Positions 1-34,205 of a DNA stretch of 34,205 nucleotides are shown here, in pieces. The stretch spans positions 1 through 34,205 of the forward strand of contig OUUY01000065.1 in assembly GCA_900302705.1 (NCBI GenBank), written 5' to 3'. Source of the stretch: Candidatus Sulfobium mesophilum. Its GTDB lineage: Bacteria > Nitrospirota > Thermodesulfovibrionia > Thermodesulfovibrionales > UBA6898. A program made the position numbers and the translations under genes. Numbering within the stretch: the first letter of the stretch is position 1; every line of letters starts with the position of its first letter. The notes under the pieces are model-generated. The model searched no databases. It saw only the letters and a list, made by a program, of their open reading frames with translations, and had not been told where the DNA came from.

Positions 1-400
1 GATTGACTTCGGGCTGCCCAAACTTCGCATCTTCAGAGGCCAGCCTTATATCGCAGGCGAGAGCTATCTCACATCCTCCGCCAAGTGCATAGCCGCAAAC
101 CGCTGCAATCACCGGCTTTCCCATTTTCTCAATCGAATTGCATACTTCATGCCCAAGCCTCGCAAACACCTCTGCCTCTGCCGGTTTTTTGTCCTTCATC
201 TCCTTTATGTCCGCGCCAGCACAAAAATGCTTCTCGCCTGTTATTATCGCCACTCTTATCCGGTTGTCCTTCTGCAGCCCCCCAAGCGCCTCCCCAAGAG
301 CTTTCAGCGTTGCCGTGCCAATAATATTCATAGTATCAGGATTTGAAAGGGTAATTATTCCGACCTCTTTCTCCTTCTCTATTTTTAGAGAACTATCCAT
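1..400 (-). CDS. Enoyl-CoA hydratase/isomerase (crotonase family), 3' end cut by window edge
   Basis: Hydrates trans-2-enoyl-CoA to 3-hydroxyacyl-CoA in beta-oxidation, cytoplasmic. About 133 codons are visible from an ATG at 400; the family is usually near 260 residues, so roughly the C-terminal half lies outside the window. The translation starts MDSSLKIEKEKEVGIITL and contains the oxyanion-hole segment FCAGADIKEM and the stretch GYALGGGCEIALACDI, followed by FGQPE. The Glu of GGGCE and the Glu of GQPE match the two catalytic glutamates of true hydratases, so a hydratase is more likely than a mere isomerase. The ATG lies 8 bases inside the end of the upstream 3-hydroxyacyl-CoA dehydrogenase gene, indicating translational coupling as the last visible gene of the beta-oxidation operon. 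Confidence 0.93.
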   Translation of the reverse strand, partial: MDSSLKIEKEKEVGIITLSNPDTMNIIGTATLKALGEALGGLQKDNRIRVAIITGEKHFCAGADIKEMKDKKPAEAEVFARLGHEVCNSIEKMGKPVIAAVCGYALGGGCEIALACDIRLASEDAKFGQPEVN

Positions 401-1241
401 ATCCGTAAAATCCCTCTCCACTCTTTCTGCCTAACCTCCCTGAGGCAACCATCTTTCTCAGAAGCGGACAAGGCCTGAACTTTTCTCCCAGCTCCTCTTC
501 GAGGATGACAAGTATTTCAAGGCAGGTGTCCAGCCCTATGAAGTCTGCAAGTTCCAGTGGGCCCATCGGATGATTGGCCCCAAGTTTCATGACGGTATCG
601 ATGTCCTCCTTTGAAGATATCCCTTCCTGCAGGCAGTATACGGCCTCATTTATCATTGGCATAAGCACGCGGTTGGAAACAAAACCTGGCGAGTCTTGGA
701 CAACAACCGGCGTCTTACCCATTTTCATCGAAACCGCTTTTATGATGCCGGTCGTGGCCTCTGAAGTAGACAGCCCTCTGATAACCTCCACAAGCCGCAT
801 GACATACGCCGGGTTCATAAAATGCATGCCGATAAAACGTTCCGGCCTCCTTGTTGCGCCGGCAAGCCTCGTAATGGAGATTGTCGAAGTATTGCTCGCA
901 AAAATTGTCTCTGACTTAGACAGTCTGTCCAGTTTTCGGAATATATCTCTCTTTATGTCCTCTCTCTCCACAACTGCTTCGACGATAAGATCGGCATTTC
1001 GGCATTCGTCCAGCCGAGATGATATACCGATGCGAGAGAGCGCCTCCTCTTTCTCCTTCAGGCTGATCTTGCCTTCCGCCGCGCGTCTTTCAAGTCTCTC
1101 CCTTATCCTTGAGAATCCCTTCGCCGCAAGTTCCCCCGTGATATCCGCCAGCAGAACATCAAAACCACTCTGGGCAGCTGTCTGAGCTATGCCCCCTCCC
1201 ATGATCCCTGCACCTATCACAGCTATTTTTTTTATCCACAT
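393..1241 (-). CDS. hbd: 3-hydroxybutyryl-CoA (3-hydroxyacyl-CoA) dehydrogenase
   Basis: Oxidises (S)-3-hydroxyacyl-CoA to 3-ketoacyl-CoA with NAD, the third step of beta-oxidation; cytoplasmic. 282 residues, the normal length for the monofunctional enzyme. The N-terminal Rossmann fold carries GAGIMGGGIAQ at about 10-20. The catalytic His140 and Glu152 sit in GMHFMNPAYVMRLVEVIRG, and Asn190 in PGFVSNR. The C-terminal dimerisation domain shows NHPMGPLELADFIGLD. It is third in a minus-strand operon: 28 bases after the acyl-CoA dehydrogenase and overlapping the hydratase by 8 bases. The ribosome-binding site is weak; an AGGAGG lies about 20 bases upstream, so coupling to the upstream gene is likely. 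Whether it prefers C4 or longer chains cannot be read from the sequence. Confidence 0.95.
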   Translation of the reverse strand: MWIKKIAVIGAGIMGGGIAQTAAQSGFDVLLADITGELAAKGFSRIRERLERRAAEGKISLKEKEEALSRIGISSRLDECRNADLIVEAVVEREDIKRDIFRKLDRLSKSETIFASNTSTISITRLAGATRRPERFIGMHFMNPAYVMRLVEVIRGLSTSEATTGIIKAVSMKMGKTPVVVQDSPGFVSNRVLMPMINEAVYCLQEGISSKEDIDTVMKLGANHPMGPLELADFIGLDTCLEILVILEEELGEKFRPCPLLRKMVASGRLGRKSGEGFYGYG

Positions 1242-1269
1242 AGCCTATGCCACGGCTCCCTTCAGCCTC

Positions 1270-2439
1270 CTATTCGTCTTTCAATGCCAGATGCGCTATA
1301 AGAAGTTTCAGCATTTCAGAGGTACCTTCGCCGATCGTCAGAAGCCTTGCGTCCCGCCAGTGCCTGTGAACATCATAAGCATCAGTATAACCATACCCGC
1401 CGTGTATCTGTATCGCATGGTCGCAAACCTTTATGGCCGACTCTGAGGAAAAGAGCTTTGCCTGAGAAGCCGCTAATGCGATGTCTTTGCCTTGATCTTT
1501 AAGGAAGCCGGCGTAGTAGGTCAGAAGTCTCGCTGCGCTTATTTGGGTGGCCATATCAGACAATTTTTCCTGCACGAGCTGAAACTGTGAAATGCTTTCA
1601 CCAAATGCCTTTCTTTTTTTGCTGTAATTAACAGATTTTTCAAAAGCGGCCTGCGCAATGCCCGTACCGATAGCGGCGATAGTTATCCTTCCTACATTCA
1701 GGATATGCTTTGCATATTCCAGTCCCCTGCCCTCTTCCCCGAGCAAGTCTTCCCTGGCAACTTCGCATTCTTCAAGCTGAATGGCGGCCAGTTGGTTCCC
1801 TCTGAATCCAAGTTTGGGCATCGTTTTCATCACCTTGAAACCGTGCTCAGCGGTAGAGACCACAAAGGCTGAAATTCCCCTACGGGTAGCGGCAAATACC
1901 AGGGCATAATCAGATTCACCGGGGTTTGTAATCATCATTTTACTTCCATTGAGGACATATCTGTCGCCCATTTGGACAGCCCTGCTCTGGATCGACTTTG
2001 CGTCAGAACCGCAGCAAGGTTCAGTAAGCGCAAAGGCTATGAGGCTTCTGCCCTCGACAAGACCTTTCTCTTTTAATAGCCTCATCTTCATCCTGTCATC
2101 TCCGAAAAGTCTTATTCCCTCACAGATCATCCCCTGGATGGACACATGCAGGGCCGTATTTGCGCACGCTTTTGCAAGCATCTCCAGAGCAGCGATATAC
2201 ACAGGAAACGGCTTTCCTCCGCCATTGTATTCTTCGGGGAAGGGCAGAGCAAAAAGCCCGCGTTTTGTGGTCTCCACCAGGTTATCTGCCGGAAATATCT
2301 CCTCCTGATCAATGCGCTTTGCGCCGTGCAATATCTCCTCTTCGCAGAATTCACCTATGGAGTTAAGAAGCGAGTGGTATTCCTGTGCCGCAGGATGATA
2401 AATATCGATAATGTTTCTCTGTTCACTCACGTAAAACAT
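1270..2439 (-). CDS. Acyl-CoA dehydrogenase
   Basis: FAD enzyme that introduces the trans-2 double bond into acyl-CoA, passing electrons to ETF (not encoded here). About 389 residues from the ATG at 2439, which directly follows the thiolase TAA; a TTG at 2454 would add five residues and overlap thiolase, so the ATG is preferred, though neither has a clear Shine-Dalgarno. Family landmarks: the FAD/substrate stretch FALTEPCCGSDAKS, the helix IQIHGGYGYT near the C-terminus, and the catalytic-base position IGEGTSEM with Glu at residue 371 (ATG numbering). It lies between thiolase and 3-hydroxyacyl-CoA dehydrogenase in the operon. A second, different acyl-CoA dehydrogenase is transcribed divergently at 3792, so the two probably differ in substrate. 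Confidence 0.94.
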   Translation of the reverse strand: MFYVSEQRNIIDIYHPAAQEYHSLLNSIGEFCEEEILHGAKRIDQEEIFPADNLVETTKRGLFALPFPEEYNGGGKPFPVYIAALEMLAKACANTALHVSIQGMICEGIRLFGDDRMKMRLLKEKGLVEGRSLIAFALTEPCCGSDAKSIQSRAVQMGDRYVLNGSKMMITNPGESDYALVFAATRRGISAFVVSTAEHGFKVMKTMPKLGFRGNQLAAIQLEECEVAREDLLGEEGRGLEYAKHILNVGRITIAAIGTGIAQAAFEKSVNYSKKRKAFGESISQFQLVQEKLSDMATQISAARLLTYYAGFLKDQGKDIALAASQAKLFSSESAIKVCDHAIQIHGGYGYTDAYDVHRHWRDARLLTIGEGTSEMLKLLIAHLALKDE

Positions 2440-2440
2440 C

Positions 2441-3610
2441 TTATCGCTGCACAATCATAGCAAGGGCGTTTCCACCGCCAAGGCAGAGAGTGGCAAGTCC
2501 TGTTTTAAGGCCCCTGTGTTTCAGTGCATAAAGCAGCGTGACCAGTATCCTAGCACCGCTGCATCCTATGGGATGTCCCATCGCGACGGCGCCTCCATTG
2601 ACGTTCATTTTCTCCGGCGGAATATCCAACTCCCTTTCTACAACAATCGAAGCAGTAGAATAGGCCTCGTTGTGTTCTACCAGGTCAATTTCCGACATAG
2701 AAAAGCCCGTCTCCTTGAGCAATGTCCTCACTGTAGGTATAGGAGCCTCCATCACATCCTCGGGCTTTGTTCCCCCCACGGCATACCCTATTACCCTGGC
2801 CAAAGGTGTGATGCCCAGTTTTTGCGCCTGTCTTGCTGACGTCATGACGAGCGCGGCTGCGCCGTCGCTTAGTTTCGAACAATTTCCTGCAGTGAGTATT
2901 CCGTCTTCCTTGAAAAACGATTTTAGTGAAGCCAGCTTTTCGAGAGTCGTATCACCCCTTACACATTCATCCTTATCTACGAGATTGCCCCCCGGGGTCT
3001 CCACAGGGAGGATTTCCTCCTTAAACCTTCCCTCCTCTGTAGCTTCAAAGGCCCTGTGATTGCTCAGAACACTGTATTCATCCGCCTCTTCTCTGGTTAT
3101 TCCATATTTTGCGGCGACCCCCTCGCCCGTCATTGCCATATGAAAATCATTATAGGCGTCCCACAGACCGTCATTGATCATAGCATCGATTGCAGAGGAA
3201 TGACCCAGCCTGGCGCCCCATCGCAAGCCACCCAGCAGATATGGAGATGCGCTCATATTCTCCATGCCTCCTGCAACGATAACTTCGGCATCCCCGGCTT
3301 TCACGGCCTGGGCCGCGAGCATAACCGCCTTCAGTCCGGAGCCGCAAACCTTGTTCACTGTAAAAGAGCCTATCTCAACAGGAAGTCCTGCATATAACGC
3401 CGCTTGCCTGGCCGGGTTCTGTCCGAGTCCGGCGGAGATCACATTACCCATAATCACTTCGTCAACGTCCTCGGGACTTAAGCTCGCCCTCCTGAGAGAC
3501 TCCTGTATCACGGCAGCTCCAAGCCGTGGGGCCGGCATGTCCTTAAATGCCCTGCCGAACCTTCCTATGGCTGTCCTGACACCGCCGGCTATAACGACTT
3601 CTTCAGCCAT
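2441..3610 (-). CDS. Acetyl-CoA acetyltransferase / 3-ketoacyl-CoA thiolase
   Basis: Cleaves 3-ketoacyl-CoA with CoA to acetyl-CoA and a shortened acyl-CoA, or condenses two acetyl-CoA in reverse. 389 residues from the ATG at 3610. This start is chosen over one 18 bases upstream because GGGGAGG sits just before it and because it places the nucleophilic Cys of VNKVCGSG at residue 89, the position known for Zoogloea thiolase. The catalytic His is in GAVAMGHPIGCSG and the second Cys in ATLCLGGGNA. It is the first gene of the operon thiolase - acyl-CoA dehydrogenase - 3-hydroxyacyl-CoA dehydrogenase - enoyl-CoA hydratase, and is divergent from another acyl-CoA dehydrogenase. Biosynthetic or degradative direction cannot be decided from sequence; the neighbours favour degradation. 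Confidence 0.95.
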   Translation of the reverse strand: MAEEVVIAGGVRTAIGRFGRAFKDMPAPRLGAAVIQESLRRASLSPEDVDEVIMGNVISAGLGQNPARQAALYAGLPVEIGSFTVNKVCGSGLKAVMLAAQAVKAGDAEVIVAGGMENMSASPYLLGGLRWGARLGHSSAIDAMINDGLWDAYNDFHMAMTGEGVAAKYGITREEADEYSVLSNHRAFEATEEGRFKEEILPVETPGGNLVDKDECVRGDTTLEKLASLKSFFKEDGILTAGNCSKLSDGAAALVMTSARQAQKLGITPLARVIGYAVGGTKPEDVMEAPIPTVRTLLKETGFSMSEIDLVEHNEAYSTASIVVERELDIPPEKMNVNGGAVAMGHPIGCSGARILVTLLYALKHRGLKTGLATLCLGGGNALAMIVQR

Positions 3611-3660
3611 TACCTCCCCTAAAAACATATCTCTTTCCGTGATATAGTGTTATCAGTCAA

Positions 3661-3669
3661 AGTATAGCA
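3661..3669 (-). promoter_or_regulatory. Candidate extended -10 promoter of the beta-oxidation operon
   Basis: Read on the minus strand, TGCTATACT is an extended -10 (TGn plus TATACT) about 50 bases before the thiolase ATG. No good -35 lies 16-18 bases upstream, which extended -10 promoters tolerate. It lies in the 181-base divergent region between the thiolase and the plus-strand acyl-CoA dehydrogenase; I saw no convincing palindromic operator there. Confidence 0.35.
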
Positions 3670-3791
3670 GGATTTCTGCAACTTCCTAGCCTGATGCTGA
3701 CCTGATAATGATTGCTTCAGGCCGAAGGAGGGGCAGTTATGGAAGCAGTCTTCTAGCTACGAACAATTAAATAAAGTAGTGGAGCGAACGA

Positions 3792-4991
3792 ATGGATTTT
3801 TCATTTTCAGAAGAAGAGGAGTTATTCAGAAAGTCTGTAAGAGAGGTTTGTGAGAAAAAGATAGCGCCGCATGGCAGAGAGATGGACGAAGAGGCAGGGA
3901 TTCCTTCTGAGATCATCAAAGACGTGGGGGAGCTTGGCCTGCTGGGAATAATGGTTTCAGACAAATACGGCGGACAGGCCGCAACCTTTACGAAGGCGGC
4001 AATCGCAGCTGAAGAGATTGCCAGAGCGGACACGAGTATGTCCGTTGCTGTCTACTATTTAGTGGAGGCTGCATGGGGCTTTCTGTTTGAACGGTACGCA
4101 GTCGAAAAGGCAAAGGAAGAAATCCTTCCTGACGTTACAAAGGGGAGGACCTTTCTTGGCATAGCTTCTACGGAGGCCAGTGGAGGCTCGGACATCGCTT
4201 CCACGTCCACAACCATGGTCAGGAAAGGCGGCAGACTCCTGGTAAATGGGGCCAAAACATACATTAGCGGCGTCAGGGAGGCCGCCCAATATGGCGGGGG
4301 CTTTGTAACGGTAGTTAAAACAGACCCCGCTTCCGGACATAAGGGCCTTTCTCTTTGCTATCTTCCGGCAAAAGAATTTCCTGGTGTTACTGTCAGCACT
4401 TCCCGGCAGATGGGCAGGGAGGGCATATCGAATGGCTTCATAAAGATCACTGACGCAGGGGTACCTGAACATTATCTCCTGGGTGAATGGAACGAGGGGT
4501 TTTACTATGCGATGGAAGGGTTCAACTGTGCGCGTCCGCTCGTCGCGGCTGCCTGTATCGGCGCTGCGGAGAAGGTACTTGAAACGGGCATCACTCATAT
4601 AAAACAAAGAAAGGTTTTTGGCACACCGATAGGAAAATTTGAAGGCATACAGTTTCAACTGGCTGAAAATTACGCCAGGCTTGAGTCGGCGAAAATGCAC
4701 GTGTACAAGGCAGCGTGGATGCTCGACCGTTTTTATAAAGAAGAAAAGTTCAGCCGCGGCGAGATAAACAAGGCGGTCGCGCTCGCCAAGCTCGTTGCCC
4801 CGACTGCTGCCTTCGATATCATTAAAGACGTAATGGTCTGGCATGGCGCTTACGGCTATACGAAAGAGGCCGGGTTCGAAAGGGCCCTGCGCGGAGTAAC
4901 CTCATATCTGGTCGGAGCGGAGGGTACAATGAATATCATGAAAATAATTATTGGAAAGGAGCTGTTAGGGAAAGAATTCTCACCGATATAG
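3792..4991 (+). CDS. Acyl-CoA dehydrogenase (divergent second copy)
   Basis: FAD-dependent acyl-CoA dehydrogenase, 399 residues, full length for the family. It starts MDFSFSEEEELFRKSVREV, the usual N-terminal helix; GGAG 8 bases before the ATG supports the start. The FAD/substrate loop reads GIASTEASGGSDIAST, the C-terminal helix AYGYTKEAGFERALRG, and the catalytic-base position is Glu377 in GAEGTMNI. It is clearly divergent in sequence from the 1270-2439 paralogue, so this is not a recent duplication. It is transcribed away from the beta-oxidation operon and converges on a histidine kinase gene 58 bases downstream. The shared upstream region suggests co-regulation, for example by an acyl-CoA-responsive repressor, but no regulator gene is in the window. 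The substrate is unknown. Confidence 0.94.
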   Translation: MDFSFSEEEELFRKSVREVCEKKIAPHGREMDEEAGIPSEIIKDVGELGLLGIMVSDKYGGQAATFTKAAIAAEEIARADTSMSVAVYYLVEAAWGFLFERYAVEKAKEEILPDVTKGRTFLGIASTEASGGSDIASTSTTMVRKGGRLLVNGAKTYISGVREAAQYGGGFVTVVKTDPASGHKGLSLCYLPAKEFPGVTVSTSRQMGREGISNGFIKITDAGVPEHYLLGEWNEGFYYAMEGFNCARPLVAAACIGAAEKVLETGITHIKQRKVFGTPIGKFEGIQFQLAENYARLESAKMHVYKAAWMLDRFYKEEKFSRGEINKAVALAKLVAPTAAFDIIKDVMVWHGAYGYTKEAGFERALRGVTSYLVGAEGTMNIMKIIIGKELLGKEFSPI

Positions 4992-5049
4992 CATCCGGCA
5001 TTGACAATCACTTGAGCAACCAGCAATCCGGAAAGATCTTAACGCCCTA

Positions 5050-6561
5050 TCAGGTCCGGCTATTGGCGGGCACTTCGTTTTTGGGAGCTGCCGGCAGCGT
5101 AAAATAAAAAGCTGCTCCCTCGCCCTCCTTCCCCTCCGCCCAAACCCGGCCGCCATGGCGCGTAATGATGCGATGCACAATAGATAGGCCTATGCCGGTG
5201 CCCTCGAAGTCAGCCTGCCGGTGTGCGCGCTTAAATGCCTCGAATAATCTCCCGGCCTCCTTCATGTCGAAGCCAACACCGTTGTCTTTCACGCAATAAA
5301 CGACCCAATCCCCTTCATGCCGGCTTTCTACCTCTATAATGGTTTTTTCACGAGTCCGCGTGAATTTCAAGGCATTCGAAAGGAGGTTCATGATGACCTG
5401 CCTTACCAACACGCGGTCGGCCAAAGCAGGCAGAATTTCCCCCATCTTCATTTCGATTTTACGCCCGCGGATTTCGGTCATCAGGTCTTCAAAGACATCC
5501 CTCCCCAGCCCCGCCATGTCCACATCAACGAACTTCATCGCCTGTCGGCCTGAACGTGAGAAGGTCAGAAGATCATTTATCAGAGCATCCATCTTCTTTA
5601 CGTTAGACTGTATTGTATTGAGCATCTCCTTGCCCTTTTCGTCAAGCGCCCCGGCATAGCCTTTTAGAAGCCTCCGGGCAAAACCTCCTATCGTAATAAG
5701 AGGCGCCCTTAGGTCATGTGAGACAGAGTGGCTGAAGGCGTCGAGTTCTTTGTTCGCGCCTGTAAGTTCTACGATCCTCTGCTGAAGTTCAGTGTTAAGT
5801 TTTTTTATCTGCTCTCCGGCGCGTCTCCTTTCGGTAATGTCACGAGTAATATTGATAATACAGGTTTCTCCGTCGAGTTCGATCAATTCAGCTGACCTGA
5901 GAAATATGCGGACTTCCCCGGACTTCAGGCGAAACTTAGCTTCGTGGCCTCTTATCTCTCTCTTTTCCCGAAGCAATTCGACAAAGCGTCTCCTTTCCTC
6001 AGGATCGACCCATAGACCGAGCTCGGCTGATGTCTTGCCGATAACCTCTTCACGCGTATATCCCGTAATCTTGAGAAAAGTATCGTTGACATCAATAAGA
6101 CGGCCGTCTTCAAAGGCGCTGATAGCAATCCAGTCCGGGCTCGACCTGAAGATCTTCGAAAATTTCTCTTCTGACCGGCGCAACGCCTCTTCAGCCTTTT
6201 TATAGGCGGTAACATCCCTTATGATTCCCTGATATCCTATTATTTCTTCCTGAGGAGACCTTCTCACGGATGATGTGATGAGACAAATTAACCGGGTCCC
6301 GTCTTTTCTCCGAAGCTGCACTTCGTAGTCCTTTACAGTCCCTCTTTTTTCTATCTCCTGTATGAACCTCTCCCTGTCATGGGGGTTGACGTAAAGCGTT
6401 CGGATATCCATCCCCATCATTTCTTCACGCGAAAAGCCGAAAAGGTCCACTCCCGCCCTGTTGATGGTAAGGATACTGCCTTCACGCGAGGAGACATACA
6501 CCGCGTCTCTTGAGTCTTCGAAGAGGTCACGGTAACAGGCATCGCCGAACTGCTCCTGCAT
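5050..6561 (-). CDS. PAS-PAS sensor histidine kinase (soluble, orphan)
   Basis: Autophosphorylating sensor kinase of a two-component system. 503 residues without an obvious membrane segment, so probably cytoplasmic. Two PAS domains with PAC tails at about 8-122 (ends GIIRDVTAYKKAEE) and 132-250 (ends INITRDITERRRAGE), then a short coiled coil (251-274), a HisKA domain with phosphoacceptor His282 in SVSHDLRAP, and an HATPase domain with N box NLLSNALKF, G1 box VKDNGVGF and G2 box GTGIGLSI. No receiver or output domain, and no response-regulator gene next door. It begins 16 bases after xseB on the same strand, so it may share the exonuclease VII transcript. No strong ribosome-binding site is seen before the ATG; the start is tentative. 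The signal sensed is unknown. Confidence 0.93.
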   Translation of the reverse strand: MQEQFGDACYRDLFEDSRDAVYVSSREGSILTINRAGVDLFGFSREEMMGMDIRTLYVNPHDRERFIQEIEKRGTVKDYEVQLRRKDGTRLICLITSSVRRSPQEEIIGYQGIIRDVTAYKKAEEALRRSEEKFSKIFRSSPDWIAISAFEDGRLIDVNDTFLKITGYTREEVIGKTSAELGLWVDPEERRRFVELLREKREIRGHEAKFRLKSGEVRIFLRSAELIELDGETCIINITRDITERRRAGEQIKKLNTELQQRIVELTGANKELDAFSHSVSHDLRAPLITIGGFARRLLKGYAGALDEKGKEMLNTIQSNVKKMDALINDLLTFSRSGRQAMKFVDVDMAGLGRDVFEDLMTEIRGRKIEMKMGEILPALADRVLVRQVIMNLLSNALKFTRTREKTIIEVESRHEGDWVVYCVKDNGVGFDMKEAGRLFEAFKRAHRQADFEGTGIGLSIVHRIITRHGGRVWAEGKEGEGAAFYFTLPAAPKNEVPANSRT

Positions 6562-6577
6562 ACGTCTATAGTGCGGG

Positions 6578-6826
6578 CTAATACCCGTTGCTTTCCTCTT
6601 CCGAAGGACCTGCGGCTTCAGTCTCTTCCCCGATCTCCGAGAGTGCCTTTTTCACCTCTTCCTCCGTGCTCCGCAGCCGCGTCCTGCAGTACTTGATCAG
6701 ATACGCCGCCCTTTTGACCTTTTCCGAAAGCAGGTCCAGGTCAGTCTCCTCCGATTCAATCTCACCAATGATCTTTTCAAGCTCACTCAAGGCCCGGGAG
6801 TAAGATATCTGTTTGCCTTTGCTCAC
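6578..6826 (-). CDS. xseB: Exodeoxyribonuclease VII small subunit
   Basis: Small subunit of exonuclease VII, which degrades single-stranded DNA into oligonucleotides together with XseA. 82 residues, normal for the family. It shows the conserved helical pattern: SRALSELEKIIGEIESEE, then a second helix LLSEKVKRAAYLIKYC, with an acidic tail. The start is a GTG at 6826 preceded by AAAGGAGG about 10 bases upstream; this site lies inside xseA, and the two genes overlap by 44 bases, so translation is probably coupled. The partner gene directly upstream makes the call secure. Confidence 0.92.
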   Translation of the reverse strand: MSKGKQISYSRALSELEKIIGEIESEETDLDLLSEKVKRAAYLIKYCRTRLRSTEEEVKKALSEIGEETEAAGPSEEESNGY

Positions 6827-8090
6827 TCTTGACTGCCTCCTTTCTGTCCTGGACTATGCTCGTAATCTCTCCATTTGAGAGTTTCGTCTCTATAACAGCC
6901 CACTTCTTGAGAGATGCAGAGCTCCTGAGTACCTTGCCTTTATGCCGTGTGATGCTGTATCCCCTTTTAAGCACATTCGACGGGTCAAGGTGTTTTATAG
7001 CCTGCTCCACTGCCGCGGTCCTGTGCTGCTCCCTCACAAGCCTGCCGGCAGCCCTGCTTTCAAGATCGCTTCTGATAACCGCGAGCCTGTTCATATGAAC
7101 AGCGGAAATCCGAAGTGGTATGTAAGATGCACTCCTGGTAAGGGAATCGAACTTGTTTCTCTCATCCTTTAGCATCCTTTCGACCCGTCTTCGGACCCCG
7201 TCGAAGACACCCATAACCCGTTCTTCATAGCTTCTCAATCCCGATATCAGGAACTCAGCTACAGCTGTCGGCGTTTTCAACTTTGCATGGGCCACCATGT
7301 CTGTAACTGTATCATCTTTTTCATGTCCTATACCCGTAATCACCGGCAGGGGGAACCTGGCTATATGAGAAGAGATTTCATACCCGTCGAAGCAGTTAAG
7401 ATCTATGACAGATCCTCCCCCCCTGACTATTACAACCACATCAAAAAGTCCCTTTTTCTTCCCTATCTCATCAAGTGCGCAGATGACTGAACGCTCCGCT
7501 TCCTGCCCCTGCATGATCGCAGGAAACAGTACGTGTGTAAATTTATAGCCATAAGGATTGTTGTCGAGCTGTTGAAAAAAGTCGCCATAGCCTGCTGCAG
7601 TTCGGGATGATATAACAGCCGCCCTCTGCGGAACAAGCGGCAGAGGCAACGATCTGTTCATCTCCATGATGCCCTCTTTTCGCAGGCGATCGATCACTTC
7701 CTTCTTTTTCCTGGCCATCTCGCCCATCGTGTAAGCAGGATCGATATCTTTGATGTTGAGGCTTAACCCGTAGACCTCGTGAAACGTGACATCGACAAAC
7801 AACAGCACCCTCATGCCGGCTTTCAGCACCTGCCCTGCCGTCTTTTCGAATTTATGCCCCAGCTTCCTGTATTCGTAAGCCCATATCGTAGCCTTTATCT
7901 GAGCCGTCGTCTTTTCGTCTTCTTTCTCTATAAGTTCCAGGTAGCAATGGCCCTTCTGGTTGCATTTGAGTTCTGCTATCTCCGCTGCCACCCAGCATGA
8001 TTCGGGGAAAATATCTCCCAACGCCGACTTTATGGCGGTATTCAGCTCAAAGAGTGTAAAATAGGCCTTTTCACCAGAGTTCTTCTTCAT
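6783..8090 (-). CDS. xseA: Exodeoxyribonuclease VII large subunit
   Basis: Catalytic large subunit of exonuclease VII. About 435 residues from the ATG at 8090. N-terminal OB-fold (about 10-110, with CWVAAEIAELKCNQKGHCYLEL split across strands), then the nuclease core with AAVISSRTAAGYGDF, the block VVIVRGGGSVIDLNCFD, the conserved PVITGIGHEKDDTVTD, and a long C-terminal helical region ending at VLKRGYSITRHKGKV. A GTG at 8099 would add three residues, but a TATAAT lies at 8100-8105, which would put the GTG upstream of the transcription start. The ATG is therefore chosen, and the message may be nearly leaderless. Followed by xseB in a 44-base overlap. Confidence 0.95.
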   Translation of the reverse strand: MKKNSGEKAYFTLFELNTAIKSALGDIFPESCWVAAEIAELKCNQKGHCYLELIEKEDEKTTAQIKATIWAYEYRKLGHKFEKTAGQVLKAGMRVLLFVDVTFHEVYGLSLNIKDIDPAYTMGEMARKKKEVIDRLRKEGIMEMNRSLPLPLVPQRAAVISSRTAAGYGDFFQQLDNNPYGYKFTHVLFPAIMQGQEAERSVICALDEIGKKKGLFDVVVIVRGGGSVIDLNCFDGYEISSHIARFPLPVITGIGHEKDDTVTDMVAHAKLKTPTAVAEFLISGLRSYEERVMGVFDGVRRRVERMLKDERNKFDSLTRSASYIPLRISAVHMNRLAVIRSDLESRAAGRLVREQHRTAAVEQAIKHLDPSNVLKRGYSITRHKGKVLRSSASLKKWAVIETKLSNGEITSIVQDRKEAVKSEQRQTDILLPGLE

Positions 8091-8099
8091 GTGTAACAC

Positions 8100-8105
8100 A
8101 TTATA
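8100..8105 (-). promoter_or_regulatory. Candidate -10 box of xseA (near-leaderless transcript)
   Basis: On the minus strand TATAAT, a perfect -10 consensus, ends 9 bases before the xseA ATG at 8090. The hexamer 17 bases upstream of it (ATCCAA) is a poor -35. If this -10 is used, transcription would start about two or three bases before the ATG, and no Shine-Dalgarno is seen before that ATG, which is consistent with a leaderless message. Confidence 0.35.
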
Positions 8106-8236
8106 CCCGAAATACGTGGTTATTGGATTGACATGCCAGCGACAGCAGAGACAGAAAAACCACTATCTCTGCCCGGTAAATATGTATCATATGGTAATTT
8201 GAATGAGGATAGCACTGCAGCTTAGTTTCACTCAGA

Positions 8237-8252
8237 CCCAGTCATTACTGGG
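8237..8252. repeat. Short perfect inverted repeat downstream of the second kinase
   Basis: CCCAGT and ACTGGG flank a CATT loop (6-bp stem), 16 bases beyond the stop of the minus-strand kinase gene. The flanking ATCCCAGTAATGACTGGGT has the look of small dispersed palindromic units, but no second copy was noticed in this window. There is no T-run, so a rho-independent terminator is not supported. Confidence 0.3.
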
Positions 8253-8268
8253 ATGACGAAGCACGATC

Positions 8269-9594
8269 TCACCGGAGTGTGAAATAGAAAGTCGCCCCTT
8301 CGTCGGGCTTCCCTTCCGCCCAAATGTTACCGCCGAGACGCTTGATGATCCTCGCTACTGTGGCAAGTCCGATCCCCGTACCTGGGAACTCTTTTTCGGA
8401 GTGGAGCCGCTGGAAGGGCTGGAAGAGTTTGTCCGAATAGCTCACATCAATTCCAATGCCGTTGTCCCGGACGTAATAAATGGTTCCTTCTTGCCCTCCC
8501 GGGCGGCTCCGCCCATGCGTGGACAGGAACTGTAGGGGTGGTTTCTCCATTATCCCAAACTCAATTCTGGCGTTCACCGTCTCCGAGGTAAACTTCCAGG
8601 CGTTGTCGAGCAAATTTTCCATCGCAACCCGTAAAAGGTTGTAGTCGCTCCTCACACTAACATTTTCCATGATGGCAAACTCAACCTTCCGATCGGGTTC
8701 TCTAGACTTCAAGTTCGCCGCTATATCTCTGGCGATCCTGCTGAGATCGACCGATATGATCTCAGTCTCTCTCCGTATAATTCTGAAAAGACCAAGAAGA
8801 TCGCTGATCAACCGGTCCATCCTGGCGCTTGCTCCCTGAACCCTGCCAAGGTAATCTCTGCCCCTCTCATCGAGTTTGTCAGCATAATCTTCGAGAAGAA
8901 TCTTGCTGAAGCCGACAATGCTTCTTAGCGGAGCCCTTAGATCATGTGAGAGGGAAACAGCAAAAGCTCCAAGCTCCTCGTTGGCGACTTCCAATTCGGC
9001 ATTTTTTGCCTTCAACTCATCATTCAGTCCCCTTATTTCTTCCTCGGCCTCCTTGCGCTTGGTGATATCACTAATCGCCGTACGGATTGTTTCATCATCG
9101 TAAAGGATGCTCTCAAGTGACGCGAAAAACACTTTGCCGTCTCTGCGTTTGAGTTCAATCTCGCAAACCTGAGGCTTTTCCGTCTTCAGCGTGTTATTTA
9201 TGTGATAATTAAAGATGTCCAGGTATTCTCCCTTGATGTCCTTACCTCTATTGATATAAGGAATGAAAGTATTGCCTATCAGACGAGTTCTTTCAACGCC
9301 CAATAGACACGCACCGGTGAGATTTGCACTGAGGATAGCGCCTTTTTTGTCGAAGGTAAAATACCCGACTGGCGCGAGATCATAAAGATCGGCGTATCTG
9401 TCCCCTGCAGCTACAGAAGACAATTGCCCGTTCCTCGGTTCTGCGTACTGAATTTCCAATTTCTCATAGCAAGCCTCATGTTTGCGCATTGGACGCTGCG
9501 CCTCCTCATCTGAGAGTGCTTTAGTCTTCTCCTTGGCAAACCGTTTTTTCACCGGAGTCTGATCCTTCTTGCGGCGATCAGATAGACTCGCCAT
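8269..9594 (-). CDS. PAS sensor histidine kinase with an insertion in the ATPase domain
   Basis: Sensor histidine kinase, about 441 residues, no membrane segment seen. A basic, lysine-rich N-terminus precedes one PAS domain (roughly 65-185; YDLAPVGYFTFDKKGAIL begins it, ITKRKEAEEEI ends it), a coiled coil, HisKA with SLSHDLRAPLRSIVGF, and HATPase with N box NLLDNAWKF, G1 VRDNGIGI and G2 GTGIGLATV. The ATG at 9594 is chosen because AGGGGAG lies just before it; an in-frame GTG at 9609 is less likely. Between N box and G1 this kinase has 17 residues more than the kinase at 5050, including a segment PPLQFLSTHGRSRPGG encoded by DNA with a 6-bp palindrome at 8501-8514. No response regulator is adjacent; the gene is divergent from the 9828 gene. 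Confidence 0.92.
   Translation of the reverse strand: MASLSDRRKKDQTPVKKRFAKEKTKALSDEEAQRPMRKHEACYEKLEIQYAEPRNGQLSSVAAGDRYADLYDLAPVGYFTFDKKGAILSANLTGACLLGVERTRLIGNTFIPYINRGKDIKGEYLDIFNYHINNTLKTEKPQVCEIELKRRDGKVFFASLESILYDDETIRTAISDITKRKEAEEEIRGLNDELKAKNAELEVANEELGAFAVSLSHDLRAPLRSIVGFSKILLEDYADKLDERGRDYLGRVQGASARMDRLISDLLGLFRIIRRETEIISVDLSRIARDIAANLKSREPDRKVEFAIMENVSVRSDYNLLRVAMENLLDNAWKFTSETVNARIEFGIMEKPPLQFLSTHGRSRPGGQEGTIYYVRDNGIGIDVSYSDKLFQPFQRLHSEKEFPGTGIGLATVARIIKRLGGNIWAEGKPDEGATFYFTLR
8501..8514. repeat. Palindrome within the kinase insertion
   Basis: GGGCGG-CT-CCGCCC is a perfect inverted repeat (6-bp stem, 2-base loop) lying inside the DNA that encodes the extra 17 residues of the second histidine kinase. 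It may mark an in-frame insertion of a small palindromic element; the origin is inference. Confidence 0.4.
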
Positions 9595-9763
9595 TCCGCT
9601 CCCCTTCACGACTGGTTATATGTTAAGTGTAGCAAATATACGCCCTCCGTCAAGCCGAGACTACTGCTGAGGCTACTGCGGCAAGAATCCGTTATTGCCG
9701 GAACAGTCTTCCCAGCGAAACACTAATACCTATTGGAAAAGGAACGAAAATAATCGCTTATGA

Positions 9764-9792
9764 TTGTCAAGGAGCTTGATCTCTGCTATTAA
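9764..9792 (+). promoter_or_regulatory. Candidate sigma-70 promoter of the 398-residue gene
   Basis: TTGTCA, a 17-base spacer and TATTAA (9787-9792) lie 36 bases before the TTG start at 9828, a plausible -35/-10 pair in the 233-base divergent region shared with the histidine kinase. One mismatch to consensus in the -35 and two in the -10. Confidence 0.4.
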
Positions 9793-9827
9793 TCATATAT
9801 AAGGTTGATCCGGTATCAGGAGAAAAG

Positions 9828-11024
9828 TTGCGACAGGAAGACACACTCAAGTTCAATTTTGCCCGAGAACTCATGCTCGAATATGCTTCATTGAGCGGGC
9901 TTCGGCCTGCACAACCAAATCCTCAACGGTATTTATGGACAGACGCCTTCGCCGCTTGCAATTTCCTCACACTTTATCGTGAAACTAAAGATGATCAGTT
10001 CAGAACGCTCGCCCTCGACCTCGTCCATCAGGTTCACTATTACCTCGGCAGGCATCGCAATGATGACCGGCGAACAGGCTGGATCAGCGGCCTTGGCGAA
10101 AAAGAGGGTGCAGAACATCCCGCCATAGGTGGGTTACGGATCGGAAAGGAGATGAATGAGCGAAAGCCGGGAGAGCCCTATGATGAATATCTGGAATGGG
10201 ACCGGGACGGGCAGTATTATCACTATCTCACCAAATGGATGCATGCGCTGGCTACAGTCGCGCTGGCTACCGGGGATCCGGTTTATACAAAATGGGCAAT
10301 CGAACTTGCGAAAACCGCGCATTCCAGATTTGCCTATGCCCCTTCGCCCAGAGTACGGAAACTCATGTACTGGAAGATGAGCATAGATCTCTCCTATCCT
10401 TTGGTTTCATCCATGGGACAGCATGATCCCCTTGACGGGCTTGTAACGTATTGCGAACTTCAGGCCCAGGCAGATCAATCAGAGGGGCAGAAAGATTGGT
10501 TGCCCCTCCACGATGAAATCACAGACATCTCACGAATATGCGAAGAACAACAGTTGATAACCGACGACCTTCTCGGCATAGGCAGTCTCCTGGTAGACGC
10601 CTTCAGAATATCGCAGTTGATAGTAACGGGTAAATTTCCGCGCAAAAGCCTTCTGCCAGAGGTTTTGGAAGCGGCGCTATCCGGACTTGACTACTACTCA
10701 TTGACAACGGCTTCTGCACGACGGCCGGCCGATTACCGTCTGGCATTCCGTGAGTTGGGATTGTCCATCGGGCTCCATGCCATCGGACAAATGCAGAAAC
10801 TGATAGATCAGCACCCGGGAGTCTTCGGTCGAGACCCTTCGATCTTCACGCTCTTACAGCGCCTCATACCGCATTTTTCTATTCAGAGAGAGATTGAGAC
10901 TTTTTGGCTTGAACACCGTAACAGGGAATCACAGGGCTGGTTGGACCATCGCCTTATTAACATGGTGATGCTCGCAACAAGCCTGGCCCCTGACTGCTTT
11001 CTCGCACCTTCGGTTTCAAAATAG
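9828..11024 (+). CDS. Conserved-looking protein of unknown function (helix-rich, 398 residues)
   Basis: I do not recognise a named family. The start is a TTG at 9828, supported by AGGAG six bases upstream; no ATG start is better placed. There is no signal peptide or membrane segment. The sequence is rich in amphipathic helices and tryptophan/tyrosine, with segments such as WTDAFAACNFLTLYRETKDD, YHYLTKWMHALATVALATGD and DRDGQYY. This pattern of repeated helix pairs with aromatic residues is like (alpha/alpha) toroid enzymes (several glycoside hydrolase and epimerase families), but that is only an impression from residue pattern and no catalytic motif is proven. It is divergent from a histidine kinase and converges on the intradiol dioxygenase gene with only 7 bases between stop codons. 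Confidence 0.85.
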   Translation: MRQEDTLKFNFARELMLEYASLSGLRPAQPNPQRYLWTDAFAACNFLTLYRETKDDQFRTLALDLVHQVHYYLGRHRNDDRRTGWISGLGEKEGAEHPAIGGLRIGKEMNERKPGEPYDEYLEWDRDGQYYHYLTKWMHALATVALATGDPVYTKWAIELAKTAHSRFAYAPSPRVRKLMYWKMSIDLSYPLVSSMGQHDPLDGLVTYCELQAQADQSEGQKDWLPLHDEITDISRICEEQQLITDDLLGIGSLLVDAFRISQLIVTGKFPRKSLLPEVLEAALSGLDYYSLTTASARRPADYRLAFRELGLSIGLHAIGQMQKLIDQHPGVFGRDPSIFTLLQRLIPHFSIQREIETFWLEHRNRESQGWLDHRLINMVMLATSLAPDCFLAPSVSK

Positions 11025-11031
11025 GACAGAA

Positions 11032-11508
11032 TTATTTCTGCGGCATAAGAACAAGATCGAATATCCCACTCGTGTGGCTCTCGGCCGGATAATGCTGGGT
11101 GACAAGGGTGCGAAAGCCTTCGGCCGACACCTTGATATGGATGTGCGGAGGCCTTCCGGAATACGAGGGAGGAAAATTGCTCTCGAAATGGTATGCGCCT
11201 GCCTGATCTGAAATGATTGTCGCCCTGTAATTGTCGGCGTACTCGCCCTCCGGCCCTGCCAGCCAGAACTCTATCCGCGCCCCTTTTATATGGTGGCAGT
11301 CAGCGGATGACTTCACAACCCCGCTAAGCACGTATCCTTTGCCCACGCTCGACCTCTCTGGAGCGCCGGGTTTGTAGAAAGGCCCCAGCATGTCCGGATT
11401 CGTGGGAACGCATTTTTCCACGCTTTCTCCCGAAGCCGTGACCAGAAAGAGGACTACAGTTAACGCTATAGCTGCCGATGAAACCGAGAATCGTATCCTC
11501 ATACTCAC
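11032..11508 (-). CDS. Exported intradiol ring-cleavage dioxygenase-like protein
   Basis: Member of the non-heme Fe(III) intradiol dioxygenase superfamily, which opens catechol-type rings between the hydroxyls. 158 residues, much shorter than catechol or protocatechuate dioxygenases but typical of the small exported type. Residues 1-27 form a signal peptide (basic start, hydrophobic AAIALTVVLFLVTA). The family opening MLGPFYKPGAPERSSV follows. Candidate iron ligands are Tyr90 (GEYADNY), Tyr116 and the pair His122/His124 in RPPHIHIKV, with the six-residue Tyr-to-His spacing usual in this short group. The start may be GTG at 11508 or ATG at 11502; neither has a strong Shine-Dalgarno. No other aromatic-degradation gene is adjacent, so the substrate and even catalytic activity are open. 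Confidence 0.85.
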   Translation of the reverse strand: MSMRIRFSVSSAAIALTVVLFLVTASGESVEKCVPTNPDMLGPFYKPGAPERSSVGKGYVLSGVVKSSADCHHIKGARIEFWLAGPEGEYADNYRATIISDQAGAYHFESNFPPSYSGRPPHIHIKVSAEGFRTLVTQHYPAESHTSGIFDLVLMPQK

Positions 11509-11589
11509 ACTATAGGACCTTTATCGCATGCCGGCAAGTGCCGTCGCAAGCTGCTGCTGGTCCGATCCGTTCCTCAGGACAATATCCCG

Positions 11590-11988
11590 CTACTTATTGA
11601 TAAGTCTCAGTGCCTTACTGTTGTCCGATGTGCTGAATATCGCCGTTGACGTCCTTCCCGTAGAGGTAGTGGCGTACATGTAAGTGATATTGATGCCTCC
11701 TTCGACGAGACCTTTCGCCACCTTCTGTAGTTCCCCCACCCTGTTGGCCATCTCAACAGCGATCACGTCTTCCTCATCAACCTTGAGCTTCAACGCTGAA
11801 AGTGCCTTTTTTGCTTTTGCGTTGCTGCCAGTCGTCATGTCGAAATACGCGGTGTCGTCCCACGCATATGCGCAGATGGCGGTAATGTTCACCTTTGCGC
11901 CAGCCAGAGCCGTTGTAACCTCTGAAAGAAGTCCGGGCCTATCCTTCATGTCGAAGCTCAAGAGCTTTGCCTTAATTGCCTTTGCCAT
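11590..11988 (-). CDS. Tandem ACT-domain protein
   Basis: Small regulatory-type protein, 132 residues, made of two ACT domains (about 4-70 and 71-132), a fold that binds amino acids or similar ligands and usually controls an enzyme. The first repeat shows KLLSFDMKDRPGLLSEVTTA, with the DRPG turn typical of the ligand-binding loop; the second has NRVGELQKVAKGLVEGGINI. The ATG at 11988 is chosen because GGAGGTG lies six bases before it; a longer ORF start at 12015 lacks a site. It has no enzymatic domain, so it may act as a free ligand sensor. The reading frame continues for 22 codons beyond its amber stop (see findings). Neighbours give no clear pathway. Confidence 0.88.
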   Translation of the reverse strand: MAKAIKAKLLSFDMKDRPGLLSEVTTALAGAKVNITAICAYAWDDTAYFDMTTGSNAKAKKALSALKLKVDEEDVIAVEMANRVGELQKVAKGLVEGGINITYMYATTSTGRTSTAIFSTSDNSKALRLINK

Positions 11989-12100
11989 ACCACACCTCCG
12001 GGAGTCTTTATTCACATCTTAGATCAATGAATTAAGAAGTCAATCTGACTCGTCCTTTCCCCTAAAAATCGAATAAACAAGCGACCTTATTCTTAAGACA

Positions 12101-15100
12101 TCATTTCAACCGGAAATCCACCCTGCTCTGCCTAAGATTCTCCTTTGGCTCAGGGGCCAGCGACTTTGGTTCGACGAGAAACATCCGGTCGCTTTCGACC
12201 ATCTTCGACTGTATCAAGCGTTCTTTAACTACAAGCGCCCGTTGCGACGCAAGCGTCCTGAGATCCTGTTCCTTAACCTCGATATGGGTCAGCATAAGTT
12301 TTTCCATCTCGGGTACCGGAAGGTCCTTGGCAATGCCTATGATATTACGCGGCTTCGGAAACTTCTCTTCCTTATAGGCCTTCTTCAGATACACGGGGTA
12401 TTCAGCGGGCTCAATCTTTATATCGTCGACCGGAACGGGCTGCTGGCCCTTCTTGACCATGTCTTTAAGCTTTTGCGCTTTTATCTTTTTCTGAAAAATA
12501 TACTGCCTGAGACCCTCATGGTCTTTTTCGGGATCAACATGGCCCTCAATTTCAAGCTTCAAGGCAGGCCTGTCGGCAAGCGCCTTCAGAAGTGTTTCGA
12601 TCTTTTTGCCCTCCGAGTCCTTAATAGCCGTGAGTCCATAATCGAACTCGACATAGCTCAGTTCCTCACCGCCGCCGAAGACCGCTCCCAGGAGAGCAAA
12701 AGGAGAAGTAGCAGCCTTGACGAGCAGGTTCACCAGGATCTTGATGATAATCCTGCCTAAACTGAATTTAGGATCGTTGATATACCCGCTGACCGGTATG
12801 TCGAGTTTGATCTCTCCCTTCCGGTTCTTAAGGAGCGCTATCGCCAGTTTAACCGGGAGCTTCGTGGCTTCCGGGCTCTCGACTTTTTCACCCAGGGTGA
12901 ACTGGTCAAGGAATACCTTATTCTGAGCATCCAGCTTATTTTTGACGATGAGGTATTGAAGCTGAAGTGTGAGATTACCCTTCTGGATCGTATAACCTAT
13001 GTACCTTCCCGAATAAGGCGTCACAGGGCTTAGGTCCATATCCCTGAAGTCGGCTTTCAGGTCCACATAAAGGTCGTCCCTGAGCGGATTAACTTTTCCG
13101 GTGATCTCAAGCGGCGCGTAGTTATCGATTTTCCCCTTCAGGTCCACATCAGCGAACTTGCTCTCTTCCGACGTCAGGCCAGTGACTCTGCCGCCGATTT
13201 CGACAAGATTAGCGGTATAGTTCGGCTCTATGTGATTGTCCGTGAAGTTTACAGTCCCTCCCTGCAGAGTCACTGTCCCGATCTGGATCAGTTTTTTGCC
13301 GGCAGGCGCTTGCTGTGCGGCGCTCGATTGCTCAGTTTTGGCGGCAGCTGCGTCCTGTGCACCAGCCGCAGGCTGCGCCTGCTCAGTGACAATGCCCTGG
13401 ACATTAAGGCTTCCGTCTTTGTTGATAATCAGTCGTGAATAGAAATCAGCGAGCGCCACATCACTTATCACAACCAGAAGCGGCCCGGTTTTAACTTGAA
13501 TACCGCTCAGGTGAAGTGAGTCCCATTTCAAAAAATCATCGAAATTAGTTTTATCGACTGAATGAAAATTAGTGACCGAGGCCTCACCTTTATAACCCGC
13601 GACAATGCCTTCCTTTCCACGGTCTGTAAATGTAACAGTTCCGCGGGCACCGACTGCACCACTGTTGATCATGATTTTGACCTTGTCCTCAAAATATGGA
13701 ACAAAAGGTTCTATATCAATGCCCTTTGCATAGACCGCAAGTTCCGCAGTGGGGGGGACAATGCCAATCTGCCCCCCCACGGAGATGGAGCCCTTCTTGT
13801 TAAGTGTGAGGGAAAGAGACGCCTTCCCCTTTCTGCCTTTAACCGTCGAGAGATTGGACACCCTCATTCTGATCTTATCGGCAGAGATGGAAGCCTTATC
13901 AGCCGTGGTACGATCCTCAATGCGGACAGCATAATTTTCAACTCCTACCTTCCCCACGGCAACCACCCACGGTTGGTTCGACTTGGTCTTTTGCTCTGCC
14001 TGAATTTGGATGCGCCCTTTCGAACCGCCGGGATGCTCAGAGGCTGCAGGGAAGAGATTCATCAGATTCCATCCAGTTTCCCGCGTGCGTAAACCGTTGA
14101 TGACTCCTTTCTCGGTAAATATCTCCCCGATGGTGAGTTCACGCGTTGTCATATCAAGAGACGCATCCGAAACACGCAGAAGCGGGACAGACATGAAGGT
14201 CGCAGACTCCTCCTCCTTCTTAAGCCGCAAAGAGGAGAGAGTAGTCCCCAGACCCGTCAGACGGATTTCCGGCACATCCCCGGTCTTTGAAACACTGAAG
14301 CCGGTCTTGAGATCAAGAGTCCCCTTCTCGATACCAAACCGTATCAGATCTCGGTAATAAGGTTTATAATTCTGAATCGCTACACCCGACAACTCAACAG
14401 TACCGTCTGCCGCGGACGGATCGAGAGAAAAGGCAGCATCCGCTTTGAAACTTTCTCCGAAGTCGGTATTGAACGAGAGCGTGAGCGCCGCCTTGGCATC
14501 TTTTTTCGTGCTAAGTCTGGCGACCTTAAGATCGATATCCTTCAGGGTCGTCTTGAAAGATCCACCGGCCGGAGAGTCCGTGACAAAGAAGGTTCCGCTC
14601 CTTAGCGCGATATCGTCGATGAGAAGCGACAGTGCCGGGCCCTCTTTCTCTTTAGGAACAGGGGTCTTATCCTGCTTTGAGGCAGGGGCAAGGACGCCGA
14701 GATTGATCGATCCGTTTCGTCCGCGCACCACATTGAGCTCCGGAGACTCGACCAAAACGCCGGCAAGATGAACGGCCCGCGAAAGCACTTCTGACGGCGC
14801 TATCTTAACAGTCACGGACGGCAGCTTAAGAAGCTGCTCGCCATTTTTTTCAGTCAACGAGAATTCCCTCACCCCTGTAGTTCCCTCGATTGTGAGAGTG
14901 GGAGGCCGCTTCGCATACTGCGTATAAGCAATAACAACGTTGGCGTCGAACCTTCCTGAAGACATAGAAAAATTGAACGGAAACGGAACATAAGCAAGGT
15001 AGTAGGGAATATCGAGGTCTTTAATCTCAACGTTGAAGGAGGTCTCATGGGAATCGGTGAAAGGCTTGGTCTTGCCTTTTAAGGCTACTGGTTTTCCGTT

Positions 15101-15709
15101 GACAGAAGCCTCCAGCAAAGGCTGCACATAGGTTTCAGCGAAATATGGCAGGTCTGAAATAAAGGGTATGGCGACGTTTAGCTTCTTAACTGTATGCCGG
15201 GTATTCTCTGGTCCGTCCCAGAAGTCTATGCTTCCGTCTATGATCTGGATATTGTTAAGTGAGAAACGCGGCAGTTTGCCCGGCGGCCCGGAGGGTTTTT
15301 TTGCAGGCTCAAGCAGGTCAGAGAAATTGTAACCGCCGCTCTCGTCTCTGCTGATATTTATATATGGCCTCGTCAGGCGGATTTCCCTTAAGATTAGACC
15401 GCGCTTTATTATAGACATAGCCTGGGCATTCATATAGAGACTATCGAAGGATATGAAGGTTTTACTACCGTTTCGCTCACTAATCGCAACACCCCTGATT
15501 TCGCCTGAAAGCATAAAGGGATTTATCTTAACCTTCTGGATCGTGACCTGCCGGTGAAATTGTTTTGAGAGGTTCTTGACCAGCACCGATTTGACAATGG
15601 GCGGGAGGATGAAGAAGCCGGTGATTGAAAAAACGAGCAGGAAAACAAGTATTCCGAGCACAGTCTTCCGCTGGAAACTTCTCGATCGTAACTTTTCCGG
15701 CAGTTGCAT
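12101..15709 (-). CDS. AsmA-like DUF748 domain protein (1202 residues)
   Basis: Very large envelope protein of the AsmA-like/DUF748 type. One N-terminal membrane anchor (about 18-39, FLLVFSITGFFILPPIV) precedes a long periplasmic chain of repeated beta-rich segments such as LSLNNIQIIDGSIDFWD-type blocks (two related blocks: IDGSIDFWD near 155 and LQGGTVNFTDNH near 830). An alanine/glutamine-rich linker lies near 795-820. The C-terminal part has LKLEIEGHVDPEKDHEGL, resembling the peptidoglycan-contact region of OmpA-like domains. Such proteins are linked to outer-membrane biogenesis or intermembrane lipid transport in Gram-negative bacteria (family knowledge). It starts 9 bases after the DUF4197 gene and probably shares its transcript with mscL. 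No frameshift is visible over 3.6 kb. Confidence 0.9.
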   Translation of the reverse strand: MQLPEKLRSRSFQRKTVLGILVFLLVFSITGFFILPPIVKSVLVKNLSKQFHRQVTIQKVKINPFMLSGEIRGVAISERNGSKTFISFDSLYMNAQAMSIIKRGLILREIRLTRPYINISRDESGGYNFSDLLEPAKKPSGPPGKLPRFSLNNIQIIDGSIDFWDGPENTRHTVKKLNVAIPFISDLPYFAETYVQPLLEASVNGKPVALKGKTKPFTDSHETSFNVEIKDLDIPYYLAYVPFPFNFSMSSGRFDANVVIAYTQYAKRPPTLTIEGTTGVREFSLTEKNGEQLLKLPSVTVKIAPSEVLSRAVHLAGVLVESPELNVVRGRNGSINLGVLAPASKQDKTPVPKEKEGPALSLLIDDIALRSGTFFVTDSPAGGSFKTTLKDIDLKVARLSTKKDAKAALTLSFNTDFGESFKADAAFSLDPSAADGTVELSGVAIQNYKPYYRDLIRFGIEKGTLDLKTGFSVSKTGDVPEIRLTGLGTTLSSLRLKKEEESATFMSVPLLRVSDASLDMTTRELTIGEIFTEKGVINGLRTRETGWNLMNLFPAASEHPGGSKGRIQIQAEQKTKSNQPWVVAVGKVGVENYAVRIEDRTTADKASISADKIRMRVSNLSTVKGRKGKASLSLTLNKKGSISVGGQIGIVPPTAELAVYAKGIDIEPFVPYFEDKVKIMINSGAVGARGTVTFTDRGKEGIVAGYKGEASVTNFHSVDKTNFDDFLKWDSLHLSGIQVKTGPLLVVISDVALADFYSRLIINKDGSLNVQGIVTEQAQPAAGAQDAAAAKTEQSSAAQQAPAGKKLIQIGTVTLQGGTVNFTDNHIEPNYTANLVEIGGRVTGLTSEESKFADVDLKGKIDNYAPLEITGKVNPLRDDLYVDLKADFRDMDLSPVTPYSGRYIGYTIQKGNLTLQLQYLIVKNKLDAQNKVFLDQFTLGEKVESPEATKLPVKLAIALLKNRKGEIKLDIPVSGYINDPKFSLGRIIIKILVNLLVKAATSPFALLGAVFGGGEELSYVEFDYGLTAIKDSEGKKIETLLKALADRPALKLEIEGHVDPEKDHEGLRQYIFQKKIKAQKLKDMVKKGQQPVPVDDIKIEPAEYPVYLKKAYKEEKFPKPRNIIGIAKDLPVPEMEKLMLTHIEVKEQDLRTLASQRALVVKERLIQSKMVESDRMFLVEPKSLAPEPKENLRQSRVDFRLK

Positions 15710-15718
15710 GGACGGCCT

Positions 15719-16450
15719 TTATTTGCCGAAGACGGTCTTCAGGAGGTCGGTGGTGCGAGCCATAGGATCGGTACGGATATTTTTTTCCTCCTGACCAACC
15801 ATGTAGAAGAGACCGTCAAGGGCGCGGGAGGTCACATAGTGATCAAGATCAACCGATTCCTTGCTGGCAAAGGGAACCGACTCATATTTTCCCATCATCT
15901 CCTTGTATGATTTGGTGACGCCGACGTCGTTCATTGAAGACGACACAACCGGTTTGAATGCCTCGTAGAGCTTGTTCTGGGTTTTGCGCTTGAAGAAGTC
16001 TGTCGCAGCCGTATCTCCACCGCCCAAAATCCCCCGGACATCCTCAAAGGTCATCTCTCTGATCGCATCGCCGAAGATCGTGGCTGCCTTGGGCGCTGCT
16101 TTTTCGGCAGCCCGGTTCATGCTCAGCACAAAATCGTCCACCTGCTTTTGATACCCCACTGTTTTCAGGACGTCGGCGACCTTCCTGATCTTTTCCGGCA
16201 TCAGTACCTTAATGACCTGGTTGCCGAAATACCCATCCGTGCGCGACACATTCTTAACCGCATTTTCGGTGCCGACCGCAAGTGCTTCCTTCAGGCCAGA
16301 GGCGACCGTGCTGTCGTCAAGGTCGCTGCTTCCTCTGACGCTTCCTTTGGAAGCGCCGCCGATACCTTTCATCACGTCATCGAGCATTGTCGCGCCCGCC
16401 GGTGTGGTCGCTATGATTAGCCCAAAAATGCAACCCACTAACCTTATCAT
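15719..16450 (-). CDS. DUF4197 protein, exported
   Basis: Protein of 243 residues matching the DUF4197 pattern, function unknown. Residues 1-20 form a signal peptide ([20 protein letters not shown]). The mature part is helical and shows the family landmarks [54 protein letters not shown] and, near the C-terminus, [25 protein letters not shown] seven bases before the ATG supports the start. It lies 13 bases after mscL and 9 bases before the DUF748 gene, all on the same strand, so it is likely in one envelope operon. Periplasmic or outer-membrane-associated location is inferred from the signal peptide. Confidence 0.9.
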
Positions 16451-16463
16451 GGCAACCTCCTTG

Positions 16464-16916
16464 TTATTTCTTTAGCTCTGATGTGCAGTGCCCACACCTG
16501 ACCGCCTGAAGCGGAATCACCGAAAGGCAGAACGGACACTCTTTTGTGGTAGGTGCAGCAGGCGGGGCCTCCTTTTCCTGCCGGAGGCGGTTTATGCTTC
16601 GGACAAGCATAAAGACGGAGAAAGCCACGATCACAAAATTGATGACCGTATTGATAAACTGCCCATAGTTGAGTGTCACCGCTCCAGCAGCCTTTGCCTG
16701 AGCCAGTGTGGCGTACGGCCCCGGAATTTTGCCTTCCTTCAAAACAACAAGCAAGTTTGCGAAATCCAGATTACCCAAAAGCATGCCGATCGGGGGCATG
16801 ATGATGTCAGCAACAACTGACGAAACGATTGCACCGAAAGCAGCACCGATAATAATACCTACTGCCATGTCGACAGCATTCCCTTTAACTGCAAACTCCC
16901 TGAATTCTTTCAGCAT
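16464..16916 (-). CDS. mscL: Large-conductance mechanosensitive channel MscL with C-terminal zinc ribbon
   Basis: Inner-membrane channel that opens under membrane tension to release solutes on hypo-osmotic shock. 150 residues. The N-terminal helix and TM1 read [20 protein letters not shown], with the pore-lining glycine/alanine pattern [22 protein letters not shown]2 is at about 88-106 ([19 protein letters not shown]). In place of the usual cytoplasmic helix end, a linker rich in Ala/Pro leads to four cysteines at 127, 130, 141 and 144 (CPFC...CGHC), a zinc-ribbon arrangement. Start supported by AGGAGG upstream. A good promoter lies at 16973-17001. First gene of the mscL - DUF4197 - DUF748 group. 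Confidence 0.95.
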
Positions 16917-16972
16917 ACTGTTACCTCCTTTAGAGGATATTGTTGATATTGACTAAGGGTCCTTCTGATATC

Positions 16973-17001
16973 AAGATAGCATGCTGCAGGGGGTGCGTCA
17001 A
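16973..17001 (-). promoter_or_regulatory. Sigma-70-like promoter of mscL
   Basis: On the minus strand TTGACG (17001-16996), a 17-base spacer and TATCTT (16978-16973) give a strong -35/-10 pair, followed by a leader of about 50 bases and AGGAGGTAACAGT before the mscL ATG at 16916. This would drive mscL, the DUF4197 gene and the DUF748 gene. Confidence 0.6.
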
Positions 17002-17109
17002 TTTGATATTCATAAAAAAAGCATGCGAACAGCTGATGAAGATATCTATCGGAATAAAAATGGAGAAGGCCCCGTGACGATTATCTGAAATCGAAGGGTT
17101 GCCTAAATG

Positions 17110-18591
17110 CTAGGGTTTGACCGAAGCAGAGGGGTCTGTTAGGCTGTGCCCTTTTTTCCCTTTTTTGAAGATGTCGCTTTTTGTCCAGAGCCAAAAGAGA
17201 CTCCTCAGACTCTTGAGGGCCACTGCAAAGTCATGAGGTGTCCTCAGTTCAAGAAGTCTTTTTGCGATAAAGGAAGGTCTTGAATAAAACTTCTTAAAAG
17301 CGATCTGCCGCAGGCGAAGTATTTCTTCCCTCGTCATTGTGTGCGGTATGAAGGCCGCACCCTGATACGTATAATCTGTGAGTTCTTCCGAAATAGAACC
17401 GTACTTTTCCAGGTTGTCATAGAGGTATGTCCCGGGGAAAGGCGTGATAGCATGAAAATTTGCTATGTCGGGATTAAGGTCCAGTGCGAATTCTATAGTC
17501 TGCAGTCCTTCCTCGAAAGTTTCACCGGGGATACCGAACATGAAAGGCGTGCTGACCCTCAGTCCGACCTCTTGTGCAGCCTTTACCGCCTTTCTTATCT
17601 GCCCGGGCGTCGTCCCTTTGCGTATTGTATTGAGGTTCTTCTGAACGCCGCTTTCGGCGCCGAAGAGTATGGCCCAGCAGCCCGCGTCCTTAAATGCCTG
17701 CAAAAGAGGTTTGTCGACCTGATTTACGCATGCAGAGGCAAACCAGGTAAAATCGAGCTTTCGCACCCTGATTTCACGGGCCAGGGTCATCGCCCTGTCG
17801 TAATCAGCTGCCAATGTATCGTCTATGAACTTGATCTCCCTGTAACCACTCTTTAAACAGTGTTCGATCTCCGCAAGGACATTTTCCACGCCACGGAATC
17901 TGACCCCAAGTTTACGGTCTTTATCTATCTGGAAGCAATAAATGCATCGCCTGTTACAGCCCCGCGATGTCATCAGAACCGCAACAGGTTTTCTCCGGTA
18001 TGTTGCAGGCGGGGGTATATACAGTCTGGCGTCTCCCAGGAGCTCCCTTGCAGGAAAAGGAAGGGCATCGAGGTCAGTGATAAGAGGCCTTGGCGGGCTC
18101 TTGACGATTGATCCTTCGGCTCTGAAGACAACTCCCTGCACCCCTTCAAGCCCGTTGCCGTCACTTAGCCTTTCGATCATTTCAAGACACGTATATTCGC
18201 CCTCGCCCGTCACTATCGCATCGAAAAGGTCCCCGGAATCTTCCAGACATTTCTCTTGCACGGCGATTGGGTAAGGCCCTCCGGCACAGATGAACGTGTT
18301 CTTCCCGCATATGGCCCTTAGCTCTGCTGCGGTCTTTTTGGCCTTCTGCCATCCGAAAGTTGTAGAGTAGATGCCGATGAAAGAGGGGCCGAATTCCCGG
18401 GTCTGCCTCATAAGTTCCTCATGGTCCATAAAGGCACCGTTAAGGAATTTCACCTCATGCCCTGCCCTCTGCAACACTGCGGCCACGTAAAGAGTGCCAA
18501 GAGGCTGCCAGTAATTAATCTGTGAACTTGCAGTTTTGGAAGAAAAGATATCTTCCGGCACCCATGACGGAATGACTAAAGCGCATCTCAT
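17110..18591 (-). CDS. B12-binding-domain radical SAM protein
   Basis: Radical S-adenosylmethionine enzyme of the class with an N-terminal cobalamin-binding-like domain. 493 residues. Residues 1-150 form the B12-like Rossmann domain (QPLGTLYVAAVLQRAGHEV, CAGGPYPIA, VTGEGEYTCLEMIE); no canonical DxHxxG base-off motif is seen. The radical SAM core has the cluster CNRRCIYC with Cys212, Cys216 and Cys219, then FIDDTLAAD and PFMFGIPGETFEEGLQTIEF. Its ATG overlaps the stop of the upstream FAD oxidoreductase in an ATGA, so the two are translationally coupled and likely act in one pathway. Members of this class do methylations, ring contractions and C-C bond chemistry on lipids, cofactors or natural products; the substrate here cannot be read. 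Confidence 0.92.
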   Translation of the reverse strand: MRCALVIPSWVPEDIFSSKTASSQINYWQPLGTLYVAAVLQRAGHEVKFLNGAFMDHEELMRQTREFGPSFIGIYSTTFGWQKAKKTAAELRAICGKNTFICAGGPYPIAVQEKCLEDSGDLFDAIVTGEGEYTCLEMIERLSDGNGLEGVQGVVFRAEGSIVKSPPRPLITDLDALPFPARELLGDARLYIPPPATYRRKPVAVLMTSRGCNRRCIYCFQIDKDRKLGVRFRGVENVLAEIEHCLKSGYREIKFIDDTLAADYDRAMTLAREIRVRKLDFTWFASACVNQVDKPLLQAFKDAGCWAILFGAESGVQKNLNTIRKGTTPGQIRKAVKAAQEVGLRVSTPFMFGIPGETFEEGLQTIEFALDLNPDIANFHAITPFPGTYLYDNLEKYGSISEELTDYTYQGAAFIPHTMTREEILRLRQIAFKKFYSRPSFIAKRLLELRTPHDFAVALKSLRSLFWLWTKSDIFKKGKKGHSLTDPSASVKP

Positions 18592-20012
18592 TTTTCTTCC
18601 CCTGCAAAAACAAGCCTTCCGTCATCGTCTCTCTCCGCCTCAAAATCACGGCTTTTCCCGATAATCTTCTCCGCCGTAGTAATGCCGGATTCTATTGCGT
18701 GGTCCATGTTGTAATACCTGAACATACCCGCCCTTCCGGCTATATGGAGATTTTCGAAGCGGCCCAGATAATCATAAAGTTCATCACACAGTTGGCTGTA
18801 GCCGACTTCAAAGAGAGGATATGCCTTAGCCGCTCTGACCACGGCGCTGCCTATTACTTCATGGGGGCTGATAAAGCCCAGGCGGGCCATGTTCTTAGCA
18901 GCGATTGTCGTGAGCGTCAAGTCGTTGGCATTCCATATCGCGTCTCCCTTAAAACTGAAGAACTCCGTCACAAGGATCGTTTTCCCTTCGGGCGCCATCT
19001 GCTCACTCCAGTTCGTCGGCTCATGGATCCTGCCAAAGGGGATACGCCGCTCCGGTATGTATATCCAGGTCTGATCGGTAACCCTCCGTCTGTCTATCAT
19101 GAGAGCGACAACGACAAGGTCCCTGAATTTGAGTTTGGAGGCCGCATCGAGCACATGCCTTGGAGGTGCAGGGTCCAGCATTCGTATCAGACTAGTCAAC
19201 GGCAGGCTGGAGACAAATTCACTACCGCAGCGCACGGCGGCGCCGTTACGGCTTATCAGATCGGCCCTTTCTATCCGGAAGCCTGAATGATGAAGACGCT
19301 CAACCCTTGTACCGGTTCGAACGTCGCCCCTCTTTTCTATCTCCTCCTTCAGCCTCTCAGATATCCGGCCGATCCCCAGTCTTGGATATACGAACTTGTC
19401 AGCGAGGGTCGGAAGGTCTTTTCCACTAAATCTGAAAAATGCGTTCTTAACTGCCGTTGCCAAAGAAAGCCCTTTGATCCGCTGGGCTACCCACTCGGCG
19501 CTTATCCTGCTGCAGTCGATGCCCCAGACCTTCTCGCTGTATTCCTTGAAATAGATATTGAACATTGTCCTGCCGAAATTATTCACAACCCAGTCCTCAA
19601 GAGAAACGTTATCAGCCGTCTTTATCAAACCTCTGATTTTTTCCACGCCGTAATCCGCCATTATCCTGCATGTCACCGGGATGCCCAGGCCGAACATTGC
19701 ATTGATAGGTTTTAGCGGGTAATCAAAATATTTATTGCGGAGGTATATCTTGCTCGTGCGGCTGACAGATATCAGTTCCTCTCCCATGAGACCCTTTACA
19801 AACGAATCGATACGTCTGTCTTTCGTGAAGAACCTGTGTCCGCCGATATCAAAACGAAAACCGTCCTTCTCGATCGTCTTTGAAAGTCCCCCTACATGAG
19901 ACTCACATTCGAATACTTCAACTCTGCGGCCGGCCCTCGTCAAAACGCATCCGGCGGATAGGCCTGTGAGGCCTCCCCCTAAAATCATTATGTCATTTGA
20001 CGGGCTATTCAT
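18588..20012 (-). CDS. FAD-dependent oxidoreductase (amine oxidase / UDP-galactopyranose mutase-like)
   Basis: Flavoprotein of 474 residues with the FAD dinucleotide-binding fingerprint at the N-terminus (MILGGGLTGLSAGCVL, then a Glu at the end of the second strand and HVGGLSKT). The segment GFRFDIGGHRFFTKDRRIDS and the tract YFDYPLKPINAM are characteristic of a group of oxidoreductases related to protoporphyrinogen/phytoene oxidases and UDP-galactopyranose mutase; the C-terminus carries the FAD-contacting stretch LHIAGRAGMFRYYNMDHAIE. GGGGAAAAG before the ATG marks the start. It is the first gene of a two-gene unit with the B12 radical SAM enzyme (4-base overlap). A role in glycan or lipid modification is possible, but the reaction is not determined. 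Confidence 0.9.
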   Translation of the reverse strand: MNSPSNDIMILGGGLTGLSAGCVLTRAGRRVEVFECESHVGGLSKTIEKDGFRFDIGGHRFFTKDRRIDSFVKGLMGEELISVSRTSKIYLRNKYFDYPLKPINAMFGLGIPVTCRIMADYGVEKIRGLIKTADNVSLEDWVVNNFGRTMFNIYFKEYSEKVWGIDCSRISAEWVAQRIKGLSLATAVKNAFFRFSGKDLPTLADKFVYPRLGIGRISERLKEEIEKRGDVRTGTRVERLHHSGFRIERADLISRNGAAVRCGSEFVSSLPLTSLIRMLDPAPPRHVLDAASKLKFRDLVVVALMIDRRRVTDQTWIYIPERRIPFGRIHEPTNWSEQMAPEGKTILVTEFFSFKGDAIWNANDLTLTTIAAKNMARLGFISPHEVIGSAVVRAAKAYPLFEVGYSQLCDELYDYLGRFENLHIAGRAGMFRYYNMDHAIESGITTAEKIIGKSRDFEAERDDDGRLVFAGEEK

Positions 20013-20137
20013 GCTCTTTTCCCCATCTGCGCATCCACTGTACCAAGCCTTAAATCTCCGCTCAAAAATATACCCTCCGGAATGCCCGCAGGGTAGTAAT
20101 ATAATACGCAGACTTCATCTCAAAAATCTTTTTCCTT

Positions 20138-20171
20138 AATCTCCCCGGCATCCAACAATGCCGGGGAGATT
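20138..20171 (-). terminator. Strong hairpin downstream of uspA
   Basis: A perfect 14-bp stem (20138-20151 paired with 20158-20171, arms starting AATCTCCCCGG) encloses a six-base loop CCAACA. It lies 31 bases beyond the uspA stop. No clean T-run follows on the minus strand (AAGGAAAAAGATTTTTG), so it may be an mRNA 3'-end stabiliser or a factor-assisted terminator rather than a classic one. Confidence 0.6.
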
Positions 20172-20202
20172 GTTTATACATATCTTACTATAAATTTATC
20201 TC

Positions 20203-20667
20203 CTATTTCACGATCATTACCGGGATATCTGCAGTGTTGGCCACTTCCCTGCTGACACTACCCATGAAAAGGTGACTCATCCTGCTGCCCCTTGACCCCA
20301 CGATAATCAGGTCCGATCCTTCCTCCTTTGCCGCAGCAAGAATCTCTTCTGCAGGGTGGCCTCTTCTTATTATGGTTTTAACACTTGTCAGGCCGCTGTC
20401 TTCCAGCAGTTTCTTGTAGTACTCCACGATCGCCTGCGCCTTTTTGTCCAGCGCTTCCTGATATTCGGTCCCTTCCAATGCTTCCTTCAGGGTTTTCATC
20501 TCGGAGACGCTCAACAACTGATCGTCCATCAGAGACCTGCCCTCCAGTTTCTCCACGTACACTAAAGAAATTGACTCGGGCTCTATACACAGACATGCCT
20601 TCGTGCACATGTCAAAAGCCTTTCTTGTTCCCTTCGTGTCATCCACCGCAATGAGCACTTTTTTCAT
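20203..20667 (-). CDS. Universal stress protein, UspA family
   Basis: Single-domain universal stress protein, 154 residues, cytoplasmic. It begins MKKVLIAVDDTKGTRKAFDM, with the Asp at the nucleotide-binding strand end, and ends with the ATP-binding signature GSRGSRMSHLFMGSVSREV and DIPVMIVK. The loop between the second Gly and the following Gly-Ser is eight residues, one shorter than the usual nine, so ATP binding is likely but not certain. The ATG overlaps the TGA of the 55-residue membrane peptide gene in an ATGA, and the gene is last in the operon with the YeeE/YedE transporter and TusA-like protein. This suggests a stress or energy-state function linked to sulfur uptake. The hairpin at 20138-20171 follows. 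Confidence 0.93.
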   Translation of the reverse strand: MKKVLIAVDDTKGTRKAFDMCTKACLCIEPESISLVYVEKLEGRSLMDDQLLSVSEMKTLKEALEGTEYQEALDKKAQAIVEYYKKLLEDSGLTSVKTIIRRGHPAEEILAAAKEEGSDLIIVGSRGSRMSHLFMGSVSREVANTADIPVMIVK

Positions 20668-20831
20668 TTTGCACCCGTTGCATGAGCAGGCGCCGCACCA
20701 CCCTGTGCAGGAGCCTCAGCCGCAATGCCCTGCTGAGCCTGGGTGGTCGCATCACGTTGCTGACTATAGAACACGAGGAAACCAAGAATTCCGACAACGA
20801 TAGCGATAACTATCACAAGCGGCGTCTTCAT
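20664..20831 (-). CDS. Small single-pass membrane protein (55 residues)
   Basis: Unrecognised small protein, too short for many gene finders. The ATG at 20831 has an excellent AAAGGAGGG six bases upstream. The sequence begins MKTPLVIVIAIVVGILGFLV, a membrane segment at about 4-21 with little N-terminal tail, followed by YSQQRDATT and a low-complexity tail rich in Ala, Gln, Gly and Pro. Its TGA overlaps the uspA ATG (ATGA). It lies 30 bases after the TusA-like gene. The good ribosome-binding site, the coupling and the coherent hydrophobic segment argue for a real gene. It may be a small anchor or partner of the sulfur transporter; that role is inference. Confidence 0.8.
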   Translation of the reverse strand: MKTPLVIVIAIVVGILGFLVFYSQQRDATTQAQQGIAAEAPAQGGAAPAHATGAK

Positions 20832-20861
20832 GTTGCCCTCCTTTGTATATCGGGGTAAAAA

Positions 20862-21113
20862 TTACCCCTTCTTGATGACAAAAATTATTTTGCTGCCTTC
20901 TTTCTTTTCTTCCACCAGTTCATGCCCGGCCTGGTCCAGCATCTGCTTGATCGTCTCGCCCGATGAGGGATTATCAAATACCATGTTGAGGACCTCCCCC
21001 TCAGCCATCTTCTCTATCGATTTCTTGCAATAGATCTGGGGATGAGGGCATACATATCCGCAGACATCAAGCATATACTTTCCTTCACCCGTTTTTTCAA
21101 ACTTCATAGCCAT
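20862..21113 (-). CDS. TusA-like sulfur carrier protein (SirA/YeeD type)
   Basis: Small persulfide carrier of the TusA family, 83 residues, cytoplasmic. The catalytic Cys22 lies in the CPxP signature (CGYVCPHPQIYCKKSIEKM), with two further cysteines at 18 and 29. The rest of the fold is visible in AEGEVLNMVFDNPSSGETI and SKIIFVIKK. GGAGGAAG upstream supports the ATG at 21113. It lies 104 bases after the YeeE/YedE transporter gene, the classic pairing in which the carrier takes up sulfur entering through the membrane protein (YeeE-YeeD pattern). Thiosulfate as the substrate of the pair is family knowledge, not shown by the sequence. Confidence 0.93.
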   Translation of the reverse strand: MAMKFEKTGEGKYMLDVCGYVCPHPQIYCKKSIEKMAEGEVLNMVFDNPSSGETIKQMLDQAGHELVEEKKEGSKIIFVIKKG

Positions 21114-21217
21114 AATACTAACTTCCTCCTTTAGGTTTGGTTTTAATAATTATTAGTGTCATGGCGGAGCGGCATTATCGTCTTCCGAACTGCCGCTGAT
21201 CGCCGGAACTAATCACT

Positions 21218-22648
21218 CTAAAAAGCTTCCATTTCTTTTGCCATCTTTCTCTCGGTCCACCAGTTGAAGAATTTAACTCCTAAAAAGGCCCCGCCGACCA
21301 TACCTGTGCCATAGAGCCATCCGCTGGGATCGCCGCCTGCTACCCTTATAAAGAAGGCACCAATATTACAGCCCAGGGCCGGTCTCGAACCGACTCCCAT
21401 TAATATACCGCCCATTAGACCCCATGCGATCAGTTCTCCCTTAGGCAGTTTGAATTTAAACTCGTTATTTAGCCGGGCCATCACCATTGCGCCGAAGATG
21501 ATCCCGAACGACATCCAGAGGGCCGGGTTGCGCCATGGGTCAGGGAGACCGTTGTTGACGCCGAAAAATATATTATCACGCATATTCCATCCCAGCTTAT
21601 CGAGAATCCATCCGCCGAGCTGCCCCTCCTGGCTCGTGATGTACCAGTAACCAGGATCGAAGACAGTGCCCTTTATACCGTTGTCGGCGTCGTGACCCAT
21701 CCTTGTCAAAAGCTCTCCGAAATTGCCAATGCCAAACTTTATCTGCATCCCCTTCATTACGAGTATATGCAGTCCGGCCGTTATACCTATTATGACACCC
21801 ATAAGCGTTGTTCTCTTCGAGGCGGTTATCATGCTCCAAATGCCGGCAATATCATCGCCGAAGCCGGTCGCCCCGCCCTTTGCCTTCGCCCGCTTCTTAA
21901 TAAAACCCTTTCTCATCCAGACGGCATAAATGACGATAAGAAGGAGGGCAGCTGGGATCATGGCGTTTATCAGCATGTCTGCGACAAAATACCTGGAAAC
22001 CCCTGGCAGCGCCTGTTGCGCAACCTCAGTATGCGACAGCTGAACAGTGGGCCTGCCCCAAATATAGCCTGCCAGATACATATCAAAAGACGAGGTTACC
22101 TTTTCCATAGGAATGTCCCTTGCGGCAGCCTTTACGACAGCCGCATCAAACCATTTCTGTGGAATCAGGAAGTTAAACCACTTTACATTCACAAATACCG
22201 CCTGTCCGATGCAAAGACCGAAAAAAGCCGCAAGGAATGACGTACCGTTGCCTTCGCCGATCTTGTAAAGAGAACCCGAGGCGCAGCCGCCGGAAAGGAC
22301 CATCCCGACGCCAAAGATCAAGCCCGAGATCAATGTATGGATCCCGAAGGGTGCCGGATGAAAAGTACTCATGTTTGTGGCTGCAAGTATCGCCTGGATA
22401 AAACTGAAAAAGATGAGGGCCACAAGAATGCCGACTGCCATCCTCGGCACACCTGCAGCAAAGAGGTCTCTCGATGCTGACGCAAAACAAAATCTTCCGT
22501 ACTGGAGCATCATGCCATAGGCAAACCCGAACCAGATATACGCTATGAGATACATGTAATATGGGTTTACCTGATAGTATATCAGGCTGATCAGAATCAA
22601 GGCTCCAGTGATAATAAATGCCCAGATTTGATTTTTTCTTTCTTCCAC
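21218..22648 (-). CDS. YeeE/YedE family sulfur-compound transporter
   Basis: Polytopic inner-membrane protein, 476 residues, of the YeeE/YedE (TsuA-like) family that takes up thiosulfate or related sulfur compounds. The start is GTG at 22648 with GAGGAGG 11 bases before it. Many hydrophobic helices are seen, with conserved glycine- and cysteine-bearing loops: Cys54 in YGRFCFASASRD, Cys122 in LSGGCASGSLYKIGEGNG, and Cys427 in PALGCNIGAFF. The last two mirror each other (GGCASG and ALGCNIG), as expected of the internal pseudo-repeat of the family. First gene of the operon with the TusA-like carrier, the small membrane protein and UspA. A candidate extended -10 lies about 215 bases upstream, so the leader may be long. 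Confidence 0.92.
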   Translation of the reverse strand: MEERKNQIWAFIITGALILISLIYYQVNPYYMYLIAYIWFGFAYGMMLQYGRFCFASASRDLFAAGVPRMAVGILVALIFFSFIQAILAATNMSTFHPAPFGIHTLISGLIFGVGMVLSGGCASGSLYKIGEGNGTSFLAAFFGLCIGQAVFVNVKWFNFLIPQKWFDAAVVKAAARDIPMEKVTSSFDMYLAGYIWGRPTVQLSHTEVAQQALPGVSRYFVADMLINAMIPAALLLIVIYAVWMRKGFIKKRAKAKGGATGFGDDIAGIWSMITASKRTTLMGVIIGITAGLHILVMKGMQIKFGIGNFGELLTRMGHDADNGIKGTVFDPGYWYITSQEGQLGGWILDKLGWNMRDNIFFGVNNGLPDPWRNPALWMSFGIIFGAMVMARLNNEFKFKLPKGELIAWGLMGGILMGVGSRPALGCNIGAFFIRVAGGDPSGWLYGTGMVGGAFLGVKFFNWWTERKMAKEMEAF

Positions 22649-22863
22649 TGCCGTATCTACCTCCTCATTATTCTATTTTTAAGGTTAATCTTAGTAGACA
22701 CTTTTTTCTTTTTTAATTGTTTAGTCCCTGGTCGCTCCTATAGATCATTTCCCCCTTTCCTCTTAGATTTGTGCGGCAATTTGGTATGCTGATTTGATGT
22801 GAATTTGCTAAACGTGACTTTAATAATAATCATATATTGGCCAAAACCTATAATTCTATGTGT

Positions 22864-22872
22864 ATGATAGCA
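22864..22872 (-). promoter_or_regulatory. Candidate extended -10 promoter upstream of the sulfur transporter
   Basis: On the minus strand TGCTATCAT is an extended -10 element in a very AT-rich 285-base region between the transporter and the glycosyltransferase gene. The nearest -35-like TTGATT lies 19 bases upstream. Using it would give an untranslated leader of over 200 bases. Nothing else was recognised in this stretch. Confidence 0.28.
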
Positions 22873-22933
22873 CAATAATTTAATCAAAAATCAAGTTCTA
22901 TTTTTAATTTTAGATCTGCAATTACCCGCCGAT

Positions 22934-24673
22934 CTAATTTGCCTTGAAACCCGGCATTGCATCACCGGCTATCCGTCGGAATACCCTTACGCTAGTCCTG
23001 TACTGGAATATCCCGTCATATTTGTCGAAGACCGCTATCTGGCTGTAGCCCGCCATACGTTGCCGGATCTCAGAAGGGATTGGATCTTTCGCGCTCTCCG
23101 AGACTATGACCAGAACATTGTCTTCACTTGTATGACTCCCGCCATTGTAATAAGAAGGGACTCTCAGCTCAAGCGTAAATCTTAATGACGAATTCTGGAT
23201 CCTCTCCCGCTCCCCTTCGCTAAGCACAGCGACATTGTTATAAATAATTCTTTTTTGCGTAAACAGATCTAGCAGTGGTACCGAAACCCAGGGATCCACT
23301 ACAGGTTCCGCAGGTACGAGAGCAAACACCTCGGCGTTTCGTTCAGGGAGGGTATCCAGGAACCGACCGGCCTCCTTGAGATTCACTGCGCTCATTTTTT
23401 GCATAAAAGGCAGATACGCAAAGAGTGCGACGGCAAGGGAGGAGGTAATTATGCAGCCCAGAAGAAATTTCTTTAAGTAAGCATTTTCCATTCTGCTCAT
23501 CCCATATGCAGCCGCCAGTGACAACATAGGCAAAACCATTATGATATACCGCGTCCTCCTGATCTCCAATAGAAAAACCAGGGCTATTAACCAGGCCACT
23601 ATCATATACTTAAGGTTCTTCTTTCTCACAGCCGAGTAAATCGAATACAATGCGGCAGCGCTGATTAAGGGATGTATCTGGAAAAAAAATATTGAAATAA
23701 AACTTTCTCCCCAGCGATTCAGACCAGGCTTCTGATAGGCCATAAGGATTTTCACCTGATCAGAAATCACGCTCAACTCCTTTGACACCGCGAGTCCGAT
23801 AAACAGCGCCGAAAGCCCAATGATATATGACGTCTTCAAAAAAAGAGCAGTCGTCTTCCCCGTCTCTGCCCCTTTTAAACGTTCCTGTGTAAAATTAACG
23901 ACGACTATTACCGGCAAGACAGAAAGCATAAGCCAGGTCGAGTACTTGGAGAAGAAGGCGAGGAATATAGCAAAAGCCGAGACAACCACCATGGTGCCTC
24001 CCTTATCGAGCGCCTTCATGAACATCAGGACCGCCAAGAGGAAAAAGAACATTGTGGGAATATCAACGAGCATGAGAGGTACCTGAGAGTAAAGATAAGG
24101 CATGCCAAGAAGAAGCGCTCCCCCATAAAATCCGACTTCCTCGTCCCACAAGTGCTTGCCTATAAGATACGTAATCACCGCGCTGAGAGAAAAAAGCATC
24201 GTATTGAAAATCTGCGTATATACCCTGACCTCACCAAAAATACGGAAGACTAAACCGTAGAAAAAAGGGACAAGAGGCATATCCGTCCAGGCGGGAATGA
24301 CTTTACCCCACTGATCAAAGAAATATCTCACACCGTATAACTCAAGATATTTTGCCTGGGTGAAATATCTCGATGCATCTGCAATCGCCTCCGGCTCAGA
24401 CCAGAAAAGTGATGCCGATGCAGACGACATCACAAAAAGGAAAGGGGCCGCGTTTTTGCCTCGTAAAGTGACCTTTGAAAGGAAATGCGAAAGAATGCAT
24501 CCGGCAGAGATCGCAATAAAAACATCCCAAAAAACGCCAGGCTGAAAACACCATTGCCAGCTTGAAAGCCTGTTGTCATCAAGGTTTCTTGCAAGATAAA
24601 GGATAGAATATGTCAGCAGTGTAAAGAAGGCTACGGCGAGGATGCCCGATATTCGCTTTTTATCACCGCTCAT
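22934..24673 (-). CDS. Membrane glycosyltransferase, ArnT/PMT (GT39/GT83-like)
   Basis: Integral-membrane glycosyltransferase of 579 residues that uses a polyprenyl-phosphate sugar donor, by analogy with its family. Ten or so membrane helices are visible (for example ISGILAVAFFTLLTYSILYL near the N-terminus). The family features are the first periplasmic loop with DASRYFTQAKYLELYG, containing an Asp in the catalytic position, and the segment YGGALLLGMPYLYSQVPLMLVDI followed by further helices; the C-terminal 180 residues form a soluble domain. The ATG at 24673 has no clear Shine-Dalgarno. It sits between two sulfur-relay gene groups, with heptosyltransferase genes about 0.9 kb upstream, so a role in lipopolysaccharide or protein glycosylation is inferred. 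A 7-bp inverted repeat overlaps its stop codon (22910-22937). Confidence 0.85.
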   Translation of the reverse strand: MSGDKKRISGILAVAFFTLLTYSILYLARNLDDNRLSSWQWCFQPGVFWDVFIAISAGCILSHFLSKVTLRGKNAAPFLFVMSSASASLFWSEPEAIADASRYFTQAKYLELYGVRYFFDQWGKVIPAWTDMPLVPFFYGLVFRIFGEVRVYTQIFNTMLFSLSAVITYLIGKHLWDEEVGFYGGALLLGMPYLYSQVPLMLVDIPTMFFFLLAVLMFMKALDKGGTMVVVSAFAIFLAFFSKYSTWLMLSVLPVIVVVNFTQERLKGAETGKTTALFLKTSYIIGLSALFIGLAVSKELSVISDQVKILMAYQKPGLNRWGESFISIFFFQIHPLISAAALYSIYSAVRKKNLKYMIVAWLIALVFLLEIRRTRYIIMVLPMLSLAAAYGMSRMENAYLKKFLLGCIITSSLAVALFAYLPFMQKMSAVNLKEAGRFLDTLPERNAEVFALVPAEPVVDPWVSVPLLDLFTQKRIIYNNVAVLSEGERERIQNSSLRFTLELRVPSYYNGGSHTSEDNVLVIVSESAKDPIPSEIRQRMAGYSQIAVFDKYDGIFQYRTSVRVFRRIAGDAMPGFKAN

Positions 24674-24681
24674 CGTGCTTT

Positions 24682-24712
24682 ATAAAAAATTAAGGGCGTC
24701 CACGACGCCCCT
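24682..24712 (-). terminator. Rho-independent terminator of the dsrE-like/tusB-like unit
   Basis: On the minus strand GGGCGTC-GTG-GACGCCC forms a 7-bp stem with a three-base loop (24694-24710), followed by TTAATTTTTTATA. It lies 120 bases after the small TusB-like gene and just before the glycosyltransferase start, separating the two transcripts. Confidence 0.75.
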
Positions 24713-24830
24713 AATTGCAGCATATACTGCCTCTGCGATAATGACTCAGTGCCCCCTATTACATGATAGGACAGGTCTTCTTGTCACTGCCTGACCACTG
24801 CACTCGGGAAACCGGCTTTACACCCCTTTA

Positions 24831-25001
24831 TTACCAGGATATCACCTTATCATGCGCAAAAATATCATCGACGACGCTCTCGTAGGAAGGCACTCCCTGT
24901 GACATATCAACTACCTTGACGTCGTGCTCCTTTGACTGGACGCTTATTATATCGTCCGACAGTTTTGTTGGTCCGTCTTTAAGCAGATGGAGAATCTTCA
25001 T
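24831..25001 (-). CDS. Small TusB/DsrH-like protein (56 residues)
   Basis: Short ORF missed by a 60-residue cutoff. The ATG at 25001 is preceded by GAGGAGGAATTATA. The translation starts MKILHLLKDGPTKLSDDI and ends DDIFAHDKVISW. The opening resembles the N-terminus of TusB/DsrH proteins (MxxLHLL...), which act in sulfur relay, but the protein is only 56 residues, about 60 percent of the usual length, and has no cysteine, so the similarity is suggestive only. It follows the DsrE-like gene by 39 bases and shares its promoter and terminator. A DsrE-like/TusB-like pair acting as a minimal heteromer is a reasonable inference. Confidence 0.75.
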   Translation of the reverse strand: MKILHLLKDGPTKLSDDIISVQSKEHDVKVVDMSQGVPSYESVVDDIFAHDKVISW

Positions 25002-25040
25002 TATAATTCCTCCTCTTGATACTGCAGTGAATGTTACCGT

Positions 25041-25343
25041 CTAAAGAACTATAAGCCTGTCGACATCATGGTTCATGACCGCGTTGTTGTACTGGCTGCC
25101 GCATGCAATCTCGGCGGGCAGCCCCTCGGTGCTGACATTCAGACCTTTGGCGCTATGGTCGCAGAAGCTCATGCTGACACCCTTTGTCTTGCAAAATTCG
25201 GCGAACTCCGGAGTGCCCAGCAGTTTCGTGCCGTCGTCCATGTTGAACATAACTACTTCATGCCCCTTTGCGAGCGCCGCCTTCACGATGCCGACAACAT
25301 GGTTGAGATGTCTGTTCGTGTTTACAAAAATGCCGAGTTTCAT
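25041..25343 (-). CDS. DsrE/DsrF-like sulfur-relay family protein
   Basis: Cytoplasmic protein of 100 residues of the DsrE/DsrF-like alpha/beta family, whose members carry or transfer persulfide sulfur. It begins MKLGIFVNTNRHLNHVVGIV and contains GHEVVMFNMDDGTKLL and DVDRLIVL. Cysteines are at 51, 61 and 81; Cys81 in AEIACGSQYNN sits where DsrE proteins have their reactive cysteine. AAGGAGGTAG upstream supports the ATG at 25343. It is first in a two-gene unit with the 56-residue TusB-like protein and has its own promoter. Its exact partner and substrate are not known. Confidence 0.9.
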   Translation of the reverse strand: MKLGIFVNTNRHLNHVVGIVKAALAKGHEVVMFNMDDGTKLLGTPEFAEFCKTKGVSMSFCDHSAKGLNVSTEGLPAEIACGSQYNNAVMNHDVDRLIVL

Positions 25344-25425
25344 CCATCTACCTCCTTGTCATTCAGATGAGCCTGACTACGCTCTACCGTCTTATTTCGA
25401 AAAGAAACAAATTTCCCTTGTCAGG

Positions 25426-25455
25426 ATTATATAAATAAACAGCCGACAAAGTAAA
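25426..25455 (-). promoter_or_regulatory. Promoter of the dsrE-like gene
   Basis: Minus strand: TTTACT (25455-25450), an 18-base spacer, and a perfect TATAAT (25431-25426), about 85 bases before the dsrE-like ATG. The 195-base region between the dsrE-like and heptosyltransferase genes is AT-rich and otherwise shows nothing recognised. Confidence 0.55.
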
Positions 25456-25538
25456 TTGGAAAATGTGCGAGATTTTTGTTTATAAATATTGAAGTTTCGT
25501 AAGTATTAATATATTGCCCGGACCGTCTCCGAAAAAGT

Positions 25539-26582
25539 TCATGCCCCCAGCAACTCGCTCACCTTTTTACCAACCTCTTCAGGGGTAACGTCCTTCATAC
25601 ACTTCAGGTCCGGGCATTTCTTCTTAAAACATGGCGAGCACTTTGCACCGCTTCTTACAATAAAATGCGATTTTCCATATGGGCCTGTCCTCTCCGGACT
25701 TGTTGGTCCGAATATGGCGATCACAGGCACGCCGACAGCAGCGGCAATGTGCATCGGACCCGAATCGTTGGAGATCGCAAGCCTCGCCCACCGCATTATT
25801 TCGACCAGCTCCGTCAGCGCTGTTTTTCCTGCCACTGATACTGCCCTGCCACGGGAAGATGAGACTATCTCGTTTGCGAACTCTGTATCAGCGCTGCTTC
25901 CCACCACAACGGACCGCATGGGGATCATTGAAGCAACCTTGCCGAAATTTTCCGCCGGCCATATCTTCGTCTTCCACCTCGCCCCCGGGACCAAAACGGC
26001 GTATTCCCCGAGGTCTTTCAAAAAAGACCTAACCCAGGAGCCCTCATTCTTAAAAGGAGGAAGCGGGAAAACTGTCTTGTCAGATTCGCAGCCCATTGCA
26101 GCAGCTATCTTCAGGTACCTGTCAACGGCATGCAGGTCCCTTCCTCCTTTGACCCTGTCCGTGTAAAAAAATCTGCTGCCCTCTCTTGCCTCTGCAAAGC
26201 CTAACCTTACCGGCGCGCCCGATGCCATCGTGATGAGGCCGCTTCTGAGCAGACCCTGAAGGTCTATCGCAAGATCATATCGCTCCTTCCTGATCTCCCC
26301 AAAAAGTCTCTTCACATCACGCGCAGTATCTGCAGCCCGTGAAATCTTCTTCCAGAGGTCTTTGTTGATGACGATAAGTCTGCCCACCATTGGATTTCCC
26401 TCGAGCAGGTCTTCCAGACCCTTAGCGATCACCCAGTGAATTTCGGACTCCGGGAAGCAATGCCTGACCGCATTAAGAAAGGGTAAGCTGTGCACCACAT
26501 CTCCTAGTGAACTGGGCTTTATAATCAGGATTTTTCTTGGGAGTTTCACAAACGATTTCTTATGAACCGACCCGTCCAACAC
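25539..26582 (-). CDS. Lipopolysaccharide heptosyltransferase family protein (GT9)
   Basis: Glycosyltransferase family 9 protein of 347 residues, WaaC/WaaF type, that adds ADP-heptose-derived sugars to the lipopolysaccharide core at the inner membrane face. N-terminal donor/acceptor motif KILIIKPSSLGDVVHSLPFL with Asp28 in the catalytic position; the C-terminal domain has LVPGARWKTKIWPAENF, RLAISNDSGPMHIAAAVGVP and AIFGPTSPERTGPYG. Near the C-terminus a four-cysteine cluster (CSPCFKKKCPDLKC) is seen, matched in the neighbouring fusion protein. The start is probably GTG at 26582; its ribosome-binding site is weak. It follows the waaF-gmhB fusion gene by 30 bases. WaaC or another heptose transferase cannot be separated by eye. 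Confidence 0.92.
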   Translation of the reverse strand: MLDGSVHKKSFVKLPRKILIIKPSSLGDVVHSLPFLNAVRHCFPESEIHWVIAKGLEDLLEGNPMVGRLIVINKDLWKKISRAADTARDVKRLFGEIRKERYDLAIDLQGLLRSGLITMASGAPVRLGFAEAREGSRFFYTDRVKGGRDLHAVDRYLKIAAAMGCESDKTVFPLPPFKNEGSWVRSFLKDLGEYAVLVPGARWKTKIWPAENFGKVASMIPMRSVVVGSSADTEFANEIVSSSRGRAVSVAGKTALTELVEIMRWARLAISNDSGPMHIAAAVGVPVIAIFGPTSPERTGPYGKSHFIVRSGAKCSPCFKKKCPDLKCMKDVTPEEVGKKVSELLGA

Positions 26583-26612
26583 GGCTCATAGTATACCATT
26601 TACCAGAGTCCA

Positions 26613-28175
26613 TCACGTGCTATGTCCCGCCTCTGCCAGAACAAAATCTGTGACCTGTTCAAGATCTTCCGCGATAAAATCAGCGTAAGCTGAGCTTGCT
26701 TCTTTGCCCGTTTTTACAAGAATGCCCGTCGCACCTACCGACCTGGCAAGGAGCAAATCCGCTTCCTTATCGCCTACAATGTAAGAAGCCTTCAGGTCGA
26801 TTTTATGTTCAGTCCTGGCCCGATAGAGCAGCCCCGGCTCGGGCTTCCTGCAGGAACAACGGTCGTCGGGATGGTGCGGGCAGTAATAAAAATCGTCGAA
26901 TCCGTACGAGTCTATAAAGAGTCTGTTCACCTTCCTCACAAACGTTTCATCCACAAGTCCTCTGGCCACGCCAGACTGGTTGGAAACGCCGATAAGAAGA
27001 AAACCTTTTTCTTTGAGCCTTCGGATTACATCGACCTTCCAGAAGATTTCAAGGTCTTCCATCCGGTTCAGATAATGCACATCCTTACAGAGTGTTCCAT
27101 CCCGGTCAAAAAATATTGCCTTCCGGCGACCCGTCAGGCTTTTTACAGCGTCGAAAACCTCATCAGGGGCAATGAGGTCCATGCACTTAAGATCCCCCCG
27201 TCTGCAGGTCCTTTCAAAACAGGGTGCGCAATCGATGTTCTTCTTCACTATCCTGTACCCGCCGCCTACGGGTCCGGTATGATCAGCAGATGTCGAACCG
27301 AAAACAGCAACCACCGGCGTGCCGACCGCGTACCCCATATGCATCGGCCCCGAATCGTTCGTCACGAGCAGATCGCATTCCGAGATCAGGGCGGCAAGTT
27401 GGCGAAGGTTCGTCTTGCCTGCTACGCACAAGACACGCTCAGAATATAACGCGCGGGGAAGCGAACCGCTTACTGCCTCGCAGATTTCATCTGCAATTGC
27501 CGTCTCTGCCGGCCCTCCCAAAACCACAACGCTGCCTTGAATGTCTTCGATGACCTTCTTTGCAACCTCAGCGAATTTCCATGGATGCCATCTCTTCGAA
27601 GATCCGTAGGTCGCCCCGGGGTTGACAGCCACAACCGGCCGTTTCAGGGCCCGAAGCACATCTCTTGCTGCAAGTCTTTCTTCGAGTTGAAGATACATCC
27701 AGGGCATTGACTTCGTTGTCGGAAGGCCCGCGATATCCAGCAGGTTAAGGTAATAGTCGATGTGGTGAAGCCGCTTCGTCAGGACATCAAAAGGGACGGC
27801 AGTCGTAAGAAGAAACCCTCTCATGTCCCTGCTATAGCCGATGCGCTCGGGGATACCTGAAAGCATTGCGATGAGCGCGGCATCAAACGCGTTCTGAAAA
27901 AGCAATGCTGCGCAGAAACCATGTCTCCTGAGCGCCCTTGAGAGTCTGATCTTGCCTGAAAACCCCGCGTGTGAAGCCGAATAAAGAATGATCTCGTCTA
28001 TGTTAGGGTCTTTTTCAAACAGAGGAGCTACCCAGGGTTTTACGAGGAGTGCTATGTGCGAAGTACGGTTGGCAAGCCTGAGGGCTCTTAAAGCAGGCAT
28101 CGTCATCACTGCGTCTCCGATCCAGTTGACACCCCGTACCAGTATGTTGTCGCAGCTTAGCAATGACACTGACAA
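26613..28175 (-). CDS. Fusion: lipopolysaccharide heptosyltransferase II (WaaF-like) with GmhB-like heptose-bisphosphate phosphatase
   Basis: 520-residue two-domain protein. Residues 1-345 are a GT9 heptosyltransferase: ILVRGVNWIGDAVMTMPALR with Asp21, VNPGATYGSSKRWHPWKFA, CDLLVTNDSGPMHMGYAVG and the Cys cluster 316-331. Residues 352-520 are an HAD phosphatase of the GmhB type: FFDRDGTLCKD (Asp357, Asp359), GVSNQSG (about 397-402), zinc ligands in CPHHPDDRCSC (Cys432, His434, Cys440, Cys442), KPEPG and VGDKEAD. GmhB removes a phosphate from heptose 1,7-bisphosphate on the way to ADP-heptose, so one chain joins a precursor step with the transfer step. Start is tentative: TTG at 28175, or GTG at 28169, with no clear ribosome-binding site. 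Confidence 0.93.
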   Translation of the reverse strand: MSVSLLSCDNILVRGVNWIGDAVMTMPALRALRLANRTSHIALLVKPWVAPLFEKDPNIDEIILYSASHAGFSGKIRLSRALRRHGFCAALLFQNAFDAALIAMLSGIPERIGYSRDMRGFLLTTAVPFDVLTKRLHHIDYYLNLLDIAGLPTTKSMPWMYLQLEERLAARDVLRALKRPVVAVNPGATYGSSKRWHPWKFAEVAKKVIEDIQGSVVVLGGPAETAIADEICEAVSGSLPRALYSERVLCVAGKTNLRQLAALISECDLLVTNDSGPMHMGYAVGTPVVAVFGSTSADHTGPVGGGYRIVKKNIDCAPCFERTCRRGDLKCMDLIAPDEVFDAVKSLTGRRKAIFFDRDGTLCKDVHYLNRMEDLEIFWKVDVIRRLKEKGFLLIGVSNQSGVARGLVDETFVRKVNRLFIDSYGFDDFYYCPHHPDDRCSCRKPEPGLLYRARTEHKIDLKASYIVGDKEADLLLARSVGATGILVKTGKEASSAYADFIAEDLEQVTDFVLAEAGHST

Positions 28176-28302
28176 TTTTAACTCATATACAGCTTCAAAG
28201 TCAGGCAGGACAAAATCATGGAAGTTGATGCACCATGATGTCTTATAGAGCTCGCCCCTGCATCATTGCCTTTCTATGTTAATTCATTCTCTTTCGTTAA
28301 AG

Positions 28303-28623
28303 TCATCGTCCCCGTTTTGAAATGACATCGTCGATCCATGAAATCGCGGCTGAAACAGCAGGGAATCCGATCGTGCTGGTGAGAAGAAGAAGTGTATGGT
28401 AGAGTTCCTCTGGCTTTGCCCCGGACTCAAGCGCCCTCCTTGCGTGAGAATGCACAGACCCTTCAGAGCGTACAGCCGCGGCCCCGGCAAGCTGAATGAG
28501 CTGAGACATTTTTTCGTTCAGCGGGCCGGAGGCCTTAGCAGCCTTGCCGAGATTGTTAAGCGCGTTAAAATATTTCTTGAACCTTTTCCCTATTCCCACG
28601 TACTGGTTAGGCAATCCGGACAT
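28303..28623 (-). CDS. Carboxymuconolactone decarboxylase family protein
   Basis: 106-residue helical protein of the carboxymuconolactone decarboxylase/AhpD-like superfamily. The core reads LIQLAGAAAVRSEGSVHSHARRALESGAKPEEL, split around the conserved E...H pattern. The redox CxxC found in AhpD-type members is replaced by serines (SEGS), with the nearby His kept, so it is not a peroxide-reducing AhpD enzyme; a gamma-decarboxylase-like or structural function is possible. A start at 28623 (ATG) is preceded by AAAGGGGG. On the minus strand a possible promoter (TTGACT, then ATATTT) lies about 45 bases upstream. It is divergent from the YceI gene; the next gene downstream on the strand is the waaF-gmhB fusion. 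Confidence 0.85.
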   Translation of the reverse strand: MSGLPNQYVGIGKRFKKYFNALNNLGKAAKASGPLNEKMSQLIQLAGAAAVRSEGSVHSHARRALESGAKPEELYHTLLLLTSTIGFPAVSAAISWIDDVISKRGR

Positions 28624-28762
28624 GATTCTTTTACCCCCTTTGATCGAGATATTCTCATGCTAAAAAAATATATCATGTCATGACCAAAGTCAAACACAGG
28701 CACAAGGATCCAGAATCGACCCATCAACATTCTCATGTGAGATGTCGGCAATCAGGTTCAAA

Positions 28763-28790
28763 TTGCATTCTTTCTTTACAGTGGTATACT
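28763..28790 (+). promoter_or_regulatory. Promoter of the yceI gene
   Basis: TTGCAT, a 16-base spacer and TATACT (28785-28790) lie 53 bases before the YceI ATG. A strong -10 with an acceptable -35 in the 219-base divergent region. Confidence 0.5.
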
Positions 28791-28842
28791 TCATGGAAGG
28801 AAAACATGTATTAAAGATATATTTATATGTGGAGGACTATAC

Positions 28843-29379
28843 ATGGCGAAATGGAACATCGATCCTGACCACTCTGTGGCCGGATTCAGTATCAGACATC
28901 TGATGATCACAAACATCCGTGGTACGTTAACAGGGATTACGGGCACAATACTTTTCGATCCAGATGATATAGCGAACTCTTCTGTTGAGGCGACGCTTCC
29001 TGTAGCTGGTATTTCTACAGGCAATAAGAAACGCGAGGAACACCTGATGACCGCTGATTTCTTCGAGGCTGAGCGTTTTCCCACAATAACCTTCCGGAGC
29101 ACGAAGGTTGAAAAAATAGGCAGCAACCGGGGCAAAATCGCAGGAGACCTTACAATGCACGGTGTCACACGGCCTGTAATCATGGAGACCGAGTACTTCG
29201 GGCCGTTAAAGGGCCCGGCTGAACTCGGAGGAGAAACGACTCTCGGCTTTGCCGCATCGCTGAGGATCAACCGCGAGGACTACGGGATCATGTGGAACGT
29301 TCCCTTTGATAAAGCCAACCTGATGGTGGGCAGGGAAGTCGATATCACCCTGGATATAGAAGCTGATTTAGCAGAATAG
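28843..29379 (+). CDS. YceI family protein (cytoplasmic form)
   Basis: Lipocalin-like beta-barrel protein that binds isoprenoid or other long amphipathic ligands. 178 residues, beginning MAKWNIDPDHSVAGFSIRHL without any signal peptide, unlike the periplasmic Escherichia coli YceI, so it is predicted to be cytoplasmic. Family landmarks: HSVAGFSIRH, EEHLMTADFFEAERFPTITF, KIAGDLTMHGVTRPV and GFAASLRINREDYGIMWN. GGAGG eight bases before the ATG supports the start. It converges on the short-chain dehydrogenase gene with only two bases between stop codons. The ligand and role are unknown; stress-response links are family knowledge only. Confidence 0.94.
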   Translation: MAKWNIDPDHSVAGFSIRHLMITNIRGTLTGITGTILFDPDDIANSSVEATLPVAGISTGNKKREEHLMTADFFEAERFPTITFRSTKVEKIGSNRGKIAGDLTMHGVTRPVIMETEYFGPLKGPAELGGETTLGFAASLRINREDYGIMWNVPFDKANLMVGREVDITLDIEADLAE

Positions 29380-29381
29380 GT

Positions 29382-29978
29382 CTACTTTATCGCATCGAGC
29401 ACTTCGCCGTTCATGGAGCCTTCGATGGCGTGCACATACACACGTGCGACCGTCTCCACCGGCGTTCCAATCGCTGGGTCCATTTTAAAGGCCTTAAGGG
29501 TGTCTATTACCCAGTTGGGGCTGACAATATTTATGCGGATGCCGCGCGGCATCTCCAGCGCCGCGGCCCTGCCGAAACCTTCCAGCGCCGAATTTACGAG
29601 ACTTATCGCCGCTGAACCCGGCATCGGCTGTCGGCTTAATATGCCACTCGTGAGTGTAAATGAACCATTGTCGTTCAGGTAATCCAACCCCCGACGCACC
29701 AGGTTCACCTGCCCCATAAGCTTGCTGTTGAGACCAAGCGCAAAGTCAGTATCCGTAAGCGAATTCAAAGGACCAAACTTTGCGAGTCCAGCCGCGCAGA
29801 TCACGGCATCTATCCTCCCCGCAGCCTCATACATTTTTTTGATGGATGCCTGATCCGAAATATCAACTTTAATTTCCGATTTAATGAAGCTGACCGGAAC
29901 AACCTCGTGGCGATTGCCGATGGCCTGCACTATGGCTCTGCCTATTGTTCCGGTTGCACCTATGACAATGACCTTCAT
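29382..29978 (-). CDS. Short-chain dehydrogenase-like protein lacking the catalytic Tyr and Lys
   Basis: 198-residue protein of the short-chain dehydrogenase/reductase superfamily. The Rossmann start is MKVIVIGATGTIGRAI (TGxxGxxG-like), with CAAGLAKFGP and FTLTSGILSRQPMPG (the Ser position). The usual YxxxK is replaced by ISLVN just before SALEGFGRAAALEMPRG, so both catalytic Tyr and Lys are missing. I recall this as a recurrent feature of a small SDR subgroup rather than a one-off mutation. The ATG at 29978 is preferred, with GGGGAGG nine bases upstream, over a TTG at 29996. It may bind NAD(P) without typical redox catalysis. Confidence 0.9.
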   Translation of the reverse strand: MKVIVIGATGTIGRAIVQAIGNRHEVVPVSFIKSEIKVDISDQASIKKMYEAAGRIDAVICAAGLAKFGPLNSLTDTDFALGLNSKLMGQVNLVRRGLDYLNDNGSFTLTSGILSRQPMPGSAAISLVNSALEGFGRAAALEMPRGIRINIVSPNWVIDTLKAFKMDPAIGTPVETVARVYVHAIEGSMNGEVLDAIK

Positions 29979-30092
29979 CGCCTTAAACCTCCCCAATAAA
30001 AATATTTAAGCTCAAACTTCTCCCGCTTTCTTACACAAAAAATATCTCCAGGCCCGGGATTTCCAACGCAAAGCAGCCATTGACCGTGCGCT

Positions 30093-30428
30093 CTAAGGCA
30101 TGCTGATTACGATCTCATAACTTCCGACTCCGACCCTGTCTGCGATCCCTTCTTTCCATAAGAGTTCCATGGCTTTGACCTTTGAAGCCTTGGGCACCAT
30201 AATAATCAGCCTTGATCCGGAGTGCGCCATCTCCTTCCACCTGGCCGCTTTCTCTGGTGTTATGCTCCTCTCTGTCTCAACTTCCACAATGGCCATTGTC
30301 AGGCCGTGACTGGCAAGGACAATGTCCGGCCCGCCTTCCGGGTTGACCTTTATTTCACTATATTCCCTGGAGTACCTGCCTCTTAGACGATGTACGATAA
30401 GGTCATGCATCAATTTTTCATTATCCAT
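30093..30428 (-). CDS. Small protein with PD-(D/E)XK nuclease-like pattern
   Basis: 111-residue soluble protein, not a family I can name. The pattern SEIKVNPEGGPDIVL...MAIVEVETE (Asp35, Glu49, Glu51) resembles the PD-(D/E)XK restriction-endonuclease-like core, with an acidic residue in place of the usual Lys, and continues with a helix AARWKEMAHSG and a strand LIIMVP. Whether it is an active nuclease is uncertain. The ATG at 30428 is likelier than the TTG nine bases upstream. It lies downstream of Ku on the same strand, but a terminator-like hairpin separates them, so a functional link to DNA repair is only a hint. Confidence 0.75.
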   Translation of the reverse strand: MDNEKLMHDLIVHRLRGRYSREYSEIKVNPEGGPDIVLASHGLTMAIVEVETERSITPEKAARWKEMAHSGSRLIIMVPKASKVKAMELLWKEGIADRVGVGSYEIVISMP

Positions 30429-30474
30429 AAGGTCCAACTCGGATCATTAACAAACTTTCCCCCTATTCACATAC

Positions 30475-30504
30475 GAAAAAGCCGCCTGTCTTTAGACGGC
30501 TTTA
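30475..30504 (-). terminator. Terminator-like hairpin downstream of ku
   Basis: On the minus strand AAAGCCG pairs with CGGCTTT across a 12-base loop, followed by a run of T (CGGCTTTTTCG). It lies about 60 bases past the Ku stop and before the small nuclease-like gene. Confidence 0.6.
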
Positions 30505-30566
30505 AGTTCACGTAAGAAAAGACGGTCTCTTTCACAACTGCCAGTCATACAACGCCCGATCTGTCC

Positions 30567-31382
30567 CTAATGTACCACCTTCAGATGTTTTGTCTTTCCG
30601 ATCGGCTTCTTCTGCGACTTGGCCTGTTCGATACTCTGCTTCAGGGCTGTCATGATGTCCACAACCGGCTTTTCTTCCTCTTCCACCGTTACGATCTCCT
30701 TCCCCGCGATCTTAGCATCAATTATCGCCTTGAGCGCATCGTGATACTCATCCGCCAAATCGATGTTCTTGAGAGTAGTGCTCATCGAATCAACAAGACT
30801 GCGCGCAAGTTTGAGCCCCTCCTTGTCTGCCGGCTTTTCATCAAGAAGAGGAATCTCCCTGATGCTTCTAATCTCACCGGGTGATCTGAGTCTGTAAAGC
30901 ACCACGGCATTTTCATAGGGCGCGATCATAACTACATCCTCACGGTCATGTAATACGACCTTGCCTATTCCTACCTTGCCTGTCTCTCTGAGGGCGGCAG
31001 CCAAAAGAGAGTATGCCTTTACAGCAACGGGCCCGTCAGGTCCCGCATAGTATGGGGACTCATACAACGTGGGATGGACTTCTTTCGCATCAATGAATCC
31101 CCCGATTTCAATTATCTTGGTGCTTTTAAGGTTTAATTTATCGAGGTCTTCTTTTTCGACGATTACATACTTCTCGGGCTCGTACTTGTAGCCCTTCACA
31201 ATCTCCTCGGAGGATACAACCTTGCTGCACTTCTTGCAACGCTTATCGTAACTGATGGTGCCGTGGTCTTTTTTGTGCAGAAGATGAAAGCTGATTTTCT
31301 GTTCCGTATCAACGGCGTTGTATATAAGGACAGGTATTGTCACAAGCGAAAACCTGATGTGGCCCTTCCAGATTGCTCTCAT
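30567..31382 (-). CDS. ku: Ku protein (bacterial non-homologous end joining)
   Basis: Bacterial Ku homodimer subunit that rings broken double-strand DNA ends and recruits the ligase LigD. 271 residues, normal length. It begins MRAIWKGHIRFSLVTIPVLIYN, the family hallmark, followed by FHLLHKKDHGTISYDKRC with Cys49 and Cys52 (CKKC), VIVEKEDLDKL, YAGPDGPVAVKAYSLL and a basic C-terminus (KTKHLKVVH) likely to contact DNA or ligase. GAGAGGAGG precedes the ATG. No ligD is found in this window; the partner must lie elsewhere or be absent. The 234 bases upstream of the gene hold nothing else that I recognise. Confidence 0.96.
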   Translation of the reverse strand: MRAIWKGHIRFSLVTIPVLIYNAVDTEQKISFHLLHKKDHGTISYDKRCKKCSKVVSSEEIVKGYKYEPEKYVIVEKEDLDKLNLKSTKIIEIGGFIDAKEVHPTLYESPYYAGPDGPVAVKAYSLLAAALRETGKVGIGKVVLHDREDVVMIAPYENAVVLYRLRSPGEIRSIREIPLLDEKPADKEGLKLARSLVDSMSTTLKNIDLADEYHDALKAIIDAKIAGKEIVTVEEEEKPVVDIMTALKQSIEQAKSQKKPIGKTKHLKVVH

Positions 31383-31616
31383 ATGCTGCCTCCTCTCAAT
31401 ATTATTATACCCCGCCTACGACGCTTTTTCAGGGAGTCCGGAGAGTGCAAATGTCCACATCCTGGATGTTTATTGCCGCAAACTTTAGGAAGGAATCTTT
31501 GCAGACAATTGCCACATCTCTAATATACCAGGATCAGTGAATGCCTCGCGTCTGCGGAACTTGCGCCGGAACTCGTCTTCGAAACCGTGACAGCCCTTCC
31601 TTCCACTGCTTCCCAC

Positions 31617-32285
31617 TCAGTTTTCCGGCAGGACTGCCGCTATGTTGAATAAGAGCTTCTCGCCCACAGACCTGTATATATCAAGCCACCTTGCAGCCGT
31701 ACTATCACCCTCCTTGGCCTTTAAAAGAAAATCCCTATAGACTGTCTTGGCCATTTTGTAATAGCTATTCTGAATTTGCCAGTAATTGAGGTCAAAAGGG
31801 AGTGAGCGGACTATCTCCAGGAACGAGTGAAAACTTGAAAGCAGAGATAATTCCGACTCCGTGGCGCAGGTTCCGCACAGGCTGCCAATCATCCCTTCAC
31901 ATTTGCGTCTCAGCTCAAGTTCGATGCTGACAGAGTCAAACGATACGCCCAACTTGTTGATTTCGGCGATAATTCCTCTTACCTTTTCGGCATCCATAGC
32001 CTCTTCTGAGCAGGCCTTTTTCAGATCAAGATTAAGGGTAAACTCTGCCGCCGCATAGAAGGCCTGTGGTACCGGCATGCCCGTCTCACGTAAGAAAACC
32101 ATAAGCGTCCTGTTGTTTTCATACAGCAGACGATAGGCGTGTTCGAACTGTTCCATGGTCTCACTGATGACAAGGCCCAGGATTTTACGTTGTTCCTCCC
32201 TGAAGAGATGCATGAGAGAATAGGTATTAGTGCCGAAATGGCTGTCAATTAGCCTGATTATGTCTGCAATGGCCCCCCCTTTCAA
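31617..32285 (-). CDS. GH57 / DUF3536 protein, C-terminal fragment
   Basis: 222-residue ORF that reads as the C-terminal third of the GH57/DUF3536 protein. Starting from GAIADIIRLIDSHFGTNTYS it continues the sense of the preceding fragment. It is helix-rich (LMHLFREEQRKILGLVISE, YYKMAKTVYRDFLLKAKEGD), as is the DUF3536 domain. The ORF start at 32285 has no ribosome-binding site, which supports its being a broken-gene piece and not a gene of its own. The upstream neighbour is the middle fragment, overlapping by 41 bases. Confidence 0.75.
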   Translation of the reverse strand: MKGGAIADIIRLIDSHFGTNTYSLMHLFREEQRKILGLVISETMEQFEHAYRLLYENNRTLMVFLRETGMPVPQAFYAAAEFTLNLDLKKACSEEAMDAEKVRGIIAEINKLGVSFDSVSIELELRRKCEGMIGSLCGTCATESELSLLSSFHSFLEIVRSLPFDLNYWQIQNSYYKMAKTVYRDFLLKAKEGDSTAARWLDIYRSVGEKLLFNIAAVLPEN

Positions 32286-33054
32286 AAGTCGTGATTATTT
32301 CCTGCTTCATGTGTTCATATATCTGATTGTCGGGGAAAGTCGCTGCTCCTCCACTGAAGTCATGGCCTCCCAAATACAGGGAGCAAAAACTGATCGTCTC
32401 CGAATAGAACGTGATGTCAGAAGTGACGGTAAGCTGTCCGATGACAAGTTTTGTTGCGCCGGACTGTATTAACTGATAGTCCTCTTTCCTTGCCGAATAG
32501 CAATAAATTTGTTCAGTATCTCTATAGTTTGTAATGAGGGAGCTGATTGCGTAATGGGCTGCAACTCTCTTGAGGTCTATCATGGCCGGTTTCACGAATT
32601 TCTCATATATTTGAGCACCATCTTTGTGTTTGGCAAGGTTTGACTTTGCCCTCGAGAGCTTTTCCATAAACGGACCTTCAAAATCCATGTCGAAAAGCTC
32701 CCTGGCAAGCTGAATCGCCCTGCCCGCATACTGTATTATCTGGACAGTTCCAAGTCCGGAAATCTCGTCAAAGAACCAGCCGCAGCTTGTGAACATGAGC
32801 ATTGCGTGCCGCTGCATCTCCATGACTTTAAGAAGGGTAATCTTTTCGTGTTCCGTCAGGTTTCCAGCAGCGTGTCTGGCAAGAAAGTCTTCTGTCTTTT
32901 CCTTCGATCGGTCGAGGATCACTTCAATGTATTCATCCCGCGCCGTCCATGGATTTTTCAGATACTCTCCAGTCCGCTCTTCACAAAGGGAGGAAAACTC
33001 GTCTCTAAGCCAGTCGAGTGCGTCGCGGAGGGGGCCCTCCACTCCTGGGTCCAT
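32245..33054 (-). CDS. GH57 / DUF3536 protein, middle fragment
   Basis: 269-residue ORF carrying the DUF3536 part of the enzyme: from GPLRDALDWLRDEFSS it continues the N-terminal fragment, with MQRHAMLMFTSCGWFFDEIS, a segment typical for the family, and ending EQEII-like sequence KQEIITTFERG. The last residues GHCRHNQAN after the G run are out of frame and not native. The start shown is artificial: the first residues MDPGVEG come from the wrong frame. No ribosome-binding site is seen before it. Confidence 0.75.
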   Translation of the reverse strand: MDPGVEGPLRDALDWLRDEFSSLCEERTGEYLKNPWTARDEYIEVILDRSKEKTEDFLARHAAGNLTEHEKITLLKVMEMQRHAMLMFTSCGWFFDEISGLGTVQIIQYAGRAIQLARELFDMDFEGPFMEKLSRAKSNLAKHKDGAQIYEKFVKPAMIDLKRVAAHYAISSLITNYRDTEQIYCYSARKEDYQLIQSGATKLVIGQLTVTSDITFYSETISFCSLYLGGHDFSGGAATFPDNQIYEHMKQEIITTFERGGHCRHNQAN

Positions 33055-34070
33055 CCCGGATTTCCGCCTGTGTTACATCCGCAATTATTTTTCCACCTTT
33101 CGATCCCATGAGCGCAACTCCAGGATGTGTTATCGAGAATCTGCACCTCGTGGGTCGGCGGGTTCTTTTCGAGATATTCCCCGTAATTGGTGAGGCTTGT
33201 CAGCCCGTTATTTTCTATATGGTGCAGGGCAGCTGCCAGGGCCATGTCACCGAACTTGTGGTGGTGACCGTAAGTTTCGCCGTCAGTGGCGATATTGACT
33301 ATTTGCGGCCACTGCCTCTGATCAGAAAAGCCCCTCAGGAGCCGATTTGCAAAGTCCTCACCCCTGCCGAGTAAATTCTCAAAAGCTACAGCTCTTGATA
33401 CCGGGCCGTCATAAAAAAAGACGCTCAATCTCCGGCCTGACGGAAGTGGGCAGAGATAAGCCCTTGAAGGGTCAATCTGCCCTCCGCTTACATCTTTCCA
33501 TTTACCTGTCCCGATCTTTCTTACTCTTGATGCCTGATGCGATGCGAGAATAGTAAACTTTATGCCCTCCTTTGCCAGGATGTCGAGGGTCTCCATGTCG
33601 ACCGCTGTTTCGGGAAGCCACATTCCTTCAGGCGCCCGCTTATACCTGTATTCAAAGTCCCCGATCCCCCATAGTATTTGGGTGCGCTTATCCCGTGAAT
33701 TCGCAAGGGGCATGATAAGATGGTTGTAAGCCTGCGCAAGCGCATTGCCGTGACCGGAATGCCTCTCGGCGCTGTAACTGTCGGCATCCAGGACAGCTTT
33801 GTATATCGCCGGTGAATGCGCCTGCATCCAGGAAAGTAATGTGGGACCGAAATCGAAGCTGATCTTTTCGTAGTTGCTGACGATGTCTGTTATGCGCCCT
33901 TCCCCGTCCAGCAGCCTCGAGGCGGAACTAGGAGCATAACACTCACTCGTAATACGCCCGTTCCAGTCGTGGTATGGATAAGAGGAATCCTGTATTTCTA
34001 TTTCTTCAAGCCAGGGATTTTCTCTTGGCGGCTGGTAAAAATGCCCGTGGATGCAAATGAAGCGTTCCAT
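32958..34070 (-). CDS. GH57 glycoside hydrolase, N-terminal fragment
   Basis: 370-residue ORF with the GH57 catalytic domain. It begins MERFICIHGHFYQPPRENPW, typical of the family. The conserved Glu of MWLPETAVD lies at the catalytic nucleophile position and the Asp of NIATDGETYGHHH at the acid/base position. The native sequence ends near EWRAP; the last 24 residues (SATHSTGLE onward) are out of frame. Start at 34070 has AGGGAG about five bases upstream. Upstream, a 14-codon ORF with AGGAG ends in a TAG that directly abuts the ATG. Expected substrates are alpha-1,4/1,6-glucans; specificity is not determinable by eye. Confidence 0.85.
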   Translation of the reverse strand: MERFICIHGHFYQPPRENPWLEEIEIQDSSYPYHDWNGRITSECYAPSSASRLLDGEGRITDIVSNYEKISFDFGPTLLSWMQAHSPAIYKAVLDADSYSAERHSGHGNALAQAYNHLIMPLANSRDKRTQILWGIGDFEYRYKRAPEGMWLPETAVDMETLDILAKEGIKFTILASHQASRVRKIGTGKWKDVSGGQIDPSRAYLCPLPSGRRLSVFFYDGPVSRAVAFENLLGRGEDFANRLLRGFSDQRQWPQIVNIATDGETYGHHHKFGDMALAAALHHIENNGLTSLTNYGEYLEKNPPTHEVQILDNTSWSCAHGIERWKNNCGCNTGGNPGWTQEWRAPSATHSTGLETSFPPFVKSGLESI

Positions 34071-34122
34071 CTATCTCCCTACGACCAGCCTGTAAAAAGA
34101 TCCTTTTGTTCTCATGTTTCTC

Positions 34123-34205
34123 CTATGTAAAGCGATGAGTAAGTATGACTTCCGTTTTTTTTGGAACTACTGAAGCCAGAGTGTCGATTGTTTTTGGCAC
34201 CGAAT
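34123..34205 (-). CDS. Possible 3' end of an upstream gene (cut by window edge)
   Basis: The minus-strand frame entering from the right edge is open for 26 codons (SVPKTIDTLASVVPKKTEVI...) and stops at a TAG at 34123-34125, 52 bases before the GH57 gene. The residue mix looks protein-like, but the stretch is too short to identify and may be chance. Confidence 0.35.
   Translation of the reverse strand, partial: SVPKTIDTLASVVPKKTEVILTHRFT

Follow-up and report, generated by a model that had tools for sequence, protein, structure and literature searches.

A small single-helix membrane protein encoded after tusA in a sulfur-import operon of Candidatus Sulfobium mesophilum, and its GGYG-tailed relatives

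In this study, a gene encoding a 55-residue membrane protein, orf55, was identified in a sulfur operon of Candidatus Sulfobium mesophilum, on a DNA stretch of 34,205 nucleotides (contig OUUY01000065.1) referred to below as the window. The gene is real, its relatives are conserved in position after tusA, and they are linked to yedE-tusA. Searches of Pfam and NCBIfam returned no model at cut-off for orf55 (best Pfam match FxsA, 14.4 vs 25.2; best NCBIfam match 14.3 vs 37), for which the initial annotation had also named no family. The non-fused relatives likewise gave nothing over cut-off (nine searched against Pfam and five against NCBIfam; nearest Prion_octapep in L013, 28.1 vs 32), and no description of a small membrane or GGYG protein in a yedE-tusA operon was found in the open-licence PMC literature. 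The family is therefore called new, and orf55 is a repeat-less member of a new accessory family in a known kind of sulfur-import operon. The explanation that we tentatively prefer, at rather less than an even chance, is that orf55 assists YedE/TusA sulfur import from outside the cytoplasm as a membrane-anchored accessory, with a tail brush that would hold sulfane sulfur. Family libraries can miss a small low-complexity protein of this type that recurs across a phylum.

The orf55 product, MKTPLVIVIAIVVGILGFLVFYSQQRDATTQAQQGIAAEAPAQGGAAPAHATGAK, is read from an ATG start through 55 codons to TGA on the minus strand (20831-20664). Upstream of the start the order is AAAGGAGGG-CAAC-ATG, which places the Shine-Dalgarno-like AAAGGAGGG 4 bases 5' of the ATG. 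The 17-residue Kyte-Doolittle mean reached 3.35 and marked a single hydrophobic helix at residues of about 5-23, with about 4 residues N-terminal to it; AlphaFold2 modelled one helix over residues 2-39, followed by a low-confidence tail. The single membrane helix that had been proposed from the sequence was confirmed. The Ala/Gln/Pro-rich tail was also as described, with no Tyr and 0 GYG, but it is the odd one out in a family where Gly/Ala/Tyr/Pro-rich GGYG repeats make up most tails. A frameshifted GGYG stretch was considered as its origin and rejected, as no GYG-like frame was seen by eye in the window DNA. The ATGA overlap with uspA, which the initial annotation had taken as further evidence of a gene, is present at 20664-20667 but is nearly unique to the window genome: among 64 measurable named loci only L097 has a 4-nt overlap, 59 have spacers of 10-140 nt between the small ORF and uspA, and 4 have spacers of 251-556 nt.

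On the minus strand the genes run in the order dsrE-like gene, 56-aa gene, PMT_2 gene, yedE, tusA, orf55, uspA, FAD enzyme and radical SAM gene (Table 1). Neighbours matching Sulf_transp (PF04143), TusA (PF01206) and Usp (PF00582) confirm the assignment of orf55 to a sulfur operon. A terminator-like hairpin was found on the minus strand at 24716-24688, between the 56-aa and PMT genes, and a scan of the minus strand from yedE to uspA outside coding sequence found none, with terminator-like sites being hardly commoner than in shuffled sequences (8 found vs a mean of 6.3). Between 17110 and 28175 of the window, the sulfur genes stand amid glycan genes (PMT, heptosyltransferases, a GmhB-like domain, and the FAD and radical SAM enzymes).

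Table 1. Coordinates of orf55, its operon neighbours and GYG-tailed lipoproteins at related loci (window positions, or offsets at the named loci)
Feature	Position	Strand	Basis
orf55, 55-residue single-TM protein with short Ala/Gln/Pro tail	20664..20831	(-)	ORF reading, selection, alignment A2, AlphaFold2
Shine-Dalgarno-like AAAGGAGGG of orf55	20836..20844	(-)	read directly
ATGA overlap, orf55 stop / uspA start	20664..20667	(-)	read directly; rare in relatives
orf55 hydrophobic helix codons, about residues 5-23	20763..20819	(-)	hydropathy; AlphaFold2
orf55 tail codons, residues 36-55 (IAAEAPAQGGAAPAHATGAK), without GYG	20667..20726	(-)	sequence, alignment A2
uspA, universal stress protein, 154 aa	20203..20667	(-)	PF00582, 86.5 bits vs cut-off 24
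tusA-like sulfur carrier, 83 aa	20862..21113	(-)	PF01206, 71.1 bits vs cut-off 28.6
yedE-like sulfur transporter, 476 aa	21218..22648	(-)	PF04143, 137.6 bits vs cut-off 27
PMT_2 glycosyltransferase-like membrane protein	22934..24673	(-)	PF13231, 37.6 bits vs cut-off 26.1
FAD-dependent oxidoreductase, PRK07208 type	18588..20012	(-)	NF005548, 461.9 bits vs cut-off 389
B12-binding-type radical SAM protein	17110..18591	(-)	best NCBIfam HpnJ, below its cut-off
DsrE-like protein, 100 aa	25041..25343	(-)	PF02635, 21.2 bits, just below cut-off 22.7
Short conserved protein, 56 aa	24831..25001	(-)	homologues in 20/80 loci
GYG-tailed lipoproteins after tusA	L120 +905, +1145; L110 +1436; L117 +811		
GYG-tailed lipoproteins after tusA	L068, L070, L079, L084 near +1000		

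Conservation was followed at two scales. A search for tusA orthologues in 61 genomes (the window genome and 60 relatives; E at most 1e-20) recovered 24 genomes, and in the relatives' loci L005-L027 (n=23) tusA is followed throughout by one small TM ORF or by two, or, in L012, by a longer protein to which the start of the small ORF is fused. In a scan of named genomes 214 tusA matches were confirmed, and locus counts use the best 80 of these. Of the best 80, 77 carry a related TM ORF after tusA, so that the check proposed by the initial annotation, a small ORF between tusA and uspA in related genomes, bore out the gene; L102 and L130 are counted among the 77 by eye. These 77 comprise 60 single GGYG-type, 2 rhodanese-fused and 15 tandem-type loci. 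In the same best 80 of 214, yedE was found in every one. The phylum labels are mostly Nitrospirota, the rest being Proteobacteria, Desulfobulbaceae/Deltaproteobacteria or Actinomycetota, and PMT, yedE, tusA, the small ORF and the FAD gene co-occur repeatedly under several of these labels. No small TM ORF was found after tusA in L107, L123 and L128 (3/80), where dsrE and its partners follow tusA directly in the YTD order; no PMT gene, FAD gene or uspA was found in these three stretches. Where enough flank was available, conserved neighbours were the PMT gene (47/68 loci), the FAD gene (53/68) and the radical SAM gene (56/65), and uspA lay within 1.3 kb in 60 of the 75 loci with enough downstream sequence. 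In the plasmid collection only distant TusA relatives were found, with 31.6-36.2% identity (best 5 of 8).

A profile from alignment A2, which holds 33 sequences including that of the window, found orf55 at E 3.4e-13 and matched 20 of the 61 genomes, all within the 24 with a tusA orthologue, and none of the 37 without one; several A2 sequences come from the searched genomes, so that the positives are partly circular and the 0/37 negatives are not. The four tusA genomes missed by A2 (G009, G017, G024 and G054) all have the tandem form. Among 198 genomes of the phylum A2 matched 29, namely 28 of the 34 with tusA and 1 of the 164 others; in this exception, G119, the match sits at a contig start. 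Genes for dsrA scored above cut-off in 54 of the 61 genomes, the window genome included, and the presence of dsr therefore does not tell genomes that have the locus from those that lack it.

The reading frame of orf55 is under purifying selection. Over the first 35 codons, comparison of the window gene with 16 relatives gave pS of 0.59-0.85 and pN of 0.13-0.49, with pN below pS in 16/16, where L054 was kept with one codon out of register through an extra Met, which inflates its pN. In six relatives pN/pS was 0.21-0.30 in frame and 0.83-2.88 in the two other frames; for the same-genus relatives (n=2) it was 0.21 in frame and >1 in the other frames. The absence of a start codon or of frame conservation in relatives had been named as evidence against the gene, and the frame was found to be constrained. 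This constraint and the 77/80 conservation rule out a chance ORF; together with the ATG and the Shine-Dalgarno sequence, they establish orf55 as a real gene.

Two forms of the family were distinguished. In the first, to which most Nitrospirota-labelled loci belong, a single protein is encoded. Statistics on length and tail were drawn from 56 complete, unmasked single-type members (4 of the 60 being masked or cut at a contig end), which are 65-159 aa long (median 95.5) and carry a median of 7 GYG (range 1-15) beyond the helix; from position 36 onward their composition is 38.9% Gly, 20.6% Ala, 11.1% Tyr and 8.7% Pro. The second form consists mostly of two short TM proteins in tandem, which show PPF- and PGYFEAVEAAGYGGG-type sequences and have an acidic C-terminus; in the loci of this form (n=15) the proteins have at most one or two GYG/SYG motifs. 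In A2, Y22 is invariant and F18 and S23 are nearly so. Family members are recognised by a position directly after tusA, an MK(T/A/N)-like start, a single helix that ends in YS, a Shine-Dalgarno sequence and at least one GYG in the tail. All of these but the last were found in orf55, which retains the helix and its YS end and has 0 GYG, vs 3 in both same-genus relatives (L053 and L064); it is therefore classed as a divergent relative without repeats, assigned to the family only through its position and helix. Pfam matches to the prion octapeptide (two relatives) and DUF3432 (one) lay below cut-off and are read as compositional. In the fused L012 copy, only the rhodanese part scores above a cut-off, and the PDB search with A2 gave a single weak fimbrial match (E 0.062). 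A tail-only profile, A4, matched 5 of the 61 genomes and misses other repeat spacings.

Several lines of sequence evidence suggest that the tail is probably periplasmic. The net flanking charge of 86 distinct ORFs favours an N-in/C-out orientation in 60 and is tied in 18; the 8 ORFs with the opposite balance count against a periplasmic tail. A simple pattern picked out 8 GYG-tailed lipobox proteins in the downstream parts of 7 of the 80 loci, and two more were found elsewhere in G034 and G005 (L142 and L146); signal peptides and lipoboxes throughout were assigned by eye or by pattern. Rhodanese fusions of the TM-GGYG part occur at the tusA loci L080 (= L012) and L097 and also at L143 (PF00581, 94.7, 80.1 and 82.4 bits, respectively; cut-off 22.2), and the fused domains share 35-37% identity over about 300 aa with the L147 rhodanese, which has a signal-peptide-like start. 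At L122 and L127, labelled Betaproteobacteria, a homologue of the L147 rhodanese follows the small ORF, and by eye the start of the L122 homologue resembles a signal peptide. The L143 fusion (G055 C84, 1852-3105, plus strand) lies away from the tusA locus, next to genes for a DsrE-like protein (PF13686), a regulator of ArsR type and a Pyr_redox_2 flavoprotein, the last read by eye as SQR-like. The rhodanese fusions and these neighbours support a sulfur role outside the cytoplasm. On strong indications, then, the tail would be placed on the periplasmic side, whereas sulfur handling, contact with YedE and a role for UspA are put forward here as suggestions.

The operon can be compared with known systems of sulfur transfer. 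According to excerpts of four papers (PMC12998232, PMC13293266, PMC9751629, PMC8780430), the YTD or DsrEFH type II cluster consists of yedE, tusA, dsrE and 2-3 conserved hypotheticals, which excerpts of one of them identify as DsrEFH type II subunits (PMC13293266), and the same type of YedE and TusA pairing occurs there in Nitrospirota and Desulfobacterota. In the window yedE likewise stands beside tusA, both over their Pfam cut-offs. Upstream of yedE come the DsrE-like gene, just below its Pfam cut-off, and a single short conserved gene; the PMT gene sits between this pair and yedE. Homologues of the DsrE-like gene occur upstream of yedE in 23 of the 80 loci. The 56-aa protein, with no Pfam match at E 0.1, is probably one of the YTD conserved hypotheticals. 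Of the three DsrEFH type II-like genes that would be expected, two were recognised between 24831 and 25343, the second encoding only 56 aa, and the listed ORFs of the window yielded no third subunit. It was considered whether orf55 itself is a YTD hypothetical or DsrEFH type II subunit, and this was rejected: it is a single-helix membrane protein with a disordered tail and no DsrE-family match, and the YTD hypotheticals are separate genes. The excerpts consulted of the YTD and DsrEFH type II papers do not mention the small membrane protein described here.

The pairing also resembles TsuA/TsuB (YeeE/YeeD) of Escherichia coli in that a YeeE/YedE-family transporter stands beside a TusA-like partner; the window YedE, however, scores 107.8 vs a cut-off of 400 with the TsuA model NF052577, and the window TusA 29.9 vs 147.5 with the YeeD model NF041048. 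TsuA/TsuB serves thiosulfate uptake, the YedE-family protein importing sulfur species and the TusA-type partner taking over in the cytoplasm, and the E. coli pair is not known to include a small GGYG protein. SoxT is described as a further case of YedE-family sulfur import with a TusA-type partner (PMC11582611). With periplasmic rhodaneses or thiosulfate sulfurtransferases the family shares three relatives that are TM-GGYG-rhodanese fusions, whereas orf55 has no rhodanese domain. A further likeness is to the sulfur globule proteins, of which SgpA and SgpB have a Gly/Tyr-rich composition; this repeat feature is absent from the tail of orf55 and present in its relatives. In an excerpt on Allochromatium vinosum, SgpA-D are extracytoplasmic, somewhat repetitive and tied to stored sulfur, and SgpA-C are described as extremely hydrophobic (PMC10386293). 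Sgps carry signal peptides and coat globules, whereas the GGYG family appears to keep a membrane anchor, and the helix of orf55 is read as uncleaved; the likeness rests on descriptions, with no globule known for the GGYG family.

We propose the following mechanism. As a small bitopic inner-membrane protein, orf55 would have its N-terminus in the cytoplasm and its tail in the periplasm, and in most relatives the Gly/Tyr-rich GGYG tail would form a flexible membrane-attached brush round the periplasmic mouth of YedE. The brush would keep sulfane sulfur (polysulfide, elemental sulfur or sulfur bound to a periplasmic sulfurtransferase), or such a sulfurtransferase itself, near the importer, and YedE would hand the sulfur to TusA in the cytoplasm, where UspA, from the same operon, might act as a regulator of the YedE/TusA system. 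A universal stress protein is listed, in an excerpt on Desulfolithobacter, among the top proteins exclusive to thiosulfate disproportionation (PMC9751629) and may be a candidate counterpart of the operon uspA. Cysteine is present in 11 of 86 sequences, and since most members have none, covalent persulfide binding by the tail is unlikely. In the window genome, with the repeat lost, orf55 would act mainly through its TM helix, or its function may be fading. The lack of GYG in orf55 counts against the brush, as tail and YedE should matter here too; a repeat brush also fits poorly with the short TM proteins of the tandem type, with their acidic end and few GYG/SYG motifs. The conserved PMT, FAD and radical SAM neighbours are not explained by sulfur import, but their products could be tail modifiers. 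Under a broader version, which we hold to be unlikely, the GGYG repeat would be a portable extracytoplasmic tail common to membrane anchors, lipoproteins, rhodaneses and a multihaem cytochrome, and the membrane-bound Gly/Tyr mesh would gather sulfur enzymes as well as sulfane sulfur at YedE; if true, it would amount to a sulfur-globule-like coat without a globule, and to an unrecognised first step in the entry of elemental sulfur or polysulfide in sulfur-metabolising Nitrospirota and relatives. For the route of insoluble or polymeric sulfur to the cytoplasmic Dsr machinery, the conserved and probably extracytoplasmic small protein is a concrete candidate. Being encoded with yedE and tusA, and sometimes fused to rhodanese, the candidate can be deleted, tagged and purified.

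Other explanations were weighed against this accessory role. Other transporters have small single-helix subunits, and orf55 could be such a subunit or regulator of YedE acting through its helix, with the tail a non-specific, losable periplasmic extension. This is rather doubtful. In its favour, outside the repeats the helix and its end are best conserved (Y22, F18, S23), the window copy has lost the repeats with its helix still under selection, relatives vary widely in length and GYG number, and yedE accompanies all 80 loci. However, tandem GGYG is kept in most single-type relatives and recurs on lipoproteins, rhodanese fusions and a cytochrome, which suggests that the tail has its own use, and a GYG-tailed lipoprotein has no TM helix at all. 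The frequent PMT, FAD and radical SAM genes would be accounted for if the periplasmic Gly/Tyr/Ser-rich tail served chiefly as a structural protein of the envelope, on which the PMT-type glycosyltransferase and its FAD and radical SAM neighbours act. Heptosyltransferase genes adjoin the window locus, and PMT is present in 11 of the 15 loci without uspA within 1.3 kb, all 11 of which have the small ORF. We nevertheless regard this as quite unlikely: LPS and glycan regions often contain such genes, whose proximity may therefore be incidental, and the small ORF is present in 18 of the 21 loci without PMT, the other three being L107, L123 and L128.

The window copy alone invites the reading of a decaying remnant whose family function disappeared along with the repeats: its 55 aa fall below the minimum of 65 of complete single-type members, it has no GYG where both same-genus relatives have 3 and the 56 members a median of 7, and its spacer to uspA is gone too. 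An intact frame, Shine-Dalgarno sequence and helix, and purifying selection on the first 35 codons against the two same-genus relatives, make such decay improbable. The missing repeats may also reflect assembly collapse, in which case at least one repeat unit would be expected to remain. The initial annotation had suggested an anchor linking a sulfur carrier or transporter to a stress protein, that is, a cytoplasmic-side protein joining TusA (or YedE) to UspA, in keeping with the place of orf55 between tusA and uspA and with the ATGA overlap in the window. TusA and UspA are taken as cytoplasmic, no export signal having been noticed in their sequences; a probably periplasmic tail thus argues against a link between them, and charge balance, lipoprotein paralogues and fusions all put the tail outside. 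Moreover, 12 of the 15 loci without uspA found within 1.3 kb retain the small ORF, and the overlap is not conserved. Some tie to uspA survives in G012, where no uspA was seen at the tusA locus and where, at a second locus, an ORF of GGYG repeats, in part masked as N, precedes uspA and the FAD gene; in the 3 kb of this second locus no further yedE-sized ORF was seen, and the best 4 of 5 tusA-like matches lie elsewhere. An anchor between carrier and stress protein is highly improbable, while the transporter-linked part of the suggestion stands with yedE in 80/80 loci.

Further GGYG sequences were noted at and away from the operon. At L120 two GYG-tailed lipoproteins stand in tandem directly after uspA. 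At L142 (G034 C1) a GGYG lipoprotein (2120-2356, minus strand) lies near a sigma-54-type regulator (PF00158), with a UspA-like gene nearby on the opposite strand. In G012, L145 (C1, about 272.0 kb; 1217-1615, plus strand) encodes a c7-type cytochrome with three CXXCH, that is, a 3-haem protein, whose tail GGYGAPAGGYGAPAGGYGKY has GGYGAPA as in the tusA-linked membrane proteins; the GGYGAPA tail thus seems portable. Exported-looking proteins of different architecture with short GGYG runs were seen at L186 (G022), L216 (G029) and L217 (G028), and since these have no evident sulfur link, GGYG alone is no marker of the system. In-frame GGYG DNA patterns were found in 4, 3 and 6 of 61 genomes and their reversed controls in 0, 4 and 1 of 61; the other exported GGYG proteins and the control found in 4/61 for a pattern found in 3/61 make repeats alone weak evidence. 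In two members, L038 and L055, a further hydrophobic stretch lies at the C-terminus and closes with basic residues; on our reading it would give a hairpin whose GYG part lies outside. At L060 (988-1344, plus strand) the repeat coding seems to slip frame midway and to continue as an Arg/Cys-rich repeat, possibly through contingency-type slippage or a sequencing error.
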